Under the pieces are notes generated by a model. It saw nothing but the letters and a program-made list of their open reading frames with translations. It had not been told where the DNA came from and ran no database searches. Shown piece after piece: positions 1-64,000 of a stretch of DNA of 64,000 nt (within the stretch, counting starts at the first letter, position 1; each line of letters starts with the position of its first letter). The translations under genes and the position numbers were made by a program. This DNA comes from Deinococci bacterium (GTDB taxonomy: Bacteria; Deinococcota; Deinococci; Deinococcales; Trueperaceae), in NCBI GenBank assembly GCA_030149325.1, contig JASBRS010000093.1:1-64000 (forward strand), read 5' to 3'.

Positions 1-739
1 GCACCCCCCGCGGGGGGTAACCCCCCCGTCGGGGGGGGGCCCCGCGGCGGCTGGCGCGGGGGGCCCACCACCCTGTCGGCCCGGCGGCCCGCGAGCCACG
101 ACGGGCGAGCGTGACCCGACCGGGCTCGACTTCGAAGCCGAGCGACCGGTGCAGGCGGACGATGGGAGCGTCGGGGCTAGCGCCCCCGCCGGCGTCGACC
201 TCGCTGCAACCGAGAGCGAGCGCTGCCTCTACGGCGCGCGCCTCGAGGGCGGTGCCGATGCCTCGGCGGCGGCGGTCGGCCACGACGCCGGTGAAGGCCA
301 CCGCAAGGGCGCCGTTCCGACCCCAGCGCACAAGGTACGTGATGCCGACGGGGCGGCCCTCCGTCGTCAGCCCCAGGAAGTCCTCGCGGATACAGGTGAG
401 GACCTCCCGGGCGACGATCGGCGTCGAGGCCAGCAGGGCGTCGAGCAGCTCGGAGTCCTTGCCGCGCCCTCGGGGATCACGGCGCACGTGGGCGAGCTTC
501 CACAGGCGTCCGTCCTCGGCGGGACCGGTCCAACGGCAGCGGACGGTTCCGGTTGCGACGGCCTCGGCATCGACTTCGGCCACGAGGCGGCGGAAGGCGG
601 GGTCGGCGCGCCGGAACGAGGCGTCGTGGTCCAGGAGCTGCTGCACCGTGAGGCGCTCGTCAGGTTCGTTCAGGGCGTTGCGGATGGCAGCGACGGCCGG
701 AGCGTCGTCCGGTCGCGAAGGACGCAGGACGAAGGGCAC
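1..739 (-). CDS. GNAT-family N-acetyltransferase, 3' end cut by window edge
   Basis: Would transfer an acyl group from acyl-CoA to an amine; the substrate is unknown. The acetyl-CoA binding signature RRRRGIGTAL lies near residue 155, followed by the usual LHRSLGF element near residue 198. An earlier RGRGKDSEL near residue 93 looks like the remnant of a first, degenerate GNAT fold, so the protein may be a double GNAT. The GTG start has a good ribosome binding site (GAGGAG, 6 nt upstream). No stop occurs before base 1. The last 40 or so codons run through G/C homopolymers well past where a GNAT domain should end, so the true C-terminus is probably missing or corrupted by contig-end sequence. 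Confidence 0.75.
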   Translation of the reverse strand, partial: MPFVLRPSRPDDAPAVAAIRNALNEPDERLTVQQLLDHDASFRRADPAFRRLVAEVDAEAVATGTVRCRWTGPAEDGRLWKLAHVRRDPRGRGKDSELLDALLASTPIVAREVLTCIREDFLGLTTEGRPVGITYLVRWGRNGALAVAFTGVVADRRRRGIGTALEARAVEAALALGCSEVDAGGGASPDAPIVRLHRSLGFEVEPGRVTLARRGSRAAGPTGWWAPRASRRGAPPRRGGYPPRGV

Positions 740-806
740 GGTGATCTCCTCGGGTCGACGGGTACGTGGGGTCGATGGGGCGGGCGTCGTCGTCAGCGTC
801 GCGCAT
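660..806 (-). CDS. possible 48-codon leader ORF overlapping the GNAT start
   Basis: An ATG preceded by a near-perfect Shine-Dalgarno (GGGAGGTGA) opens a short acidic frame (MRDADDDARPIDP...) that overlaps the GNAT start in another frame and ends inside that gene. It may be a coupled leader peptide. It may instead be the true N-terminus of the GNAT protein separated by a one-base assembly error. No family is recognised. Confidence 0.25.
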   Translation of the reverse strand: MRDADDDARPIDPTYPSTRGDHRALRPASFATGRRSGRRCHPQRPERT

Positions 807-900
807 GGAGTCACCTCCCTTCCTTCTGGCCGAGGCGATCACCCTGCGTGGAGCGGTACCGCAGCACGGGGTTTCCTCCGACGGGCAGGGGGTGCCATCG

Positions 901-923
901 CGGCCCGGGCGCACCTCGGGCCG
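901..923 (-). terminator. hairpin after the Ehr-like operon
   Basis: Perfect 7-bp stem (CGGCCCG/CGGGCCG) with a 9-nt loop, starting 16 nt after the stop of the last operon gene. There is no clear T-run, so termination is inferred from position only. Confidence 0.35.
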
Positions 924-938
924 CGCAGCGGTCGTGGG

Positions 939-1757
939 CTAGGGTCTCGGTGGTGCAGGTCGCTGCGACCGCGGTTGACCCCCGACCAGGGTCTGCCGGA
1001 CACGCCCCACCAGCAACAGCAGTCCGAAGAGGATCGATGCGGGTCTGGCCGGACTGCCGGGCACGTAGACGTCGACATCGAGCACCCGGTCGACTCCTCC
1101 TCGCACGCAGGGGCTCCCAGCGAACAGCTCGCCGGCGATCGCTTCGTTTCCGACCGCGACCACGGCTTTCGGCGCTGCCATGGCGTGGTACGTGCGCTCG
1201 AGCGGGGGGAGCATGTTCTCGCTCACGGGCCCGGTGACCAGAAGCGCATCGGCGTGCCGCGGGGAGGCGACCAGCGTGAAGCCGAACCGGCTCATGTCGT
1301 GGTAGGGGTTGCCCGCCAGAGCGATCTCGGAGTCGTCCAGGCCGCCGTTCCCCGCCGATACTGCGCGGCAGCCGAGGGTCGGGAGACGGAGCTCGGGCCG
1401 TGACGGCGGTGGGTCGCTCGGCTCGATGAGCGTCCCTCGCGCGAGATCGACCCGCTGAACGAGATCGTCACGACGCGTCACCGCGACGTCGAGGGTGCGC
1501 CACTCCCCGATGGCGTCGGGGTGCCGTCGAAGGCAGCGTCCACAGGCCACGCACGCGGCCAGGTCCAGCCGGAACTCACCGCCGTCCTCCGCGAACGCAC
1601 CGCTAGGGCACAACGCGACGAGGGCGGCGCGGACCTCGTCGCTCAGACGTTCGGGTCGGAGCAACGGGATGCCGGGGGACGAGGCGGGCAGGGCGAGGAG
1701 ATCGTCCAGCCTCTTCGTCAGTCGACCGGTCTGCAGGGTCGCGAGGAGACGCTTCAT
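939..1757 (-). CDS. HyfI/NuoB-like small subunit lacking proximal-cluster cysteines
   Basis: Small electron-transfer subunit of a membrane complex in the complex I/group 4 hydrogenase superfamily (272 aa). The N-terminal ferredoxin domain is half degenerate: C50 (in CPSGAF) with C69, C72 and C75 can still hold one [4Fe-4S] cluster, but the other set is gone and H79 replaces the last Cys of the second motif. The NuoB-like domain keeps fold landmarks (NPYHDMSRFGF, VAVGNEAIAG, VYVPGSPARP). All four N2-type cysteines are replaced: G and D in the first CxxC, E in VAVGNEAIAG, S in PGSPARP. The ATG overlaps the large-subunit stop (ATGA), and this is the last gene of the operon. A longer in-frame start was rejected because it lies inside the upstream gene. 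Confidence 0.8.
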   Translation of the reverse strand: MKRLLATLQTGRLTKRLDDLLALPASSPGIPLLRPERLSDEVRAALVALCPSGAFAEDGGEFRLDLAACVACGRCLRRHPDAIGEWRTLDVAVTRRDDLVQRVDLARGTLIEPSDPPPSRPELRLPTLGCRAVSAGNGGLDDSEIALAGNPYHDMSRFGFTLVASPRHADALLVTGPVSENMLPPLERTYHAMAAPKAVVAVGNEAIAGELFAGSPCVRGGVDRVLDVDVYVPGSPARPASILFGLLLLVGRVRQTLVGGQPRSQRPAPPRP

Positions 1758-3082
1758 AGGTCGCTGTCCGCGTAGGAGAGATCGAAGGACTTGTTGCAGA
1801 TGGGGAAGTCGGGGAGCCCGCCGCCTCGGACGGCGACCTCCAGAGCGGGCCAATTCTTGAAGCTCGGGCTCACGATTTCGATGGCCTGGACTCGCTGCTC
1901 TCGCGCCTTCACCACGTAGAGGAGCTCGCCCCGCGCCGATTCGATGCGTGCCCAGGCTTCGCCGTCCGGCGCCACGACCGGGACGGCCGTGGGCCCGTCG
2001 GGGAGTTCGCGGAGGAAGCGATCGAGGAGGCCGAAGCTGGCCTGCGCTTCGAGCAGGTAGACGTGAGCCCTGGAGAGCACGTCCCCTCCCACGCGCGTCA
2101 CCGGGACGAACGGCCGGTAGCTAGGCTCGTCGCTGCGGAGATCGCGGCCGATCCCACTTGCTCTGGCTGTCGGGCCCACCAGACCCAGCCTGTGCGCTTG
2201 CCCCTCGCTCACGACGCCGACATAGCGCAGGCGATCGAGAACCATCGGGTGCCGAAGGACGGGAGCGATGTACGTCGAGGTGTCGTAAGCCAGTTCGGAC
2301 AGCTTCGCTCGCGCCGCGCGCGCGGCGTCCTCGTCGACGCGCGCCGCCACACCACCCAGCACGATGGCGTTGCGCGCGTAGCGATGGCCGCTCAAGCGCT
2401 CGATCTCGGCCTGCACCATCGCGCGCACCCTGCCAGTCTGGGTGGCCGCGAAGGCGTAGCCGATATCTGTGAACAGGCCAGCGAGGTGCCCCAGGTGTTG
2501 GAAGATGCGTTCGAGCTCGAGCAAGACCAGGCGAAACCGGTCTGCGTAGGGGGGCACCTCCACGCCTGCGATCAGCTCCACGGCTCGTGCATAGCACAGG
2601 GCGTGGGCGACGGGTTCACTCCCCACCCGCTCCGCCAGCAGGCGGCCGCGCTCCAGCGACGATCCGAGGAAGGCCGCGCGGACCCCTCGGTGCTGGTAGC
2701 CGAGCCGGATCTCGAGGTTGACGATGCGTTCACCCAGAACCGAGAAGCGGAAGTGACCGGGCTCGATGACGCCGGCGTGGACTGGACCGACCGGAACCTC
2801 GTGGAGTCCGTCGTAGGTTGCGAAGGGGAAGGGCGTGCCGTGGTCCCGCAGCGGCTTCGGGTCGGCGCAGCCGATCCTCTGCAGGGCGGCGACCTCCGCC
2901 AGCTGGCGCTCGAACCACGCCAGGGCGGGGAACTCGCGCGCGAGACACGTGAACGTGCGGTCCGCTGGGATGCGGAACTCCTCCATCCCGCTCGGCCCTT
3001 CGACCAAGTAGCGGAGCTGCGGGGGATCGTGCCACAAAGCGACCGGCCTGCCGGATCGCAAGGCCCGCTTCAGGGCTTCCAT
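1754..3082 (-). CDS. HyfG/NuoCD-like large subunit without NiFe ligands
   Basis: Peripheral large subunit (442 aa) with a fused NuoC-like N-terminal domain (about residues 1-85) and a NuoD/hydrogenase-large domain recognised by GPVHAGVIEPGHFRF (about 99-113) and LGYQHRG. In true group 4 hydrogenases the first ligand motif reads RxCGxC. Here the segment is ERVGSEP (151-157), so both cysteines are missing. At the C-terminus the DPCxxC motif is replaced by SFDLSYAD (432-439). The protein therefore cannot bind a NiFe centre. These are the hallmarks of Ehr (energy-converting hydrogenase related) complexes. The start is ATG with a strong ribosome binding site (GGAGGTG) and overlaps the end of hyfF by 13 nt. 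Its true redox partner is unknown. Confidence 0.85.
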   Translation of the reverse strand: MEALKRALRSGRPVALWHDPPQLRYLVEGPSGMEEFRIPADRTFTCLAREFPALAWFERQLAEVAALQRIGCADPKPLRDHGTPFPFATYDGLHEVPVGPVHAGVIEPGHFRFSVLGERIVNLEIRLGYQHRGVRAAFLGSSLERGRLLAERVGSEPVAHALCYARAVELIAGVEVPPYADRFRLVLLELERIFQHLGHLAGLFTDIGYAFAATQTGRVRAMVQAEIERLSGHRYARNAIVLGGVAARVDEDAARAARAKLSELAYDTSTYIAPVLRHPMVLDRLRYVGVVSEGQAHRLGLVGPTARASGIGRDLRSDEPSYRPFVPVTRVGGDVLSRAHVYLLEAQASFGLLDRFLRELPDGPTAVPVVAPDGEAWARIESARGELLYVVKAREQRVQAIEIVSPSFKNWPALEVAVRGGGLPDFPICNKSFDLSYADSDL

Positions 3083-4440
3083 GGGAGCACCTCCGCGAGC
3101 ATGCGCACCTCGCCGGTCGGTGGGAACAGGCCGAGCCATACCACGGTCAGGAGCAGGGCGGCTGGCACCGCCAGCAGGAGCCGGTTCTGCGGTACCGACC
3201 GGGGTTGCGTGGCGGCACCGAAGACCAGGTGCCCGATGGGGAGCGCGACGGCGACGAACGCGACGGAAAGACCCACCAGGTACAGGACCATCATCACAGG
3301 CGGGGAGTGCCAGAGGGCCTGGAATTCGGCGTAGAACAGCGCGAACGGAGGCAGACCGGCGAGCGCGAGCAGCGACAGGGCGACCAGCCCGCCGGTTCCC
3401 GGCAGCACGTGCATGAGTCCACCCACGCGGCGGAGGACCTTGCTGCGGTAGGCCAGGAACACGTTCCCGAACGAAAGGAAGGCGGCGGTCTTGGTCAGCG
3501 AGTGGAACAGGGTGTGGAGCATGGCAAGCCACGGCACCCCAAGTCCCAGGGCGTAGACGGCCAGGCCCATGTGCTCCATGCTGGAGTAGGCCAGCAAGCG
3601 CTTGTAGTCGCGCTGGGCGAACATGAACAGGCCCGCAGCAAGGAGCGAGGCGAGCCCGAAGCCGAGCAGCAGGCCCTGGGCGAAGCCCGCCAGCCCCGCT
3701 GGCACCATGAGGGCCGTGTAGCGCAGCAGGGCGTAGAAGGCCACGTTGAGCAACGTGCCGGATAGCAGGGCCGAGGCGGGGCTCGGCGCCTCGCTGTGGG
3801 CGTCGGGCAACCATGCGTGCATGGGGAACAACCCCACTTTGGTCCCGAAGCCTACGAGCAGGAAGGCATAGGCCAGTTGGAGCCGACCAGGCTCGGCACT
3901 CGCCGCCAGGGCCAGCGCACCGCGCCAGTCGAGCGTGGTGCCTCCGAGCAGCGCGTAGACGAGGATCACGCCGACCAGGCTCAGGGCGATGCCCACCGAA
4001 CCGAGCATCAGGTACTTCCAGGTGGCTTCGAGGGCATGGGCGTCGCGATGGTGGTACACGAGCAGCGCTGACGCGAGCGTGCTCCCCTCCACGAACGTCC
4101 ACATCAGCCCCAGATTGTGGGTCAGGTAGGCACCGTGGGTCGCGAACAGGAAGAGGAAGAACGGCGCGTAGAACGACGCAGCGTGGGTGTCGTGCCCGTC
4201 CTCGAAGTAGGCAAGCGCGTAGACGGCGACCACGGCGAAGAGGGCGTCGGCGAGGACGAGGTAGAAGAGCCCAACGCCGTCGAGTTGGAGGGCCCCCCGA
4301 GCGTCCGTGTGAGGGAGCAGCGCCAGCGCGATCGATAAGAGGGGCACCGTCGTTCCCAGCACGCCGAGGCGACGCAGGTGGCGATCGCGCAGGGCGTAGA
4401 TGCCGAAGGGGAGTGGCAGGAACAGAAGCAGGTAGAGCAC
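3070..4440 (-). CDS. hyfF: HyfF/NuoN-like proton-translocating membrane subunit
   Basis: Antiporter-like subunit of the membrane arm (456 aa, about 14 hydrophobic segments). The family signatures GFGTKVGLFPMHAWLPDAHS and LAYSSMEHMGL, and the lysine in HSLTKTAAF, are all intact, so proton movement looks possible although the catalytic subunits are degenerate. GTG at 4440 was chosen because GAGG stands 6 nt upstream. A TTG at 4446 would give a 4-nt overlap with hyfE and is the alternative start. The gene lies between hyfE and the large-subunit gene with overlaps at both ends, which fits translational coupling. Confidence 0.85.
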   Translation of the reverse strand: MLYLLLFLPLPFGIYALRDRHLRRLGVLGTTVPLLSIALALLPHTDARGALQLDGVGLFYLVLADALFAVVAVYALAYFEDGHDTHAASFYAPFFLFLFATHGAYLTHNLGLMWTFVEGSTLASALLVYHHRDAHALEATWKYLMLGSVGIALSLVGVILVYALLGGTTLDWRGALALAASAEPGRLQLAYAFLLVGFGTKVGLFPMHAWLPDAHSEAPSPASALLSGTLLNVAFYALLRYTALMVPAGLAGFAQGLLLGFGLASLLAAGLFMFAQRDYKRLLAYSSMEHMGLAVYALGLGVPWLAMLHTLFHSLTKTAAFLSFGNVFLAYRSKVLRRVGGLMHVLPGTGGLVALSLLALAGLPPFALFYAEFQALWHSPPVMMVLYLVGLSVAFVAVALPIGHLVFGAATQPRSVPQNRLLLAVPAALLLTVVWLGLFPPTGEVRMLAEVLPWKP

Positions 4441-4442
4441 GA

Positions 4443-5057
4443 TCAACCTCGGAGGTCGCGCATGCGCGAGGTGTCGACGTGTCCGAAGACGCCCTTCAAG
4501 CGGAACATCAGGATCCCCGCCAGCACGACGGCGGCGAACGTATCGATGGCGACGCCCAGTTCGATGAAGAGCGGGAGCCCGTGGCTCTCGGCCAGAGCGA
4601 GTAGGAAGACACCGTTCTCGAGCGTCAGGAAGCCGATGACCTGGGTCACCGCCTTCCTGCGGGTGCTCATGATCAGCATCCCTAGCAGCAGCAGGGCCAG
4701 CGCCACCGGCACGGCCTCCGGAAGGAGGGCGCCTGCCAGGACGAAGCCCTGGCCCAGCCGATAGGCCAGCGCTACCAGAAGTCCTCCGACAAGCAGCGAG
4801 GGAGCGACGGCCAGGTAGGATTCGATCTCGTGACTCACGTCGAGGCGCTCCAGTACGACGAGCAGGAACCACGGGATCGCGATGCCCTTGACCACGAACA
4901 GCAGGGCACCGGCTACCAACAGGTGCACGCTTCCATCGGCGAGCGCGAAGGCGAGCGCTGCCACGAACACGTTCTGCAATGCGTAGAGTCGTATCGACGC
5001 ATCGAGGCTCCGCCGGCCCACCATCAGGAAGGCGGCCACAAGGATGCCGCGGGTCAA
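4443..5057 (-). CDS. hyfE: HyfE/NuoK-like membrane subunit
   Basis: Small integral membrane subunit (204 aa) with six to seven hydrophobic helices in the HyfE pattern: an N-terminal helix pair ending in RLYALQNVF, a central EIESYLAVAPSLLVGGL segment, and a C-terminal NuoK-like part (LTLENGVFLLALAESHG). It belongs between the NuoH-like and NuoN-like subunits of the membrane arm, and its place in the gene order matches hyfE of hydrogenase-4 loci. The only plausible start near the end of hyfC is TTG, 8 nt after the hyfC stop. It has no obvious ribosome binding site, so expression probably depends on coupling and the exact N-terminus is uncertain. Confidence 0.8.
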   Translation of the reverse strand: MTRGILVAAFLMVGRRSLDASIRLYALQNVFVAALAFALADGSVHLLVAGALLFVVKGIAIPWFLLVVLERLDVSHEIESYLAVAPSLLVGGLLVALAYRLGQGFVLAGALLPEAVPVALALLLLGMLIMSTRRKAVTQVIGFLTLENGVFLLALAESHGLPLFIELGVAIDTFAAVVLAGILMFRLKGVFGHVDTSRMRDLRG

Positions 5058-5065
5058 CGCGAGAG

Positions 5066-5926
5066 CTAGTTCCGCAGTCGTAGCACCACCCCCAGGGTGG
5101 CGAGGATGCCGGCAAGGGTGTTGTAGGACAGCAGGTCGGGGACCCTCAGGTAGCGCAGGCGCACGCCGTAGGTCTCGAGTACGGCGAGAGCGACTCCCGT
5201 GACGACGAGAGCCAAGGCGAAGGCCAAGACCCGGGGGAAGGGGAGCAACAGGCCGATCAGGCTGACGTAGACCAGGAGCTTCAACGATGCGGCCAGCTCG
5301 TAGAGCGCCAGCAACGGCCCCGAGTGATCGAGCACTTGGGCCTCGTGGATCATGGTGAGTTCGAGGTGCGTCGTGGGATCGTCGACCGGCATGCGAGCGC
5401 CCTCGGCGACCAGGGCGATGGCCAAAGCGACCAGTACCAACAGGTAGACGAGGGCATTCGAGGCATCGAGGTGTGCCAGGCCGGCCAGTGAGAGTTCGCC
5501 GGAGGCCAGTTGGGCGGCGGCGAGGGCAAGGAGCGTCCCTGGCTCCGTCAGCGCGGCCAACAGGAGCTCGCGGTAGGACCCCTGCGCTCCGAAGGCGCTT
5601 CCGGTGTCGAGAGCGGCCAGCGCTTGGAACGTGCGCCCAAGGTTGAGGAGGTAGACGAGCACGAGGAAGTCCCCTGCAAACGAGACGCCGGGCAACACCG
5701 GAAGCACGACCGCGGCCGAGGCCGGACCGAGGACGGCCGCGACCGGTCCGAGAAGGAACACCGGGGTGGCCGGTCGTGGCCAGACGTAGTCCTTCCGCCA
5801 CAACTTCCAGAGGTTGCGGTAGTCGTACAGCAGGCCCGGGCCGCGTCGATTCTGGAGCGCGGCCTTCAAACCCTTGATGCTGCCGCTGAACAGCGGCGCG
5901 AGTAGGAGCAGGAGCAGGCTCGTCAC
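5066..5926 (-). CDS. hyfC: HyfC/HycD (NuoH-like) membrane anchor subunit
   Basis: NuoH-family subunit (286 aa) that joins the peripheral redox arm to the proton-pumping membrane arm. It has about eight hydrophobic segments. The cytoplasmic loop EGARMPVDDPTTHLELTMIH (around residues 175-195) carries the conserved acidic residues of the family, and the N-terminal GLKAALQNRRGPG matches the NuoH/HycD start. Its ATG overlaps the hyfB stop by 4 nt (ATGA), so it is in the same operon. Nothing in the sequence suggests inactivation. Confidence 0.88.
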   Translation of the reverse strand: MTSLLLLLLAPLFSGSIKGLKAALQNRRGPGLLYDYRNLWKLWRKDYVWPRPATPVFLLGPVAAVLGPASAAVVLPVLPGVSFAGDFLVLVYLLNLGRTFQALAALDTGSAFGAQGSYRELLLAALTEPGTLLALAAAQLASGELSLAGLAHLDASNALVYLLVLVALAIALVAEGARMPVDDPTTHLELTMIHEAQVLDHSGPLLALYELAASLKLLVYVSLIGLLLPFPRVLAFALALVVTGVALAVLETYGVRLRYLRVPDLLSYNTLAGILATLGVVLRLRN

Positions 5927-7695
5927 GGCCAGATCACCACCAGGACGATGACAAGGGCCAGGAATTGGAGCGCCAGGTACACGTGGAGACTCCCGGACTG
6001 GAGGAGGCGTTGCATCCCGCGTGCCAGCCGGCCGTAGCGGGCGCCGAGTTGCTCGTAGGCGTCTTCCAGGGGGTCGCGCACGTCCACATGGACCTGGCTC
6101 GCTTCACGCCCGTCGCCTCGAGCGGGGAGCGAGCGCACCCTAAGCTGGACGAGGGGCAGCGCCTTCAGCAGCTGTTCGGAAAGGCCGAGGCCGTTGGCCT
6201 GCATCCTCGGCGACGGCGCGCCGTAGCCGCAGTCCCAGGGACCGTACTCCGATCGACGGCGTCCGCGAAGGTGAGCGAAGAGGCCGGCCCCGGCCACGGT
6301 CACGGCCGCGAACATCGGGAGGACGGGGAACAGGGGTGCGTCCATCGCGCCCAGGACGAGGCGCGGGAAGGCCGATACCAACAGGAGCGGGCCGGCCAGT
6401 AGGACGAGCCCGAGGTGCGTGCCGCGCCTCGCGTCTTGTGCGTCGGCCACGACTCGGCTGCGCGGGGATCCAAGGAACGCCAGCCCGAACAAGCGCACGT
6501 ACAGGGCGGCCGCGAGTGAGCTCGCGAGTGCGACGGCGCCCAGTCCCAGCACCAGGAGGCCCGGTCCGGCGGAGCCCGAGGGAGCTGACAGGAAGCCCCG
6601 GAAGAGGTACCACTCGCCCAGGAAGCCGGCGAGCGGAGGCAGGCCAGCTGCGGCCACGACCCCGAGCAGGGTGTATGCGGCCGTTCGGGGAAGCGTCTTC
6701 CAGAGGCCTCCGAGTTCCGAGAGCGATCGGCTGGGAAGCGCGCCGCTTGCGAGGAACAACAGCGACTTGAACAAGGCGTGGGCCAGCTGGTGCACGAAGA
6801 AGGCGTAGAGGAACAGCGGCGTGTGGAGCACCAGGTAGCCGCCGAGTGCGGCCAGCAGAAGGTTGAGGTTCTCGACGCTCGAGTAGGCGAGCACGGCCTT
6901 GTAGTCGTCCTCGGCCAGGCCGCGGAGCAAGGCGTAGACAGCGCCGCAGAGCCCGAGGACGACCAGGGTCCAACCTACCCAGCCGGGCGGGGAGCCTGCC
7001 CAGGTGAGACTACGGAACAGGCCGTACAGGCCGAGCTTCGTCATGCCGCCCGAGAGGAGCGCGGAGAGAGGGCTCATGGCGACCGGATGGGATCTCGGTA
7101 GCCACATGTGCAACGGGAAGAGCGCTGCCTTGGTGCCGAAGCCGATGAGGAGCCCGGCCCAGACCAGGGACCGCAGCGTGCCGTCGATCGCCTCCCCTCG
7201 GGCGAGAAGGATCAGCGCGAGCAGCAGCCCGCCGCCCGATACACGGCTGGCGATGAAGAACCAGCGGCTGCCGTTCACGGAGGCCGCGCCGTCCAGCGCG
7301 ATGAGCACGTAGCCAAGCAGGGTCATGGTTTCCCACAGGAAGAGGAAGCGGTAACCCATGGGGGCTAGGGTGATGCCGGCCATGACGGCAGCGAACACCG
7401 GGATCAAGGAGGCTTCGAGCCGTGCCCTGCCACCGTGGTGGTGTTCGAGGTAGCTACCCAGGTAGGGGCCCAGTGCCAGGTAGAGCAGGCCGAGCAGGGT
7501 CAGGTAGAAGCCGGACGTCGCGTCGACGGCGCCGCTGCCTGGCCGGAGCCATGCGGGGTAGCCGATGATCAGCATCAGCCCGCCGCTGATGCTGAGGGCC
7601 CAGGGTAGCGGTGCACGAGGCGAGCGGGACACAAGCGCCCACACGGCTTGACCGAACAGGACGAAGAAGGGTGCGGCGACGAGGTAGGTTGCCAT
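5923..7695 (-). CDS. hyfB: HyfB/HycC (NuoL-like) proton-translocating subunit
   Basis: Large antiporter-like subunit (590 aa) and first structural gene of the operon. It carries the Mrp/NuoL landmarks GFGTKAALFPLHMWLPRSHP, LAYSSVENLNLLLAALG and HQLAHALFKSLLFL with their conserved lysines and histidines. It ends in the terminal helix (SGSLHVYLALQFLAL) typical of HyfB/HycC. There are about 15 hydrophobic segments; residues 480-560 form a soluble loop. It begins 33 nt after the arsR stop on the same strand, so the operon is very probably co-transcribed with the regulator. No hydrogenase maturation genes (hyp) are present in the window. Confidence 0.88.
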   Translation of the reverse strand: MATYLVAAPFFVLFGQAVWALVSRSPRAPLPWALSISGGLMLIIGYPAWLRPGSGAVDATSGFYLTLLGLLYLALGPYLGSYLEHHHGGRARLEASLIPVFAAVMAGITLAPMGYRFLFLWETMTLLGYVLIALDGAASVNGSRWFFIASRVSGGGLLLALILLARGEAIDGTLRSLVWAGLLIGFGTKAALFPLHMWLPRSHPVAMSPLSALLSGGMTKLGLYGLFRSLTWAGSPPGWVGWTLVVLGLCGAVYALLRGLAEDDYKAVLAYSSVENLNLLLAALGGYLVLHTPLFLYAFFVHQLAHALFKSLLFLASGALPSRSLSELGGLWKTLPRTAAYTLLGVVAAAGLPPLAGFLGEWYLFRGFLSAPSGSAGPGLLVLGLGAVALASSLAAALYVRLFGLAFLGSPRSRVVADAQDARRGTHLGLVLLAGPLLLVSAFPRLVLGAMDAPLFPVLPMFAAVTVAGAGLFAHLRGRRRSEYGPWDCGYGAPSPRMQANGLGLSEQLLKALPLVQLRVRSLPARGDGREASQVHVDVRDPLEDAYEQLGARYGRLARGMQRLLQSGSLHVYLALQFLALVIVLVVIWP

Positions 7696-7728
7696 TGTGG
7701 GGGCTCTAGGCCGGCGGATCCGCGCCCC

Positions 7729-8079
7729 TCAGGCGCGATCGCTCGGGTTCTCGTCCGATGCCTGGAGCTTCTCGAGGAGCTGGCTGCTAGCCTGCAGCTG
7801 TCGCTCGAAGAGGCGGCGTCCCATGTCGAGGAAGGTGTAGACCTCGGGGTCCCTGGCGCTGTAGAAGCTCAGGGTCGCCGCCTTCCGAGCCGTCACGAAG
7901 CCACGCCTGCGGAGCACGCCGAGCTGCTGGGAGAGGGTCGATTGCTCCACACCGAGTTCGGCCTTCAAGGTCGACACGCTCTTCTCCCCGTCCTTCACGG
8001 CGTCGAGGATGGCGAGGCGCAACGGATGCGCCAGTACCTTGAAGAACTCGGCCTTGAACTGATGCAGTTGGCTCGTCAC
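7729..8079 (-). CDS. ArsR-family winged-helix repressor without cysteines
   Basis: Small dimeric DNA-binding regulator (116 aa) with the ArsR wHTH core: FKVLAHPLRLAILDAV, the recognition helix SVSTLKAELGVEQSTLSQQ, and the wing GFVTARKAATLSFYSA. A C-terminal coiled helix (LFERQLQASSQLLEKL) probably dimerises. The protein has no cysteine, so it should not sense metals or persulfides through thiols as ArsR, CadC or SqrR do; the signal is unknown. GTG at 8079 is preferred. The longer TTG start at 8100 would put the operator palindrome inside the coding region. It is the first gene of the Ehr-like operon and probably controls it and itself. Confidence 0.8.
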   Translation of the reverse strand: MTSQLHQFKAEFFKVLAHPLRLAILDAVKDGEKSVSTLKAELGVEQSTLSQQLGVLRRRGFVTARKAATLSFYSARDPEVYTFLDMGRRLFERQLQASSQLLEKLQASDENPSDRA

Positions 8080-8083
8080 GTCG

Positions 8084-8120
8084 ATATCCGACTCTCTCAA
8101 TATCGCAATAGTCGGATATT
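8084..8120. promoter_or_regulatory. nested inverted repeats, probable ArsR operator
   Basis: Two overlapping symmetric elements lie just before arsR. A 10-bp perfect inverted repeat has arms ATATCCGACT (8084-8093) and AGTCGGATAT (8110-8119). A 22-bp palindrome has arms AATATC (8099-8104) and GATATT (8115-8120). The latter covers the -10 box and likely start point, as expected of a repressor site. Confidence 0.6.
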
Positions 8121-8144
8121 ACGTACGCTGAGCGCCGGCGTCAA
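8116..8144 (-). promoter_or_regulatory. sigma70-type promoter of the arsR-hyf operon
   Basis: TTGACG (8144-8139) and TAATAT (8121-8116) separated by 17 bp, reading toward arsR. It is one of only two places in the window with a good -35/-10 pair. Confidence 0.65.
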
Positions 8145-8159
8145 GACCCGGGACTCGCC

Positions 8160-8768
8160 CTATCCCAGCGGTTCGAGCACCGCCCGCACCGGCGAGGCGT
8201 CGGCGTGCGGGATGCGCAGCGGCAGGCAGATCAGGCGGTAGCGCCCGGGCTCGACACGGCTGAGCTCCAACCCCTCCACGATGACGATGCCGTTGCGGAA
8301 GCAGGCCTGGTGCGCGGGCAGGTCGGTGCTGCCGAGGGCATCGACGCTGGGGGCGTCCGTGCCCACCAGCTCCACGCCGCGGCGTCCGAGTTCCTTGATC
8401 AGGGCGGGGGCCAGCCGCCGGAACTCGGGGAAGGCGTCCCAGTGCTCGGGTTGCCCGGTGCGCAGCAGCACGCGGCGGGGCAGTGGGCCGGCCGGCAGGG
8501 CATCGACGTCCACCGCTCCCTCGCCCGTCACGTCGAGCACCATCGCCTCGCCGATCAGCAGCTCGAGCCCCACCACCCCCAGCCGGCCGCCCTCGGCGGC
8601 GTAGTGCCAGGGCGCGTCGAGGTGCGATCCGAGGTGGGTGGTGGTGTCGAGGCGCAGCACGTTGGCCGGGGAGCCGGGGCCGATCTCGGCGACCTGCTCC
8701 AGGGTGAAGGGGGTGTCCCCGGGCCAGACCGGGTGCCCGGCGGAGAGCTCGCGCGTGATGTCGATCAT
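8160..8768 (-). CDS. kynB: kynurenine formamidase (arylformamidase)
   Basis: Metal-dependent cyclase/KynB family enzyme (202 aa) that hydrolyses N-formylkynurenine to kynurenine and formate in tryptophan breakdown. The family zinc-binding pattern HxGxHxDxP is present as HLGSHLDAPWHY (about residues 45-56), and the N-terminus (DITRELSAGHPVWPGDTPF) is typical. No other kyn gene is in the window, so other cyclase-family activities are possible. The start was placed at the ATG giving MIDITREL because TAGCAT lies 5 nt upstream. It is divergent from the secreted phosphoesterase gene and the two promoters sit almost back to back. Confidence 0.85.
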   Translation of the reverse strand: MIDITRELSAGHPVWPGDTPFTLEQVAEIGPGSPANVLRLDTTTHLGSHLDAPWHYAAEGGRLGVVGLELLIGEAMVLDVTGEGAVDVDALPAGPLPRRVLLRTGQPEHWDAFPEFRRLAPALIKELGRRGVELVGTDAPSVDALGSTDLPAHQACFRNGIVIVEGLELSRVEPGRYRLICLPLRIPHADASPVRAVLEPLG

Positions 8769-8773
8769 GCTCC

Positions 8774-8779
8774 ATGCTA
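8774..8779 (-). promoter_or_regulatory. -10 element of kynB
   Basis: TAGCAT with 5 nt to the ATG, implying a leaderless transcript. Confidence 0.5.
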
Positions 8780-8811
8780 CGCGCACGGCCGTGGCTCTCA
8801 CGGGCGTGCGG

Positions 8812-8817
8812 TAGCGT
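8812..8817 (+). promoter_or_regulatory. -10 element of the 8825 phosphoesterase gene
   Basis: TAGCGT, 7 nt before the ATG. The spacer itself is GGAGGGG, so a leadered start with a close ribosome binding site cannot be excluded. Confidence 0.5.
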
Positions 8818-8824
8818 GGAGGGG

Positions 8825-9727
8825 ATGCTCCGGTCGCGCTGGCGTTCCCTCTGGCTCCTCGCTGCCCTGGCGCTGGGCTCGGCCGGCGTCGCCCAGACGG
8901 TGCGGGTGGTGGCGGCCGGCGACATCGTGTGTTCCCCCGGCGACGCGCCGAGCCTGCGGGCCTGCCAGCAGGAGGCGACCGCGGCGTTGGTCGAGAAGCT
9001 GCACCCCGATGCGGTGCTGGCCGTCGGCGACCTGCAGTACTCGCAGGGCACCGCCGACGAGTTCCAGCGGGCGTACGAGACGTCGTGGGGGCGCTTCAAG
9101 TCGATCACCTACCCGGTCCCCGGCAACCACGAGTACTACAGCGGCGGTGGAGGCTACTACGCCTACTGGGGCGCGCGCGCAGGTGACCCCAGCAAGGGCT
9201 ACTACAGCTTCGACCTCGGGGCCTGGCACGTGCTGGCGATCAACTCCAACTGCCCGGCCATCGGGGGGTGTGGCGACGGCTCCCCGGAGGTGGCGTGGAT
9301 CCGTCGGGATCTCGCGGCGCACCCCAGCCTGTGCACGTTGGCGTTCTTCCATCACCCGCGCTTCAGCTCGGGTCCGCACGGCAACGACGAGGCGATGGCG
9401 CCGATCTGGCGCGCGTTGCAGAGCGGCGGCGTCGACATCGTGCTCAGCGGTCACGACCACGACTACGAGCGCTTCGCGTTGCAGGACGCCGACGGCCAGC
9501 TCGACCCCGCCAACGGCATCCGTGAGTTCGTGGTGGGCACCGGCGGGGCGCCGCAGTACTTCGCGCTGTGGCGCAGGGCCAACAGCCAAGCGCTCAGCGT
9601 CGGCAGCTTCGGGGTGTTGGAGTTGACGCTACGCCCCGACAACTACGCCTGGGCGTTCCGTGCCATCCCGGGGGAGTCCTACCAGGACAGCGGCAGCACC
9701 GCCTGCCATCCCGCTCCCGGCCCCTGA
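8825..9727 (+). CDS. secreted metallophosphoesterase
   Basis: Calcineurin-like phosphoesterase (300 aa) exported by a signal peptide (basic start, hydrophobic LWLLAALALGS, cleavage near GVAQ-TV). Metal ligands appear in order: AAGDIV, VGDLQYSQ, PGNHEYY, the histidines in FFHHPRF, and SGHDHDYER near residue 215. This resembles alkaline phosphatase/purple-acid-like phosphatases that release phosphate outside the membrane; the natural substrate is not known. The start at MLRSRWRS was chosen because it begins a proper signal peptide and follows a -10 element. An upstream in-frame start would add 17 residues and spoil the signal peptide. Confidence 0.8.
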   Translation: MLRSRWRSLWLLAALALGSAGVAQTVRVVAAGDIVCSPGDAPSLRACQQEATAALVEKLHPDAVLAVGDLQYSQGTADEFQRAYETSWGRFKSITYPVPGNHEYYSGGGGYYAYWGARAGDPSKGYYSFDLGAWHVLAINSNCPAIGGCGDGSPEVAWIRRDLAAHPSLCTLAFFHHPRFSSGPHGNDEAMAPIWRALQSGGVDIVLSGHDHDYERFALQDADGQLDPANGIREFVVGTGGAPQYFALWRRANSQALSVGSFGVLELTLRPDNYAWAFRAIPGESYQDSGSTACHPAPGP

Positions 9728-9743
9728 GGGACGGGAGGGAAGC

Positions 9744-9953
9744 TCAGGCGCGGGTCGCGCGGGGGCGGATGAGGGCCCAGCCGCCGCCCACGACCACGCC
9801 GGCGGCGAAGCCGACGCCGGCGCCGGACAGCGCCGTGAAGGCCGGCGACGAGTACTGGAGCCAGACGCCCAGGGTCGCGGCGCCGCACAGGCCGAAGCCG
9901 ATGGCGTAGCCGATCACGACGCTCCAGGCCGGGCCTCTTCGGGGTTCGCTCAT
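9744..9953 (-). CDS. small two-helix membrane protein
   Basis: Hypothetical protein of 69 aa. After a short polar start (MSEPRRGPAW) come two hydrophobic stretches, VVIGYAIGFGLCGAATLGVW and a second rich in alanine and glycine (FTALSGAGVGFAAGVVVGGG), ending in basic residues. This is an inner-membrane hairpin with both ends probably cytoplasmic. No family is recognised. A -10 element lies 6 nt before the ATG, which supports the gene being real and transcribed alone. It converges with the phosphoesterase gene 16 nt away. Confidence 0.6.
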   Translation of the reverse strand: MSEPRRGPAWSVVIGYAIGFGLCGAATLGVWLQYSSPAFTALSGAGVGFAAGVVVGGGWALIRPRATRA

Positions 9954-9959
9954 GTCGGC

Positions 9960-9965
9960 ACTATA
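9960..9965 (-). promoter_or_regulatory. -10 element of the small membrane protein gene
   Basis: TATAGT, 6 nt before the ATG. Confidence 0.5.
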
Positions 9966-10073
9966 CCGCTCCCGCGGGCGTGCAGCCCGGCCGGCGGGGT
10001 ACTCCGAGGACTCGGCCGGCGCGGTCGGGGATGTGCCGGGCGAGGGTGGGCTCGACGGTGTCCGCGCGCCGGT

Positions 10074-11411
10074 TCAGGCGGCCGCCTGCGCGACCGCCGC
10101 GGCCACCTGCTTCGCGAGCCGTTCGACCAGCGTCGCGTCCTCGGCCTCGACCATCACCCGCACCAGCGGCTCCGTGCCGCTCGGGCGCAGGTTGATGCGC
10201 CCGCCATCGCCCAGGCACGACCGGGCCTCCTCGACCGCCGCCAGCACGGCGGCGTCCTCCAGGACCGCGGCGCGGGCCTCGGGCGCGACCGTCACGTTGA
10301 CGAGGCGCTGCGGGTAGACAGGGATCTCGTCCATCCACGCTTCCAGCGGCCGTCCGGACTTGCGTACCGCCGCCAACAGTTGCAGCGCGGTGAGGATGCC
10401 GTCGCCGGTGGGGGCCTTGTCGAGGAACAGGATGTGGCCCGACTGCTCGCCGCCCAGCCTCAGGCGCCGCTTCGTCAGCGCCTCGTGGACGTAGCGGTCG
10501 CCGACCTGGACGCGATGCATCTCGACACCCCGCTCGCGTAGGTAGCGCTCGACGCCGAGGTTGCTCATCAGCGTGGCCACCACCGCCTCGTCGCCGCCGG
10601 TGAGGGCGCAGATGGCGAGGATGTGGTCGCCGGTCACCAGCCGTCCGCGCCGGTCGACGAGCAGTGCGCGGTCGGCGTCGCCGTCGAAGGTGATGCCGAC
10701 GTCGAGGTCGTGCTCGAGCACCCGGGTGCGGATGGCGTCGGGGTGCGTGCTGCCGCACCGCACGTTGATGTTCTCGCCGTCGGGCCGCGCGTGGATGACG
10801 TCGAGACGGGCGCCGATCTTGTCGAACAGGCGCGGCGCGATCTGGTGGCTGGCGCCGTTGGCGCAGTCGAGCCCCACGCGCAGGCCGTCGAGGTAGGGGG
10901 CGTGATCGAGCAGGTGCTGCAGGTAGTGCCCTTCGTCGGTGCGGTAGCGGACGGCCGAGCCCACGCCGCTGCCGGTGATCGGCTCCAGGCTGTCGGGATC
11001 GAGCTCGATCAACGCCTCGATCTCGGCTTCGAGTGCGTCGGAGAGCTTCTCGCCGTCGCCGTTGAAGAGCTTCAGCCCGTTGTCGAGGAAGGGGTTGTGG
11101 CTGGCGCTCACCACCACGCCGGCGTCGGCGCCGAGCGCGCGGGCGAGGTACGACACCCCCGGCGTGGGCATCACCCCGAGCCAGGTGACGTCGGCGCCGC
11201 GCGACGTCAGACCGGCCGCCACGGCGTGCGCCAGCATCGGGCCCGAGCGGCGGGTGTCCATCCCGACCACCACGTGGGGCCGCTCCGTGCCCTCGCGCCG
11301 GAGGCCCTCGGCGGCGGCGATGCCGAGCCGGAACGCGAAGGCGCCCGTCATGGGGTGCTCGCCGGCCACCCCGCGGATGCCGTCGGTGCCGAAGTATCGC
11401 CGGTCTGCCAT
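10074..11411 (-). CDS. glmM: phosphoglucosamine mutase
   Basis: Converts glucosamine-6-phosphate to glucosamine-1-phosphate, a step to UDP-GlcNAc for cell wall synthesis. The length (445 aa) is normal. The N-terminus RRYFGTDGIRG, the phosphoserine loop VVVSASHNPF (around residue 98), the Mg-binding DGDADR (around 240), the sugar-binding GGEQSGH (around 323) and the C-terminal RPSGTEP are all intact. GlmM and not phosphomannomutase is favoured by the short FGTDGIRG start and GEQSGH. ATG at 11411 follows a -10 element by 7 nt. It lies just downstream of polA on the same strand but has its own promoter. Confidence 0.93.
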   Translation of the reverse strand: MADRRYFGTDGIRGVAGEHPMTGAFAFRLGIAAAEGLRREGTERPHVVVGMDTRRSGPMLAHAVAAGLTSRGADVTWLGVMPTPGVSYLARALGADAGVVVSASHNPFLDNGLKLFNGDGEKLSDALEAEIEALIELDPDSLEPITGSGVGSAVRYRTDEGHYLQHLLDHAPYLDGLRVGLDCANGASHQIAPRLFDKIGARLDVIHARPDGENINVRCGSTHPDAIRTRVLEHDLDVGITFDGDADRALLVDRRGRLVTGDHILAICALTGGDEAVVATLMSNLGVERYLRERGVEMHRVQVGDRYVHEALTKRRLRLGGEQSGHILFLDKAPTGDGILTALQLLAAVRKSGRPLEAWMDEIPVYPQRLVNVTVAPEARAAVLEDAAVLAAVEEARSCLGDGGRINLRPSGTEPLVRVMVEAEDATLVERLAKQVAAAVAQAAA

Positions 11412-11418
11412 GACCGTC

Positions 11419-11424
11419 ATCATA
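11419..11424 (-). promoter_or_regulatory. -10 element of glmM
   Basis: TATGAT, 7 nt before the ATG and immediately downstream of the polA coding region. Confidence 0.5.
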
Positions 11425-11471
11425 GCCCGCGCGTCGCGCGCCCCGAGGCGCAACGGCGGCCGCGGACGCGG

Positions 11472-14045
11472 CTACTTCGCCTCCAGCCAGTTGGCTCCCA
11501 CGCCGACCTCGGCCACCAGCGGGACCTTCAGCGGGTAGGCGGCGGCCATGGCCTGCGCCGCCTCGCGGGCGACGGTGGCGGCGCGGTCCTCGGGGACCTC
11601 GGCCACCACCTCGTCGTGGACCTGGAGCAGCAGCCGGCCGCCGTGCTCGGCCAGCAGCGGCGCCAGCAGCAGCATCGCGCGCTTCATGATGTCGGCGGCG
11701 GTGCCCTGGATCGGCATGTTGTAGGCGGTGCGTTCGGCGTACTCGCGGGCGCTGCGGTTGGGGCTGTGGATGTCGGGGATCCAGCGGCGCCGGCCCAGCA
11801 GCGTCTCCACGTAGCCGTCGGCCCGGCACGCCTCGATGGTGTCGTCGATGTAGGCGCGGACGCGCGGGTAGCGCTCGAAGTAGCGGGTGATGATGCGCTC
11901 GGCCTCGGCCAGGGCGATCTCCAGATCGGCGCTCAGGCGGCGCGCCCCCATGCCGTAGAGCACCCCGAAGTTAACGACCTTGGCGGTCCGGCGCATGCCC
12001 TCGTCGACGCGTTCGGGCTCCACCCCGAAGACCTCGGCGGCGGTACGGCGGTGGATGTCCTCGCCGTGGCGGAAGGCCTCGATCAGGCCCGGCTCGTCGG
12101 CGACGTGGGCGAGCACGCGCAGCTCGATCTGGCTGTAGTCGGCGACCAGCAGGAGGTGCCCATCGGCGGCCACGAAGGCGCGCCGGATCTCGCGTCCCAG
12201 CTCGGTGCGCACCGGGATGTTCTGGAGGTTCGGGTTGACCGACGACAGCCTCCCGGTCGCCACCACCGCCTGCTGGAAGGTGGTGTGCAGGCGGCCCGTC
12301 TGCGGGTCCACCAGCTCGGGCAGGGGGTCGAGGTAGGTGCTCTTGAGCTTGGCGAGCTCGCGCTGCTGCAGGATGAGGTCGACGGCTTCGTGCTCGCGGC
12401 GTAGCGGCTCGAGCGCCGAGATCGCGGTGCTGCGCTTGCCGGTCGAGGTACGTCGGCCGGACCGTAGGCCGAGCCGGTCGTAGAGCAGCGCGGCGACCTG
12501 ATCTCGGGAGTTGACGTTGAAGCCGGGGTCGTCCGCGATCTCGCGAAGCCGCTGCTCCAGTCCGGCGATGCGCTCGCCCAGCGCCTGCGACTGGCGCCGG
12601 AGCAACGCGCGGTCGAGGCGCACCCCGGCCAGCTCCATCTCCGCCAGCACGGTCTGAAGGGGGCGTTCGAGCTGCTCGTAGATCGCCCGCTGGTCGCCCT
12701 GCAAGCGGGCTCCCAGGTGGCGCAGCAGCTCGGCGGTGACCGCGGCCCGTGAGTCGGCGTCGGCCCCCCACTCGCCGGCACCGTACCGGCGTGCCAGACG
12801 CTCGGGGGAGGCTCCGCTGGGGTCGAGCAGGTAGGCCATCAGCAGCGGGTCGTCTCCGGGCTCCGCCTCGATGCCCAGGCGCCGCGCCACCACCGTCAGG
12901 GCCTTGGCGTCACAGGCGTCGAGCGGCGTGCCCCGCGACAGCGCCGCCAGCCGTGCTGCCGCGTCCGGCGCGCGCGCGACCCTGCCGTCCCGTGCCAGCG
13001 AGAGCTCCACGAGGCTCGCCGTGGTGGGGCGGTCGCCGTCGAGCACGTAGCCGAACGCACCTTCGGGCGCCAGCTCGGACCACGGCGCCGTGCGGTAGTC
13101 GGTGTGCTGGGTGAGTCCGAGGTCGTGCAGCACGGAGCCGAACTCGAGCTCGCGCAGCAGCTCGGTGAGGGCCTCGCGATCGGGCTCGCGACGGCGCCAG
13201 CGCTCGGGCTCGACCTCGATGTCGGCGTCGGTGCGGATGGCCGAGAGCTCGCGGGACAGCTCGAGCGACGCCAGGCCGTCGCGGATCTTGGCCGCGTAGC
13301 CCGCCGGCTCGACCTCGTCGAGGTCGGCCAGCACGGCATCGAGCGAGCCGTAGCGGCGCAGCAGCTTGCGGGCGGCGACGGGTCCGATGCCCTTGACGCC
13401 CGGCAGGTTGTCGCTGCTGTCGCCGGTCAGCGCGCGGTAGTCGACCCACTGCTGCGGCGTCACGCCGTAGCGCTCCTCGACCTCCGCCGGCCCCAGGCTG
13501 TCGCTGCGATCGGGGTTGCGGACCCGCACCGAGTCGCGCACCAGCTGCAGCGCGTCGCGGTCGCTGGTGACGATCTCGACGTGGTAGCCGCGGTCGTCGC
13601 AGCGCAGCGCGATGGTGCCGATCAGGTCGTCGGCCTCCAACCCCGGGACCTCGATCCGCGCGACGCCCAGCAGGTCGAGCAGACGCTTGATGACGTCGAT
13701 CTGCTGCGGGAGGTCGTCGGGCGTGGGCGCGCGGCCGGCCTTGTAGTCCTGGTAGCGCTCGTGGCGGAAGGTGGGGGCCGGCGCGTCGAAGGCCACCACT
13801 ACCGCGGCGCCGTTCTCGTTCAGGACCTTGAGGAGGCTGCGTACGAAGCCGTAGATGGCGTTCGTGGGCTGGCCGCGGGAGGTCGACAGGTCGCGCACGC
13901 CGAAGTAGCTGCGGTAGGCCAGACCGTGGCCGTCGACGACGACCACCCGCCCACCTTCGGCGGATGCCGAGGGAGCCGCGAACAGGCCGTCCTGGCGCGT
14001 GCTCGTGGGCGTGCCGTGGTCCTTCCCGTCGTCGGCCGGGGCCAT
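11472..14045 (-). CDS. polA: DNA polymerase I, proofreading-deficient Taq type
   Basis: Repair and Okazaki-fragment polymerase (857 aa). Residues about 30-290 are the 5'-nuclease domain (VDGHGLAYRSYF, GLEADDLIGT, LTGDSSDNLPGVKGIG). Residues about 300-430 occupy the 3'-5' exonuclease position but lack the catalytic DxE: the segment reads PEGAFGYVLDGDRP and GDDPLLMAYLLDPS, closely like the same region of Thermus aquaticus Pol I. The polymerase domain has motif A DYSQIELRVLAH (near residue 625), motif B RRTAKVVNFGVLYGMG and motif C VHDEVV. Overall similarity to Taq polymerase is the best taxonomic clue in the window. The ATG start follows a -10 element by 6 nt; a longer upstream reading has no such support. 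Confidence 0.95.
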   Translation of the reverse strand: MAPADDGKDHGTPTSTRQDGLFAAPSASAEGGRVVVVDGHGLAYRSYFGVRDLSTSRGQPTNAIYGFVRSLLKVLNENGAAVVVAFDAPAPTFRHERYQDYKAGRAPTPDDLPQQIDVIKRLLDLLGVARIEVPGLEADDLIGTIALRCDDRGYHVEIVTSDRDALQLVRDSVRVRNPDRSDSLGPAEVEERYGVTPQQWVDYRALTGDSSDNLPGVKGIGPVAARKLLRRYGSLDAVLADLDEVEPAGYAAKIRDGLASLELSRELSAIRTDADIEVEPERWRRREPDREALTELLRELEFGSVLHDLGLTQHTDYRTAPWSELAPEGAFGYVLDGDRPTTASLVELSLARDGRVARAPDAAARLAALSRGTPLDACDAKALTVVARRLGIEAEPGDDPLLMAYLLDPSGASPERLARRYGAGEWGADADSRAAVTAELLRHLGARLQGDQRAIYEQLERPLQTVLAEMELAGVRLDRALLRRQSQALGERIAGLEQRLREIADDPGFNVNSRDQVAALLYDRLGLRSGRRTSTGKRSTAISALEPLRREHEAVDLILQQRELAKLKSTYLDPLPELVDPQTGRLHTTFQQAVVATGRLSSVNPNLQNIPVRTELGREIRRAFVAADGHLLLVADYSQIELRVLAHVADEPGLIEAFRHGEDIHRRTAAEVFGVEPERVDEGMRRTAKVVNFGVLYGMGARRLSADLEIALAEAERIITRYFERYPRVRAYIDDTIEACRADGYVETLLGRRRWIPDIHSPNRSAREYAERTAYNMPIQGTAADIMKRAMLLLAPLLAEHGGRLLLQVHDEVVAEVPEDRAATVAREAAQAMAAAYPLKVPLVAEVGVGANWLEAK

Positions 14046-14051
14046 GCCGTC

Positions 14052-14057
14052 AGGATA
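14052..14057 (-). promoter_or_regulatory. -10 element of polA
   Basis: TATCCT, 6 nt before the polA ATG, divergent from the promoter at 14135. Confidence 0.5.
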
Positions 14058-14134
14058 GCCTCCGGGCGTCGGGCGCGCTCCTGCACGCGTACCCCGGGGG
14101 CGCGATGCGGCCGTCGGGCAGGGGACGGACGTGG

Positions 14135-14140
14135 TAGGGT
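14135..14140 (+). promoter_or_regulatory. -10 element of the 14148 gene
   Basis: TAGGGT, 7 nt before the ATG. Confidence 0.5.
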
Positions 14141-14147
14141 CCGTGCC

Positions 14148-14732
14148 ATGGTGAACAACGGCCGTCGTGTGATTCCGATGGAGGGGCGGGTCTACACCAA
14201 CGAGTTCCGGCTGTACGGGTTGTTGCACCTACCCGAGTTCGTGGGCACCGCCCGCCTGCTCAACCTCACCGACCGGCCCTACCTGCCGGTCACCCGCTGC
14301 ATGGTGTACGACGCGGGGTTCCGCCACCCGCCGGAGAGCGACGCCATGCAGTACGAGACCGACTTCGCCGCGGTCCCCAAGGACCACATCCTGTGGGTGA
14401 TGGGGGGACGCCCCGAGGAGCCCTCGGAGCACGTGCGTCGGGAGGCTCGGCTGGTCTACGTCATGTACGACAACTACGTGCTGACCGGCCGTCTCTACAT
14501 CATGCCCGACCAGCGCGTGTCGGATTACCTGCACACGGTGTTCACCGACCGGCCCTTCCAGGACCTCTACGGCGCCCGCGTGCTGCTGCCCCGCAAGGAC
14601 GTGCCGCTCGAGGAGTTCGAGGTGCTCCAGTACCACGAGTTCGTGACGGTGAACCTCAAGCAGGCGGGCGGGGTGTTCGACGTCCGTCGCGAGGAGGGCA
14701 AGGGCTTCCGCCTCGACGAGGGCGAGATCTGA
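14148..14732 (+). CDS. conserved-looking protein of unknown function
   Basis: Soluble protein of 194 aa with no signal peptide, membrane segment or family I can name. It has the feel of a conserved beta-rich domain: RVYTNEFRLYGLLHLPEFVG, LNLTDRPYLPVTRC, then KDHILWVMGG and, in the second half, VYVMYDNYVLTGRLYIMP followed by RVSDYLHTVFTDRPF. The two halves may be repeats of a small barrel ending in a T-D-R-P motif, seen in both LTDRPYLPV and FTDRPFQDL. It is divergent from polA and shares a roughly 100-bp intergenic region with it. Confidence 0.7.
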   Translation: MVNNGRRVIPMEGRVYTNEFRLYGLLHLPEFVGTARLLNLTDRPYLPVTRCMVYDAGFRHPPESDAMQYETDFAAVPKDHILWVMGGRPEEPSEHVRREARLVYVMYDNYVLTGRLYIMPDQRVSDYLHTVFTDRPFQDLYGARVLLPRKDVPLEEFEVLQYHEFVTVNLKQAGGVFDVRREEGKGFRLDEGEI

Positions 14733-14738
14733 CCCGGC

Positions 14739-15467
14739 TCACAGGTTCCAGCCTCCGGCGACCTCCAGCGTCACGCCGGTGACGTAGGCCGCGGCGGGGG
14801 AGAGCAGGTAGCGTACCGCCCCGACGAGTTCGTCGAGGCGCCCGGTCCGTCCCATCGGGATCTCGCGCAGCGGCTGCGTGACGCTGTTCTCCAGCACTCC
14901 CGGGCTCACCACGTTGACGGTGATGCCGCGGGCGGCCTCGGTGGTCGCCAGGGCCTTGCTGTAGAGCACGACCCCCGTCTTGGCTGCGGCGTAGGCCACG
15001 ATGCCCGGCCGGGCCTTGATCTGCTCGGAGCCGGCGTAGCCCACGTTGACGATGCGCCCGCCGCCCTGCTCGCGCATCCGCGGGACCACCGCCTGGCAGG
15101 TGTAGAAGGTGGCGTGCAGGTTGCTGGCGAACATGGCGTGCCAGGTGGCCGCGTCCAGCGCCTCCAACGGGCCGTGATGGTAGGCACCGACGTTGTTGAT
15201 CAGCACGTCCAGGCGCCCGAAGGCGGCGTGGGCGCCGGCGACCAGCGCGCGCGCCTGTGCCTCCACGGTGACGTCGGCACGGAGCACGACCGCACGGGCC
15301 CCGAGCTGGCGTGCGGCCTCGGCGACCTGGCCCGCCTCGTCCTCGCTGGTGCGGTAGTGCACGGCGACGTCGTAGCCGTCCTCGGCCAGCGCCAGGACCA
15401 GCGCGCGGCCGATGCCGCGGGCGGAGCCGGTGACCAGCGCGGCGCCGCGGCGGGCCGGGTCAGCCAT
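14739..15467 (-). CDS. SDR-family oxidoreductase with non-standard active site
   Basis: Classical-type short-chain dehydrogenase (242 aa). The NAD(P) loop TGSARGIG is near residue 14, the fold motif NNVG near residue 91, and the catalytic YAAAK near residue 158. Where the usual catalytic serine sits in IVNVxSxxG the protein has a tyrosine (IVNVGYAGS), so the chemistry may differ or use the serine three residues later. The substrate is unknown; it resembles FabG-like 3-oxoacyl reductases. The ATG overlaps the Nudix gene stop by 8 nt, and the SDR is the last gene of a three-gene operon. Confidence 0.82.
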   Translation of the reverse strand: MADPARRGAALVTGSARGIGRALVLALAEDGYDVAVHYRTSEDEAGQVAEAARQLGARAVVLRADVTVEAQARALVAGAHAAFGRLDVLINNVGAYHHGPLEALDAATWHAMFASNLHATFYTCQAVVPRMREQGGGRIVNVGYAGSEQIKARPGIVAYAAAKTGVVLYSKALATTEAARGITVNVVSPGVLENSVTQPLREIPMGRTGRLDELVGAVRYLLSPAAAYVTGVTLEVAGGWNL

Positions 15468-15921
15468 CGTCCGGCACCCGCGCGGCGTCGTCCCCGGCAG
15501 TCAGGGCGTAGTCCAACAGCACCCGCGTCGGTAGGTTCAGGTCCATGCTCCTCGCCTCCTCGGGCGTCACCCAGGCGAACGCCTGCGCCTCGTCGTTGAG
15601 TCGCACGTCTTCGCTCGTGCTCCTGGCCAGGAAGTTGAGCAGCACGAAGTGCGCGGGCCGGTGGAACTCGGGGCTCTCCACGGCCTCCTGGACCGGCCCC
15701 CAACGCACGTCGTCGAGCTCCAGGCCGGTCTCCTCGCGAGCTTCGCGGCGCACGGCGGCGAGCATGCCTTCGCCGTACTCGATCTTGCCGCCCGGCACCC
15801 CCCAGAGGTCGCGCCACTTGTGCGTCCGGATCAGCAGCCAGCGGCCCGACGGCCCGCGGATCAACACCCCCACCGTCGCCAGCGGCCACCGCGTGGCAGC
15901 CGGCCGCTCGAGTGCGCTCAT
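15460..15921 (-). CDS. Nudix hydrolase
   Basis: Nucleoside-diphosphate-X hydrolase (153 aa) with a complete Nudix box: GKIEYGE, seven residues, then REAREETGLEL (around residues 44-66). The preceding strand (RWLLIRTHKWRDLWGVPGG) and a tail with VTPEEA are like ADP-ribose or (d)NTP pyrophosphatases, but the substrate cannot be read from sequence. Both ends overlap neighbouring genes: ATGA with the CDP-alcohol phosphatidyltransferase gene upstream and 8 nt with the SDR downstream. Co-expression with a CDP-alcohol enzyme leaves open a role in CDP-linked metabolite turnover. Confidence 0.88.
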   Translation of the reverse strand: MSALERPAATRWPLATVGVLIRGPSGRWLLIRTHKWRDLWGVPGGKIEYGEGMLAAVRREAREETGLELDDVRWGPVQEAVESPEFHRPAHFVLLNFLARSTSEDVRLNDEAQAFAWVTPEEARSMDLNLPTRVLLDYALTAGDDAARVPDDG

Positions 15922-16763
15922 AGGGTGAGCCCCCGCTCGCGACGTAGCCGGCGACGCAGGCGCATCACCCGCACCGCCTGGACGGCCGCCACCCCCAGCA
16001 GTTGCAGCAGCACCGCCCCCACGTAGAGGTACGGACGGCCGATCAGACACAGCACCCCCAGCAGCGCCAGCTGCGTGCTGAGGCCGAGGTTGACGATGCT
16101 GGCCGTCGAGAACAGATCGGACCAGGCGAGCCGCGTGGCCTGCGGGGCCGTCGCCAGGCGGCTGCCGGCGGCGAGGCGGAACAGCGTGGCGTCGAGGGCG
16201 CGTAGGAGGCGGTCCTGGGGTGCCAGCAGGGCGCGGTAGACGCCGCGCGGAGCGGTCAGCAGCCACCGCGGCGCGCCCTCGGGGACGGGGGCGGCGCCGA
16301 CGTCGAGGTCGGCGCCGCCCCGGAGCTCGCGGTAGCGGCGTTCCAGGTTGTGGTCGAGCGACAGGATCAGGGTCAGGGCCAGGAACGCCGCGACCGCCGG
16401 CAGCCACGGCCCGTGCAGCGCCAGGGCGGCGAAGAGCGCGGCGTTCACGACCAGGTCGACGACGGTATCGAGGTAACGCCCCGCCTCGGTGACCCGGCCG
16501 GTGACGCGTGCGAGCCCGCCATCGATGTTGTCGAGCAGGGTCTTGAGCTGCAGCAGCACGGCGGCTCCCCACCAGGCGGCCGGCGCATCGGCGGCCAGCA
16601 GCGCTGCCGCCGCCAGACCGAGCAGGCCGTGGGCCACCACCACCGACGTCGGCTCGACGCCGGCGCGGGCCAGGCGCGCCACGCCGCGGTCGGCGAGCGG
16701 TTGCACCAGCCGCATGATCCACTCGCGGCGGGGGCGGGGTTTGGCGGCCTGGAGGGCGTCCAC
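15918..16763 (-). CDS. CDP-alcohol phosphatidyltransferase family protein
   Basis: Integral membrane enzyme (281 aa) that joins a CDP-activated lipid or alcohol to an acceptor in phospholipid or phosphodiester synthesis. The full signature DxxDGxxARx8Gx3Dx3D is present, from DNIDGGLAR (near residue 78) to GRYLDTVVD. About six hydrophobic helices follow the usual plan, with a longer polar loop between the fourth and fifth. Whether it makes phosphatidylglycerophosphate, a phosphatidylinositol-phosphate-like lipid or something else cannot be told. The annotated start is GTG; an internal ATG 16 codons later (MRLVQPL) is possible. First gene of the operon with Nudix and SDR. Confidence 0.85.
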   Translation of the reverse strand: MDALQAAKPRPRREWIMRLVQPLADRGVARLARAGVEPTSVVVAHGLLGLAAAALLAADAPAAWWGAAVLLQLKTLLDNIDGGLARVTGRVTEAGRYLDTVVDLVVNAALFAALALHGPWLPAVAAFLALTLILSLDHNLERRYRELRGGADLDVGAAPVPEGAPRWLLTAPRGVYRALLAPQDRLLRALDATLFRLAAGSRLATAPQATRLAWSDLFSTASIVNLGLSTQLALLGVLCLIGRPYLYVGAVLLQLLGVAAVQAVRVMRLRRRLRRERGLTL

Positions 16764-16835
16764 GACGTGACCATGCTAGCAGAGGGGGACGCCACCGGAA
16801 TCCGTCGGGGGCCACCGTCCAGGCCGCTCCGACGC

Positions 16836-16841
16836 TATACT
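16836..16841 (+). promoter_or_regulatory. -10 element of the phosphodiesterase gene
   Basis: TATACT, 7 nt before the ATG. Confidence 0.55.
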
Positions 16842-16848
16842 CCTGGGG

Positions 16849-17658
16849 ATGCTCTCCGGGCCCTTCGGTACCGTCGGCGACGTCGTCGCCTACCTTCTCC
16901 TGCTGACGGCGGCGCTGGTCACGTGGCGCGTCCTGTGGCGGGGCCGTCCGCTCCCCGGCGTCGACCGCGCACCCCCCCTGCTTGTCGGGCACCGCGGCAC
17001 GCGCGGGGTCGAGCCGGAGAACACCCTGGCGGCCTTCCGCCGCGCCTTCGACGAGGGCCTCGATGGCATCGAGTTCGACGTCCAGCGCAGCCTCGACGGG
17101 GTGCTGGTGGTGACCCACGACGAGGAGGCCGGGGGTCGCCCCGTGGCGGGGCAGAGCTACGCCGAGCTCGCGGGCCGCATCGCCGGCCTGGCCACGCTCG
17201 AGGAGGTGTTCGAGCTGGCGCGCGCCTACCCCGGACGCCTGCTCAACCTCGAGATCAAGGCCAGCCGCTGGCGCACGGCGGGGCTCGAGCGCGCGGTGGT
17301 GCGGGCCGTGCGCGCCTCGGGTCTGGCCGACCGTGTGCTGGTGTCGAGCTTCAACCCCATCTCGCTGGTCCGCGTGCGGCTGCGGGCGCCCGGGCTGCGG
17401 GTCGCGTGGCTGTACGACGCCACCACCCTGGAGCACCTCGGCGCGCCGCGACCGGGCTGGCTCCACGCCGATGCCGTCCACCCCGGCCACGCCCTGGTGG
17501 ACGCTCGCCTGGTAGGGTCCATGCATGCTCGCGGCGTCGCCGTGAACGTGTGGACGGTCAACGACCCCGAGGACATGCGCCGCCTGCGTGGGCTGGGCGC
17601 GGACGCCCTCATGGGGGACGATCCGGCGACGCTGCTCGCGTCCGGGGCAGGAGGCTAG
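16849..17658 (+). CDS. glycerophosphodiester phosphodiesterase family protein
   Basis: Hydrolyses glycerophosphodiesters to an alcohol and glycerol-3-phosphate (269 aa). An N-terminal hydrophobic segment (VVAYLLLLTAALVTWRVLW) anchors it in the membrane. The GDPD barrel follows with the active-site histidine in VGHRGTRGVEPENTLAAF (around residue 49), IEFDVQRSLDGVLVVTHDE, the LNLEIKA strand (around residue 137), and the closing VNVWTVNDPEDMRRL. The catalytic H, E and D residues are all present. A close -10 element supports the ATG. The Cse60-like gene follows 3 nt after the stop and is probably co-transcribed. Confidence 0.88.
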   Translation: MLSGPFGTVGDVVAYLLLLTAALVTWRVLWRGRPLPGVDRAPPLLVGHRGTRGVEPENTLAAFRRAFDEGLDGIEFDVQRSLDGVLVVTHDEEAGGRPVAGQSYAELAGRIAGLATLEEVFELARAYPGRLLNLEIKASRWRTAGLERAVVRAVRASGLADRVLVSSFNPISLVRVRLRAPGLRVAWLYDATTLEHLGAPRPGWLHADAVHPGHALVDARLVGSMHARGVAVNVWTVNDPEDMRRLRGLGADALMGDDPATLLASGAGG

Positions 17659-17661
17659 ACC

Positions 17662-17853
17662 ATGGAACCGAAGTTCAAGCTCATCAGCTCCAACAACTTC
17701 GAGCTGTTCGAGTCGAGGCTCAACGAGTTCATCCAGTCGCTCGATCGTGACGACGTCGTGGTGGACGTCAAGTTCGCCACGTCGGCGCTCAGCAGCACCA
17801 TCGAGTTCTCCGCCCTGGTGCACTACCAGCACACCGAGAGCTGGGACGACTGA
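17662..17853 (+). CDS. Cse60-like small protein
   Basis: Protein of 63 aa resembling the Cse60 family first named from Bacillus sporulation: an FELFESRLNEFIQSL helix, then DVVVDVKFATSAL and IEFSALVHYQ strands. A simple alpha-beta fold is expected; the function is not known even in Bacillus. The start has a good ribosome binding site (CAGGAGG, 9 nt upstream). Its place directly behind the phosphodiesterase gene suggests co-expression. Nothing in this window suggests sporulation, so the family name should not be read as a function. Confidence 0.65.
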   Translation: MEPKFKLISSNNFELFESRLNEFIQSLDRDDVVVDVKFATSALSSTIEFSALVHYQHTESWDD

Positions 17854-17915
17854 GGCGTGACGCACACGGCGATGGCGGGTCGATTCCTTCATACGGCGAC
17901 CGCAGACGACCGGAG

Positions 17916-17921
17916 TAGACT
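17916..17921 (+). promoter_or_regulatory. -10 element of the response regulator gene
   Basis: TAGACT, 6 nt before ATG at 17928. This favours that ATG over the GTG one codon earlier. Confidence 0.5.
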
Positions 17922-17927
17922 CGGGTG

Positions 17928-18977
17928 ATGTCGACGACCCTCGTCATGGTCGTGGACGACGAGCCCGGTACGCTGAAGGTGACGGAGCTGAGCCTCGTCA
18001 ACGCCGGGTACGCCGTGCTGACCTTCGACAACCCGCGCGAGGCCCTCGGAGAGCTCAACGAAGGGCTGCGGCCCGACGTCATCGTGTCGGACATCTCGAT
18101 GCCCGGCATGGATGGCTTCGAGTTCTACCAGCAGGCCCGCACGGTGCAGGAGCTGCGTGCGGTGCCGTTCCTGTTCCTCACCGCCCTCGAGGACCGTGGC
18201 TCGATGCGCAAGGGCATGGCGCTGGGGGCCGACGACTACCTCACCAAGCCCTTCGACAAGGCCGAGCTGCTCGAGGCCGTCGAGGTGCGCCTCAAGCGCA
18301 TCGCCGAGCTGCGGCGACCCCTGGAAGGGGTCGTCACCGCCAAGGGCTTCGGGCATCCGGTCATCAACCGCGACCAGGAGCGTCTCGACTGGGATTCGCT
18401 GAAGGCGCTCGAGCTGCTGTTCTACCTGCTGGAGCACCGATCGGGCGTCACCACCTTCGAGGTCGCCGAGGCGTTGTGGCCCGGCAAGAGCGAGTCGAAG
18501 GCGTCGAGCAGCTTCCACACCACGCTCTACCGCTTGCGCAAGGTGATGGGCGGGGAGCTGGTGGAGTCGGCGAACCGGCGCTACTACCTGCACAACAAGT
18601 TCAACATCGAGTACGACGTCGATCTCTACCGGAAGGCCAGCCAGCAGGCGCGCGAGTCGGGGTCGCTGCGCGACTACGAGGCCGCCATGCAGCTCTACAG
18701 CGGGCACTTCCTGATCGGCTTCGACTCGGCCTGGATCGAGTCCATCCGCCTCAACCTGCAGGCGGAGCACCTGACGCTGTTGCAGGCTGCCGCCGAGCAC
18801 GCCGAGGAGCAGGAGGACCTCAAGCAGGCCACCCTGCTGTACCAGCGCATGACGGAGCACGAGCCGTTCAGCGAGGTGGCGTGGGAAGGGCTGGCCTCCG
18901 TGTGGGAGGCCAGGGGCGAGCGCGGCAAGGCCAGCGACGCCCGCGAGCGCTTCGAGCGCCTCATGACCGAGGGCTAG
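17928..18977 (+). CDS. response regulator with SARP/BTAD-type output domain
   Basis: Two-part regulator (349 aa). Residues 1-125 form a receiver domain with the acidic pocket VVDDE (10-12), phosphoacceptor D55 in VSDISMPG, and the conserved lysine in YLTKPF. From about residue 150 there is a winged-helix part (TTFEVAEALWPGKSESKASS, FHTTLYRLRKVMG). A TPR-like bacterial transcriptional activation domain follows (DVDLYRKASQQAR, SGHFLIGFDSAWIE, TLLYQRMTEHEPFSEVAWEG). The order wHTH then BTAD is that of SARP activators, here under phosphorylation control. No histidine kinase is nearby, so it is an orphan. Target genes are unknown. Confidence 0.85.
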   Translation: MSTTLVMVVDDEPGTLKVTELSLVNAGYAVLTFDNPREALGELNEGLRPDVIVSDISMPGMDGFEFYQQARTVQELRAVPFLFLTALEDRGSMRKGMALGADDYLTKPFDKAELLEAVEVRLKRIAELRRPLEGVVTAKGFGHPVINRDQERLDWDSLKALELLFYLLEHRSGVTTFEVAEALWPGKSESKASSSFHTTLYRLRKVMGGELVESANRRYYLHNKFNIEYDVDLYRKASQQARESGSLRDYEAAMQLYSGHFLIGFDSAWIESIRLNLQAEHLTLLQAAAEHAEEQEDLKQATLLYQRMTEHEPFSEVAWEGLASVWEARGERGKASDARERFERLMTEG

Positions 18978-18999
18978 CGGCGCGGGTCACGAGCTACGT

Positions 19000-19005
19000 T
19001 AGACT
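19000..19005 (+). promoter_or_regulatory. -10 element upstream of fabI
   Basis: TAGACT about 70 nt before fabI, with no convincing -35. It implies a leadered transcript, in line with the strong ribosome binding site of fabI. Confidence 0.4.
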
Positions 19006-19076
19006 GACGCAGCCTGTTCGCACAGCGTGCGTTCGTCGAGCCCGACGGGGCTCCGGGCGCTTCGGGAGGGAGCATC

Positions 19077-19877
19077 ATGTACGGGATCGATCTGACCGGC
19101 AAGAACGGCTTGGTCATGGGGGTTACGAACCAGCGATCGCTGGCCTGGGCGATCGCCCAGCCGCTCGCCGAGGCCGGTGCCCGGCTGGCGTTCAGCTACC
19201 AGGGGGAGCGCCTGCGCCCGACGCTGGAGAAGCTCACCGCCGGCATGGAGGGCGCGGTGCTGGCGGAGTGCGACGTCACCAGCGACGACCAGCTCGACGC
19301 GCTGTTCGCCACCGTCGGCCGTGAGATGGGCCGCCTCGACTACGTCGTCCACGCGCTGGCCTACGCACCGCCTGCCACCTTCGAGAACCCCTTCGTCCAG
19401 GTAGCGCGCGACGACTGGAAGACGGCCATGGACGTCTCCGCCTACTCGCTGGTCGCCGTCATGCAGCGCGCCGCGCCGCTGATGACCGAGGGCGGCAGCG
19501 CCGTGACCCTCAGCTACCTGGCGGCCGAGCGCGTGGTGCCGCACTACAACATGATGGGCGTCGCCAAGGCCGCGCTGGAGGCCAGCATGCGCTACCTGGC
19601 GTACGACCTGGGGCCGCAGGGCATCCGCGTCAACGCCATCTCGGCAGGGCCCGTGCGCACGGTGGCGGCGCGCTCGATCAAGGGCTTCGGCGACCTCTAC
19701 GGCGAGGCCGGTGGCCGCAGCATGATGAAGCGCAACATCGAGCACGAGGACGTCGCTGGGCTGGCCCTGGCGCTGCTGAGCGATCGGCTCGGCGGCGGCA
19801 TCACGGGCGAGACCATCTACGTCGACGCCGGCTACCACGCCATCGGCATGTTCCTGCCGGAGGGCGCGGAGGGCTGA
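19077..19877 (+). CDS. fabI: enoyl-[acyl-carrier-protein] reductase (NADH)
   Basis: Last reductive step of each fatty-acid elongation cycle; the triclosan target family. The protein (266 aa) shows the FabI-type nucleotide loop GVTNQRSLAWAIAQ (around residues 15-28), the strand LSYLAAERVVPHYNMMGVAK holding the Tyr-x6-Lys catalytic pair (YNMMGVAK), and the substrate loop ISAGPVRTVAARSIKGF (around residue 190). Length and order are normal. The ATG has GGGAGGGA 6-8 nt upstream. It lies between the response regulator and the trp operon and seems to be transcribed on its own. Confidence 0.93.
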   Translation: MYGIDLTGKNGLVMGVTNQRSLAWAIAQPLAEAGARLAFSYQGERLRPTLEKLTAGMEGAVLAECDVTSDDQLDALFATVGREMGRLDYVVHALAYAPPATFENPFVQVARDDWKTAMDVSAYSLVAVMQRAAPLMTEGGSAVTLSYLAAERVVPHYNMMGVAKAALEASMRYLAYDLGPQGIRVNAISAGPVRTVAARSIKGFGDLYGEAGGRSMMKRNIEHEDVAGLALALLSDRLGGGITGETIYVDAGYHAIGMFLPEGAEG

Positions 19878-19937
19878 TCCCCGCAGGTGGCGGCGCGCCC
19901 CGTACCGGGCGCCCGCCGCGGTCGCGCCTCCAGTCGG

Positions 19938-19943
19938 TATACT
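19938..19943 (+). promoter_or_regulatory. -10 element of the trp operon
   Basis: TATACT, 6 nt before the ATG of the leader peptide. The leader would be translated from the very 5' end of the mRNA. Confidence 0.6.
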
Positions 19944-19949
19944 CCCGGC

Positions 19950-20009
19950 ATGCACGTCCTCCATTCCTGGACCGGGGCCCTCGGGCGATGGCGCCACGCC
20001 ATCGGCTGA
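19950..20009 (+). CDS. trpL: trp operon leader peptide
   Basis: A 19-residue frame, MHVLHSWTGALGRWRHAIG, with Trp at positions 7 and 14, lies between a -10 element and trpE. Two Trp codons in 19, together with the hairpins that overlap the second one, match a classical attenuation leader: a ribosome stalled at TGG for lack of charged tRNA-Trp would change downstream folding. There is no ribosome binding site; translation would be leaderless. Too short for family matching, so the call rests on position, Trp content and RNA structure. Confidence 0.7.
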   Translation: MHVLHSWTGALGRWRHAIG

Positions 20010-20038
20010 GTCGTTCGTGACGCGCCGCCGTTCGGCGC
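19986..20038 (+). promoter_or_regulatory. trp attenuator: competing hairpins
   Basis: Hairpin A: CGATGGC (19986-19992) with GCCATCG (19998-20004), covering the second Trp codon. Hairpin B: GCGCCG (20022-20027) with CGGCGC (20033-20038). An alternative pairing of 19990-19998 (GGCGC, CACG) with 20016-20026 (CGTG, GCGCC) would exclude both. No T-run follows B, so control could be by termination of another kind or by access to the trpE start. Confidence 0.5.
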
Positions 20039-20069
20039 ACCGCCCAGGTCCTTGGAATCGGAGCCCCAC

Positions 20070-21502
20070 GTGTCCCACCCCAGCAACGCAGAAGCCCGTC
20101 TCAGACCCGTCTATCGCGAGGTGCTGGCGGACCTCGAGACGCCGCTCACGGCCTACCTCAAGGTGGCCGGCCACCCCTCGTTCCTGCTCGAGAGCGTCGA
20201 GCGCGGCGAGCGCGTGGGCCGCTACTCGTTCATCGGCACCGGTCAGCGCAGGCGCATCGAGGCGCGGGGCGACGAGGTCACGCTGACCACGCCGGGGGGC
20301 GTCGAGCACGTGCGCACGCGCGACCCGCTACGCACCCTGTGGGACATGACGGTGCGGCCGGCCGAGGGGGTCGACGCGCTCCCGCCGTTCTGGGCGGGCG
20401 CGGTGGGCTACGCCAGCTACGACCTGATCCGCCTCTACGAGCAGCTCCCCGACGGCAACCCCGACGAGCTGAACGTCCCCGATCTGCTGTTCGTCGAGCC
20501 CGAGGTGCTGGTGGTCTTCGACCACCTGCGCCGCCGGCTGTTCGTGGTGGCGCCCGCACTCGACGGCGACGAGGCGGATCGCGCCCGCGCCCAGGCGCTG
20601 GTCGACGCCACCTACCTGCGGCTGCGCGGGCCGCTGCCGGGGGTCCCCGGCGATCGCGCCGGGCGCCGCACCGCCTTCGAGGGCAACTTCACGCGCGAGG
20701 CGTTCATGGCGGCGGTCGAGCGCTCGGTCGGCTACATCGAGGCCGGCGACATCTTCCAGGTGGTGCCGAGTCAGCGGCTCAGCGCCGAGCTGGGCGTGCA
20801 CCCGTTCGCCATCTACCGCGCCCTGCGCTCGATCAACCCCAGCCCCTACCTCGGCTACCTCGAACTCGGGCCGGTCACGCTGGTCTCCAGCAGCCCCGAG
20901 AGCCTGGTCAAGTCCGACGGTCGCCACGTGGAGACGCGCCCCATCGCCGGGACCCGCCCGCGGGGGGCCGACGCCGACGAGGACGCCGCCCTGGCCGAGG
21001 AGCTGCTGGCCGACGAGAAGGAGCGCGCGGAGCACGTGATGCTCGTCGACCTGGGGCGCAACGATCTGGGACGGGTCAGCCGCTTCGGCAGCGTGCGCGT
21101 CGACGACCTGATGCGGGTCGAGCGCTACAGCCACGTCATGCACCTGGTGTCGACGGTGGTGGGGGAGCTGGCTCCCGGGCGCACGCCGCTCGACGCGCTG
21201 GCCTCGACCCTGCCGATGGGCACCGCGTCGGGGGCGCCCAAGATCCGCGCGATGGAGATCATCGACGAGCTCGAGCCCGTGCGGCGCGGCCCCTACGCCG
21301 GGGCCTTCGGCTACCTCAGCGTCTCCGGCGCGATGGACATGGCCCTGACCCTGCGCACCGTGGTGGTGGCGGGCGATCGGCTGCACCTCCAGGCCGGGGG
21401 CGGGGTGGTGGCCGATAGCGACCCCGCTGCCGAGTGGCAGGAGTCGGTGAACAAGCTCGCCGCCCTGCGTCGCGCCGTCGAGCTGGCCACCGAGGGGCTC
21501 GG

Positions 21503-21506
<4 letters not shown>
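20070..21506 (+). CDS. trpE: anthranilate synthase component I
   Basis: Makes anthranilate from chorismate with ammonia from TrpG (478 aa). The tryptophan feedback site LLES is present near the N-terminus (SFLLESVERG), so end-product inhibition is expected. Chorismate-binding motifs follow: GDIFQVVPSQR (around residue 227), RPIAGTRPRG (around 291), HVMLVDLGRNDLGRV (around 325) and PMGTASGAPKIRAMEII (around 385). GTG at 20070 was chosen for its ribosome binding site (CGGAG) and normal N-terminus; a TTG 18 nt upstream is the alternative. First structural gene of the trp operon. Confidence 0.93.
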
Positions 21507-22087
<581 letters not shown>

Positions 22088-22098
22088 CGGGGGACGCG

Positions 22099-22950
22099 AT
22101 GGCCTGTCCCTACATCAGCGTGCTGACGGTGTCGACCGGTCGGCGCGAGCTGCTTCTCCGCAAGGCGGAGGCGCTGGCGGTGCAGTCGCTGCCGCCGGAA
22201 CGCTTCGAGTGGGTGGTGTGCCTCAACGGCGGCGACGATGGCACGGCGTCGGCGCTGCAGGCCCTGGGCCTGCCGTTCTCGCTGCGGGTGTTCGACACCG
22301 ATCGCGTGGTGAGCGCAGGTGTGGCCCGCAACGCCTGCGCGCAGCGCACCTGCGGCAGCGTGCTGCTGTTCTCCGACGACGACTGCCTGCCCGGCGCCGG
22401 CGACCTGGCCGCCCACGTTGCCGAGCAGGAGCGGGGCCTGTGCGCCGCGGTGGGCGCGATCCACTTCCAGGGCGCGGACGGCTCGGTGAACGCCTGGCGG
22501 CCGGACCGCGTCGGCTTCTGGAACCTCAACGGCGCCAACAGCAGCGTTCCCGGCGTGGCCTTCCGCGCGGTGGGAGGCTTCGACGAGGGGCTGAGCGGCT
22601 ACGGTGGCGAGGACGTCGAGCTCGGCTACCGGTTGGCCGCCTACGGCTTGCCCTTCCGCGCGCTGCCCTCGGCGGTCGCCCGCCACCTGGGGCCCGATCC
22701 ACGTGCCGCAGGCGACCGCGCCAAGGCGCGCTCGGCGGGCCTGAACGCGGCGCGGGTGGGCCGCCGGCACCCGCAGGTGCGCTGGCGGCTGGGCGTCCAC
22801 CCGCTGCAACTGGGGCTCAAGCGCCTGCTGTTCCCCCTCGGCCTGGCGAGCTGGCTCGAGCGCCTGGGGGGTGCCAGCGCCGCCTACGAACGCGCCTACC
22901 TCGAAGGCGCGCTGTCCCTGCCGCCCCGACCCTCGGAGGAGACCGCATGA
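22099..22950 (+). CDS. family 2 glycosyltransferase inside the trp operon
   Basis: GT-A type glycosyltransferase (283 aa): N-terminal PYISVLTVSTGRRELLLRKA, a nucleotide-sugar site with the acidic motif LLFSDDDCLPGAG (around residue 92), then the acceptor-site segment AVGGFDEGLSGYGGEDVELG (around residue 158). The C-terminal 80 residues are basic with a short hydrophobic stretch. Donor and acceptor are unknown. It sits 11 nt after trpG and overlaps trpD by ATGA, so it is co-transcribed with tryptophan genes, which is odd for this family. Confidence 0.85.
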   Translation: MACPYISVLTVSTGRRELLLRKAEALAVQSLPPERFEWVVCLNGGDDGTASALQALGLPFSLRVFDTDRVVSAGVARNACAQRTCGSVLLFSDDDCLPGAGDLAAHVAEQERGLCAAVGAIHFQGADGSVNAWRPDRVGFWNLNGANSSVPGVAFRAVGGFDEGLSGYGGEDVELGYRLAAYGLPFRALPSAVARHLGPDPRAAGDRAKARSAGLNAARVGRRHPQVRWRLGVHPLQLGLKRLLFPLGLASWLERLGGASAAYERAYLEGALSLPPRPSEETA

Positions 22951-23990
22951 CCGACCTTCCCGCCGACACCTACGACATCGCCCCCGTGCTGGCCGAAGTC
23001 TTCGATGGCCGCACGCTGTCCCGCGACGAGGCCCGCGACGTCATGGGCCGCCTGATGGACGGTCGCCTGTCGCAGATGCAGGCCGCCGCCCTGCTGGCCG
23101 CCCTGCGCACGCGTGGCGAGACGGTGGAGGAGATCGTGGGCTTCGCCGAGGCGATGCGGGCGCGGGCCGTGCCCGTCGTCGTGCACGGCGACGGGCCACT
23201 GGTGGACACCTGCGGCACCGGCGGCACCGGTCTGGACACCCTCAACATCAGCACCACCGCCATGTTCGTCATCGCCGCTGGCGGCGTGCGCGTGGCGAAG
23301 CACGGCAACGTCGGCATCACTCGCAAGTCCGGCTCCGCCGATGTGCTGCGGGCCCTGGGGGCCGAGCTCGCGCAGAGCCCCGAGCGTCTGGCGGAGTCGA
23401 TCGAGACGCTGGGACTCGGCTTCCTGTTCGCGCGCAACCACCACCCTGCGATGCGCTTCGTGGCGCCCATCCGGGCCGACCTCAAGGCCCGTACCATCTT
23501 CAACAACCTGGGCCCGCTCACCAACCCCGCGTCCGCCGACCGGCAGCTCATGGGGGTCTACGACGCCTCCCTCACCGAGCGCCTGGCGCGCGTGCTGGCG
23601 GGGCTCGGAGTACGGCGCGCGCTGGTGGTCCACGGCGACGGACTCGACGACTTCACCGTCACCGGCGAGAGCCAGGTCACCGAGCTCCAGGCCGACGGAG
23701 GCCTGCGCAGCTACCAGGTCGTTCCCGAGGACGTGGGCTTGGGGCGCTACCCCATGGAGGCGCTGGCGGGCGGCGACGCCGAGGCCAACGCGGCGGCACT
23801 CCGCGGGGTCCTGGACGGCAGCATCACCGGCGCGCGGCGTGACGTCGTGGCGTTCAACGCAGGGGCGGCGCTCTACCTCGCCGACGCGGCGCCCGACCTC
23901 AGGGCCGGCGTGCAGCGGGCACTCCGGCTCCTCGACGACGGCTCGGCGCTGGCGAAGCTCGAGGCGTACCTGGCGTTCACGCGCAGCTGA
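22947..23990 (+). CDS. trpD: anthranilate phosphoribosyltransferase
   Basis: Joins anthranilate to phosphoribosyl pyrophosphate in tryptophan synthesis (347 aa). The PRPP-binding loop DTCGTGGTG (near residue 80), [20 protein letters not shown] (around 113), [12 protein letters not shown] and [14 protein letters not shown] (around 180) are intact. Its ATG overlaps the glycosyltransferase stop and is preceded by GGAGGA. It is the last gene of the operon; trpC, F, B and A are not in the window. Confidence 0.95.
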
Positions 23991-24021
23991 TCCGGGACGC
24001 GCCGAGGGCGGCGTCGTCGCG

Positions 24022-24027
24022 TATACT
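24022..24027 (+). promoter_or_regulatory. -10 element upstream of pdxS
   Basis: TATACT with no clear -35 box. It would give a leader of about 125 nt before pdxS in which I see no recognised riboswitch. Confidence 0.4.
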
Positions 24028-24159
24028 CCTGGCGACCGCGGCCTGGCTGCGGCACAATACAGGCACGAAGGCGAGCGCGCGTCGCGGGGCATCGCCGGAG
24101 CCGCGGCGGGGGCGGACGGCGGCGAGACCGGCCCGAGACGAAGGCGAGAAGGAGTGGCC

Positions 24160-25083
24160 ATGGCAGAGAAGACGATCGGCAGCACCCAGGTGAAGACCGG
24201 CTTCGCCGAGATGTTCAAGGGCGGCGTCATCATGGACGTCGTCACCCCCGACCAGGCACGCATCGCCGAGGACGCCGGCGCCACCGCCGTGATGGCGCTC
24301 GAACGCGTCCCCGCCGACATCCGCGTTCAGGGCGGCGTCGCCCGCATGAGCGACCCCGGCCTCATCGAGCAGATCATCGACGCGGTGTCGATCCCGGTGA
24401 TGGCCAAGGTGCGCATCGGGCACTTCGTGGAAGCGCAGATCCTGCAGGCGCTGGGCGTCGACTTCGTCGACGAGTCCGAGGTGCTCACGCCGGCCGACGA
24501 GGCCTACCACATCGACAAGTTCGGGTTCGACGTGCCCTTCGTGTGCGGCGCCACCGGCATCGGCGAGGCGCTGCGGCGCATCGGTGAGGGCGCCGCCATG
24601 ATCCGCACCAAGGGCGAGGCCGGCACCGGCAACGTGGTGGAGGCGGTGCGCCACGCCCGCGCCGTGACCGGCGAGATCCGTGCCATCCAGGCGATGCGCC
24701 CGGAGCAGCTCATGAGCTACGCCAAGGACCACGGGGCCCCGGTCGATCTGGTCCGGTACGTCCACGAGCACGGCAAGCTGCCGGTGGTCAACTTCGCTGC
24801 CGGCGGGGTGGCCACGCCCGCCGACGCGGCGTTGATGATGCAGCTCGGCCTCGACGGCGTGTTCGTGGGCTCCGGCATCTTCAAGGCGGCGGCCAGCGAG
24901 ACCGACGAGGGCAAGCGGCACGAGGCCTGGCTGCGCCGCGCCGACGCCATCGTCAAGGCGGTCACGCACTACAACGACCCCGACATCCTGGCGGACGTGT
25001 CGCGCAACCTGGGCGAGGCCATGGTGGGCATCAACCTCGACACCCTCAAGGAAGAGGAGCTGCTGGCGACGCGCGGATGGTGA
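24160..25083 (+). CDS. pdxS: pyridoxal 5'-phosphate synthase lyase subunit
   Basis: Builds PLP directly from ribose-5-phosphate (or ribulose-5-phosphate), glyceraldehyde-3-phosphate and ammonia delivered by PdxT. The 307-aa TIM barrel is nearly invariant in this family: [20 protein letters not shown], the catalytic lysine in [10 protein letters not shown] (near residue 83), the second lysine region [12 protein letters not shown], and [20 protein letters not shown]. Start ATG has AAGGAG 7 nt upstream. Its partner pdxT is 3.5 kb downstream, separated by two unrelated genes. Confidence 0.97.
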
Positions 25084-25197
25084 GATCAACCCCGGGCGCG
25101 ACGCCGTCCGACGGCGCCGACACGGGCCGCACGGGCGTGGTGGAGCCACATGAAGGCGGGCCCAGCCATCTCAACCTCCGCTCATCGGTCGCCCTGG

Positions 25198-25203
25198 TAG
25201 CAT
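25198..25203 (+). promoter_or_regulatory. -10 element of the penicillin-binding protein gene
   Basis: TAGCAT, 7 nt before GTG at 25211. Its last bases form a misleading upstream in-frame ATG. Confidence 0.55.
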
Positions 25204-25210
25204 GGAGCCC

Positions 25211-27517
25211 GTGAAGATCGTCCAGGGGCTCTTCCTGCTGGTGCTCACGGCGGTGCTGTCGCTGGTGGCGCTGTTGGGATCGTCGTTCCTGAAGTGGGCA
25301 CAGGACCTCCCCTCGCTGGATCAGGTCGACGCCCTCGAGTACACCTCGAACACCGAGGTCTACGCGCACGACGGCACCCGCATCGGCACCATCGTGCCGG
25401 CGGTGGGCAAGAACAAGGAACCGACCAACCGTGTCCCGGTGACGCTGAACCAGGTGTCGCCGGCGGCGCTCGAAGCGATCGTGGCGTCGGAGGACGACCA
25501 GTTCTTCCGGCACTACGGGTTCGACCTGCCGGGCATCGCCAAGGCCACCTACCAGGAGTTCTTCGGGAACTCCAACCGCGGCGGTTCGACCATCACCACC
25601 CAGGTGATCAAGAACACGGTGCTGCAGAACATCGCCAGCGAGCGTTCGCTCGAGCGCAAGGCCAAGGAGATCATGCTGGCCATCGAGCTCGAGCGGCGCC
25701 TGACCAAGCCGGAGATCCTGCAGCGCTACATCAACGTGGTGTTCTGGGGTGGCAACGTCTACGGCATCCGGGCGGCTTCGCAGGCCTACTTCGGCAAGGA
25801 CCCGATCGAGCTCAACCTGGCCGAGGGGCTCTACCTGGCCCGGCTCATCCCCGCGCCGAACGCCATCCACGACAACTTCATGACCGCGCGTCAGGGGATG
25901 CGCGACGTGCTGGACAAGATGGTCCGGCGTGGGAGCATCTCGGCCGAGGCGGCGCAGCGGGCGTGGGAGTACAAGCTCGAACCGCGCGGTTGGAAGATCA
26001 CCTACGACGACAAGGGCAACGTGCTCAAGGCCGAGCGCACGGGCCAGGACGTGGTGGTGCAGCCGAGCATCAGCTCCGACCTGTCGCGCGGCGTGATGCT
26101 TGCGGTGCGCAACTGGCTCACCCAGCGCTACGGCGAGAACGCCGTGTTCGGCCGCGGCGGCCTGAAGGTGTACACCACCATCGACGTGCAGGCGCAGAAG
26201 GCGGCCAACGACGCCAGCCGCACCACCGAGATCCCGCCGGGCGCGCAGATGGCCATCGTTGGGATCGACCCGAAGACGGGCGGCGTGCTCGCCATGGTCG
26301 GCCAGAAGCTGGGGCCGGGCGAGGCCCCGCAGGAGTTCAACCGCGCCATCCAGGCCTACCGCCAGCCCGGCTCGTCGTTCAAGCCCATCGTCTACGCCAC
26401 CGGCGTCGAGCAGGGGGCGCTGAACCAGGCCAGCATCCTGGTCGACGACAAGACCATCTTCAAGGTCAAGGGCCAGCCCGACTACCAGCCCAAGGAGTGG
26501 GACAAGTCCTACGACGGCTACCAGACGGTGCGGGAGAACCTCGACCGCAGCCGCAACATCCCCGCGGTCAAGGCGCTCGAGGCGGCCACCCCGGAGGCGG
26601 TCGCGGAGAAGGCGCGGGAGCTCGGCTACGACGTCAAGCCCTACCTGGGCATGGCGCTCGGCAGCTTCGAGGTGACGCCGTTGCAGCACGCTGCGGCACT
26701 CGCCGCCTTCGCCAACGGCGGCATCTACACCGTGCCCTACTTCATCGAGAAGGTCGAGGACGCGCAGGGCAACGTCCTGTACCAGGCCCATCCGCGACGC
26801 TCGCGGGTGTGGAGTCCGCAGACCGCCTACGTCATGCTCGACATGATGCATGGCAACATCGTCGACCGGAAGCCGTACTGGGCGCTGTCGTGGCGGGCCG
26901 ACGTGCCCGGACACTGGCTGGCGGGGAAGACCGGCACCACCGACTCCGAGCGTGACATCTGGTTCGTGGGGCTGACGCCGGGGCTGGTCGGCGCGGTGTG
27001 GATCGGCAACGACGACAACCAGCCCATGCCGCAGCACATGACCTACGCCGACGGCAAGGTGCACCTGGTGACGAGCTCGCAGCAACCCATCTTCGCGTTC
27101 AACACCTTCGCGCAGGGCGCGTTGCGCGGGCACTCCGCCGATCCCAACGGCTTCCCGGTACCCAACGGCATCGTCTTCCATTCCATCAACCTGAAGACGG
27201 GTGCGCTCGACCCCAACGGCACGCGCGCGGCCTTCAAGGCGACCACCGACCTCAGCGCGCAGGGCTTCCTGCCGACGGTGCAGCTGCAGATCCCCATCGA
27301 CGAGCGCACCGGCAAGCGCGCCACCATCTCCACGCCGCCCGACCAGATCAAGATCATCGACGTCGATCCCAAGAACGTCGATCAGTACCTGCCGGCCGGC
27401 GCTTCCCTGGGCCCGTCGGGCGACGCCCTCACGGGGGCGCTGCCCGGGTCGACCGGCTCCGGCGGCAGCGGCTCCAACTCCACCGGGCAGGCGACCGGCG
27501 GCTCCCCGGCCCCCTAG
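25211..27517 (+). CDS. class A penicillin-binding protein (PBP1a type)
   Basis: Bifunctional peptidoglycan synthase (768 aa). A single N-terminal membrane helix is followed by a GT51 glycosyltransferase domain (about residues 75-240) with the catalytic EDDQFFRHYGFD and RGGSTITTQVIKN. The transpeptidase domain (about 350-640) has the nucleophile in PGSSFKP (near residue 393), the SxN motif in RSRNIPA (near 450) and KTGTTDSE (near 577). The C-terminal 100 residues are a Gly/Ser/Thr-rich tail ending without a domain. GTG at 25211 is favoured over the ATG three codons earlier because that ATG lies in the -10 element. Confidence 0.93.
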   Translation: MKIVQGLFLLVLTAVLSLVALLGSSFLKWAQDLPSLDQVDALEYTSNTEVYAHDGTRIGTIVPAVGKNKEPTNRVPVTLNQVSPAALEAIVASEDDQFFRHYGFDLPGIAKATYQEFFGNSNRGGSTITTQVIKNTVLQNIASERSLERKAKEIMLAIELERRLTKPEILQRYINVVFWGGNVYGIRAASQAYFGKDPIELNLAEGLYLARLIPAPNAIHDNFMTARQGMRDVLDKMVRRGSISAEAAQRAWEYKLEPRGWKITYDDKGNVLKAERTGQDVVVQPSISSDLSRGVMLAVRNWLTQRYGENAVFGRGGLKVYTTIDVQAQKAANDASRTTEIPPGAQMAIVGIDPKTGGVLAMVGQKLGPGEAPQEFNRAIQAYRQPGSSFKPIVYATGVEQGALNQASILVDDKTIFKVKGQPDYQPKEWDKSYDGYQTVRENLDRSRNIPAVKALEAATPEAVAEKARELGYDVKPYLGMALGSFEVTPLQHAAALAAFANGGIYTVPYFIEKVEDAQGNVLYQAHPRRSRVWSPQTAYVMLDMMHGNIVDRKPYWALSWRADVPGHWLAGKTGTTDSERDIWFVGLTPGLVGAVWIGNDDNQPMPQHMTYADGKVHLVTSSQQPIFAFNTFAQGALRGHSADPNGFPVPNGIVFHSINLKTGALDPNGTRAAFKATTDLSAQGFLPTVQLQIPIDERTGKRATISTPPDQIKIIDVDPKNVDQYLPAGASLGPSGDALTGALPGSTGSGGSGSNSTGQATGGSPAP

Positions 27518-27545
27518 CGGCGGCGACCGGAACGGGGCGCGAGCG

Positions 27546-28505
27546 ATGGACGACCCTGGACGCACCCCCGCACCCAGCGGCGGACTCACGGCGGTGGCAG
27601 GAATCGACGTGGGGCACTGGACCGATCCGGTCGCCCGCACCGGCTGCACCGTGGTGCTGACCCCGGAGGGGGGCTGCCTGGCGTCGGGTCTGGTGCTGGG
27701 GCCGGCCCCCGGCTCGCGAGAGACCGCGCTGCTCGACCCCGAACGTACGGTGGAGCGGGTCGACGCGGTGGTCCTGACGGGCGGCAGCGCCTTCGGCCTG
27801 GCCGCCGCCGACGGCGTGGTGCGGTGGCTGCAGGAGCGCGGCCGCGGCTATCCCACGCCCTTCGCGCGGATCCCCATCGTCCCGGCCGCCGCCCTCTACG
27901 ACCTGGGCGTGGGCGACGCAGCGGTCCGCCCCGACGCCGCCGCCGGCTACGCCGCGGCCGCCGCTGCCGGTCCGGGCGCGGTCGCGGAAGGGCGCGTGGG
28001 GGTAGGCGCCGGCGCCACCGTGGGCAAGCTGACGGGCGCGTCCGGGGTCGCCAGCGGCGTGGGGAGCGTGGCGGTCGCGGTGGGCGGTGCGGTGGTCGCG
28101 GCGCTGGCCGTCAGCAACGCCGTGGGGAGCCTCGTCGATGCGCGCACGGGGGAGCTGGTGGCGGGTCCACCCGAGGCGCTCGACGTCGCCGGCCTGGGGC
28201 ACGTCGCCGATCCCTTCGCCGGCAACACCACCTTGGTGGTCGTCGCCACCGACGCGTCGCTCGGCAAGGCCGAGGCGCGCGCGCTGGCGCAGAGCGCACA
28301 CATGGGCATCGCGCGTGTGACCCGGCCGTCCCACACGCCCTTCGACGGCGACAGCGCGTTCGTGCTGAGCACCGGCACCGGGCCGAGGGTGCCGCTGGCG
28401 CAGCTGTCGGCGGCGGTGCAGGAGACGGTGGCCCACGCCCTGGTGCGCGGCGTGCGCGCGGGCTCCGTCGAAGGAGCCGGCGATCCGGGACGGCGGCGCG
28501 CCTAG
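27546..28505 (+). CDS. P1 (S58/DmpA-NylC superfamily) N-terminal-nucleophile peptidase
   Basis: Member (319 aa) of the self-processing amidohydrolase group that includes DmpA aminopeptidase and NylC. Family landmarks: GIDVGHWTDPVARTGCTVVL, VVLTGGSAFGLAAADGVVRW (around residues 77-96), RIPIVPAAALYDLGVGD, the glycine-rich GVGAGATVGKLTG (around 155-167) and, near the C-terminus, ARVTRPSHTPFDGDSAFVLS. Autocleavage normally exposes a Ser or Thr nucleophile after the Gly-rich segment; the exact residue cannot be fixed here. It lies between the PBP gene and pdxT with short gaps, so a wall-peptide substrate is conceivable but unproven. Confidence 0.82.
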   Translation: MDDPGRTPAPSGGLTAVAGIDVGHWTDPVARTGCTVVLTPEGGCLASGLVLGPAPGSRETALLDPERTVERVDAVVLTGGSAFGLAAADGVVRWLQERGRGYPTPFARIPIVPAAALYDLGVGDAAVRPDAAAGYAAAAAAGPGAVAEGRVGVGAGATVGKLTGASGVASGVGSVAVAVGGAVVAALAVSNAVGSLVDARTGELVAGPPEALDVAGLGHVADPFAGNTTLVVVATDASLGKAEARALAQSAHMGIARVTRPSHTPFDGDSAFVLSTGTGPRVPLAQLSAAVQETVAHALVRGVRAGSVEGAGDPGRRRA

Positions 28506-28554
28506 CGGGCGTCGTCGTGCGGACCGCACCGCGCGTTCGCGCCACTGTGCCACA

Positions 28555-29175
28555 ATGGCTGCCGTGAAGCGCACCGCCCCCCTCCCCCGCATCGGCGTGT
28601 TGGCCCTCCAAGGCGCCTTCCGCGAGCACCGTCAGGCCCTCGAGCGGCTCGGCGTGACGGTGGTGGAGGTACGCCTTCCGCGGCACCTGGAGGGGGTCGA
28701 CGGCGTCATCATCCCCGGCGGCGAGTCGACCACCATGGCGAAGCTGATGCGCGACTACGGACTCGACGACGCCCTCGGCGCCTTCTACCGCCAGGGGGGC
28801 GCGCTGTGGGGGACGTGCGCCGGCGCCATCGTGCTGGCCACCGACATCGTGGGGTTCCCCGAGCAGCCGCGGCTGGGCATGATGGATCTCTCGGTGGTCC
28901 GCAACGACTACGGCAGGCAGGTCGCGTCGTTCGAGGCCGACCTGGACGTCGAGGGGCTGGACACCCCGTTCCACGCCCTGTTCATCCGTGCGCCCCGGAT
29001 CGTGCGCGTCGGGCCCACCGTGCGGGTGCTGGCGAGCTACGAGGGCGACGCCGTGGCGGTGACGGCCGACAGGCTGATGGCCACGGTGTTCCACCCCGAG
29101 CTCCTCCGAGACGACCGCGTGCACGCCCTGTTCGTCGAGCAGGTGTGCTGCGAGCGGCCCACGACGGCCGCCTGA
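28555..29175 (+). CDS. pdxT: pyridoxal 5'-phosphate synthase glutaminase subunit
   Basis: Glutaminase partner of PdxS (206 aa), channelling ammonia to the lyase. It shows RIGVLALQGAFREH, the oxyanion region IPGGESTTM, the nucleophile in GTCAGAIVLA (near residue 85), and the His-Glu pair in FHPELL near the end. The printed ATG has no ribosome binding site. CACAAT, a poorer -10 match, lies 7 nt before a GTG at 28564, which is an equally good start (VKRTAPL). Only 16 nt separate it from ppa. Confidence 0.94.
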   Translation: MAAVKRTAPLPRIGVLALQGAFREHRQALERLGVTVVEVRLPRHLEGVDGVIIPGGESTTMAKLMRDYGLDDALGAFYRQGGALWGTCAGAIVLATDIVGFPEQPRLGMMDLSVVRNDYGRQVASFEADLDVEGLDTPFHALFIRAPRIVRVGPTVRVLASYEGDAVAVTADRLMATVFHPELLRDDRVHALFVEQVCCERPTTAA

Positions 29176-29191
29176 GACAGGAGACCATCCC

Positions 29192-29737
29192 GTGACCAAC
29201 CTCATCGAGCTGAGCCCCGGCGCCAAGGCGCCCGACATCGTCAACGCCGTCATCGAGGTGCCGTTCGGTAGCAGCAACAAGTACGAGTACGACGCCGAGC
29301 TCGGCATCTTCCGGCTCGACCGCGTGCTCTACAGCCCGCTGCACTACCCCGGCGACTACGGCTTCGTCCCCGGCACGCTGGCCGAGGACGGCGACCCGGT
29401 CGACATCCTGGTGCTGATGACGCGCCCCACCTACCCGGGCATCGTGGTCCGGGCGCGGCCGCTGGGGTTCCTGGAGATGAGCGACGAGAAGGGGCGCGAT
29501 CAGAAGCTGCTGGCGGTGCCCGTGGACGACCCCCGCTACGACAGCAACCGCCACCTCGAGAGCGTCTCGCAGCACCGCCTACGCGAGATCGAGCACTTCT
29601 TCACCATCTACAAGGAGCTCGAGGGCAAGCACACACACGTCGACGAGTGGCACGGCTTGGACGAGACCCACGACCTCATCCGCAAGTGCATCGACGTCTT
29701 CGAAGCGCGCAAGGAGGCGGCCGCGACCGCCGGCTAG
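29192..29737 (+). CDS. ppa: inorganic pyrophosphatase (family I)
   Basis: Hydrolyses pyrophosphate to pull biosynthetic reactions forward (181 aa). The order is IEVPFGSSNKYEYD, then YPGDYGFVPGTLAEDGDPVD with the metal-binding aspartates (around residues 51-70), and KLLAVPVDDPRY. This matches soluble Mg-dependent family I enzymes of normal size. GTG start with CAGGAGA about 10 nt upstream. It probably forms a unit with pdxT and converges on lipA. Confidence 0.95.
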   Translation: MTNLIELSPGAKAPDIVNAVIEVPFGSSNKYEYDAELGIFRLDRVLYSPLHYPGDYGFVPGTLAEDGDPVDILVLMTRPTYPGIVVRARPLGFLEMSDEKGRDQKLLAVPVDDPRYDSNRHLESVSQHRLREIEHFFTIYKELEGKHTHVDEWHGLDETHDLIRKCIDVFEARKEAAATAG

Positions 29738-29772
29738 CCCGTCACCCTCGACCGCATCCCGCCGGGCACGCG

Positions 29773-31478
<1,706 letters not shown>

Positions 31479-32597
31479 TCAGGGCACCAGCTTGTACAGC
31501 ACGCCGCCGCCGTAGTCCGCCAGGTAGAGCTCGCCGGCGGCGTCCTCGCCGAAGGTCGAGACGTTGAAGCCGGTCTCCAGCAGCAGCTCGACGGTCCAGG
31601 TGCCGTCGGAGGCGGGTCGGGCCGTCCACACGCGGCCGCTGCCGAAGTCGGCGAAGAGGTACGCGCCCTGCAGCGCCGGGAGCGCGCTGCCGCGGTAGAC
31701 GTAGCCGCCCGTGACCGAGTTCCCCCAGGCCGCCGCGTGAGGGTAGGTCACGATCGGCAGCGTGAGTCCGGCCCGGTCGCACCCCTCGGCGGGCTGGTAG
31801 CAGTGGTCGCCCTCCATGACGTTCCAGCCCAGGTTGGCGCCGCCGGTGCTGCCGGCGGGGATGCGATCGATCTCCTCGTAGGCGTTTTGGCCGACGTCGC
31901 CGATGTAGAGGTCGCCCGTGGCGCGGTCGAAGCTGAAGCGCCAGGGGTTGCGGAGGCCGTAGAGCCACACCTCGGGGCGGGCGTCCGGACGCTCCAGGAA
32001 GGGGTTCCCGGCTGCCGGCCGTAGACCGTCGCCGGACACGTCGAGGCGCAGCAGCGTCCCGAGCAGCGTTGCCGGGTCCTGGCCGTTGGCCTGCGGGTCG
32101 CCGCCGGAGCCGCCGTCGCCGAGCCCCCAGTACAGGAACCCGTCGGGACCGAACAGCAGGCCCCCGCCGTTGTGGTTGGCGTAGGGCTGCGCCACCCGCA
32201 GCAGCACCTGGGCCGACGCCGGATCGGCGCGGTCGGCTGAGGCGTCGCGCAGGTAGCGCACCAGCACGGTGGCGCCCTGACGGTCGGTGAGATCGACGTA
32301 GAGCCGGCCGCTGGAGACGTAGTCGGGGGAGAAGGCCAGCCCGAGCAGCCCCCGCTCGCCCCCCGTGCTGATCCCGGAGCTCACGTCCAGGAAGGCGCCG
32401 GGAAGCACCCGTCCGCCCTCCACCACGCGCACGCGGCCGCCCTGTTCGGCCACGTAGAGGCGGCCGTCGCCGGCGTCCGCCACCGCCACCGGCTGCACCA
32501 GGCCGCGCGCCACCGGCTCCAGGGTCTGGGCCCACGCCGCGGACGCCAGCAGCAGCGCCACCAGGGCGGCCGCCGCGACCCTCCGGGTCTGCTCCAT
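31479..32597 (-). CDS. secreted PQQ-dependent sugar dehydrogenase family protein
   Basis: Six-bladed beta-propeller of the glucose/sorbosone (aldose sugar) dehydrogenase family, 372 aa, exported by a signal peptide cleaved near AWAQ-TL. Family motifs: GERGLLGLAFSPDY (around residues 79-93), NHNGGGLLFGPDGFLYWGLG with the catalytic histidine region (around 140), LYGLRNPWRFSFD (around 210) and GDVGQNAYEEID (around 230). It would oxidise sugars in the periplasm if PQQ is available; no PQQ synthesis genes are in the window. Its promoter overlaps the end of trmH. Confidence 0.85.
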   Translation of the reverse strand: MEQTRRVAAAALVALLLASAAWAQTLEPVARGLVQPVAVADAGDGRLYVAEQGGRVRVVEGGRVLPGAFLDVSSGISTGGERGLLGLAFSPDYVSSGRLYVDLTDRQGATVLVRYLRDASADRADPASAQVLLRVAQPYANHNGGGLLFGPDGFLYWGLGDGGSGGDPQANGQDPATLLGTLLRLDVSGDGLRPAAGNPFLERPDARPEVWLYGLRNPWRFSFDRATGDLYIGDVGQNAYEEIDRIPAGSTGGANLGWNVMEGDHCYQPAEGCDRAGLTLPIVTYPHAAAWGNSVTGGYVYRGSALPALQGAYLFADFGSGRVWTARPASDGTWTVELLLETGFNVSTFGEDAAGELYLADYGGGVLYKLVP

Positions 32598-32602
32598 GCT
32601 CC

Positions 32603-32608
32603 AGGCTA
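32603..32608 (-). promoter_or_regulatory. -10 element of the sugar dehydrogenase gene
   Basis: TAGCCT, 5 nt before the ATG and overlapping the trmH stop. Confidence 0.45.
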
Positions 32609-33295
32609 GCCGGAGTCCTCGGTCGTGTCAGCGAGCGCCGCCACCGTCGCGGCGGGCAGCGAGCCGTCGGGCTCGAGCTGCGGTAGCGGCAGCCCCCGCG
32701 CCTCCAGCAGCGCCGTCTGGCGGGGGTGCAACCAGCGCACGGCGAGGGCGTTGCGCGTTCGCGCGTCGAGGCGGGGGCGGTCGTAGAGCCCGGCGGCGCG
32801 ACGCTGACGCTGCGCCTCGAACAGGATGACGGCGGCGGCGACGGAGACGTTGAGCGACTGCACCATGCCCTGCATGGGGATGATCACGTGCCCGTCGACG
32901 GCGGCGGCGCAGGCGGGGGTGACCCCCTCCTTCTCGTTGCCGAACACCACACACGTCGGCCGGGTGTAGTCGACGGCATCGTAGCGCACCGCCTCGGTCG
33001 AGAGGTGGGCGGCCAGGACCTGCATGCCGTCGGCGCGGAGCTTCTTCAGGGCGGCATCGAGCGAGCCGTGGACGCGCAGCTCCACCCACTTCTCCGCCGA
33101 GCCGCTGGTGGCGTTGTAGGTGGGGACGCCGCCGGTGGGACGGACGGCGTGCGCCAAGCCGATGCCCACGGCGTCGCACGACCTCAGCATGGCGGAGAGG
33201 TTGTGGGGCTTGTAGACGTCCTCGGCGAGGACCGTGAGGTCGGGCTGACGACGCGCCAGGACCTCCAGGATCCGGCGATAGCGGCGTTCGGTCAT
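32606..33295 (-). CDS. trmH: tRNA (guanosine(18)-2'-O)-methyltransferase
   Basis: SPOUT-class methyltransferase (229 aa) that methylates the ribose of G18 in the tRNA D-loop. RYRRILEVLARRQPDLTV and KPHNLSAMLRSCDAVGI form the N-terminal part. The knot motifs are VVFGNEKEGVTPA, IIPMQGMVQSLNVSVAAAV (around residues 139-160), and a C-terminal extension RWLHPRQTALLEARG typical of TrmH from this lineage. The start at MTERRYRR is set by a -10 element 5 nt upstream. Its gene lies next to a tRNA gene of opposite strand. Confidence 0.93.
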   Translation of the reverse strand: MTERRYRRILEVLARRQPDLTVLAEDVYKPHNLSAMLRSCDAVGIGLAHAVRPTGGVPTYNATSGSAEKWVELRVHGSLDAALKKLRADGMQVLAAHLSTEAVRYDAVDYTRPTCVVFGNEKEGVTPACAAAVDGHVIIPMQGMVQSLNVSVAAAVILFEAQRQRRAAGLYDRPRLDARTRNALAVRWLHPRQTALLEARGLPLPQLEPDGSLPAATVAALADTTEDSG

Positions 33296-33300
33296 GCCCG

Positions 33301-33306
33301 AGGATA
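33301..33306 (-). promoter_or_regulatory. -10 element of trmH
   Basis: TATCCT, 5 nt before the ATG. Confidence 0.5.
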
Positions 33307-33330
33307 CCGGCCGCGTGCGCCGGTCCTTCC

Positions 33331-33360
33331 TTGACACTCCGGAAGCGAGCGACGTATCAT
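33331..33360 (+). promoter_or_regulatory. sigma70 promoter of tRNA-Leu
   Basis: TTGACA and TATCAT separated by 18 bp, ending 34 nt before the tRNA. It is the closest match to consensus in the window. Confidence 0.75.
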
Positions 33361-33394
33361 TTCGTTTGCGCGCTACACGGTGGCTCTGGTGCTT

Positions 33395-33482
33395 GCCGAG
33401 GTGGCGGAATTGGTAGACGCGCTAGCTTGAGGGGCTAGTGACCGCTTAGGTCGTAGGGGTTCAAGTCCCCTCCTCGGCACCA
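33395..33482 (+). tRNA. tRNA-Leu (GAG)
   Basis: The acceptor stem GCCGAGG pairs with CCTCGGC. The anticodon stem CTAGC/GCTAG encloses loop TTGAGGG with anticodon GAG. A long variable arm marks a class II tRNA, the T-loop is GTTCAAGTC, and the discriminator base is A. The CCA end is encoded in the DNA. Transcribed from its own promoter and followed by a strong hairpin. Confidence 0.95.
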
Positions 33483-33487
33483 GACAC

Positions 33488-33512
33488 GCGGGCCGGCATC
33501 CAGCCGGCCCGT
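33488..33512 (+). terminator. hairpin terminator after tRNA-Leu
   Basis: Perfect 9-bp stem CGGGCCGGC/GCCGGCCCG with a 5-nt loop, 6 nt after the tRNA, followed by a TCGTCGTCG run rather than pure T. Confidence 0.7.
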
Positions 33513-33583
33513 CGTCGTCGTGGTCCTGGGGCTGCCCGCCGGCCGTAAGGGTTCCGTTACCCGGGCCGGGCCAAGCTGGGGGC

Positions 33584-34693
33584 GTGAACGTGGTCAGGCC
33601 TGGGGCCCTGCAACGCAGTGAGGTGGAGCAGCTCCGCCGCCGCAACCACCTGTCCATCCTCAGCGTCGGCCTGTTGTTCTACGTCTGTGACGTGATCCTC
33701 AGCTGGGTCGGGGCGTGGGGTTACGCGGGCGACGCCCCCGCGCGCCTGGCCTTCGTCGCCCTGGGCCTGATGCTCCTCGTACGCATGCAGGTCCGGCACG
33801 CCGTGGGTCGGAGCTGGGAGGTGTGGTCGTTCCAGCTACTGACCGTCGGCATGCTGGCGCACGCCGTGCTGGCGGTCGCCGCCCAGGGGCTGTCGGCAGA
33901 CTCCCTGCTGTCGTCGGGGCTGTGGCTCTACCTGGTCTACGTCTACGCCTTCTACGTGCTCAGCTCGCCCAGCGCGGTGCGGTTGACGTTGACGACGTGG
34001 TCGCTCTTCACCGTGGCGGGCCTGGTCCTGATCGTGTCCGGGGACGTGCGGATCGAGGGGTTGGCCGCGTTCGTGCAGTTCCAGGGGGGCGGTCTGGTGG
34101 CCATCGTGCTGGCGGCCGCGTTGTCGGGCTGGAGACGGGCGCTCGACGATGCCAGCGAGCGCATCGCCGACGTCGAGCGCGAGTCGCTCACCGACGCGCT
34201 CACCGGGCAACCCAACCGACGCGCCCTGCAGATCGCGATCCGGCGCGAGATCGCGCGAGCCCGCCGCTCCGGTGCGCCGTTCAGCCTGCTGCTCCTCGAC
34301 GTCGATGGCTTCAAGGCGCTCAACGACGTGCACGGGCACCCGGCCGGGGACGTCGTCCTGCGCGAGATCGGAGCCGTATTGCGGGGGGCCCTGCGCGTCG
34401 AGGACGAGATGGGGCGCTGGGGCGGCGAGGAGTTCATGGTGGTGGCGCCAGCCACCGATGCGGACGCCGGCCTGCACCTCGCCGACCGCCTGCGCGCCGC
34501 CTTGGAGGAGCACCGCTGGAGCGTGGGGAGCGTGACCGCCAGCTTCGGCGTGACCGTGTACCGCCAGGGTGACGGCCTGGAGCACCTGTTCAAGCGTGCC
34601 GACGACGCCCTGTACCGCGCCAAGCAGCTCGGGCGCAACCGCAGCGAGCTCGAGCTCGCCGCCGGAGGCGCCGCCACGCCCCTGCCCAACTGA
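33584..34693 (+). CDS. membrane diguanylate cyclase (GGDEF)
   Basis: Makes cyclic di-GMP from two GTP (369 aa). Residues about 20-185 contain six hydrophobic helices without a recognised sensor family. A short linker leads to a GGDEF domain (about 200-360) with LTGQPNRRAL, the metal aspartate in LLLDVDGFKALND, and the active-site GGEEF (near residue 285). The inhibitory RxxD site is present as RVED five residues before it, so product inhibition is expected. GTG start. Downstream c-di-GMP targets are not evident, though exopolysaccharide control is a common one. Confidence 0.88.
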   Translation: MNVVRPGALQRSEVEQLRRRNHLSILSVGLLFYVCDVILSWVGAWGYAGDAPARLAFVALGLMLLVRMQVRHAVGRSWEVWSFQLLTVGMLAHAVLAVAAQGLSADSLLSSGLWLYLVYVYAFYVLSSPSAVRLTLTTWSLFTVAGLVLIVSGDVRIEGLAAFVQFQGGGLVAIVLAAALSGWRRALDDASERIADVERESLTDALTGQPNRRALQIAIRREIARARRSGAPFSLLLLDVDGFKALNDVHGHPAGDVVLREIGAVLRGALRVEDEMGRWGGEEFMVVAPATDADAGLHLADRLRAALEEHRWSVGSVTASFGVTVYRQGDGLEHLFKRADDALYRAKQLGRNRSELELAAGGAATPLPN

Positions 34694-34729
34694 AGCCCGG
34701 CCCCGCCCGGGCGTCGCCCGGTGCCGTGA

Positions 34730-34735
34730 TAGCCT
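34730..34735 (+). promoter_or_regulatory. -10 element of the helicase gene
   Basis: TAGCCT, 5 nt before GTG at 34741. Confidence 0.45.
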
Positions 34736-34740
34736 GGGCC

Positions 34741-36291
34741 GTGCCCTCGGGCGGTTTCCCCTTCGCCAGCTACCGGGAAGGTCAACGGGAGGCGCTCGAG
34801 GCGGCACGCGAGGCCTTCGACGACGGCAAGCGTTTCGTGGTCATCGAAGCGCCCACCGGCGCCGGCAAGTCGGCGATCGCGGTGGCGCTCGCGCGCGAGG
34901 CCGGCTCGAGCTACGTGCTCACCGCTCAGAAGGTCCTCCAGCAGCAGTACCATCGTGATTTCCCCGAGCTCGCCCTGATGAAGGGGCGCAGCAACTACCC
35001 CTGCCTGGTGGCCCCCACCCATGCCGCGGCCGCGCCCTGCCTGACGGGCCGGCGCTTCCCCGCCTGCGACGACTGCCCCTACTTCGTGGCCAAGGACGTC
35101 GCCATGGCCGCCTCGGCGGTGACGCTGAACTACGCCTACTACCTCGCCGAGCTGAACTACGCCGGCGGCTTCCGCGACCGCGAGCTGCTGGTGCTCGACG
35201 AGGCGCACAACGCCGAGGGCGCGCTGATGGGCTTCGTGCAGGTGACGCTGGGCGAGGCGTGGCTGGCTCGGGCGGGCATCACGCGGCGCCTGCCGCCGCC
35301 CCTCGGCGACGAGGCCTACTTCGACTTCGCCGAGGACCTGGTGCCCGAGCTGCTGGAGCGCGGCCGCGAGCTCGATAGCGAGCTGCGCTCGGGCGATCTC
35401 CCGGAGGCGGCGACGCTGGCGCGACTGCAGGCCAAGCAGTGGCTCGACACGCAGCTGGCCCGGCTCGAGCTGCTGGTGGGCAGCCGCGACGAGGACGGCG
35501 TCGATTGGGTGGTCGAGCGGCGCCGCGCGCCCAACGGCGAGAGCCTGGAGTTCAAGCCCGTGGAGGTGGCACCGTTCGCGGAGCCGCTGCTGTTCCGGGG
35601 CACGCGCAAGGTCCTGATGCTGTCGGCGACGGTGCTCGATCCGCGTACCTTCCTGCGCGGGCTGGGCATCGAGGAGGACGACGCCGCCGTCATCCGCACC
35701 CCCTCGAGCTTCCCTCCGGAGAACCGCCCGCTGGTGTTGCAGCCGGTGACGCGCCTCACCCGCCACCACCTGGCCGCCGGCCTGCCCAAGCTCGTCGACG
35801 CCATCGCCGAGCTGTTTGAGCGCCACGCCGACGAGAAGGGGGTCATCCACGCGCACTCCTACCGCATCGCGCGGGCGATCGAGCAGGGCCTGCCCGAGGA
35901 GCATCGCTGGCGGGTGGTCACGCACCACGACGCGGCCGAGCGCGATGCCGCCCTGGAGGCGCACCTGGCGTCGGACGAGCCGACCGTTCTGCTCTCCCCG
36001 AGCATGACCGAGGGCATCGACCTGGTCGAGGACCTGGCGCGCTGGCAGGTGCTGTGCAAGGTCCCCTACCCGTACCTGGGGGACCCGCAGGTGGCTCGGC
36101 GCATGGAGCGCGATCCCGGCTGGTACGACTGGCGTACCTGCCTGAGCATCGTCCAGGCCTACGGCCGTTCGGTGCGGAGCGAGGACGACTACGCGGTGAC
36201 CTACCTGCTGGACGCCGACTTCCCGGGCTACCTACGGCGGCAGCGCGCTCGACTGCCGGGCTGGTTCCTGGAGGCGTTCCGGGAGGCCTAG
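34741..36291 (+). CDS. DinG/XPD-type ATP-dependent DNA helicase
   Basis: Superfamily 2 helicase (516 aa) of the Rad3/XPD group, which unwinds DNA 5' to 3' during repair. Walker A is APTGAGKSAIA (around residue 40), the Walker B/DEAH box is LVLDEAHNAEG (around 150), and between them four cysteines (C-x11-C-x8-C-x2-C) are placed to bind the 4Fe-4S cluster of the family. Later motifs include VLMLSATVLDP, LLSPSMTEGIDL and SIVQAYGRSVRS (arginine finger, around 475). There is no exonuclease or extra C-terminal domain. The start is taken after the -10 element. Confidence 0.9.
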   Translation: MPSGGFPFASYREGQREALEAAREAFDDGKRFVVIEAPTGAGKSAIAVALAREAGSSYVLTAQKVLQQQYHRDFPELALMKGRSNYPCLVAPTHAAAAPCLTGRRFPACDDCPYFVAKDVAMAASAVTLNYAYYLAELNYAGGFRDRELLVLDEAHNAEGALMGFVQVTLGEAWLARAGITRRLPPPLGDEAYFDFAEDLVPELLERGRELDSELRSGDLPEAATLARLQAKQWLDTQLARLELLVGSRDEDGVDWVVERRRAPNGESLEFKPVEVAPFAEPLLFRGTRKVLMLSATVLDPRTFLRGLGIEEDDAAVIRTPSSFPPENRPLVLQPVTRLTRHHLAAGLPKLVDAIAELFERHADEKGVIHAHSYRIARAIEQGLPEEHRWRVVTHHDAAERDAALEAHLASDEPTVLLSPSMTEGIDLVEDLARWQVLCKVPYPYLGDPQVARRMERDPGWYDWRTCLSIVQAYGRSVRSEDDYAVTYLLDADFPGYLRRQRARLPGWFLEAFREA

Positions 36292-36309
36292 GGGGGAAGC
36301 TCGGGGTGG

Positions 36310-37482
36310 CTAGAAGCCGTCGGCGTTGGCGTGGAACACCGGCTGGGCGCGGGTGAGCTCGGCCAGGGCCCACAGCGGCTCGGTGCGGCCGCGGGCGCGA
36401 CCGTCGGCCAGCAGGGTCTCCGGCGTGGCGGCGTGCCCCAGCAGGGCGGCCAGCGCGCGTACGTCGAGCGCGGCATCGGCCTGGCTGCGGCGGCTGCGCT
36501 CGAGGTGGCAACCGTCGGGGGAGAGGCTGACCTCGAAGGTCCCGTCGTTCCAGGGGCACATCGCGTCGCTCACCTCGAGGGTCCAGCGCTGGCTCGTCGC
36601 CGCGCGCAGCGGCGCCAGGGCGGCCGCCAGGTCGACCACCCGGAGCTGCACCAGCGGCGAGCGCACGCCGTGGCGCGCCTGGGTATCGCTGAGCAGCGCG
36701 TCGCCCGGAGGGAGGTGGATGCGCACGTGCTGCGTCTGCCCCCGGAACGATGCCAGGAGCCGCCACAGCCGCTCGCGCCCCGCCGCCGTGGCGTAGCCGT
36801 AGTCGTCGGCGAACAGCGTGGTGGTGCTGTCGTTGCTCAGGTGGAACACCAGGTAGGCGTCCTCGAGCAGGTAGACGCGGCGCGGCGTGCTCCACCACGG
36901 CTGCACGAGGTCGCGCCAGGCGTCGCCGACCCCGCTCCGACGGCTGAAGGCCAGGCTGTAGCGCCGTGCGAAGGCTTCGTGAACGGGCTTCAGCTCCGAC
37001 CAGCGATCGGCTGGCAGGTTCTCGGCGGCCGGCGGGTCCCCACCCCCGAACCAGGCGGGCGGGACCTCGACCATGTGGCCGTTGGGCAGGCTCTGGAAGC
37101 CGTAGCGGCCGTAGAAGAACGGATCGAACGGGTGCTCCGCGCACCAGCCGACGCCCTGCTCGTGCAGGCGCTCGAAGCCGTGCTGCAGCAGCGCCACCAC
37201 GTGGCCCTGGCGCCGTGCCCAGGGGTAGGTGGCGACGCTGGCCAGGCCGCCGATCCGGTGCCGGACACCGCCGATCCACGCCTCGAAGTCCCGCATCGTG
37301 GCCGCACTCGCCAGCCGGCCGTCCTGGAAGCGCGCCGTCGTCTCGGGCAGGCGCAGGCGCAGGCGCTCGCGCAGGGCCGAGGCGTCGCCGTTCGGGGCGG
37401 GCCCGAAGGCCAGCGTCAGCAGGTCGGTGAGCGCATCGAGGTGTTCCTCCCCGACGCTCGCCAGGGTGGATGTCGCGCTCAC
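36310..37482 (-). CDS. Eis-like GNAT acetyltransferase with SCP2 C-terminal domain
   Basis: Three-part protein (390 aa): an N-terminal GNAT domain (GGLASVATYPWARRQGHVVA, around residues 75-95, holds the acetyl-CoA loop), a second GNAT-like half, and a C-terminal sterol-carrier-like domain (WTLEVSDAMCPWNDGTFEVS, around 300). This is the plan of Eis enzymes, which acetylate several amines of aminoglycosides and similar polyamines. The natural substrate here is unknown. The GTG start overlaps the stop of the Lrp-family gene (GTGA), so the two are coupled and this protein is likely made together with that regulator. Confidence 0.82.
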   Translation of the reverse strand: MSATSTLASVGEEHLDALTDLLTLAFGPAPNGDASALRERLRLRLPETTARFQDGRLASAATMRDFEAWIGGVRHRIGGLASVATYPWARRQGHVVALLQHGFERLHEQGVGWCAEHPFDPFFYGRYGFQSLPNGHMVEVPPAWFGGGDPPAAENLPADRWSELKPVHEAFARRYSLAFSRRSGVGDAWRDLVQPWWSTPRRVYLLEDAYLVFHLSNDSTTTLFADDYGYATAAGRERLWRLLASFRGQTQHVRIHLPPGDALLSDTQARHGVRSPLVQLRVVDLAAALAPLRAATSQRWTLEVSDAMCPWNDGTFEVSLSPDGCHLERSRRSQADAALDVRALAALLGHAATPETLLADGRARGRTEPLWALAELTRAQPVFHANADGF

Positions 37483-37940
37483 GGTGCCTCGAACGGGAGG
37501 TACATCGGACGCTCCGCGTTGGTACGCAACACCATCGTCGTCTCCGTGCGCTCGACGCCCTCGAGCATGAACAGCCGGTCGAGGAAGCCATCGAGCGCCT
37601 GCGTCGAGGGCACGCGCACCTTGGCGACGTAGGAGTACGTCCCCGCCACGGCGTGCAGCTCCTCGATCTCGGGCAGGCTCAGCAGGCGGTCCACCAGTCC
37701 CTGGCCGGGCTTGCGGGGCTGCGGCGAGATCGCCACGAAGGCGCAGATCGGCAGGCCCACGCGATCGGGCTCGAGCACCGCCCGGTAGCCGCGGATGACC
37801 CCCGCCTGCTCGAGCTTGCGGATGCGCTCGCCCACCGCCGGCGCCGACAGGCCGACGGCCTTGGCGATGCTGGCGTGCGAGGCGCGTCCGTCCTCGCGCA
37901 GGATGTGGAGGATGCTGCGGTCGACGGCATCGAAGTCCAT
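37479..37940 (-). CDS. Lrp/AsnC-family transcriptional regulator
   Basis: Amino-acid-responsive regulator (153 aa): helix-turn-helix DFDAVDRSILHILREDGRAS to GLSAPAVGERIRKLEQAGVI (residues about 2-50), then a RAM ligand-binding domain (ICAFVAISPQPRK, VAGTYSYVAKVRV). It is first in a two-gene operon with the Eis-like acetyltransferase, suggesting that it senses a substrate or product of that enzyme. I found no clear -10 at leaderless spacing; TACGCT stands 9 nt before the ATG. Confidence 0.9.
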   Translation of the reverse strand: MDFDAVDRSILHILREDGRASHASIAKAVGLSAPAVGERIRKLEQAGVIRGYRAVLEPDRVGLPICAFVAISPQPRKPGQGLVDRLLSLPEIEELHAVAGTYSYVAKVRVPSTQALDGFLDRLFMLEGVERTETTMVLRTNAERPMYLPFEAP

Positions 37941-38048
37941 AGCCGGGCCAGCGTAGCATGGGCCCCCACCCCCCGAGGACGCCGGTGCCCACCGCGGGCG
38001 GGCGCTGCGTGCGAGGGCGGCAGGTGCGTCCCGAGCGGCATCCCCTGG

Positions 38049-38054
38049 TATCGT
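38049..38054 (+). promoter_or_regulatory. -10 element of the YmdB-type gene
   Basis: TATCGT, 5 nt before GTG at 38060, which decides between two overlapping GTGs. Confidence 0.45.
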
Positions 38055-38059
38055 GCCGT

Positions 38060-38836
38060 GTGCGCGTCCTGTTCATCGGCGATATCTTCGCGACCCCGGG
38101 GATGAAGGCGGCCCTGGCCTACCTGGCCCAGGCCCGCGAGGAGTACGACTTCATCGTGGCCAACGGCGAGAACGCGGCCGGCGGTTTCGGGATCACCCGA
38201 CGGCACTTCCAGCAGCTCCGCAACGCCGGCGTCGACGTGGTCACGCTCGGCAACCACGGCTGGGACCAGGCTGAGGCCCTGGAGCTGGCGGAGGAGACGC
38301 CGCGCCTCATCCGGCCGGCCAACTACCCGCCCGGCACGCCCGGGGTGGGATCGGCCAGCTTCGAGGCCCGCAACGGCGAGCGCATCACCGTCACGCAGGT
38401 GATGGGTCGGGTGTTCATGGACCCGCTCGACGATCCCTTCCGCGCCGTCGACGCCGTGCTGGAGGGCGTGCCGGAGGGGGAGGCCGTGGTGGTGGACGTG
38501 CACGCCGAGGCCACCAGCGAGAAACGGGTGATGGCCTACCACCTCGCCGGGCGCGTCAGCGCCGTCATCGGGACCCACACCCACGTGCAGACGGCCGACG
38601 AGACCATCGTGCGGGGCACCGCCACCATCACCGACGCGGGCATGACCGGGGTGCAGGCGTCGTCGATCGGCATGGCGTTCGAGGCCGTTCACGCGCGCTT
38701 CGTGCACAAGCTGCCGCGTCGCTACACGCCGGCCGACGGCAAGGGCACCCTGTGCGGGGTGGTGCTCGAGCTGGAGGGCAAGCGGGCCCGGTCGATCCGG
38801 CGCCTGCGCTGGCCCGGGGCCGACGAGGCCGCTTGA
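38060..38836 (+). CDS. YmdB/TIGR00282-type metallophosphoesterase
   Basis: Protein of 258 aa in the family that includes YmdB of Bacillus and DR1281 of Deinococcus radiodurans, phosphodiesterases active on 2',3'-cyclic nucleotides. Di-metal ligands are spread over MRVLFIGDIFATPGM (D8), IVANGENAAGGFG (N39, E40 region), VTLGNHGWD (around residue 65), VVVDVHAEATSEK (around 150) and VIGTHTHVQTAD (around 175). The very short N-terminus is right for the family. It probably acts in RNA turnover or signalling. Transcribed alone, just ahead of ppc. Confidence 0.88.
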   Translation: MRVLFIGDIFATPGMKAALAYLAQAREEYDFIVANGENAAGGFGITRRHFQQLRNAGVDVVTLGNHGWDQAEALELAEETPRLIRPANYPPGTPGVGSASFEARNGERITVTQVMGRVFMDPLDDPFRAVDAVLEGVPEGEAVVVDVHAEATSEKRVMAYHLAGRVSAVIGTHTHVQTADETIVRGTATITDAGMTGVQASSIGMAFEAVHARFVHKLPRRYTPADGKGTLCGVVLELEGKRARSIRRLRWPGADEAA

Positions 38837-38877
38837 TGGCGTCGGGAGGGCGTCGGGGGATGCGCCCCGGGGCACGG

Positions 38878-38883
38878 TAGAAT
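38878..38883 (+). promoter_or_regulatory. -10 element of ppc
   Basis: TAGAAT, 7 nt before the GTG start. Confidence 0.55.
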
Positions 38884-38890
38884 CCAGCCC

Positions 38891-41608
38891 GTGGAGCCCA
38901 TCGCCAGCGATCACGAGGACGCCTTCGCGCAACTGAGGGCCGACGTCGGGTTCCTGGGCAGCGCCTTGGGGAGCGTGCTCCGCGAGCTCGAAGGCGAGCG
39001 CCTGTTCGACCTGGTGGAGGCCGTGCGGGCCGACACCAAGCGCCGCCGTAGCGGCGACGAGGAGGCGGCCGACGACCTCCGGGAGCGCATCGCGGGGCTC
39101 GATCTGCCCACCGCCGAGCGGCTGCTGCGGGCCTTCACCGTCTACTTCCAGCTCATCAACCTGGCCGAGGAGATCCACCGCGTACGCGTCAACCGCCTGC
39201 GCGAGGCGCGCGCTACGCCCGAATCCCCGCGACCGGAGTCGGTGGCGGCGGCGGTGGCCAGCCTCAAGCAGCAGGGGTGGACGCGCGCCCAGGTGCGCGC
39301 CTTCATGGAGGGGCTGGACGTGCGCCTGACGCTGACGGCGCACCCCACCGAGGTGAAGCGCTACACCGTCCGCCTCAAGCTCGAACGCATCGCCAACGCG
39401 CTGCGCCAGCTCGGGGAGCGGGCGCTCTCGCCGCAGCAGGAGGAGCGCCTGAGGCGCGAGCTGTTCGCCGAGATCGAAACCCTGTGGCAGACGCGCGAGC
39501 TGTTCGCGGTGAAGCCGTCGGTGCTCGACGAGGTCAAGAGCGCGCTGTACTACTTCCGCCGCTCGCTGCTCGACGCCATCCCGCGCCTGATGCAGGACAT
39601 GGAGGACGCGCTCGACGCCGCCTTCGGCCCGGTACCGGGACCGCCCCTGCCCACCGTGATCGGCTTCCGTTCGTGGATCGGCGGCGATCGCGACGGCAAC
39701 CCGTTCGTGACGCCCGAGGTCATGCGCGAGGCCACCACCCTGCAGGCCGAGGTGGCGCTCGACGCCTACCTGGCCGACGTCGACGGGCTGGTCCAGCGCC
39801 TGTCGCTGTGGGAGCGGCGCGTCACCCTGACCCAGAAGTTCCGCGAGGACCTGGCCGAGCTGGCCCGCACCGAGGGCGCCCCGTCGCGCTTCACCGGCGA
39901 GCCCTACCGTCAGAAGCTCGCCCACGTGCACCGTTTCCTGGAGCGGGAGCGCGCCGCGCTGCGCAACCCGTCGGCCGAGGGCTATCCCGGCGGGGCGCGG
40001 CGCCTGCTCGACGACCTGAGGCTGGTGGAGAGCACCCTCGAGCGGGGCCAGGGCCACCGTGCCGCCCGCGCCTTCGTCCGGCCCGTGCTGTACCGGGCGG
40101 CGGCGTTCCGCTTCGATCTCGCCCCGCTCGACCTGCGGGAGCACTCCGGCGTGCACGAGCGGGCGCTCGGCCAGCTGCTGCGCTACGCCGGCGTGGTCGA
40201 CGACTACGCCGCGCTCGACGAGGAGGCGCGCGTCGCCCTGCTGGCCCGCGAGCTCGCCTCGCCCCGGCCGCTGGCGCCGCCGGCGGTGGCGCTCGGGGAC
40301 GAGGCCGATCGGGCGCTGGCCTTCCTGGCCGAGGTCCGCCGTACCCAGCGGCACTTCGGCGAGGAGGCCTTCGGCAGCTACGTGGTCAGCATGACCGAGG
40401 GCGTCTCCGACGTCCTCGAGGTGCTGGTCCTGGCGAAGCAGGCGGGGGTCCGGGCCATCGACGCCACCCCGCTGTTCGAGACCGAGGCCGACCTGCGGGC
40501 CGCGCCCGAGGTGATGGCGCGGCTGTTCGAGCTCCCGGAGTACCGCCGTCACGTCGAGCGTCGCGGAATCCAGGAGGTCATGATCGGCTACTCCGATTCC
40601 AACAAGGACGCCGGCTTCCTGGCCGCCAACTGGGCGCTGTACCGGGCGCAGGCGGGGGTGGCGCGGGTGTGCCGCGAGGCGGGGGTGCCGCTGCGCATCT
40701 TCCACGGGCGCGGCACCAGCATCGGGCGCGGCGGCGGCCCCACCGGCCAGGCCATCCTGGCGCAGCCGCCGGGCAGCTTGGGCGGCCGCATGCGCATCAC
40801 CGAGCAGGGCGAGGCGCTCGCCGATCGCTACGCCGACCCCGACCTCGCCCACCGCCACCTCGAGCAGGTGGCCCACGCCTTCATCGAGTCCTCGGCCCGC
40901 GACGCCGGACCCCTGCCCGAGCTCCCGCAGCGCTACCAGGACGCCATGGAGACGGCGTCGGCCGCCGCGCGCCGGCGCTACCGCGGCCTGCTCGAGAGCG
41001 AGGGCTTCCTCGACTTCTTCCACACCGTCACCCCGATCGAGGAGATCAGCCGTCTGGACATCGGCTCGCGACCCGCTCGCCGGCGCGGCGAGAAGTCGCT
41101 GAGGAACCTGCGGGCCATCCCCTGGGTGTTCTCCTGGACGCAGTGCCGCGCCAACCTCCCGGGGTGGTTCGGCCTGGGCAGCGGGCTGGCGGCGCTGGAC
41201 GGCGAGCTGACCGCCGAGATGGTGCGCGAGTGGCCGTTCTTCCGCACCCTCATCGACTTCGCCCAGATGAGCCTCGCCAAGGCCGACCTGGACATCTTCG
41301 AGCACTACCTGGAGCTGGTCCCGCGCGAGCTGCGCGAGCGCTTCCGCCCGGTGATCCACGACGAGTACCGGCTCAGCGTCGAGCAGGTCGAGCGCGCCAC
41401 CGGCCACGCGCTGCTCGAGCACGACCCCACGCTCGCCCGCTCCATCGAGCTCCGCAACCCCTACGTCGACCCCATCAGCTACCTGCAGGTCGAGCTGCTC
41501 CGACGGCTTCGCGCCCTCCCTCCCGAGAGCCCGGAGCGCGAGGAGCTCGAGTACGCCGTGCTGGTGTCGTTGCTGGGAGTCGCTGCGGGGATGCGCAACA
41601 CGGGGTGA
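38891..41608 (+). CDS. ppc: phosphoenolpyruvate carboxylase
   Basis: Carboxylates PEP to oxaloacetate, refilling the TCA cycle (905 aa, normal length). Motifs: the catalytic histidine in LTAHPTEVKR (near residue 152), SWIGGDRDGNPFVT (around 260), GYSDSNKDAGFLAANW (around 565), the catalytic FHGRGTSIGRGGGP (around 605-618) and the C-terminal MRNTG, all intact. The GTG start is supported by its -10 element. A strong hairpin follows the stop. Confidence 0.97.
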   Translation: MEPIASDHEDAFAQLRADVGFLGSALGSVLRELEGERLFDLVEAVRADTKRRRSGDEEAADDLRERIAGLDLPTAERLLRAFTVYFQLINLAEEIHRVRVNRLREARATPESPRPESVAAAVASLKQQGWTRAQVRAFMEGLDVRLTLTAHPTEVKRYTVRLKLERIANALRQLGERALSPQQEERLRRELFAEIETLWQTRELFAVKPSVLDEVKSALYYFRRSLLDAIPRLMQDMEDALDAAFGPVPGPPLPTVIGFRSWIGGDRDGNPFVTPEVMREATTLQAEVALDAYLADVDGLVQRLSLWERRVTLTQKFREDLAELARTEGAPSRFTGEPYRQKLAHVHRFLERERAALRNPSAEGYPGGARRLLDDLRLVESTLERGQGHRAARAFVRPVLYRAAAFRFDLAPLDLREHSGVHERALGQLLRYAGVVDDYAALDEEARVALLARELASPRPLAPPAVALGDEADRALAFLAEVRRTQRHFGEEAFGSYVVSMTEGVSDVLEVLVLAKQAGVRAIDATPLFETEADLRAAPEVMARLFELPEYRRHVERRGIQEVMIGYSDSNKDAGFLAANWALYRAQAGVARVCREAGVPLRIFHGRGTSIGRGGGPTGQAILAQPPGSLGGRMRITEQGEALADRYADPDLAHRHLEQVAHAFIESSARDAGPLPELPQRYQDAMETASAAARRRYRGLLESEGFLDFFHTVTPIEEISRLDIGSRPARRRGEKSLRNLRAIPWVFSWTQCRANLPGWFGLGSGLAALDGELTAEMVREWPFFRTLIDFAQMSLAKADLDIFEHYLELVPRELRERFRPVIHDEYRLSVEQVERATGHALLEHDPTLARSIELRNPYVDPISYLQVELLRRLRALPPESPEREELEYAVLVSLLGVAAGMRNTG

Positions 41609-41613
41609 CAACG

Positions 41614-41637
41614 GCCGCCGGCCTGAAGGCCGGCGGC
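41614..41637 (+). terminator. intrinsic-type terminator after ppc
   Basis: Perfect 10-bp stem GCCGCCGGCC/GGCCGGCGGC with a TGAA tetraloop, 5 nt after the stop, followed by TTC. Confidence 0.7.
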
Positions 41638-41663
41638 TTCGTGAAGTCGCATGAAGCCTCTGG

Positions 41664-41669
41664 TATAAC
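41664..41669 (+). promoter_or_regulatory. -10 element of the exbB/tolQ operon
   Basis: TATAAC about 60 nt before the first gene; no good -35. A leadered mRNA would fit the strong ribosome binding site. Confidence 0.4.
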
Positions 41670-41730
41670 CGTCTCATGGCGTTCATGGCCCGGCCACCTA
41701 GGCTGGGAGCTCAACGATGAGGAGTCGTCC

Positions 41731-42420
41731 ATGAGTCTATTGATGAGCGGCGGACCCGTCCTGGTCGCGATCCTGCTCGTCTCGCTGTACGCCGTCTACC
41801 TGTTCTTCGAGCGCTTCTTCAAGCTGTCCAAGGAGAGGCTGGACAGCGACGTGCTGATGGGTCGCGTCAACGCCGCCGTACGCGAGCGCGACCTCGAGCT
41901 GGCGCTGGCCGCCTGCGAGCAGCACGGCGGTCCCGTCGCCCGCGTGCTCCGCGCCGCGCTGCTGCGCCTGCCCTACGGCCGCTCGGCCGTGGAGGCCGCC
42001 TTCCAGGAGGCCTCGCTGCAGGAGGAGCAGAACCTCACGCGGGGCTTGCGCCCGCTGGCCGCCATCGCCCAGATCGCTCCCATGCTAGGGCTGCTCGGGA
42101 CGGTCACCGGCATGATCCTGGCCTTCTCCGAGATCGCCAAGCAGGGCACCGGCAACCCCTCGGTGCTGGCCGACGGCATCGGCCAGGCGCTGGTGACCAC
42201 GGCGGCCGGTCTGATCGTCGCCATCCCCACCGTGATCGGCCAGAACTACCTCGCCAGTCGCGTCGACACCATCCTGATGGAGATCGACCGGCGCCGCGAG
42301 GAACTCATGGGCAACGTGGTGCAGGCGGTCGCGGCGCGCAAGGAGGAGACCGCCCGCGCCGATCCCGCCGCCGCCGAGCGGGAGTCCGCCTCGGTGAGCC
42401 GCGCGCCCTCGCAGGCCTAG
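41731..42420 (+). CDS. MotA/TolQ/ExbB proton-channel protein
   Basis: Proton-driven motor subunit (229 aa). An N-terminal helix (GGPVLVAILLVSLYAVYLFF) is followed by a cytoplasmic domain and then two helices around IAPMLGLLGTVTGMILAF and ALVTTAAGLIVAIPTVIG (around residues 115-175). This matches the three-helix plan and conserved G/T residues of TolQ and ExbB. With the ExbD/TolR gene 6 nt downstream it should use the proton gradient to drive the third gene's product. TolQ and ExbB cannot be told apart from sequence alone. ATG with GAGGAG upstream. Confidence 0.9.
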   Translation: MSLLMSGGPVLVAILLVSLYAVYLFFERFFKLSKERLDSDVLMGRVNAAVRERDLELALAACEQHGGPVARVLRAALLRLPYGRSAVEAAFQEASLQEEQNLTRGLRPLAAIAQIAPMLGLLGTVTGMILAFSEIAKQGTGNPSVLADGIGQALVTTAAGLIVAIPTVIGQNYLASRVDTILMEIDRRREELMGNVVQAVAARKEETARADPAAAERESASVSRAPSQA

Positions 42421-42426
42421 GCCGTC

Positions 42427-42834
42427 ATGCGCGAGTCACGCGGTCGCAGCCGCTTGAGGGCGTCGCCCTCCATCGATCTCACGCCGATGGTCGACGTGGT
42501 GTTCCTGCTGGTGATCTTCTTCATGGTGTCGACCACCTTCATCACCATGGAGACGGGGTTGCCGGTCGACCTGCCATCGGCGCAGACGGCCGTGGTGGAG
42601 CCGTCGTCGCTGCCGACCGTGACGATCACCAAGGACGACGCCATCTTCGTCGGCTCCACCCCGGTGACGGAGGCGCAGCTCGTCGACACGGTCCGCCGCG
42701 TGATGGCCGATAGCGGCTACACCACGGTCGTGCTCAGGGCCGACACCACCGTCGAGCACGGTCTGGTGGTGCGGGTCATGGACCTCATCAAGCAGGCGGG
42801 CGCCAAGCGCCTCGCCATCGCGACCGGCGGTTGA
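42427..42834 (+). CDS. ExbD/TolR biopolymer transport protein
   Basis: Partner of the ExbB/TolQ-like channel (135 aa). A short cytoplasmic start leads to one membrane helix (MVDVVFLLVIFFMVSTTF) with the proton-carrying aspartate (D in PMVDVVF, near residue 23). The periplasmic domain ends in the typical YTTVVLRADTTVEHGLVVRV and a final LAIATG strand. Six bases separate it from the gene before and 8 from the gene after, so the three are one operon. Confidence 0.92.
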   Translation: MRESRGRSRLRASPSIDLTPMVDVVFLLVIFFMVSTTFITMETGLPVDLPSAQTAVVEPSSLPTVTITKDDAIFVGSTPVTEAQLVDTVRRVMADSGYTTVVLRADTTVEHGLVVRVMDLIKQAGAKRLAIATGG

Positions 42835-42842
42835 GGCGGGGC

Positions 42843-44864
42843 GTGTCCCGTCTGAGCGAGGCCTGGGGCGACGCCGACAAGCGGCGTGCGCTGCTGCTGT
42901 CGGTCGCGGTGCACCTGGTGGCGTTGCTGCTGTTGGCGACCTTCCTCAGCGCCCCCAAGCCGCGGAAGCTCGAGCCCTACCTGGTGATCACCCTCGGCTC
43001 GCCCGCCTCGTCGAGCCAGCCGGCCCGCGCGAGCACGGTCGAGACGCCGGCCCCCCAGGCGGCCCAGCCGCAGGTGGCCTCGGGCAGCCTGGGCGAGCCG
43101 CAGGCCCGCAGCGCACCGCAACCGCAGGCCCAGGCGCCGCAGACGCAGCAACCCACGGCCCAGCCGCCGGCGTCGGCCCCGCCGCCGGCGGCCGCCACGC
43201 AGGCGGCGCCGACGCCGAGCGCGCCACCACCCGAGGCCGTGCAGGCGCCCGTGCCCTCGCTGCCGGAACCGTCCTCGGCCCCGTCGCAGGCGGCGGCACC
43301 CAGCGGCACCACCACCGCCAGCGCGTTGCCCCCGATCGACGAGGTCCAACTCCAGCCGAAGCCGCAGGCGCCCGCCATCACCGTGCCGAAGCCGCAGACC
43401 CAGGCGGAGCTCCCGCCGGCCACGGTGCTGGCCGTGACGCCGCAGGCCAGCGTCACCCCGAGCCAACCCATCCCCACGCCTCAGGCAACGGCGCAGGTGC
43501 CCCAGGCGCGATCGCTGCCCACCCCGCAGACGTCGGTGAGCGTGGCCCGGACCCTGGCCGCCCCGCAGGCCAGCGCCCAGGTGGCGGCTGCGCGGCCCCT
43601 GGCCGCGCCCCAGGCGTCGGCCCAGGTCGCGGCTCCGCGGGCGCTCAGCGCTCCCCAGGCGACGGCCAGCGTTGCCGCTGCACGGCCCCTGGAGGCGCCG
43701 CAGGTGACGGCGTCGGCCGGGACCGCGCGCGACGTCAGCGTGACGCCCAGCGTCACCGTCCAGGCCGCCGTCTCCGTACCCGTCCCCAGCGTGCAGGCCA
43801 CGGTGGCCGCGCCCGCACCCGCCGCCGGCGCACCGACCACGACGGGTGCGCCGCCCGGGAACACCGACGTGGCCAGCTCCCGGGCCGCCGCCAGCGCACC
43901 GGGGGGCAACGCGCCCAGCTCCGGGCAGACCGGCGGGGCGGTCGAGGCCAGCGCCGCGGGTCGGGGTCGCGCCGCGTCCCCCGATGGCAGCGGTGCCGGC
44001 AGCGGGGTGCCCGCGCCGGTCCCGGCGCCGTTCCGGGCGGAGCTGGAGCGCCCGCTGGCGGTGCTGGTCGACAACGTGCACGGGTACCCGCAGTCGGGCC
44101 TGCGGCAGGCCTCGAGCATCGTCGAGATGCCGGTGGAGGGCGGACTGACACGCCTCATGCTGATCTACCGGACGACCGATCCGGGGCTGGTGGGCCCGAT
44201 CCGCAGCGCCCGCGACTACTTCGTGAAGCTGACCGAGTCGATGAACGCCGTCCTGGTCCACGACGGTGGCTCGCCGGGGGCCATGATCGCCATCTCCCAG
44301 AGCCGCCTGCCGACGCTGGACGCCCTGCACCGCAGCGACCTGTTCAGCAGGGCCGATCAGCGGCAGCCACCGTACAACCTCTACAGCCAGGGCGACTCCC
44401 TGCGGCGCGCCGTCAACCGCCTGCTGCCCGCCCGCCCCCAGGTCCTCACCGGGACGCTGTACCGGCCGCCGCGGGACGCGCCCACGGTGACCAGCGTGAC
44501 CGACCGCTACAGCGGCGTCTACAAGACCGGGTTCCGCTACTTCCCGGAGCTCGACCGCTACCGCTGGGTGCGCAACGGCGCCGGCGCCAACGACGCCAGC
44601 GGCGAGAACGTGTTGGTGGACGCGGTGGTGATGGGGCAGATCACGGCGCGTCCACTCCCCGACGATCCCGAGGGGCGGCTCTACATCCCGTTGCAGGGGG
44701 GCGGCCCGGCCACGCTCTACCTCCATGGGCAGGCGGTCCAGGGCCACTGGGAACTCTCCGATGGCATCCGCTTCGTGACCGCCGACGGCACGCCCGTCGA
44801 CCTGGCGCCGTTCCGGACCTGGTTCGTCCTCACGCCGACCTACCAGGACCGCGTCGAGAACTGA
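42843..44864 (+). CDS. TonB-like protein fused to DUF3048
   Basis: Protein of 673 aa in three parts. Residues 1-60 look like TonB/TolA: a basic start, then one helix SVAVHLVALLLLATFLS carrying the S-x3-H-x6-L pattern that contacts ExbB-ExbD. Residues about 60-395 are a Pro/Ala/Gln/Ser-rich spacer with 15-residue repeats. Residues about 398-673 are not a TonB C-terminal domain but DUF3048 (YerB type): LAVLVDNVHGYPQSGLRQAS, EMPVEGGLTRLMLIY, VGPIRSARDYFV, VHDGGSPGAM. The function of DUF3048 is unknown; in Bacillus it is a lipoprotein at the wall. The architecture suggests proton-motive force delivered to a periplasmic DUF3048 domain. GTG was chosen for GAGG 6 nt upstream. Confidence 0.85.
   Translation: MSRLSEAWGDADKRRALLLSVAVHLVALLLLATFLSAPKPRKLEPYLVITLGSPASSSQPARASTVETPAPQAAQPQVASGSLGEPQARSAPQPQAQAPQTQQPTAQPPASAPPPAAATQAAPTPSAPPPEAVQAPVPSLPEPSSAPSQAAAPSGTTTASALPPIDEVQLQPKPQAPAITVPKPQTQAELPPATVLAVTPQASVTPSQPIPTPQATAQVPQARSLPTPQTSVSVARTLAAPQASAQVAAARPLAAPQASAQVAAPRALSAPQATASVAAARPLEAPQVTASAGTARDVSVTPSVTVQAAVSVPVPSVQATVAAPAPAAGAPTTTGAPPGNTDVASSRAAASAPGGNAPSSGQTGGAVEASAAGRGRAASPDGSGAGSGVPAPVPAPFRAELERPLAVLVDNVHGYPQSGLRQASSIVEMPVEGGLTRLMLIYRTTDPGLVGPIRSARDYFVKLTESMNAVLVHDGGSPGAMIAISQSRLPTLDALHRSDLFSRADQRQPPYNLYSQGDSLRRAVNRLLPARPQVLTGTLYRPPRDAPTVTSVTDRYSGVYKTGFRYFPELDRYRWVRNGAGANDASGENVLVDAVVMGQITARPLPDDPEGRLYIPLQGGGPATLYLHGQAVQGHWELSDGIRFVTADGTPVDLAPFRTWFVLTPTYQDRVEN
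43509..43727 (+). repeat. 45-bp coding tandem repeats in the TonB-like spacer
   Basis: Five units of about 15 residues, each opening R-x-L and containing APQ or TPQ: RSLPTPQTSVSVA, RTLAAPQASAQVAAA, RPLAAPQASAQVAAP, RALSAPQATASVAAA, RPLEAPQVTASAGTA. The first unit is two residues shorter. Unit number is likely to vary among strains. Confidence 0.8.
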
Positions 44865-44876
44865 ACCGGCCTTGAC

Positions 44877-45662
44877 TCAGGTGTCGTTGCGGGGCACGAC
44901 CTCGTCGAAGAACAGCCCGCGCATGCGCAGGCGGTAGCGCTTCTCCTTGATGTCGATGTCGAGGAAGCTGTACTCGTCCTGGTAGCCGTTGGTGTCGAGC
45001 AAGATGGCGCGTCCCTGGGAGGCGATGTTGACGCCGCCGCGGACCGGGGTGTGGCCGTAGATGCCGAGCCGGTAGGGGGTGCTGTCGAGGAAGTCCTTCT
45101 CCTCGTAGATCCAGCGCCGCCGGTTCTCGAGGTAGAAGCCGTTGTCGTAGGTGTTGTGCTCGGGGAGGGGACCCACGTGCGCGAGGTGCAGCTCCTCGAT
45201 CACCACCTCCGCCGGCCACGACAGGATCCAGTCGCGGAGCTCGGGTTCCATGTCGTTGCCGTAGCCGACCTTCCACTCCAGGTGGGAGACGTCGTCGGTC
45301 CTCAACGGACCCTGTTCGGGGTGCACGGCGTTGAAGTCGTGGTTGCCCATGAGGATCGTCATCTTGCCGTCTGGGACGCGGTCCTGGAAGCCCTTGACGT
45401 CGCGCAGGAAGGCGCTCTGCGCCTTCTCCGCCCGTTCCAGATGACGCGGGTTGTACTCGTCGTAGCGCCGCACGTTGATGATCTCGGCGTAGCGGTCGCG
45501 GCTCTTGGCGTGGACCAGGTCCCCCAGCAGCACCAGGCGGACGTCGTCGTGCACCAGCGCGCCGGTCGGGCGGTGGCCCTCGTCGGAGAGCCCGGCCTCG
45601 ATCAGCATCGACCACAGCTTGTCGGCCTGCATGTGGATGTCGCCGATGACGACCAGCCTCAT
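44877..45662 (-). CDS. cytoplasmic metallophosphoesterase
   Basis: Calcineurin-like phosphoesterase (261 aa) without signal peptide. Ligand motifs in order: VVIGDIHMQ (residues 4-12), VLLGDLVHAK (around 45), LMGNHDFNAVH (around 104), the histidine in LAHVGPLPEHN (around 163) and IYGHTPVRGG (around 200). It resembles bacterial Ser/Thr phosphatases and Ap4A-type hydrolases; the substrate cannot be decided. Start ATG has GGAGG 6 nt upstream. It converges with the DUF3048 fusion gene with only 12 nt between stops. Confidence 0.82.
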   Translation of the reverse strand: MRLVVIGDIHMQADKLWSMLIEAGLSDEGHRPTGALVHDDVRLVLLGDLVHAKSRDRYAEIINVRRYDEYNPRHLERAEKAQSAFLRDVKGFQDRVPDGKMTILMGNHDFNAVHPEQGPLRTDDVSHLEWKVGYGNDMEPELRDWILSWPAEVVIEELHLAHVGPLPEHNTYDNGFYLENRRRWIYEEKDFLDSTPYRLGIYGHTPVRGGVNIASQGRAILLDTNGYQDEYSFLDIDIKEKRYRLRMRGLFFDEVVPRNDT

Positions 45663-45783
45663 CGCCGGCCTCCGGGCCGCTGCGAACCCGACCCGCTCGC
45701 GGCCGGCCTGCGGCCTCGCGCTACGAGCTCGGAGCTGGGGTTGGGGTCGAGGGTGGCTTCGTCGCCCATCGGCGTGCGCTGCG

Positions 45784-46941
45784 TCAGCGGCTGGCCCGGG
45801 TCTGGAGCAGCGGGAGCGGGTCGACGGGTTCGTTGTCGACGCGGATCTCGAAGTGGAGGTGCGGCCCCGTCGACTGGCCGGTGTCCCCGACCCGGGCGAT
45901 CACCTGCCCCTCCTGCACCCGCTCTCCCACCTTGACCAACAGGACCGAGGCGTGCCCGTAGTAGTAGGTGGTGTTGCCGTTGGCGATGATGACGCACAAG
46001 CCGTAGCCGCCGTTCCATCCCGCCAGCGTGACGGTGCCGCCCACCGCCGCACGGATCGAGTCGCCCATGTTGGCGGCGATATCGATCCCGGTGTGGAAGT
46101 TCGAGCCGTCGACGCGCAACTGCCGGTAGCCGAAGTGCGAGGTGAGGGGGCCGTGGATCGGCCACATCATCGCCCCGGCGGGCGCCGGCTTGGGCTCGGC
46201 GCTCAACGCACGCGCCGCACCGAGCTCGCCCGCGGGGACGATGCGCAGCGTCTGACCGGCGAAGACGTCGATGGAAGCGAGGTCGTTGGCGCTCATCAGG
46301 GCCGCCACCGTGGTGCCGTAGCGGTGCGCGATCGACCACAGGCTGTCGCCCTTCTGAACCGTGACGGTGGGCGGCACCGGTCCGCCGGTGTCGGTGGTGG
46401 GGGCGGCGTAGCGTCCGGGCACGGTCAGGGTGTCGCCGGGGTGCAGCACGCTCGACGCGGTCAGACCGTTGGCGCTGGCGAGCGCGCCGACCGTCACCTG
46501 GTTGTCGCGGGCCAGGTTCCACAGCGTGCCGCCCGGGGCGACCGTCACGGTCAGCGGCGTCGGAGGCGGGCTGCTGGCGTGCAGCGACAAGGTCTGGCCC
46601 GGCCGGATGACCGAGCCGGAGAGGTCGTTGAAGGCGATGAGGTCGTCGACCGTCAGGTGGAACGCCAGGGCGATGTTGTACAGGGTGTCGCCCGGCTGGA
46701 CCACGTAGACGTCGGGGGTGGCGTTGCCGCCGGACGGGAGCTTCAGCGTGGTGCCGGGCTCCAGGGCGCTGCCGGTCAGGTCGTTGGCCTGCTGGAGGGC
46801 TTCCACGGTGGTGCTGTAGCGCTGCGCGAGTCCCCACAGGGTATCTCCGGGTTGAACGGTGATCGTCTGCTGGGCCCAGGCGATGCCGCAGGCGAGCCCG
46901 AAGGCGGCGACGAGGACGGAGCGTAGGCGGGGACGTGGCAT
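45784..46941 (-). CDS. LysM-repeat M23 peptidoglycan endopeptidase
   Basis: Exported wall hydrolase or hydrolase activator (385 aa). A signal peptide (VLVAAFGLACGIAWAQ) is followed by four LysM modules, each opening VQPGDTLW or similar (about residues 26-70, 76-120, 130-175, 188-232), which bind glycan strands. A C-terminal M23 domain (about 265-370) has HFGYR and HTGIDIAA with the zinc ligands and ends in STGPHLHFEIR. Ligands look complete, so it should be catalytic. ATG lies 7 nt after a -10 element. It may act in cell division or in wall turnover with the class A PBP. Confidence 0.9.
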   Translation of the reverse strand: MPRPRLRSVLVAAFGLACGIAWAQQTITVQPGDTLWGLAQRYSTTVEALQQANDLTGSALEPGTTLKLPSGGNATPDVYVVQPGDTLYNIALAFHLTVDDLIAFNDLSGSVIRPGQTLSLHASSPPPTPLTVTVAPGGTLWNLARDNQVTVGALASANGLTASSVLHPGDTLTVPGRYAAPTTDTGGPVPPTVTVQKGDSLWSIAHRYGTTVAALMSANDLASIDVFAGQTLRIVPAGELGAARALSAEPKPAPAGAMMWPIHGPLTSHFGYRQLRVDGSNFHTGIDIAANMGDSIRAAVGGTVTLAGWNGGYGLCVIIANGNTTYYYGHASVLLVKVGERVQEGQVIARVGDTGQSTGPHLHFEIRVDNEPVDPLPLLQTRASR

Positions 46942-46948
46942 CCTTGCT

Positions 46949-46954
46949 AGGTTA
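46949..46954 (-). promoter_or_regulatory. -10 element of the LysM-M23 gene
   Basis: TAACCT, 7 nt before the ATG; the spacer contains AAGG. Confidence 0.45.
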
Positions 46955-47004
46955 CCAGACCCGCGCGCCGCGCAAGTGGAAAGAATTCATGTCCGGTGGG
47001 GCTG

Positions 47005-47024
47005 CGGCGCCGCGATCGGCGCCG
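47005..47024 (-). terminator. hairpin after the 66-codon gene
   Basis: Perfect 8-bp stem of two CGGCGCCG units around a 4-nt loop, 16 nt past the stop of the small gene. No T-run. Confidence 0.4.
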
Positions 47025-47039
47025 TCGGGGTGCACCAGC

Positions 47040-47240
47040 TCAGTCTCTCGGGTCGAGGATCCCGTCCAGAACGATGCTGGATCCCCTCGCCAGGGTCATG
47101 CGCCGCCCCAGCTCGCCGGCCAGGATCATGAAGGTGTCGATCTCCGCGCCCTCGGCAACGCCCAGGACCAGCTTCGACTCGAGATCCCGGACCTCACGGT
47201 CGAGGACGGGCGTCGGCAGGTTCGCCAGGGCGTTCGGCAT
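47040..47240 (-). CDS. small hypothetical protein
   Basis: A 66-residue soluble protein, mostly helical by composition (VLDREVRDLESKLVLGVAEG, then FMILAGELGRRMTLARGSS), with no family I recognise. The ATG has an excellent ribosome binding site (GAGGAG, 6 nt upstream) and TAGACT stands some 30 nt further up, which supports expression. It lies between argB and the LysM-M23 gene on the same strand. The high share of charged and leucine residues suggests a helical hairpin or oligomer. Confidence 0.6.
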   Translation of the reverse strand: MPNALANLPTPVLDREVRDLESKLVLGVAEGAEIDTFMILAGELGRRMTLARGSSIVLDGILDPRD

Positions 47241-47300
47241 CAAGAGCTCCTCTCGGTCGATCTCGAGAGGGAGTCTAGCAACCGTCTCCTTACGGATCTC

Positions 47301-48071
47301 TCAACCGTTGCCGGGGCCCAGCACGCGCGTGCCCGCTGCGCCGCGCAGGCCCGCGCGCGCGCTCGCTGCGTCGCGGCCGTCGGCGATGACCGCGAAGGGG
47401 GCCCCCTGGCGCAGGGCTGCCAGCGCCGCCTCGACCTTGGGGATCATGCCGCCCGCGATCCGGCCGTCGGCGATGCGGACCTCGACGTCGGAACGGGTCA
47501 GCTCCGGGACCAGCGACTCCGGACGCTGCGGGTCGTCGAGGACCCCGGGAACGTTGGTCAGGAACACCACGCCCGCGCCGAGAGCGCCCGCTACGGCCGC
47601 CGCCACGTCGTCGGCGTTGACGTTCAGCAGGCCGCCGTCGCCGTCGACGGCGAGGCACCCCAGCACGGGGACCAGGGAGATCGACGCCAGGCCGCGTAGG
47701 ACGGCCGCATCGACGCCGGTCACGCGGCCCACCCGGTCGAGGTCGGAGCTCAGCGGGACCGCGCGAAGGAGCTCGGCGTCGCGCCCCGTGAGGCCGACGG
47801 CGGGTCCGATGTCCTGGGCCAGACGCTTCCCCAGGAGCGTCAGCACCCGCTCGATGACCTCGAGGCTGTCGGCGGAGGTGACCCGCAACCCTCGCACGAA
47901 GCGGTGCGGAAGGCCCGCGGCGTCGAGCGCCGCGGTGATGAACGGACCCCCGCCGAGGACCACCACCGGCGCGGCCCCCTCGTCACGGAGCGCGCGGATC
48001 TCGGCGGCCACGGCGCGGCGCGTGGCATCGTCGGTCATGGCGTTGCCGCCGTACTTCACCACCATCGGCAT
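47301..48071 (-). CDS. argB: acetylglutamate kinase (or LysW-aminoadipate kinase)
   Basis: Amino-acid kinase family enzyme (256 aa) that phosphorylates N-acetylglutamate in arginine synthesis. VVKYGGNAM at the start holds the ATP lysine. VVVLGGGPFI, LRVTSADSLEVIERVL (around residue 68), LLNVNADDVAAAVAGAL (around 150) and GGMIPKVEAALAAL with the second lysine (around 205) are intact. In Deinococcota a close relative, LysZ, works on LysW-bound aminoadipate for lysine synthesis; no lysW is nearby, so argB is preferred. ATG follows a -10 element by 5 nt. Confidence 0.85.
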   Translation of the reverse strand: MPMVVKYGGNAMTDDATRRAVAAEIRALRDEGAAPVVVLGGGPFITAALDAAGLPHRFVRGLRVTSADSLEVIERVLTLLGKRLAQDIGPAVGLTGRDAELLRAVPLSSDLDRVGRVTGVDAAVLRGLASISLVPVLGCLAVDGDGGLLNVNADDVAAAVAGALGAGVVFLTNVPGVLDDPQRPESLVPELTRSDVEVRIADGRIAGGMIPKVEAALAALRQGAPFAVIADGRDAASARAGLRGAAGTRVLGPGNG

Positions 48072-48076
48072 GCGCC

Positions 48077-48082
48077 AGTGTA
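48077..48082 (-). promoter_or_regulatory. -10 element of argB
   Basis: TACACT, 5 nt before the ATG. Confidence 0.45.
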
Positions 48083-48176
48083 CCGGGCGCCGACGGCCCC
48101 GACGCGCGTGGTAGATTCGGACCCGCTGCCCGCCACGTCGGGGCGCCCTGTCGAGGGGGCGGAGAGGAGTGCACGG

Positions 48177-49586
48177 GTGGGGGACACCGGGACCCTGATC
48201 TTCGGAACGGACGGTTGGCGCGACCTCATCGCCGACCGCTTCACGGTGGCCAATGTGCGGCGCGCGGCGCGCGCCTACGCCGACCATCTCCTCGAACGGG
48301 GCGCTTCGCTGGTCCTGGTCGGGCACGACACCCGCTTCGGCGGCGAGCTCTTCGCGACCGCGGCGGCCCAGGAGCTGGCCGCCCGCGGACTCGACGTGCG
48401 GTTGTCCGACGGCTACCTGCCCACGCCCGCGCTGTCGTACGCGGTGGCGCACTACGGCGCCGGCGGCGGGGTGATGTTGACGGCGTCGCACAACCCTCCC
48501 GGCTACCACGGCTTCAAGCTCAAGGGCCCCTACGGCGGTACCGCCACCGACGACATCTACCGCGATGTCGCCGGTCGCATCGGTCCGGCCGACGAGGCGC
48601 CGGCGGCCCCGCGCGGGATCGAGCGCTTCGACGTGCGCGACGCCTACTACGACGCTCTCGAACGTCTGCTCGACATGGCGCTGCTCTCCGACCGGGCCGG
48701 GCACCTGGTGCACGACCCCATGGGGGGAGCGGCCTGCGGCTGGCTGGCGGGGTTCGTGGCCTCGCGCGGGCTGCCGTGGACGGTGGAGGAGGTGCGCGGG
48801 GAACCCCACCCGCTGTTCTACGGGGTCAATCCCGAGCCGATCGGCGCGAACCTGGCCGTGACCGCCCGGCGCATGGCGGAGGCCGGGGACGCCCTGTTCG
48901 CGGTGGCGACCGACGGCGACGGCGACCGCCTCGGGGTGGTGCTGCCGGGCGGCGCCTTCTTCGACTCGCACCAGATCTTCGCCGTGCTGCTCGACGAGCT
49001 GGCCCGTGGCGGAGCGCCGGGCGCGGTGGTCAAGACCTTCACCGTGTCGCGCATCGTCGAGCGCCTGGCGGCGCTCCGCGATCGCGAGGTGATCGAGACG
49101 CCGGTCGGCTTCAAGTACATCGTCGGCGCCATGCTCGCCGGTGACGTGCTCATCGGGGGCGAGGAGTCGGGCGGCATCGGGGTGACCGGGCACATCCCCG
49201 AGCGCGATGGCATCGCCAACGCCCTGTTGCTGGCCCAGAGCGTCGCGCGCAGCGGCCTGCCCCTGGGTGAGCGTTTCGCCGCCCTGGAGAGCGAGACGGG
49301 CTGGCGGCATGCCTACGACCGGCTTGACCTGCACCTCACGGACAACGTCCTCAAGGACCGGGTGATGACGGCGCTGGAGGCGCCGCCCGCGAGGATCGGC
49401 GATCGCCCGCTGGACTCCGTCGAGCGCCGGGACGGCGTCAAGCTCAACCTCGGCGAGGACGCCTGGCTGCTGTTCCGGCCCAGCGGCACCGAGCCGGTGC
49501 TGCGGATCTACTGCGAGGCCCCCGACGCCGCGGCCGTGCGCGACGTCCTGGCGTGGGCGCGCGGCTGGGTCGGTTCGCTCGGCTGA
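48177..49586 (+). CDS. phosphoglucomutase/phosphomannomutase family protein
   Basis: Alpha-D-phosphohexomutase (469 aa), the second of its superfamily here after GlmM. It has LIFGTDGWRDLIADRFT at the start, the phosphoserine loop MLTASHNPPGYHGFKLKG (around residues 98-116), Mg-binding DGDGDRLG (around 246), sugar-binding GGEESGGIG (around 327) and LFRPSGTEPVLRIY near the end. GEESGG fits glucose-phosphate substrates better than glucosamine, so interconversion of glucose-1- and glucose-6-phosphate is likely; it could feed the sugar-nucleotide genes further right. The GTG start has GAGAGGAG upstream. Confidence 0.88.
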   Translation: MGDTGTLIFGTDGWRDLIADRFTVANVRRAARAYADHLLERGASLVLVGHDTRFGGELFATAAAQELAARGLDVRLSDGYLPTPALSYAVAHYGAGGGVMLTASHNPPGYHGFKLKGPYGGTATDDIYRDVAGRIGPADEAPAAPRGIERFDVRDAYYDALERLLDMALLSDRAGHLVHDPMGGAACGWLAGFVASRGLPWTVEEVRGEPHPLFYGVNPEPIGANLAVTARRMAEAGDALFAVATDGDGDRLGVVLPGGAFFDSHQIFAVLLDELARGGAPGAVVKTFTVSRIVERLAALRDREVIETPVGFKYIVGAMLAGDVLIGGEESGGIGVTGHIPERDGIANALLLAQSVARSGLPLGERFAALESETGWRHAYDRLDLHLTDNVLKDRVMTALEAPPARIGDRPLDSVERRDGVKLNLGEDAWLLFRPSGTEPVLRIYCEAPDAAAVRDVLAWARGWVGSLG

Positions 49587-49598
49587 GCGTCGGCCCTG

Positions 49599-50648
49599 TC
49601 AGACCTGGACGAACCCCTTGGGGCTCTTCGAGAGCACGCGGTAGCCGTCGTCGGTGACGACGGCCAGGTCCTCGATGCGCACGCCCCCGAAACCGGGCAG
49701 GTAGACGCCGGGTTCGATGGTGACGGTCATGCCGGGCTCGAGCACGTCGTCGCTGCGCGAGGAGAGCCGGGGGCCCTCGTGGATCTCGAGCCCGGTGCCG
49801 TGCCCCAGCGAGTGGGAGAAGGCGGCGGCCAGGTCGTGCCGGGCCAGCAGGTCGCGGGCGATGGCGTCGAGCTCCCGGCCCGTCCGGCCCGGCGCGACGG
49901 CGGCCAGGGCGGCCTCCTGCGCTTCCAGCACGGCGTCGAACAGGCGCCGGAGCTCGGGCGCGATGGGGCCGACCGCGATGGCGCGGGTCATGTCGGCGTG
50001 GTAGCCGCCGTACACCGCCCCGAAGTCGATGGTGACGAGGTCCCCGGCCTCGATCACCTTGTCCGAGGCCACCCCGTGCGGCATGGCGCTGCGCGTGCCG
50101 CTGGCCACGATGATGTGGAAGCCGGAGCCGTCGGAGCCGGCCATGCGCATGCTGCGGTCGAGCTCCAGGGCGATCTCGATCTCGCGGACGCCGGGGCGCA
50201 GCTTCGGCAGGACCTCTGCCAGGGCGGCGTCGGTGATGCGGGCGGCCTCGTCGAGCAGCGCGATCTCCTCCTCGGCCTTGACCAGGCGCAGCGGGGCGAG
50301 GAGGGCGTCGGTGGCGATGGGCTCGCGGCCGAGGCGGTCGGTGAGCCGCCGGAAGCGCTGCAGGCTCAGGTGCTCGGCCTCCACCGCCAGCGGGGTGTCG
50401 CCCACCAGCTCGTGCAGGCGCTCCTCCCAGTTCGGCGAGATGAGCACCTCCAGGCGCGACTCCTCGGCCGTCTGCGCGGTGTAGCGACCGTCGGTGAGCA
50501 ACAGGGCTCGGTCGGGCGTCACCACCACCACGCCGTCCTCGGGGCTGGTGAAGCCGGAGAGGTAGCGGACGTTGGCGGGGGCGGTGACCAGCAGGGTGCC
50601 GGCGCCTACCTCCGCCAGCTTGCGCCGGACGTCGTCGACGCGGCTCAT
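49599..50648 (-). CDS. M24 family Xaa-Pro peptidase
   Basis: Aminopeptidase P/prolidase-type metallopeptidase (349 aa). The N-terminal creatinase-like domain (about 1-120) precedes a pita-bread domain with all five metal ligands: two D in TIDFGAVYGGYHADMTR (around residues 205-220), H in LGHGTGLEIHE (around 280), E in TIEPGVYLPG (around 313) and E in GVRIEDLAVV. It should release N-terminal residues before proline. The ATG overlaps the tpiA stop (ATGA), so it is the second gene of a tpiA operon. It has a degenerate paralogue on the other side of tpiA. Confidence 0.9.
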   Translation of the reverse strand: MSRVDDVRRKLAEVGAGTLLVTAPANVRYLSGFTSPEDGVVVVTPDRALLLTDGRYTAQTAEESRLEVLISPNWEERLHELVGDTPLAVEAEHLSLQRFRRLTDRLGREPIATDALLAPLRLVKAEEEIALLDEAARITDAALAEVLPKLRPGVREIEIALELDRSMRMAGSDGSGFHIIVASGTRSAMPHGVASDKVIEAGDLVTIDFGAVYGGYHADMTRAIAVGPIAPELRRLFDAVLEAQEAALAAVAPGRTGRELDAIARDLLARHDLAAAFSHSLGHGTGLEIHEGPRLSSRSDDVLEPGMTVTIEPGVYLPGFGGVRIEDLAVVTDDGYRVLSKSPKGFVQV

Positions 50649-51418
50649 CGCGCCGCCTCCACGATGCTGAGGAGCTGGTCGGCGTCGAGGCTCGCGCCCC
50701 CGATGAGGCCGCCGTTGACGTCGGGCTTCGCCAGCAGCTCGGCGGCATTGCCGGGCTTCATGCTGCCGCCGTAGAGGATGCGCATCGACGCCCCCGATTC
50801 GGGGTAGCGCGCCACCAGGTCGGCGCGGATGGCGGACCCCATCTCCTGGGCATCGTCGGCCGTGGCGGTGCGGCCCGTTCCGATCGCCCACACCGGCTCG
50901 TAGGCGATCACGAGCTCGTCGGCACCGGCCAGGCGGATGCCCTCGAGGTCGCCCGCGAGCTGCTCCAGGACGACCTCCCGGGCGCACCCGGCGAGGCGCT
51001 CGTCCTCGCGTTCACCCACGCACAGGATCGGCACCAGCCCCTCGGCCAGGGCGGCGCCGAGCTTGGCGTTGATGAGGGCGTCGTTCTCGGCGTGGTAGGC
51101 GCGGCGTTCGGAGTGGCCGACGATCACGAAGCTCGCGCCGGCGTCGCGCAGCATGGCGGCGGAGAGCTCGCCGGTGTAGGCACCCTCGGCGTGGGCGCTG
51201 ACGTCCTGGGCGCCCAGCCGCACGTCGGTGCCGCGCGCCAGGGCCGCCATCGGGACCAGGTGCGTGGCAGGAACGTTGAGGAGCACGTCGCAGTGGTCGT
51301 GAGGAGCGGCGGCGAGGCGATCGAGGAGGGTGCGCAGCCAGGGCACGGCCTCGCTCGGCAGCTTGTTCATCTTCCAGTTGCCGGCGATGAGCGGTCGGAT
51401 GGGTGGGGCGGAAGGCAT
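50645..51418 (-). CDS. tpiA: triosephosphate isomerase
   Basis: Interconverts dihydroxyacetone phosphate and glyceraldehyde-3-phosphate (257 aa). The active-site lysine is in AGNWKMNK, histidine in VIVGHSERRAYH (around residue 100), glutamate in YEPVWAIGTGRTA (around 172), and the phosphate-binding RILYGGSMK and GLIGGASLD follow. It has a leaderless promoter and is coupled to the M24 peptidase gene. No other glycolytic gene is adjacent. Confidence 0.96.
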   Translation of the reverse strand: MPSAPPIRPLIAGNWKMNKLPSEAVPWLRTLLDRLAAAPHDHCDVLLNVPATHLVPMAALARGTDVRLGAQDVSAHAEGAYTGELSAAMLRDAGASFVIVGHSERRAYHAENDALINAKLGAALAEGLVPILCVGEREDERLAGCAREVVLEQLAGDLEGIRLAGADELVIAYEPVWAIGTGRTATADDAQEMGSAIRADLVARYPESGASMRILYGGSMKPGNAAELLAKPDVNGGLIGGASLDADQLLSIVEAAR

Positions 51419-51423
51419 GTGCC

Positions 51424-51429
51424 AGGATA
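51424..51429 (-). promoter_or_regulatory. -10 element of tpiA
   Basis: TATCCT, 5 nt before the ATG. Confidence 0.5.
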
Positions 51430-51546
51430 CCGCCTCACCGCGTCGATTCCGTGCACCGTCGGTTCTGGTGATGACCGGGCCGGAGCTATCGGCACGTACG
51501 CCAATTTCAGATTTCTCAAGGTTGACTGGCGAGCAAGCGCGGTCAG

Positions 51547-52587
51547 TCAGGTGCTTGCGGGGCGGTTCAGTGCCTCGGACAGGCTATCGCCGCCGCGCTC
51601 CGTGACGATGAGGACCTCGTCCACGCGGGCGCCGCCGACTCCCGGCAGGTAGACGCCCGGACCGACCGTCATGACCATCCCGGGTGCCAAGACCTCGCTG
51701 CTGTCGGCCGCAAGAGTCCGGGCCTCGCGCGACCGCAGCCCCGTTCCGTGGCCGACTGGCTCGAGGATCGCATCTGCAAGGTCGTGGCGCTCGAGGACGT
51801 CGCGGGCGGCCCCATAGACCTCGCGGGCGTACACGCCCTGGCCGACCGCCGCAACGGCAGCCGCTTGGGCCGCCGTGGCCAGGTCGAGCAGGTGCCGGAG
51901 AGTCAACGTGCCCATAACCACCGAACGCGTCAGATGCGTGTGGTATCCCTGGACAACCGCTCCGAAGCCGAGTGTCACGAGCTCTCCTTGCTGGAGAGGT
52001 CTGGCGGAGGGCGCAATGCGCGGTGCGGCACTACGGATCCCGCTGGAGACGGTGACATCGCCAGCGCTAATGGCCCCGGCGAGACGGATCCAACGTTCGA
52101 GGTCCTGTGACACGCGCACCTCGGTGGTACCTGCTCGCGTGATGGTCTGAACATGTGCGAAGGCCCGGTCGGTGATCCGTGCCGCTTCTCGGAGCAGCGC
52201 GACTTCTTCGTCCGATTTGACGAGCCGCATGCCTTCGACGTTGCCCTCAGTGGCGATCGGCTCGGCCTTGAGTTTGCCGTTCAGCGCCCGCAGGGCGCTC
52301 ACTGTCACATGGTTGGCCTCGAACGCCATGCGAGCGTTTCCCACGAGCTCGGACAACCGTTTGTCGCGGTCGGCGGTGATGTCGACTTCAAGGGATGTCT
52401 CGTTCCTCGCTTGTAGCTCGTGACCAGCGTCGCTGAGGAACACAGTCCTGTCGCTCGTGATCACCACGACGGCACCCTGGGGGCCTGTGAACCCCGACAG
52501 GCAGCGCACGTTCTCAGGCTGGCTGACCAGCATGGAGTCAGCCCCGATGGAGGCGAGCACGTTGCGGAGCCGGTCCAGCGTCTTCAT
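51547..52587 (-). CDS. catalytically degenerate M24 (Xaa-Pro peptidase-like) protein
   Basis: Paralogue of the M24 gene at 49.6 kb, full length (346 aa) and in frame, but nearly all metal ligands are changed. TIDFGA is TLGFGA (D to G), HADMTR is HTHLTR (D to H), TIEPGVY is TVGPGVY (E to G) and VRIED is ARVDE (E to D). Only the histidine of GHGTGL remains, and the following IHE is SRE. The open frame has been kept, so it is probably a pseudoenzyme with a binding or regulatory role and not simple decay. Base usage looks less GC-rich than its paralogue, which may mean a separate origin. Confidence 0.85.
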   Translation of the reverse strand: MKTLDRLRNVLASIGADSMLVSQPENVRCLSGFTGPQGAVVVITSDRTVFLSDAGHELQARNETSLEVDITADRDKRLSELVGNARMAFEANHVTVSALRALNGKLKAEPIATEGNVEGMRLVKSDEEVALLREAARITDRAFAHVQTITRAGTTEVRVSQDLERWIRLAGAISAGDVTVSSGIRSAAPRIAPSARPLQQGELVTLGFGAVVQGYHTHLTRSVVMGTLTLRHLLDLATAAQAAAVAAVGQGVYAREVYGAARDVLERHDLADAILEPVGHGTGLRSREARTLAADSSEVLAPGMVMTVGPGVYLPGVGGARVDEVLIVTERGGDSLSEALNRPAST

Positions 52588-52754
52588 CGTGCGAACTTCG
52601 TGGTCACCGCCAACCTCGATCGCGTGTCCAGGTTGGCGTCGGGGGTCACGTCACACGCCCCCAACTGGTTGACGTCGGTCGCCCCGTTGATGCGGTGATC
52701 CGGCGGCCCGCCGTGTCCGTACCACTTCGGTAGGCGACTGCCTGGCCGAATCAC
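52584..52754 (-). CDS. possible 56-codon ORF or gene remnant
   Basis: Short frame in an otherwise empty 218-base gap. It starts at GTG and ends in a 4-nt overlap (ATGA) with the degenerate M24 gene. The translation is not low complexity (WYGHGGPPDHRINGATDVNQ, later CDVTPDANLD) and reads like the C-terminus of a larger secreted protein. No family is recognised. No good ribosome binding site. It may be a coupled small gene or the tail of a gene lost by deletion. Confidence 0.3.
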   Translation of the reverse strand: MIRPGSRLPKWYGHGGPPDHRINGATDVNQLGACDVTPDANLDTRSRLAVTTKFAR

Positions 52755-52805
52755 TACGCCGCAGTTCCTTGACGCCGATCGGCCCTCTCGATCACCCCTC
52801 GTTCG

Positions 52806-53786
52806 CTAGATCCCGTACCTCTCGGGTCGCCACCGATCGCGGTACCAGTTGAACGTCTGCTCGACGCCCTTGGCCAGGGGCACGCGCGCCTCGAAGCCTG
52901 TGAGTTCACGTAGCCGGCGAACGTCCGGGCACCGCCGCTCAACCGATCCGGATGGTGCCTGCGCAGTCTCGATTGTAGGTCGATGGTCCGCGAGCCCAAG
53001 GATCAGGTCGACAAGATCGGCGATGCGGGTCTCGTCGGCGTCGTTGCCGATGTGCACGACTTCGCCTGATGCGGTCGCCGACTCCATGAGCAGGCGCATG
53101 GCGTATACGGCGTCCGAAACGTAGCAAAACGCGCGAGTCTGGTCGCTGCCGTACACGGTGAACGGATCCTCCCGGTCGAGCGCCCTGAGCGACAACTCCG
53201 GAACCACGTGCGAGGCCCCCATCCGGGGCCCGTAGACGTTGTGGAAGCGACCGATCACCGCCTCCAAGCCCCTTGCACGCGCGCCGTGGACGACGGCCGC
53301 CTCTCCGAGCAGCTTGCTTGCGGCATAGGCGAAGCGCGGCTCGGCGATGTCCGGGATGGTAAGGGGCACCCGCTCGGGGGTCGGGATCGACACCCCACCG
53401 ACCGTCACGCCTCCGGCATAGACCTCACTGGTGGACGCGAAGAACAGGCGCGACTTCGGTGGGAGCCACTCCAGAACGTTGAGCGTCGTCAGTGTGTTGA
53501 CGCGCACCACCCGGTAGGGGTCGCGCTCCACGTTCCGAACGCCCACGACGGCAGCAAGGTGATAGACGCGATCGGCGGTCACGGGAAGCCGCCCAAAGGT
53601 GTCGCAACGTGTCAGGTCGCCCTGCACCAGTTGTGCACCTGCTGTGACAACGTCCTCCAGTTCGGGGTCGACCCGCGCCCGTGAGAGATCGTCGACCAGT
53701 GTCACGCGCCAACCGTCTTCGAGCAGGTCGCGCGCCAGATGGAGGCCGATGAAGCCCGCTCCACCGAGGATGAGAGCCTCAGGCAT
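52806..53786 (-). CDS. NAD-dependent epimerase/dehydratase (extended SDR)
   Basis: Nucleotide-sugar modifying enzyme (326 aa). Rossmann loop GGAGFIGLHLARDL (residues 8-21), HLAAVVGVRNVERDP (around 76), a catalytic serine region FFASTSEVYAGG, the YAASK pair (around 153), and the sugar-site NVYGPRMGASHVV (around 187). The order of motifs is that of UDP-glucose 4-epimerase or UDP-glucuronate decarboxylase types; the exact reaction is not clear. Its ATG overlaps the stop of the UDP-sugar dehydrogenase gene by 8 nt, and oxidation followed by epimerisation or decarboxylation would be a sensible pair. Confidence 0.85.
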   Translation of the reverse strand: MPEALILGGAGFIGLHLARDLLEDGWRVTLVDDLSRARVDPELEDVVTAGAQLVQGDLTRCDTFGRLPVTADRVYHLAAVVGVRNVERDPYRVVRVNTLTTLNVLEWLPPKSRLFFASTSEVYAGGVTVGGVSIPTPERVPLTIPDIAEPRFAYAASKLLGEAAVVHGARARGLEAVIGRFHNVYGPRMGASHVVPELSLRALDREDPFTVYGSDQTRAFCYVSDAVYAMRLLMESATASGEVVHIGNDADETRIADLVDLILGLADHRPTIETAQAPSGSVERRCPDVRRLRELTGFEARVPLAKGVEQTFNWYRDRWRPERYGI

Positions 53787-55128
53787 AGCCGATTCCGGCG
53801 TACCGCACCCCGGCCGCGTGGACCGCGCTTTCGTCGAGGATGCGCCAGGAATCGAACAGCACGGCTGGACGGTTCATGCGAGGCAGAAGCTCTTTGAGCA
53901 CCATGTCCTGGTAGCTGGGGTGGTTGGTGATGACCAGGACGGCATCGGCCCCTTCGAACGCCCCGGCGACGTCAACGGGCTCGGCTCCGAGCGAGCGGAT
54001 CGTGGCCTGTGGCACCAGCGCGTCGTGGCCGCGCAGCCGTACGTTGGCGGCACGGAACTGCTCCAGCATGTCCAGGATCGGCGTCCCCCGCATGTCGTCG
54101 GTCGGTGGCCACCCCTTGTAGGCCCAGCCCAGTACCGAGACGGCTGCGCCCGCCGTGTCTCCACGTTCGGCCCGGATGAGCTCGAGGAGACGCGTGGCCA
54201 CGTGCCCCGAGAGCGCCTCGTTGAGTGACCGCGCACGGGGGACCAAGTACGGTTCGTACCCCGAGCTGCGCGCCGCGCTCAGCAGGATGTAGGGATCCTT
54301 GGTGAGGCATCCACCGCCGACGTAGCCAGGCATGGCGAGATCCGGCCTGGGGTAGTCCACGTTGGTCGCACGGATCACCTCGAGAGGATCTAGCCCCCAG
54401 CGTTCGGCGAGCAGCGCCACCTCATTGCCGTAGGCGTAGATCATGTCCGTGTGGCAGTTGTTGGCGAGCTTCACCAGCTCGGCGGCCTCGAGCGAGCTCA
54501 CGGGCACGATAGAGTGCGCGAGCCGGCCGAGCAGCGCGCACGCCGCCGTCTCGCTGGCAGTGTCCAGACCGCCCACCACCTGGGGCAACGACTCCAGTTC
54601 CTCGAGGGCCCGTCCCTGGATGGTCCGCTCGGGCGCCATCGCCAGCTGCGCGCGATCCCACAACTTCAGCAACTCGGGGAGTACCACATTGCGGCTCGCC
54701 CCGACGGGAACTGTGCTGCGCACGATGACGAGGGTGTCGGGTGAGCACGACTCAGCGATGTGCCTGGCGCCGGCTCGAAGGTTCTCCAGGTAGGGCTCGT
54801 GATCTTTTCCGGTGACCGGTGTGGAGACGCACAAGATGGCGGCGTCCACGCCCTCATCGGGGAGCCGGTCGGCGATCACGATGCGTGCACCGAGACGGGA
54901 CGCGAAGATGTCTTCGACGCCCGGCTCGAAGATGTGCGGTCGCCCCTTTCGGAGTGCCTCGAGGACGGTCGGCGAGCTGTCGACGCCGTAGACCATGAAG
55001 TCGCGCTTGGCGAGGGCGGCCGCGAGCGTCAGGCCCACGTAGCCCATCCCGATGATGCCGACACGATCGAACGAGCGGGGTGGTCCATCGCGATCATTGA
55101 GGATTCGTGAGAGGTCGTCAGTCCGCAT
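53779..55128 (-). CDS. UDP-sugar 6-dehydrogenase (UDP-GlcA/ManNAcA dehydrogenase family)
   Basis: Oxidises a UDP-sugar at C6 in two NAD-dependent steps to a uronic acid (449 aa). NAD loop VGIIGMGYVGLTLAAALA (around residues 23-40), VSTPV (around 103), STVPVGASRNVV (around 140), the middle-domain LVKLANNCHTDMIYAYGNE (around 218) and the catalytic cysteine in VGGGCLTKDP (around 270) are present. The pattern resembles WecC-like UDP-acetamidosugar dehydrogenases as much as UDP-glucose dehydrogenase. ATG giving MRTDDLSR was preferred for a GAAGG about 9 nt upstream; an ATG 8 codons earlier is possible. Confidence 0.88.
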   Translation of the reverse strand: MRTDDLSRILNDRDGPPRSFDRVGIIGMGYVGLTLAAALAKRDFMVYGVDSSPTVLEALRKGRPHIFEPGVEDIFASRLGARIVIADRLPDEGVDAAILCVSTPVTGKDHEPYLENLRAGARHIAESCSPDTLVIVRSTVPVGASRNVVLPELLKLWDRAQLAMAPERTIQGRALEELESLPQVVGGLDTASETAACALLGRLAHSIVPVSSLEAAELVKLANNCHTDMIYAYGNEVALLAERWGLDPLEVIRATNVDYPRPDLAMPGYVGGGCLTKDPYILLSAARSSGYEPYLVPRARSLNEALSGHVATRLLELIRAERGDTAGAAVSVLGWAYKGWPPTDDMRGTPILDMLEQFRAANVRLRGHDALVPQATIRSLGAEPVDVAGAFEGADAVLVITNHPSYQDMVLKELLPRMNRPAVLFDSWRILDESAVHAAGVRYAGIGYA

Positions 55129-55298
55129 ACTGGTGTGCCTTCCGGGAAGCATCGAGACGTTGGTGCCGGGGTCGGACGGTGCGCAGCTCAGCTGCCCTGA
55201 TGAGGTGCTTTGGTGCCGGCGTCGGTCCAGGCTCCCGGTGCCGCCACGGTTCTCGTTCGATGAAGGTGTGTCTCATGAGGCTCGCGGGCCTTGCGCCG

Positions 55299-55304
55299 TA
55301 GGCT
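55299..55304 (+). promoter_or_regulatory. -10 element of the GH114-like gene
   Basis: TAGGCT, 5 nt before the ATG, inside the 181-base divergent gap. Confidence 0.45.
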
Positions 55305-55309
55305 GCGAC

Positions 55310-56245
55310 ATGCGCACCGCTATCCTCCTCCTCTGCGTGATGCTGGAGGGGTGCACGGTTGCGCAGCCAGACGTTGGGGGGCGTCCGGGAACGTCGCCCG
55401 ATCCGTCCTTCGGGAGCTGGGTGTACCAGCTCCAGGGGTACCCGCAGGGAGGGCTGGCCGCGATCGCCACCAGTGGCGCCGACCTTGCCGTCATCGACTT
55501 GGCGCGCGACGCCGCCAGCGACTACTTCACCCGAGCCGAGATCGATCGCCTGCACCAGCAGGGAATGTTCGTCCTCGCCTACTTCGAGATCGGCTCGATC
55601 GAGGACTTCCGTCCCGAGTATGCAGTCGTCGAGCAGCAGGCGCCCGACCTGCTGCTGAACCCTTGGATGGAGTGGCCGGCGGAGACGTTCGTGCGCTACT
55701 GGGACTCGCGCTGGTGGGATCTCGTCATCAAGGGCCGCATCGACCAGGCGGTCGCTGCCGGGTTCGACGGTGTCTACCTCGATACGCCCCTCGCGTACGA
55801 GGCGATCGATCTCGCACTCGTGCCGGGCGAGACGCGCGCTACGCTCGCCGCTCGAATGGTCGACTTGATCGCCCAGATAAGTGCCTACGGAAAGGGAGGC
55901 GTCCGAGGCTTCCTGATCGTCCCGCAGAACTCGCCGGAGCTGGGATATGCGCGGTTCGACGACCCGAGTAGCGGCACCAACTCCTCGTACCTCTCCGCCG
56001 TCGACGGCATCGGCATGGAGGAGCTCTACTACCTGGCCACCGATACTCCGTGCGACCGGTCGTGGTGCTCGGAGAACCTGGCGGCAACCCGCATGCTCGA
56101 GGCATCCGGCAAGTTCGTGCTGTCCGTCGACTACGCTGTGCAGCCGGCACACGTCCAGGATGCCTGCGCGCGCGCGCGGGCTGAGCACTTCGCGGAGTAC
56201 GTGACCACCGTGGCGCTGGACAGGCTGGCGCCGCTCTGCCCCTAG
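55310..56245 (+). CDS. secreted GH114-like (endo-alpha-1,4-galactosaminidase-type) hydrolase
   Basis: Protein of 311 aa with a lipoprotein-like signal (MRTAILLLCVMLEGC; the box before C19 is imperfect). The body is a TIM barrel of the GH114/DUF297 group, whose relatives include the hydrolase half of PelA and fungal Ega3, cutting galactosamine-rich polymers. Landmarks: SWVYQLQGY, LAVIDLARDA, LAYFEIGSIEDFRPEY (around residues 88-103), the probable catalytic aspartate in GFDGVYLDTP (around 155) and glutamate in GIGMEELYYL (around 235). The gene is opposite to its neighbours but in the middle of the exopolysaccharide locus, fitting a role in trimming or releasing the polymer. Confidence 0.78.
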   Translation: MRTAILLLCVMLEGCTVAQPDVGGRPGTSPDPSFGSWVYQLQGYPQGGLAAIATSGADLAVIDLARDAASDYFTRAEIDRLHQQGMFVLAYFEIGSIEDFRPEYAVVEQQAPDLLLNPWMEWPAETFVRYWDSRWWDLVIKGRIDQAVAAGFDGVYLDTPLAYEAIDLALVPGETRATLAARMVDLIAQISAYGKGGVRGFLIVPQNSPELGYARFDDPSSGTNSSYLSAVDGIGMEELYYLATDTPCDRSWCSENLAATRMLEASGKFVLSVDYAVQPAHVQDACARARAEHFAEYVTTVALDRLAPLCP

Positions 56246-56316
56246 ACACACCCGGAGCACCGTTGGCCCAGTCTTCTGCTTCTGGCGCCAATCCGTGGTC
56301 CACGCTCGGACCCATT

Positions 56317-57225
56317 TCATGCTGCGAAGCTCTCCCATTGGGCTACGAGCGAGTCACGTAGATCGTAGGCGGGGCGCCACCTCAGCGCCCGCTGGGCGAG
56401 GGCGGTGTCAGCGGCGATCCAGGGCACGTCCTTCGATCGGTCGGAGCCTGCCTCGCCTTCGACCACGGCGCCGCCAAACCCGCTGACCTCGCCCAGCGCT
56501 GCGACCAGCGCCCGGACCTGGACCGCGTGTCCGCTGCCGATGTTGATCAGGTCTGGAGGCGGGTCTGCTTCCAGGGCGGCCGTCTTCACCGCGGACGCGA
56601 CGTCCCGGACGTCGACGTAGTCACGATACGCGCCCAGTGGCCCGAGATGGATCTCGTTCCTGTGCGCAAGGAGCGCCTCCCGCATCCTCTCGGCCGCACG
56701 TCCGGGTAGCGTCGAAATCGGTAGCAGGGGACCCACGGGATTGAACACCCGCAGGACCACGGTCTCGGCGCGTCCGTCTCTGCGCGCGGCCAGGGCGAGC
56801 TGCGAACCCGCCAGCTTGGAGATGCCGTATGCGCTGACCGGATGTGCGGCGGCCGTTTCGGGGAGGGGCACGCGTTCGGTCGGCACGCCGTACTCCGCCG
56901 CCGACCCGATGTGTACCAGTCGGGCCGACTCGTGACGCGCCGCCAACGCGTCGATCAGGCGTGCGACCACCAACACGTTCGACCTCACCAGGTGGGCGAA
57001 CGAGCCTCCCATCGCTCCGACGCAGTTGACGATGGCGTCGGGTTGGGTGTCTGCGAGCAGGCGGTCAAGCGCCTCCGGAGCGGCGGTCGCGATGTCGATC
57101 GGGCGCCAGTCATCGTCGGTCCTGGGCGATCTTCCGACACGGAAGACTTCGTGGTCGTGCGCCAGGACGCGCGTCACGTGGGAACCGAAGAAGCCGGCAG
57201 CACCGAGGACGAGGATCCGAGCCAT
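56317..57225 (-). CDS. NAD-dependent epimerase/dehydratase (extended SDR)
   Basis: Sugar-nucleotide SDR (302 aa): nucleotide loop LVLGAAGFFGSHVTRVLA (residues 5-22), IVNCVGAMGGS (around 67), VHIGSAAEYGVPTERVPLPE (around 105), catalytic YGISK (around 131) and FNPVGPLLP (around 160). It resembles GDP-6-deoxy-lyxo-4-hexulose reductase/RmlD-type enzymes more than 4-epimerases, but the substrate is uncertain. It starts one base after the stop of the nucleotidyltransferase gene (TAAGATG) and is the last gene of the minus-strand polysaccharide operon. Confidence 0.85.
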   Translation of the reverse strand: MARILVLGAAGFFGSHVTRVLAHDHEVFRVGRSPRTDDDWRPIDIATAAPEALDRLLADTQPDAIVNCVGAMGGSFAHLVRSNVLVVARLIDALAARHESARLVHIGSAAEYGVPTERVPLPETAAAHPVSAYGISKLAGSQLALAARRDGRAETVVLRVFNPVGPLLPISTLPGRAAERMREALLAHRNEIHLGPLGAYRDYVDVRDVASAVKTAALEADPPPDLINIGSGHAVQVRALVAALGEVSGFGGAVVEGEAGSDRSKDVPWIAADTALAQRALRWRPAYDLRDSLVAQWESFAA

Positions 57226-57226
57226 C

Positions 57227-57982
57227 TTAGTCGGCCGGCTGCGCCAACCGCGTGGCGGCGGAGGCCACCACGAAGCTGGGGAGAAGCGATGGCTTGAGCT
57301 CGTTGAAGCGGGCGTTGGCGTCGTCGTAGTCGTCAGGTCGCCCGATGTCGAGCCAATGGCCCTCGAAGGGGTAGCTGCCAGGGAGCGTGCCACGAGCGAG
57401 GAGATCGAGTACGAGCTCGTCGAAGCCGAACGAGCGGCCGGCGGGGTAGCGCTCCAGGGCTCGACGCGATACGGCGTAGACACCCATGCTGACCGAGTAA
57501 TCGACGTTGGGCTTCTCCTTGAAGCGGACGATCCGCCCTGCCTCCGTTTCAAGGACGCCGAAGTCGATGTGCACGCTGCGCCGAAAGGTGGCGACCGTGA
57601 GGGGATTGTCGTGGTCGATGTGGTGCTGCAGGAACGTAGCGTAGTCGAGGTCGGTGAGAACGTCACCGTTCATGATGATGAAGTCGTCGGGTAGTTGGTC
57701 GAGGAAGTTGAGGACGGGCCCGATGGTGCTGAGCGGCTGGCTCTCCTCTGCGTAGTCGATGCTCAGGTCCCACCGCGATCCGTCGCCAACGAACGACCGG
57801 ATGAGGTGGCCAAGGTGGCCGATGGCAAGGGTAACGCGATCGAAGCCCCGCGCGCGGAGCTGGTAGAGGATGATCTCGAGGATCGAATACTGATCGCCGA
57901 TCGGTACCAGAGGTTTGGGCAGGCAGGTCGTGTAGGGGCGGAGTCGAACGCCCTTGCCGCCGGCCAAGATGACTGCATGCAT
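57227..57982 (-). CDS. sugar-1-phosphate nucleotidyltransferase
   Basis: Makes an NDP-sugar from NTP and a sugar-1-phosphate (251 aa). It has the signature [20 protein letters not shown] (residues about 8-27), [13 protein letters not shown] with the metal aspartate (around 103), [19 protein letters not shown] (around 153) and [14 protein letters not shown] near the C-terminus. This is the GDP-mannose/glucose-1-phosphate type; the base and sugar cannot be fixed. The ATG has AGGAG 6 nt upstream. Lies between two SDR genes in the same operon, so its product probably feeds them. Confidence 0.88.
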
Positions 57983-58014
57983 CGTGTCTCCTTCCTCGCC
58001 CATTCGCTGATCGT

Positions 58015-59010
58015 CTAGACGTTGTAGACGCCGGTCTTGTAGCGGGCCAGATTGGTGGGGTGCTGGAACCAAGCTGCGGTGAGCTCGAGTCCGCGCTCGA
58101 GCGTGTGGCACGGCTCCCAGCCGGTTGCTTCGCGAAGTCTCCGGCCATCGCACACCAGCCGCATCACCTCGGCGTCGTCGGGTCTGAGCCGCTCATCCTC
58201 GACCCGCACGTCAACCTGCCGTCCCATCAACTGGGCGATGAGCGTCACAAGCCTGCCTATGGCGATCTCGCTCCCGGAACCTACGTTGAAGACGTTGCCG
58301 GCAAGTGCGGGATCGTCGGAGGTACCGACGTCGACGAAGGCGTTGACGATGTCGCGGACGTAGTTGAAGTCCCTCGTGGGCTCAAGCGCGCCGAGGTGAA
58401 TCACGGGGTGCCCGGCCGCCACCTGAGAGATGATCGTGGGGATGACGGCGCGGGCCGATTGCCGCGGACCGAAGGTGTTGAAGGGGCGCAGCACAACGAC
58501 CGGCAGGCCGTAACTCAAGGCGAAGCTCTCGGCGAGCTTCTCGGCGGCAATCTTGGAGGCCGCATAGGGAGACTGCGCCTGCAGGGGGTGTCCTTCCTGG
58601 ATCGGAGTCGTCCGAGCGGTACCGTAGACCTCGCTCGAGGAGACGTGCACCAGCATCTCGCTGCCGGTCATACGACAGGCTTCAAGGACGTTGAGTGTGC
58701 CACCGACGTTGGTATCGATGAACGAGCGCGGGGTCTCAAAGGAGTAGGGGACCGAGATCAGAGCTGCAAGGTGCACCACGCGCGGAGCGTCGTGCACGAG
58801 ATCCAGCACGCTACGGAGGTCGCGAACATCGCCGGCGTGGACGTGGACGTGGTCCATCACCTCGGGCGTCAGCGTGTCGAGCCAGCCCCACGAGTTGAAG
58901 GAGTTGTACTGCACCATGGCACTGACGGTGTTGCCGGACTCAACGAGTGCCTCCACCAGGTGCGACCCGATGAAGCCATCGGCCCCCGTTACGGCTACCT
59001 GCTTGCTCAC
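58015..59010 (-). CDS. LegB-like NAD-dependent 4,6-dehydratase/epimerase
   Basis: Extended SDR (331 aa): [20 protein letters not shown], followed by the segment [15 protein letters not shown] that is characteristic of LegB-type UDP-GlcNAc 4,6-dehydratases. [20 protein letters not shown] (around residue 85), [11 protein letters not shown], catalytic YAASK (around 150) and [20 protein letters not shown] (around 177) complete the family pattern. It would start synthesis of a deoxy-amino sugar. GTG start with AGGGAG upstream. Third to last gene of the polysaccharide operon; its product sugar is not known. Confidence 0.87.
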
Positions 59011-59050
59011 GTTCAACTCCCTTCGACCCGTGTCGGTCCCGGGCGCCGGC

Positions 59051-60478
59051 TCATCGGTACGTCTCGGCGCGAGCCAGTGTCTGGCCCAGCACGACGAGGA
59101 GGAGGGCGAGATAGAGCGCACAGGCAGTGAGGTAGCCGACGGCCATGCCGTGCGGCGGAAGCCCGCGTAGCGCGCCGCTGACGTCGGCCGCGTGGAGGCA
59201 CACCACGACACCGAGAGCGACCACCACAACAACGATCCTGGAATGCGCGATGACCTCGAACGAGATGAAGATGGCGATGCCGAGGAGGAGTTGCGCAACG
59301 ACGAGCACGACGACGTGCTCGGCACTCTGCAACGCGTAGATGATTCCGGGGAGCGCTGCAGCCGACGTGACGGCGATGATCGCGACGTACTGTGTCAGCG
59401 CGCGAGCGAAGGACCTCCAGATCCGGCCCGCGAACGCCCGCCGCGTGTGCGACGTGTTCAGCCAGCCGTGAGCTTCGTTTCGGAGGTTGCGCAACAGTGT
59501 CTCGATGACGCCCATCGTCAGCACCAGCGGTACGATGCTCGCGCCGAACGCGTTCGCCAGCTGCAGGTCGGTGCGGTACACGAGCTGAAGAGCATCGATG
59601 GTGAGCAGCACGGCCGTCAGCCCGCCGTAGATCGAGAAGGCAAGGGCTCCGAGGAGATCCGTGGAAGGCGTGCCGCCGGAGGCCGAGCCGCCCGGCAGCC
59701 GGCCCACCGCACGGACCGCCGCCAGGAGCGTCGCAACGACGGTCGCGGCCGTGAAGGCCGCTGCGACCGCTGCGCTGATGAGCACCCCGTGCGACAGGAG
59801 GTAGATCGTGTTCGCAGCCACCCCAGGCACGAGAGTGATCGCCAGCCGCCATTCAGCGCGTGCGAACAGTAGGATCGACGTGCTGAGTTGGAAGCACACC
59901 AGCATGGCAGCTGGTGCGACAGTGTGGATCGGGAGGTCGAGCGACCAGGCGGCGATGGCCAGGGTGCTGATGAGTGCGGCGATCAAGAGGCTGGTTCGGT
60001 ACATGAGGAAGCGGCCGGCCGATGTGCCGTCCGTCTGCGCGAGTCGCCTGTACGCCAGGTAGGACAGCCCGTTGCTGGCTGCCCACCCAATCGTCAGGCC
60101 AAGCGTCAGACTGAGCGCGACGGGCCATGGCTCTCCAAAGGCGAAGGCCACCGGGTAGAGCAAGCCGACCAGCAGGAACAGCGGTCCCCGTGCGAGTTCC
60201 CACAGCGTCCGTCCGTCCTCGCGTGGAACGTCGGAGACACTTGGCTTCAACCGGAGCGGGACACGGCGGTAGAGCGCGTCGGCCAGCACAAACACGTCGG
60301 CGAGTCCGTACCGTTCACGTGCGATGCGGTCGGTGATGCCGTCGGACTCCAACACGGCTGCGATCTGCCAAGCGTCGACGGCCGTCGTGCAGACGTGGTC
60401 GTGACGGCGCGACAGTACGTCGATGGGAGCCTTCGCTCGGCGTTCATCGCTCCGGACAGGGGGTGGTCCCAGGTTCAT
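59051..60478 (-). CDS. 12-helix membrane protein next to the PelF-like gene
   Basis: Polytopic membrane protein (475 aa) with a soluble N-terminal region of about 90 residues (LESDGITDRIARERYGLADV, VPLRLKPSVSDVPRED) and about 12 hydrophobic helices from FLLVGLLYPVAFAFG to LTACALYLALLLVVLG. I do not recognise a named family with certainty. Its size, helix count and place directly behind a PelF-like glycosyltransferase suggest the PelG role, a flippase-type partner needed for polymer export or synthesis. ATG at 60478 was taken; a GTG at 60505 would overlap the PelF-like gene and is possible. Confidence 0.75.
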   Translation of the reverse strand: MNLGPPPVRSDERRAKAPIDVLSRRHDHVCTTAVDAWQIAAVLESDGITDRIARERYGLADVFVLADALYRRVPLRLKPSVSDVPREDGRTLWELARGPLFLLVGLLYPVAFAFGEPWPVALSLTLGLTIGWAASNGLSYLAYRRLAQTDGTSAGRFLMYRTSLLIAALISTLAIAAWSLDLPIHTVAPAAMLVCFQLSTSILLFARAEWRLAITLVPGVAANTIYLLSHGVLISAAVAAAFTAATVVATLLAAVRAVGRLPGGSASGGTPSTDLLGALAFSIYGGLTAVLLTIDALQLVYRTDLQLANAFGASIVPLVLTMGVIETLLRNLRNEAHGWLNTSHTRRAFAGRIWRSFARALTQYVAIIAVTSAAALPGIIYALQSAEHVVVLVVAQLLLGIAIFISFEVIAHSRIVVVVVALGVVVCLHAADVSGALRGLPPHGMAVGYLTACALYLALLLVVLGQTLARAETYR

Positions 60479-60494
60479 GGCCGATCGTGTCCCA

Positions 60495-62018
60495 TCAGGC
60501 TGCACACGCCCGGGTAGGGCGCTCCTCCCGTGCTGACTCGAGCGTGGCCCCGCACCGCCCCGCCGATGTCAGCGCGTCGGCGTATACCGCGCGGTACGAG
60601 TCCAGCATTCGGGTCATCGTGAAGTGTTCCAGGACGCGAGCCCGCGCGGCCCGACCCAGAGCCGTTCGGCGCTCGTCATCGGTGAGGACCTCGATGCACG
60701 CGTTGGCCAGGGCAGCGGCATTGCGCGGGGGGACGCCGAGACCGGCATCGCTGATCGCCTCGGGGACGCCGCCGACGAGGGTCGAAACCGTCGCTCGGCC
60801 GCACGCCATGGCCTCGATCACGGTGTAGGGGAAGCCCTCCGAGATGCTGGAGAGCACCACCACGTGTCCCGCATGGAAGGCCTCGACGGCCGTGCGAACA
60901 CGTCCTTCGAAGGTCACGTGGTTGGTCAGGCCGAGTCGTTCGACGAGGCCCACGCAGCGGGCGTGGTAGGCCTCGTTGCCCGGCGGGACCGGCCCGAACA
61001 CCCGGAGCTTCGCGTCTGGCAGAGCTTGGTGGACGCGTTCGAATGCCTCGACGAGCGTCTCGATATCCTTCAAGGGATCGATCCGGCCGAGGAATACGAT
61101 GGTTGGTACGTCGGGGTCACCGGGCGCCTCGGGGAACCGCTCGGGTGCGACTCCTGTGTGCACGGTCCGGATCGAATTCGGCGAAGCGCCGTTGAGGAGC
61201 GCCCAGCGGCGGTTGTAGTCGGCCGCTGGCACGATCATGTCGGCTTCGGCGTAGGCAACGGCGCACAGCAGTTGGAAGAAGTTGAGCAGAACCGTCTTGA
61301 CACTCTGGCTGAGGCGCGCTGTCGTGTACTCCAGATAGCGTTCCCGAAGATAGATCCCGTGCTCGGACATCAAGAAGGGCGTGCCCCGCCGCCACTTCGC
61401 GGACAGTGCGACGAGAGCTGACAGCCCGTTCGCGGTCGCGTGGCATAGGTCTGCCTCGACAGGTTCGAGCGAGAGGGGCCTAAGGATGTGCTCCAGCACT
61501 TCCGTAACGGACATGGCGTCGCCCAGCGATAGGGTTGGCTGAGGTCGCTTCGAGAGCGCTCCGTTGCCTTCTACCTGCTGCCATATGGTGAGTATTCGGT
61601 CCGTGGCGCGCGGCTCACGCAACAGCCGGCCAAGGTCGGCCTCCTGCGCGTAGCGGGCCAGAGACTGGAGTGACGCACGGAAGTCGGCTAGCAGGCCCGG
61701 CGGCCAGTGGCGCATCCAAGGATCGGGCCGGACGAGAACACGCAGGAAGGCGGCGTGCGCCTGCCTCGCCTCGAGGACGCGAGAACGTGGAAGCCAACGG
61801 CGCCTCTTCGCCTTGGGTGCAGGGCCCCACAGCGGTACGGGCTGGACCGACCTTACGTTCGGCGGCATGGACCAGACCCTTGGCTCGCGACCCGTCTCCT
61901 GGATGGCGATGACATCGAACACCTGCTCCGTGAGCCCTGTTGTGAGCTGATCGCACCACACGCTCACCCCACCTAGGTAGCAGGGGTAGGTCCCCTCGGT
62001 GATTAGGGCAACGGACAC
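60495..62018 (-). CDS. pelF: PelF-like GT4 glycosyltransferase
   Basis: GT-B glycosyltransferase (507 aa, the usual PelF length). The N-terminus EGTYPCYLGGVSVWCDQL and SEHGIYLRERYLEY (around residues 236-250) are marks of PelF, the cytoplasmic polymerase-type enzyme of Pel polysaccharide synthesis. The donor-binding half has VFLGRIDPLKDIETLVEAF (around 320) and the EX7E motif in SEGFPYTVIEAMACGRA (around 425). In Pel systems the donor is UDP-GalNAc; that is inferred, not shown. GTG start with GAGGG upstream. No pelD or pelE gene is present in the window. Confidence 0.83.
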   Translation of the reverse strand: MSVALITEGTYPCYLGGVSVWCDQLTTGLTEQVFDVIAIQETGREPRVWSMPPNVRSVQPVPLWGPAPKAKRRRWLPRSRVLEARQAHAAFLRVLVRPDPWMRHWPPGLLADFRASLQSLARYAQEADLGRLLREPRATDRILTIWQQVEGNGALSKRPQPTLSLGDAMSVTEVLEHILRPLSLEPVEADLCHATANGLSALVALSAKWRRGTPFLMSEHGIYLRERYLEYTTARLSQSVKTVLLNFFQLLCAVAYAEADMIVPAADYNRRWALLNGASPNSIRTVHTGVAPERFPEAPGDPDVPTIVFLGRIDPLKDIETLVEAFERVHQALPDAKLRVFGPVPPGNEAYHARCVGLVERLGLTNHVTFEGRVRTAVEAFHAGHVVVLSSISEGFPYTVIEAMACGRATVSTLVGGVPEAISDAGLGVPPRNAAALANACIEVLTDDERRTALGRAARARVLEHFTMTRMLDSYRAVYADALTSAGRCGATLESAREERPTRACAA

Positions 62019-62087
62019 CTCTATCCCTCTCTTCTGTCCTGACGGCGCAGGGCGGTACGTTGGTGTGGACGATCATCCGCGGGACCC

Positions 62088-62138
62088 GCGCTCGTTCGGC
62101 AAGTGATCTCCACCTGATGACAACCGCCGAACGAGCGC
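62088..62138. repeat. 13-bp perfect inverted repeat between deacetylase and PelF-like genes
   Basis: Arms GCGCTCGTTCGGC (62088-62100) and GCCGAACGAGCGC (62126-62138) with a 25-nt loop, in the 134-base gap. As RNA it would form a stable stem 15 nt after the deacetylase stop. It may terminate or dampen transcription into pelF, or be a protein-binding site. No T-run. Confidence 0.65.
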
Positions 62139-62152
62139 AGGAGCCGGCCCGG

Positions 62153-64000
62153 CTAGCGCGCCTTCGGCCCCGATCCAACGGTAGTCGCGACGGTATAGGC
62201 CGCAGTCCCGAACCCAGTGCTCGTCGGAGCGGGAACGGACACGGTTTCGCCCGCCGAGAGGCCGAGCACGGAAATCGTGTCACCCCCGTAGCTCTGAGCG
62301 TGGCTGGCTCGGACGCCTGTTACGAAGAGGATCCAGTTGTTGTCGACGGCCGGGGTGGGCTGCGGCTGCGCGGAGGGCGCCGTGATCGTGATGGTACCCC
62401 CGGCCCGATCCCACACGGCCGTGGCGCCGTTAGCCACGGCTTCTTCGTGGAGCGTGTGCTGGGCAATGTAGGATGCCAGCTCGTCCCAGGTGGGCGTCAA
62501 CAGCGGAACCTTGTAGTAGGAACTGTAGGCCGCAACCAGGGACTCGATCCAATCAAAGGCGAGGCTGTGGCCCGAGGCGTAAGCACGCAGGTTGCCCTGG
62601 TGGAAGTAGTGCGGGTAGACCGTCGTCTGAAGGTGGTACAGCGAGATCGTCGTCTCTTCGGCGAGGATCTCCGCATAGCTGAGGTTGTGGTCGAAGAACT
62701 CCATGGATCCGCCGGGTCCGTAGATGGCGTTGTACGAACTCGTGAGCTCCTCGGGCGTGGTGGCCCAGTAGTGGACGTTGTTGGGCCAGTCGGGGAGGAG
62801 CATGATGTCGGGCTGAAGGGGATGTCGGATGCCGCAGTTCAGGCAAGGCGCTTGGTGGCCGGGGATCGAGTTGTTGGATTCGATGTAGCGCACGCCCAGA
62901 GAGCTGGCGCCCCTCAGGAAGTCGTCGTTGGAGCACAGGAGCCCGTAGTCGGTGTACGTAGAACCCCACGGCGGGAGGACCCACGCGGGGCAAGCGCCTC
63001 CGCCCGAGCCGAAGTAGTAGCCCAGCCCAGAGAAGTCACCCGTCTTCAAGATGGTCTTGGTGGACTCGAGCTTCAAGGCCTTCGCCACCTTGGCGTTGCG
63101 TCTGATCTCATCCCTGGTCCCGGCATAGGTTTCCGACTCCATGTAGGGATGGGAGAAGGTGTGGTTGATCCAGTTGAACGTCTTTGCGAGGCAACGCGTG
63201 ACGCTGGAGAGCGGATCGGCGCTGGAGACATTCGGGTCGCAACTCGCTGGCACGCTCGTGTCGAGGCCTTCGCCGTTGAAGGCGATGTCGAGCTTGAACG
63301 CGCTGGCAAGCGGATAGGTTGCATGGAGACTATCCTGCTGAGCGGCCACAGCAATCGCGTCGGCGGCCGAGATGCGGAAGGGCGGGCATTGTTCGCCGTA
63401 CGGGTAGGTAGGGTCGTCGGTGCAGATCGTGCCGTCGGGGAGGCGTTCATCGCTGGGGATGCCCCAGTCGTCCACATCGGTCTTGAGGAAGAAGCGGAGG
63501 TCGCCTAGGTAGACATCGTGCGTCGCCCATCGCACGAGGCCGTACCCGAGAAGCTGGGTATAGACGAAGTACGGGTTCTGCGCCACGGTGACGGCGATGC
63601 GCTCCCGGCCGTCGGTCGATGTCGACATCGCTGCCAGTACATCGCCGGCGTCGTCGACCAGCAGTGGCGTTGCATCGCAACCGGGTGCAAGCGTCGCCTG
63701 GTACACCCAGGCATACTGGATTGGAACGGTGACGCCGTCTTTCAAGTACGTGAAGACGGAACTCCCGCTCGGGGTCAGGGTGGCCTGGATGGGAGCGAGC
63801 GTCGTGTCGATCTGCCCGGTCATGCGCAAGCAGAAGTCCTGCGGGTAAGTCGAGGGATACGTGTAGAAATCGACCTCACGGACGGCGAAGTCGCGCTCAT
63901 ACTGCCACAGCGCGTTCCACTCGGAGGCGTCGAAGGCGTTCGCCCAGGTGGCGCCTCCGTCCGGTGAATACACGAGTTGGCTGTTGGTTATGAGAATCCC
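62153..64000 (-). CDS. Agd3/CE18-like polysaccharide deacetylase, 5' end beyond window
   Basis: The 615 residues seen lack the N-terminus; the frame is open to base 64000. The sequence resembles Agd3, the fungal galactosaminogalactan deacetylase that founded CE18. Landmarks, counted from the right edge: ITNSQLVYSPDGG, SEWNALWQYERDFAVREVDF, a beta-sandwich-like part with FLKTDVDDWGIPSDE (adjacent aspartates as catalytic base and metal ligand, around 178), and NHTFSHPYMESET with an H-x3-H metal pair (around 280). The C-terminal 80 residues form a beta-rich tail (ISVLGLSAGETVSVPAPTST). It probably removes acetyl groups from exported GalNAc-rich polymer at the cell surface. Upstream of pelF on the same strand. 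Confidence 0.75.
   Translation of the reverse strand, partial: GILITNSQLVYSPDGGATWANAFDASEWNALWQYERDFAVREVDFYTYPSTYPQDFCLRMTGQIDTTLAPIQATLTPSGSSVFTYLKDGVTVPIQYAWVYQATLAPGCDATPLLVDDAGDVLAAMSTSTDGRERIAVTVAQNPYFVYTQLLGYGLVRWATHDVYLGDLRFFLKTDVDDWGIPSDERLPDGTICTDDPTYPYGEQCPPFRISAADAIAVAAQQDSLHATYPLASAFKLDIAFNGEGLDTSVPASCDPNVSSADPLSSVTRCLAKTFNWINHTFSHPYMESETYAGTRDEIRRNAKVAKALKLESTKTILKTGDFSGLGYYFGSGGGACPAWVLPPWGSTYTDYGLLCSNDDFLRGASSLGVRYIESNNSIPGHQAPCLNCGIRHPLQPDIMLLPDWPNNVHYWATTPEELTSSYNAIYGPGGSMEFFDHNLSYAEILAEETTISLYHLQTTVYPHYFHQGNLRAYASGHSLAFDWIESLVAAYSSYYKVPLLTPTWDELASYIAQHTLHEEAVANGATAVWDRAGGTITITAPSAQPQPTPAVDNNWILFVTGVRASHAQSYGGDTISVLGLSAGETVSVPAPTSTGFGTAAYTVATTVGSGPKAR

Follow-up and report, generated by a model that had tools for sequence, protein, structure and literature searches.

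A Hyf-type Ehr complex of Deinococcota without NiFe and N2 ligands, a candidate non-redox ion mover

The operon and its membrane arm

The window, as we call the whole stretch of 64,000 nucleotides analysed here, carries an operon that combines an ArsR-family regulator and four Hyf-like membrane subunits with a large and a small soluble subunit, at coordinates that bear out the original prediction (Table 1). The best PDB match of the regulator is Rv0081 (6jmi, 1.4e-20), and expression of the operon is probably controlled by this Rv0081-like protein. No inverted repeat like that of the window was found upstream of Thermaceae arsR genes. In Mycobacterium tuberculosis an Rv0081-like ArsR gene also heads a hyc/hyf-like operon, Rv0081-Rv0087 (putative FHL-like), a likeness in the ArsR match and the operon layout; unlike the window, the Rhodococcus locus related to Rv0081-Rv0087 keeps N2 and has the small subunit first.

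Table 1. Features of the operon in the window
Feature	Position	Strand	Remarks
Operon	939-8119	-	ArsR regulator, HyfB/C/E/F-like membrane subunits, large and small subunit
Perfect 10-bp inverted repeat, ATATCCGACT/AGTCGGATAT, 16 nt apart	8084..8119	.	Possible ArsR operator (inferred function)
ArsR-family regulator, Rv0081-like	7729..8079	-	GTG start 8079, TTG 8100 alternative; Pfam HTH_5/HTH_20
HyfB-like antiporter-type membrane subunit, 590 aa	5923..7695	-	Family matches
HyfC/NuoH-like membrane subunit, 286 aa	5066..5926	-	Pfam NADHdh
HyfE-like membrane subunit	4443..~5057	-	NCBIfam hydrogenase 4 membrane subunit, 9.9e-20; start codon uncertain
HyfF-like antiporter-type membrane subunit	3070..4440	-	NCBIfam hydrogenase 4 subunit F, 5.8e-86, below cut-off
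Large subunit (HycE/NuoD-like), 442 aa, without NiFe ligands	1754..3082	-	Alignments
Former first NiFe motif, VGSEP, residues 153-157	2612..2626	-	VCGIC in E. coli; alignment
Former second NiFe motif, SFDLSYAD, residues 432-439	1766..1789	-	SLDPCYSC in E. coli; alignment
Small subunit, 272 aa, N-terminal half-ferredoxin (HyfH/HycF-like) fused to HyfI/NuoB-like domain	939..1757	-	Pfam Oxidored_q6
C50-C75 codons; C50, C69, C72 and C75 as ligands of one retained [4Fe-4S] cluster	1533..1610	-	Conservation and HyfH/HycF alignment
Former N2 ligand positions G138, D141, E205, S235	1053..1346	-	Alignment

Charged path residues are conserved, as in E. coli Hyf, in the HyfB-like (E122, K189, H306, K310, E361), HyfC-like (D85, D106, E127, E174, E188, E194, E250) and HyfF-like subunits (E121, E141, K145, K204, K320, E375, numbered from codon 4455, in frame upstream of the start), in keeping with the original prediction that the membrane subunits retain their proton-path signatures. 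Gene order is constant across Thermaceae. Among the operon genes there is no electron-input subunit, no NADH module NuoEFG, no MrpB/C/E/F/G-type subunit, and no metal-binding or carbonic-anhydrase-like motif or subunit of known type was seen. Neither in the window nor in Thermaceae did we see a partner oxidoreductase gene beside the operon, and two small genes downstream of it in Allomeiothermus had no Pfam match above cut-off.

Cysteines lost and kept in the soluble arm

Aligned with the large subunit, E. coli RVCGIC falls on ERV-GSEP and DPCYSC on DLSYAD: the RxCGxC and DPCxxC motifs of group 4 [NiFe] hydrogenases and formate hydrogenlyase are absent, and no cysteine is conserved in this subunit across the Deinococcota set. 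Ehr complexes are defined by a large subunit without NiFe-binding cysteines (PMC6349859). As had been predicted from the loss of all four NiFe cysteines, the complex belongs to this group, its membrane and soluble subunits being complex I/group 4-like and the loss extending through the family and to relatives. At the positions of the NuoD quinone-site His and Tyr, which we take to be H38 and Y87 in Thermus thermophilus, pairwise alignment gives I106 and a gap, in a stretch that is aligned with uncertainty.

The four N2 cysteines of HycG/HyfI align with G138, D141, E205 and S235 of the small subunit, and they are kept in none of the 20 distinct proteins of the N2-less Deinococcota form. By contrast, C50, C69, C72 and C75 are invariant (31/31 alignment rows, 20/20 distinct proteins), while conservation does not extend to two further cysteines of the window protein, those in LGC and SPC. 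Both halves of the claim that the small subunit had lost its N2-type cysteines and kept exactly one [4Fe-4S] set are thereby confirmed. The alignment with HyfH/HycF identifies the four residues as the fourth Cys of ferredoxin motif 1 and the first three of motif 2, i.e. what reads as one complete ferredoxin-type [4Fe-4S] ligand set for a medial-type cluster; the ligands of the distal ferredoxin cluster are missing (4 of 8 ferredoxin ligands, compared to E. coli). Judged by these alignments, the one-cluster domain is a HyfH/HycF ferredoxin in degenerate form, joined in one protein to a HyfI-like domain. The predicted structure of the small subunit has a pLDDT of 50 and was set aside. The residues at the former N2 site (TAED, TTED, TDES, GDES, DEDS, NDDA) include at least two acids in each case, in both of the lineages where the loss has occurred.

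Distribution, selection and relatives

The N2-less form is found in 22 of the 111 Deinococcota genomes, with patchy presence of the operon (1/39 genomes in its own family, Trueperaceae). The systematic survey covered Deinococcota, and the known spread outside the phylum is a lower bound; in 399 sampled Pseudomonadota the fused small-subunit form was not found above a strict threshold. Poor sequence does not explain the missing cysteines, because NuoB in the same genome retains its Cys pair and a group 3b hydrogenase its RICGIC. Sequencing or assembly error was rejected, given that these other proteins keep N2 and NiFe ligands and that 20 distinct homologues concur. Displaced cysteine motifs were rejected for want of any other conserved Cys, and a pseudogene by a dN/dS of 0.10-0.28 in the Deinococcota set. 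All frames are open. No intact motif lies elsewhere in the proteins, and the loss, being shared by homologues, is not the strain-specific error that the original prediction had allowed for.

The NiFe cysteines are also missing from relatives in Proteobacteria, Margulisbacteria and Rhodococcus, which nevertheless keep N2, so the loss of N2 is a further step. The N2-less, one-cluster pattern recurs in Mycobacterium branderi and in the metagenome-assembled genome G004, on a separate branch. A single clade of N2-less forms was rejected by AU tests (p 3e-8 and 0.011), to which long-branch cautions apply. On this tree N2 was lost at least two times independently, in a lineage-specific manner, and such a repeated double loss suggests ion movement without the usual electron chemistry.

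Known systems share parts of this architecture. Ehr complexes of Rhizobium, Cupriavidus, Caldovatus, Methylocalor, Rhodococcus and Margulisbacteria have the six subunits and no NiFe cysteines, and in Rhizobium and others the same order B-C-E-F-L-S, but they carry all four N2 cysteines and no ferredoxin domain. The subunits are homologous to those of E. coli hydrogenase-4 and formate hydrogenlyase (Hyf, Hyc), with HyfH and HyfI fused in the window and all NiFe, all N2 and 4/8 ferredoxin ligands gone; the four-Cys proximal cluster of group 4 [NiFe] hydrogenases and formate hydrogenlyase is likewise absent from the small subunit. Respiratory complex I has the NuoB N2 ligands and NuoEFG, and the window has neither. 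MBS, the sulfane sulfur reductase of the complex I superfamily, has also lost the NiFe ligands, but it keeps three Cys of its catalytic proximal cluster (PMC7684303), of which the window keeps none. Antiporter-type subunits with a charged path recall the Mrp antiporter, with cation/proton exchange as a candidate activity; Mrp has no soluble arm. The original prediction was right about the losses and the Ehr class; it overlooked the ferredoxin-HyfI fusion, the recurrent lineage-specific loss of N2, the carboxylates, the Rv0081-Rv0087-like layout and the riboswitch branch described below.

What the complex may do

We infer an Ehr complex of Hyf type from which terminal redox chemistry has been removed and which would serve ion and pH homeostasis by translocating ions in an antiporter-like manner, without redox chemistry, a reading to which we give somewhat less than an even chance. 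Several observations lead to it: the NiFe, N2 and distal-cluster ligands are gone; purifying selection acts on the genes and the remaining cluster is fully conserved; each of the two independent losses left two or more acids where N2 had been; the charged path of HyfB, HyfC and HyfF is intact; no partner oxidoreductase gene was seen beside the operon in the window or in Thermaceae; and a branch that shares the pattern is governed by fluoride riboswitches, to which antiporters are also linked (PMC11139923). In this reading protons or cations would bind, beside the HyfC charge axis, to the carboxylates that now occupy the N2 and NiFe sites, and the single remaining cluster would either have a structural role or gate the complex in response to redox state or oxygen. 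A little more tentatively, N2 may have been rebuilt at least twice as a carboxylate site in a complex I-type ion mover without a catalytic redox centre, whose soluble arm would not be an electron-driven motor but a gate sensing pH, cations or redox state. The expectation that no obvious electron route is left agrees with these losses, after which no ordinary route remains, and the suggested coupling of proton flow to a non-redox process is plausible from the sequences. Against the non-redox reading, one intact cluster and a whole soluble arm would be odd things to keep without a redox part, the window operon has no fluoride riboswitch and no MrpE/F/G-type partners, and an electron partner may be encoded elsewhere in the genome.

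The strict conservation of the four remaining ligands could instead mean that redox chemistry drives the complex even now, along a shortened route in which the one cluster accepts electrons from a carrier such as ferredoxin and is itself catalytic or hands them on to a cofactor or substrate; in MBS, where the proximal cluster reduces polysulfide, an Fe-S cluster does serve as the catalyst now that the NiFe ligands are lost (PMC7684303). Yet it is this proximal cluster that the window lacks, and the operon supplies no electron-input subunit. By analogy with complex I, the distance from the retained cluster to the cavity is presumably too great for electrons to cross quickly in the absence of N2, and we regard this route as an unlikely, if serious, competitor. 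The carboxylates at both former metal sites might also bind a metal for non-redox chemistry in the cavity coupled to proton flow (e.g. metal-dependent hydration or hydrolysis, which has been suggested for CO2 uptake complexes with related membrane subunits). DAB and the NDH-1 CO2-uptake complexes are precedents for non-redox coupling; the lack of any recognisable motif or subunit for such chemistry in the operon makes this improbable.

A role specific to fluoride stress, which the riboswitch-controlled branch probably has, deserves equally little credence for the window complex. The M. branderi and G004 operons, which have its exact one-cluster, N2-less pattern, lie behind fluoride riboswitches among fluoride-resistance genes, and the riboswitch is commoner in genomes with the complex (10/22 versus 9/89 without, kinship ignored). 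Inside Thermaceae, however, the association is weak (8/20 versus 4/30, p 0.04), and neither the window operon nor any of nine Thermaceae operons has the riboswitch (RF01734). The riboswitch-linked type, which also includes Caballeronia and Burkholderia, has the fused ferredoxin-small subunit and no NiFe pairs, like the window, but forms a separate branch with the order C-E-F-L-S-B, and in Caballeronia and Burkholderia both N2 and two ferredoxin clusters are retained. Decay of the operon into a relic without function, or an artefact of assembly, would suit its patchy occurrence, but open frames under purifying selection, the constant order in Thermaceae and an equal loss occurring twice leave this very improbable.

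All five riboswitch-linked 'formate hydrogenlyase' operons seen have a large subunit without NiFe motifs; by this measure, what is called 'formate hydrogenlyase' in the fluoride islands examined is not a hydrogenase. Because fluoride acidifies the cytoplasm, Na+/H+ antiporters rank second, behind exporters, among the classes of riboswitch-linked genes (PMC11139923). The absence of NiFe motifs changes the reading of these operons, for which ion or pH balance is a better-fitting role than formate oxidation. Complex I research has long asked how the redox reaction at N2 powers proton pumping at a distance, and a conserved relative that has kept the membrane charges but dropped N2 more than once under selection is a natural experiment on whether the membrane arm can be run or gated without N2.

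Missing ligands and identity of the complex

The genes under study form a single tight operon on the minus strand (ArsR, hyfB-, hyfC-, hyfE- and hyfF-like genes, large subunit, small subunit), most of them overlapping or almost so. Complex I and hydrogenase-4 matches (Pfam, NCBIfam) extend across it, and no subunit reaches a curated NCBIfam equivalog cut-off. The large subunit is nearest in sequence to MbhL and to HycE of formate hydrogenlyase (FHL), E. coli HycE being also the first structural match of its predicted fold (pLDDT 81); the small subunit is nearest to MbhJ and HycG. The nearest solved structure to the ArsR-family product is Rv0081, the regulator heading the hyc-like locus of M. 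tuberculosis, which belongs to the hypoxia response (PMC6901956). A perfect 10-bp inverted repeat lies immediately upstream of the likely ArsR-gene start. Just upstream on the same strand is an arylformamidase-like gene, below the NCBIfam cut-off and with no apparent link to the complex.

Both soluble subunits had been predicted to lack their catalytic or proximal ligands, and alignment bears this out. Against E. coli HycE and HyfG, all four NiFe cysteines of the large subunit are missing (RVCGIC vs ERV-GSEP; DPCYSC vs DLSYAD); some relatives have a cysteine one position past the last ligand, but it is not conserved. The four HycG/HyfI cysteines binding the proximal N2 cluster align to G138, D141, E205 and S235. 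HyfH/HycF can be aligned to the N-terminal region of the small subunit. One ferredoxin cluster has lost its full ligand set (cysteines 1-3 of motif 1 and cysteine 4 of motif 2); C50 (last of motif 1) and C69, C72 and C75 (first three of motif 2) are kept. As anticipated, these constitute all the ligands of one [4Fe-4S] cluster, in complex I terms the N6b-type cluster that adjoins N2. The membrane subunits retain their charges, in line with the predicted proton-path signatures.

Since energy-converting-hydrogenase-related (Ehr) complexes are defined by loss of the NiFe ligands (PMC6349859), this complex is by its sequence an Ehr complex, the group originally proposed. Hydrogenase, complex I and the sulfane sulfur reductase MBS were each ruled out because the defining ligands tested are missing. 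Ehr complexes are known; the N2-less form is apparently new, as we found no open-access work describing an Ehr complex that has lost N2.

Conservation in Deinococcota

A small-subunit profile search of 111 Deinococcota genomes split sharply: 22 scored 340-496 bits, and the rest, NuoB, near 100-114 bits. Named carriers include Calidithermus, Meiothermus, Allomeiothermus and several Thermus species. C50/C69/C72/C75 are kept in 20/20 distinct proteins and N2 cysteines in 0/20. The genome to which the window belongs also encodes an ordinary NuoB, in which the Cys pair is retained, and a group 3b [NiFe] hydrogenase that looks intact and has RICGIC (L005, G000:C60). These two, together with the 20 concordant proteins, rule out the sequencing or assembly error, specific to this strain, that could have undone the prediction; pairwise dN/dS of 0.10-0.28 among close pairs rules out decay. 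Two side observations concern this phylum: Allomeiothermus silvanus plasmid pMESIL01 carries the Ehr large and small subunits in two apparently identical copies (L011/L030, G023:C2; L048), and a metagenome-assembled genome (MAG) of the window's own family has, at a contig end, an FHL-type large subunit with RMCGVC intact (L027, G088:C287).

Relatives and recurrence of N2 loss

Complexes without NiFe cysteines also occur in Margulisbacteria, alpha-, beta- and gammaproteobacteria and Rhodococcus, yet these keep the complete set of N2 cysteines and lack a ferredoxin domain, the opposite of our complex on both counts. Variovorax, Caballeronia and Burkholderia plasmids encode a fused small subunit with two full ferredoxin clusters plus N2. 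Mycobacterium branderi and G004 (a MAG, record LSA4.bin17, placed with Deinococcota by the genome database) show exactly our pattern, in which N2 is absent and the ferredoxin part has a single cluster. In a Streptomyces copy only one of the four N2 cysteines is replaced (L087, Streptomyces sp. NBC_01483 plasmid; R, C, C, C), with two ArsR-like genes close by. On plasmid 3 of Variovorax sp. PBL-E5, two differing Ehr operons adjoin, one with the full ferredoxin-small fusion and the other without.

In a tree of HyfF, HyfC and the large subunit, our complex groups with Thermaceae (100/100); M. branderi, G004, Caballeronia and Burkholderia form a separate group, also at 100/100. A single N2-less clade was rejected (AU p 3.2e-8), and HyfB alone was concordant (p 0.011); several rows are long-branched, so exact sister groups are uncertain. 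Gene order differs as well (ArsR-B-C-E-F-L-S vs C-E-F-L-S-B). Both lineages have lost the same two clusters and carry at least two acidic residues at the former N2 site (TAED, TTED, TDES, GDES in ours; DEDS, NDDA in the other).

Fluoride riboswitches and possible function

A fluoride riboswitch directly precedes the C-E-F-L-S-B operons of G004, Caballeronia and two Burkholderia; in M. branderi the operon follows one at a distance of one gene. These operons are annotated as hydrogenase or NADH dehydrogenase, and NiFe motifs are absent from the large subunit in all five. Formate hydrogen lyase has been counted among common riboswitch-linked enzymes and interpreted as fermentation (PMC11139923). 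Neighbouring genes include enolase, inorganic diphosphatase, CrcB, DUF190 and universal stress proteins, similar to the fluoride resistance set of Enterobacter cloacae (ppaC, uspA, eno, gpmA, crcB; PMC5533749). No fluoride riboswitch was found in the window, at nine Thermaceae loci or at eight N2-only Ehr loci. Fluoride therefore gives a lead on the sister branch, and a fluoride response is at most a candidate role for our operon; the riboswitch in our genome lies just 5' of crcB on a different contig.

Coordinates of the operons, neighbouring gene and fluoride riboswitches
Feature	Locus	Position
Operon under study (8119 to 939, minus strand)	window	939-8119
Arylformamidase-like gene	window	8160-8801
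Adjoining Ehr operons, Variovorax sp. PBL-E5 plasmid 3	L085	3340-10624; 14036-20585
Riboswitch before Ehr-type operon (G004)	L046	4553-4613
Riboswitch before Ehr-type operon	L083	4980-5050
Riboswitch before Ehr-type operon	L092	5050-5120
Riboswitch before Ehr-type operon	L093	4857-4927
Riboswitch before Ehr-type operon	L084	4564-4637
Riboswitch, crcB, two small DUF190-like genes	L100 (G000:C30:4500-10500)	about 2173-3382

The original prediction saw no obvious electron route and suggested coupling to something other than redox chemistry. Its first part stands: NiFe, N2 and the distal cluster are all missing and no partner oxidoreductase is encoded near the operon, which makes it unlikely that redox chemistry drives a cycle through the usual cavity; the membrane charges, by contrast, are intact. 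The main rival, a short redox route, would run through the one cluster whose ligands persist, and we consider it rather improbable. For the second part, we tentatively favour a non-redox role: the complex may act as an antiporter-like machine for ion or pH homeostasis, in which the single remaining cluster would play a structural or regulatory part.
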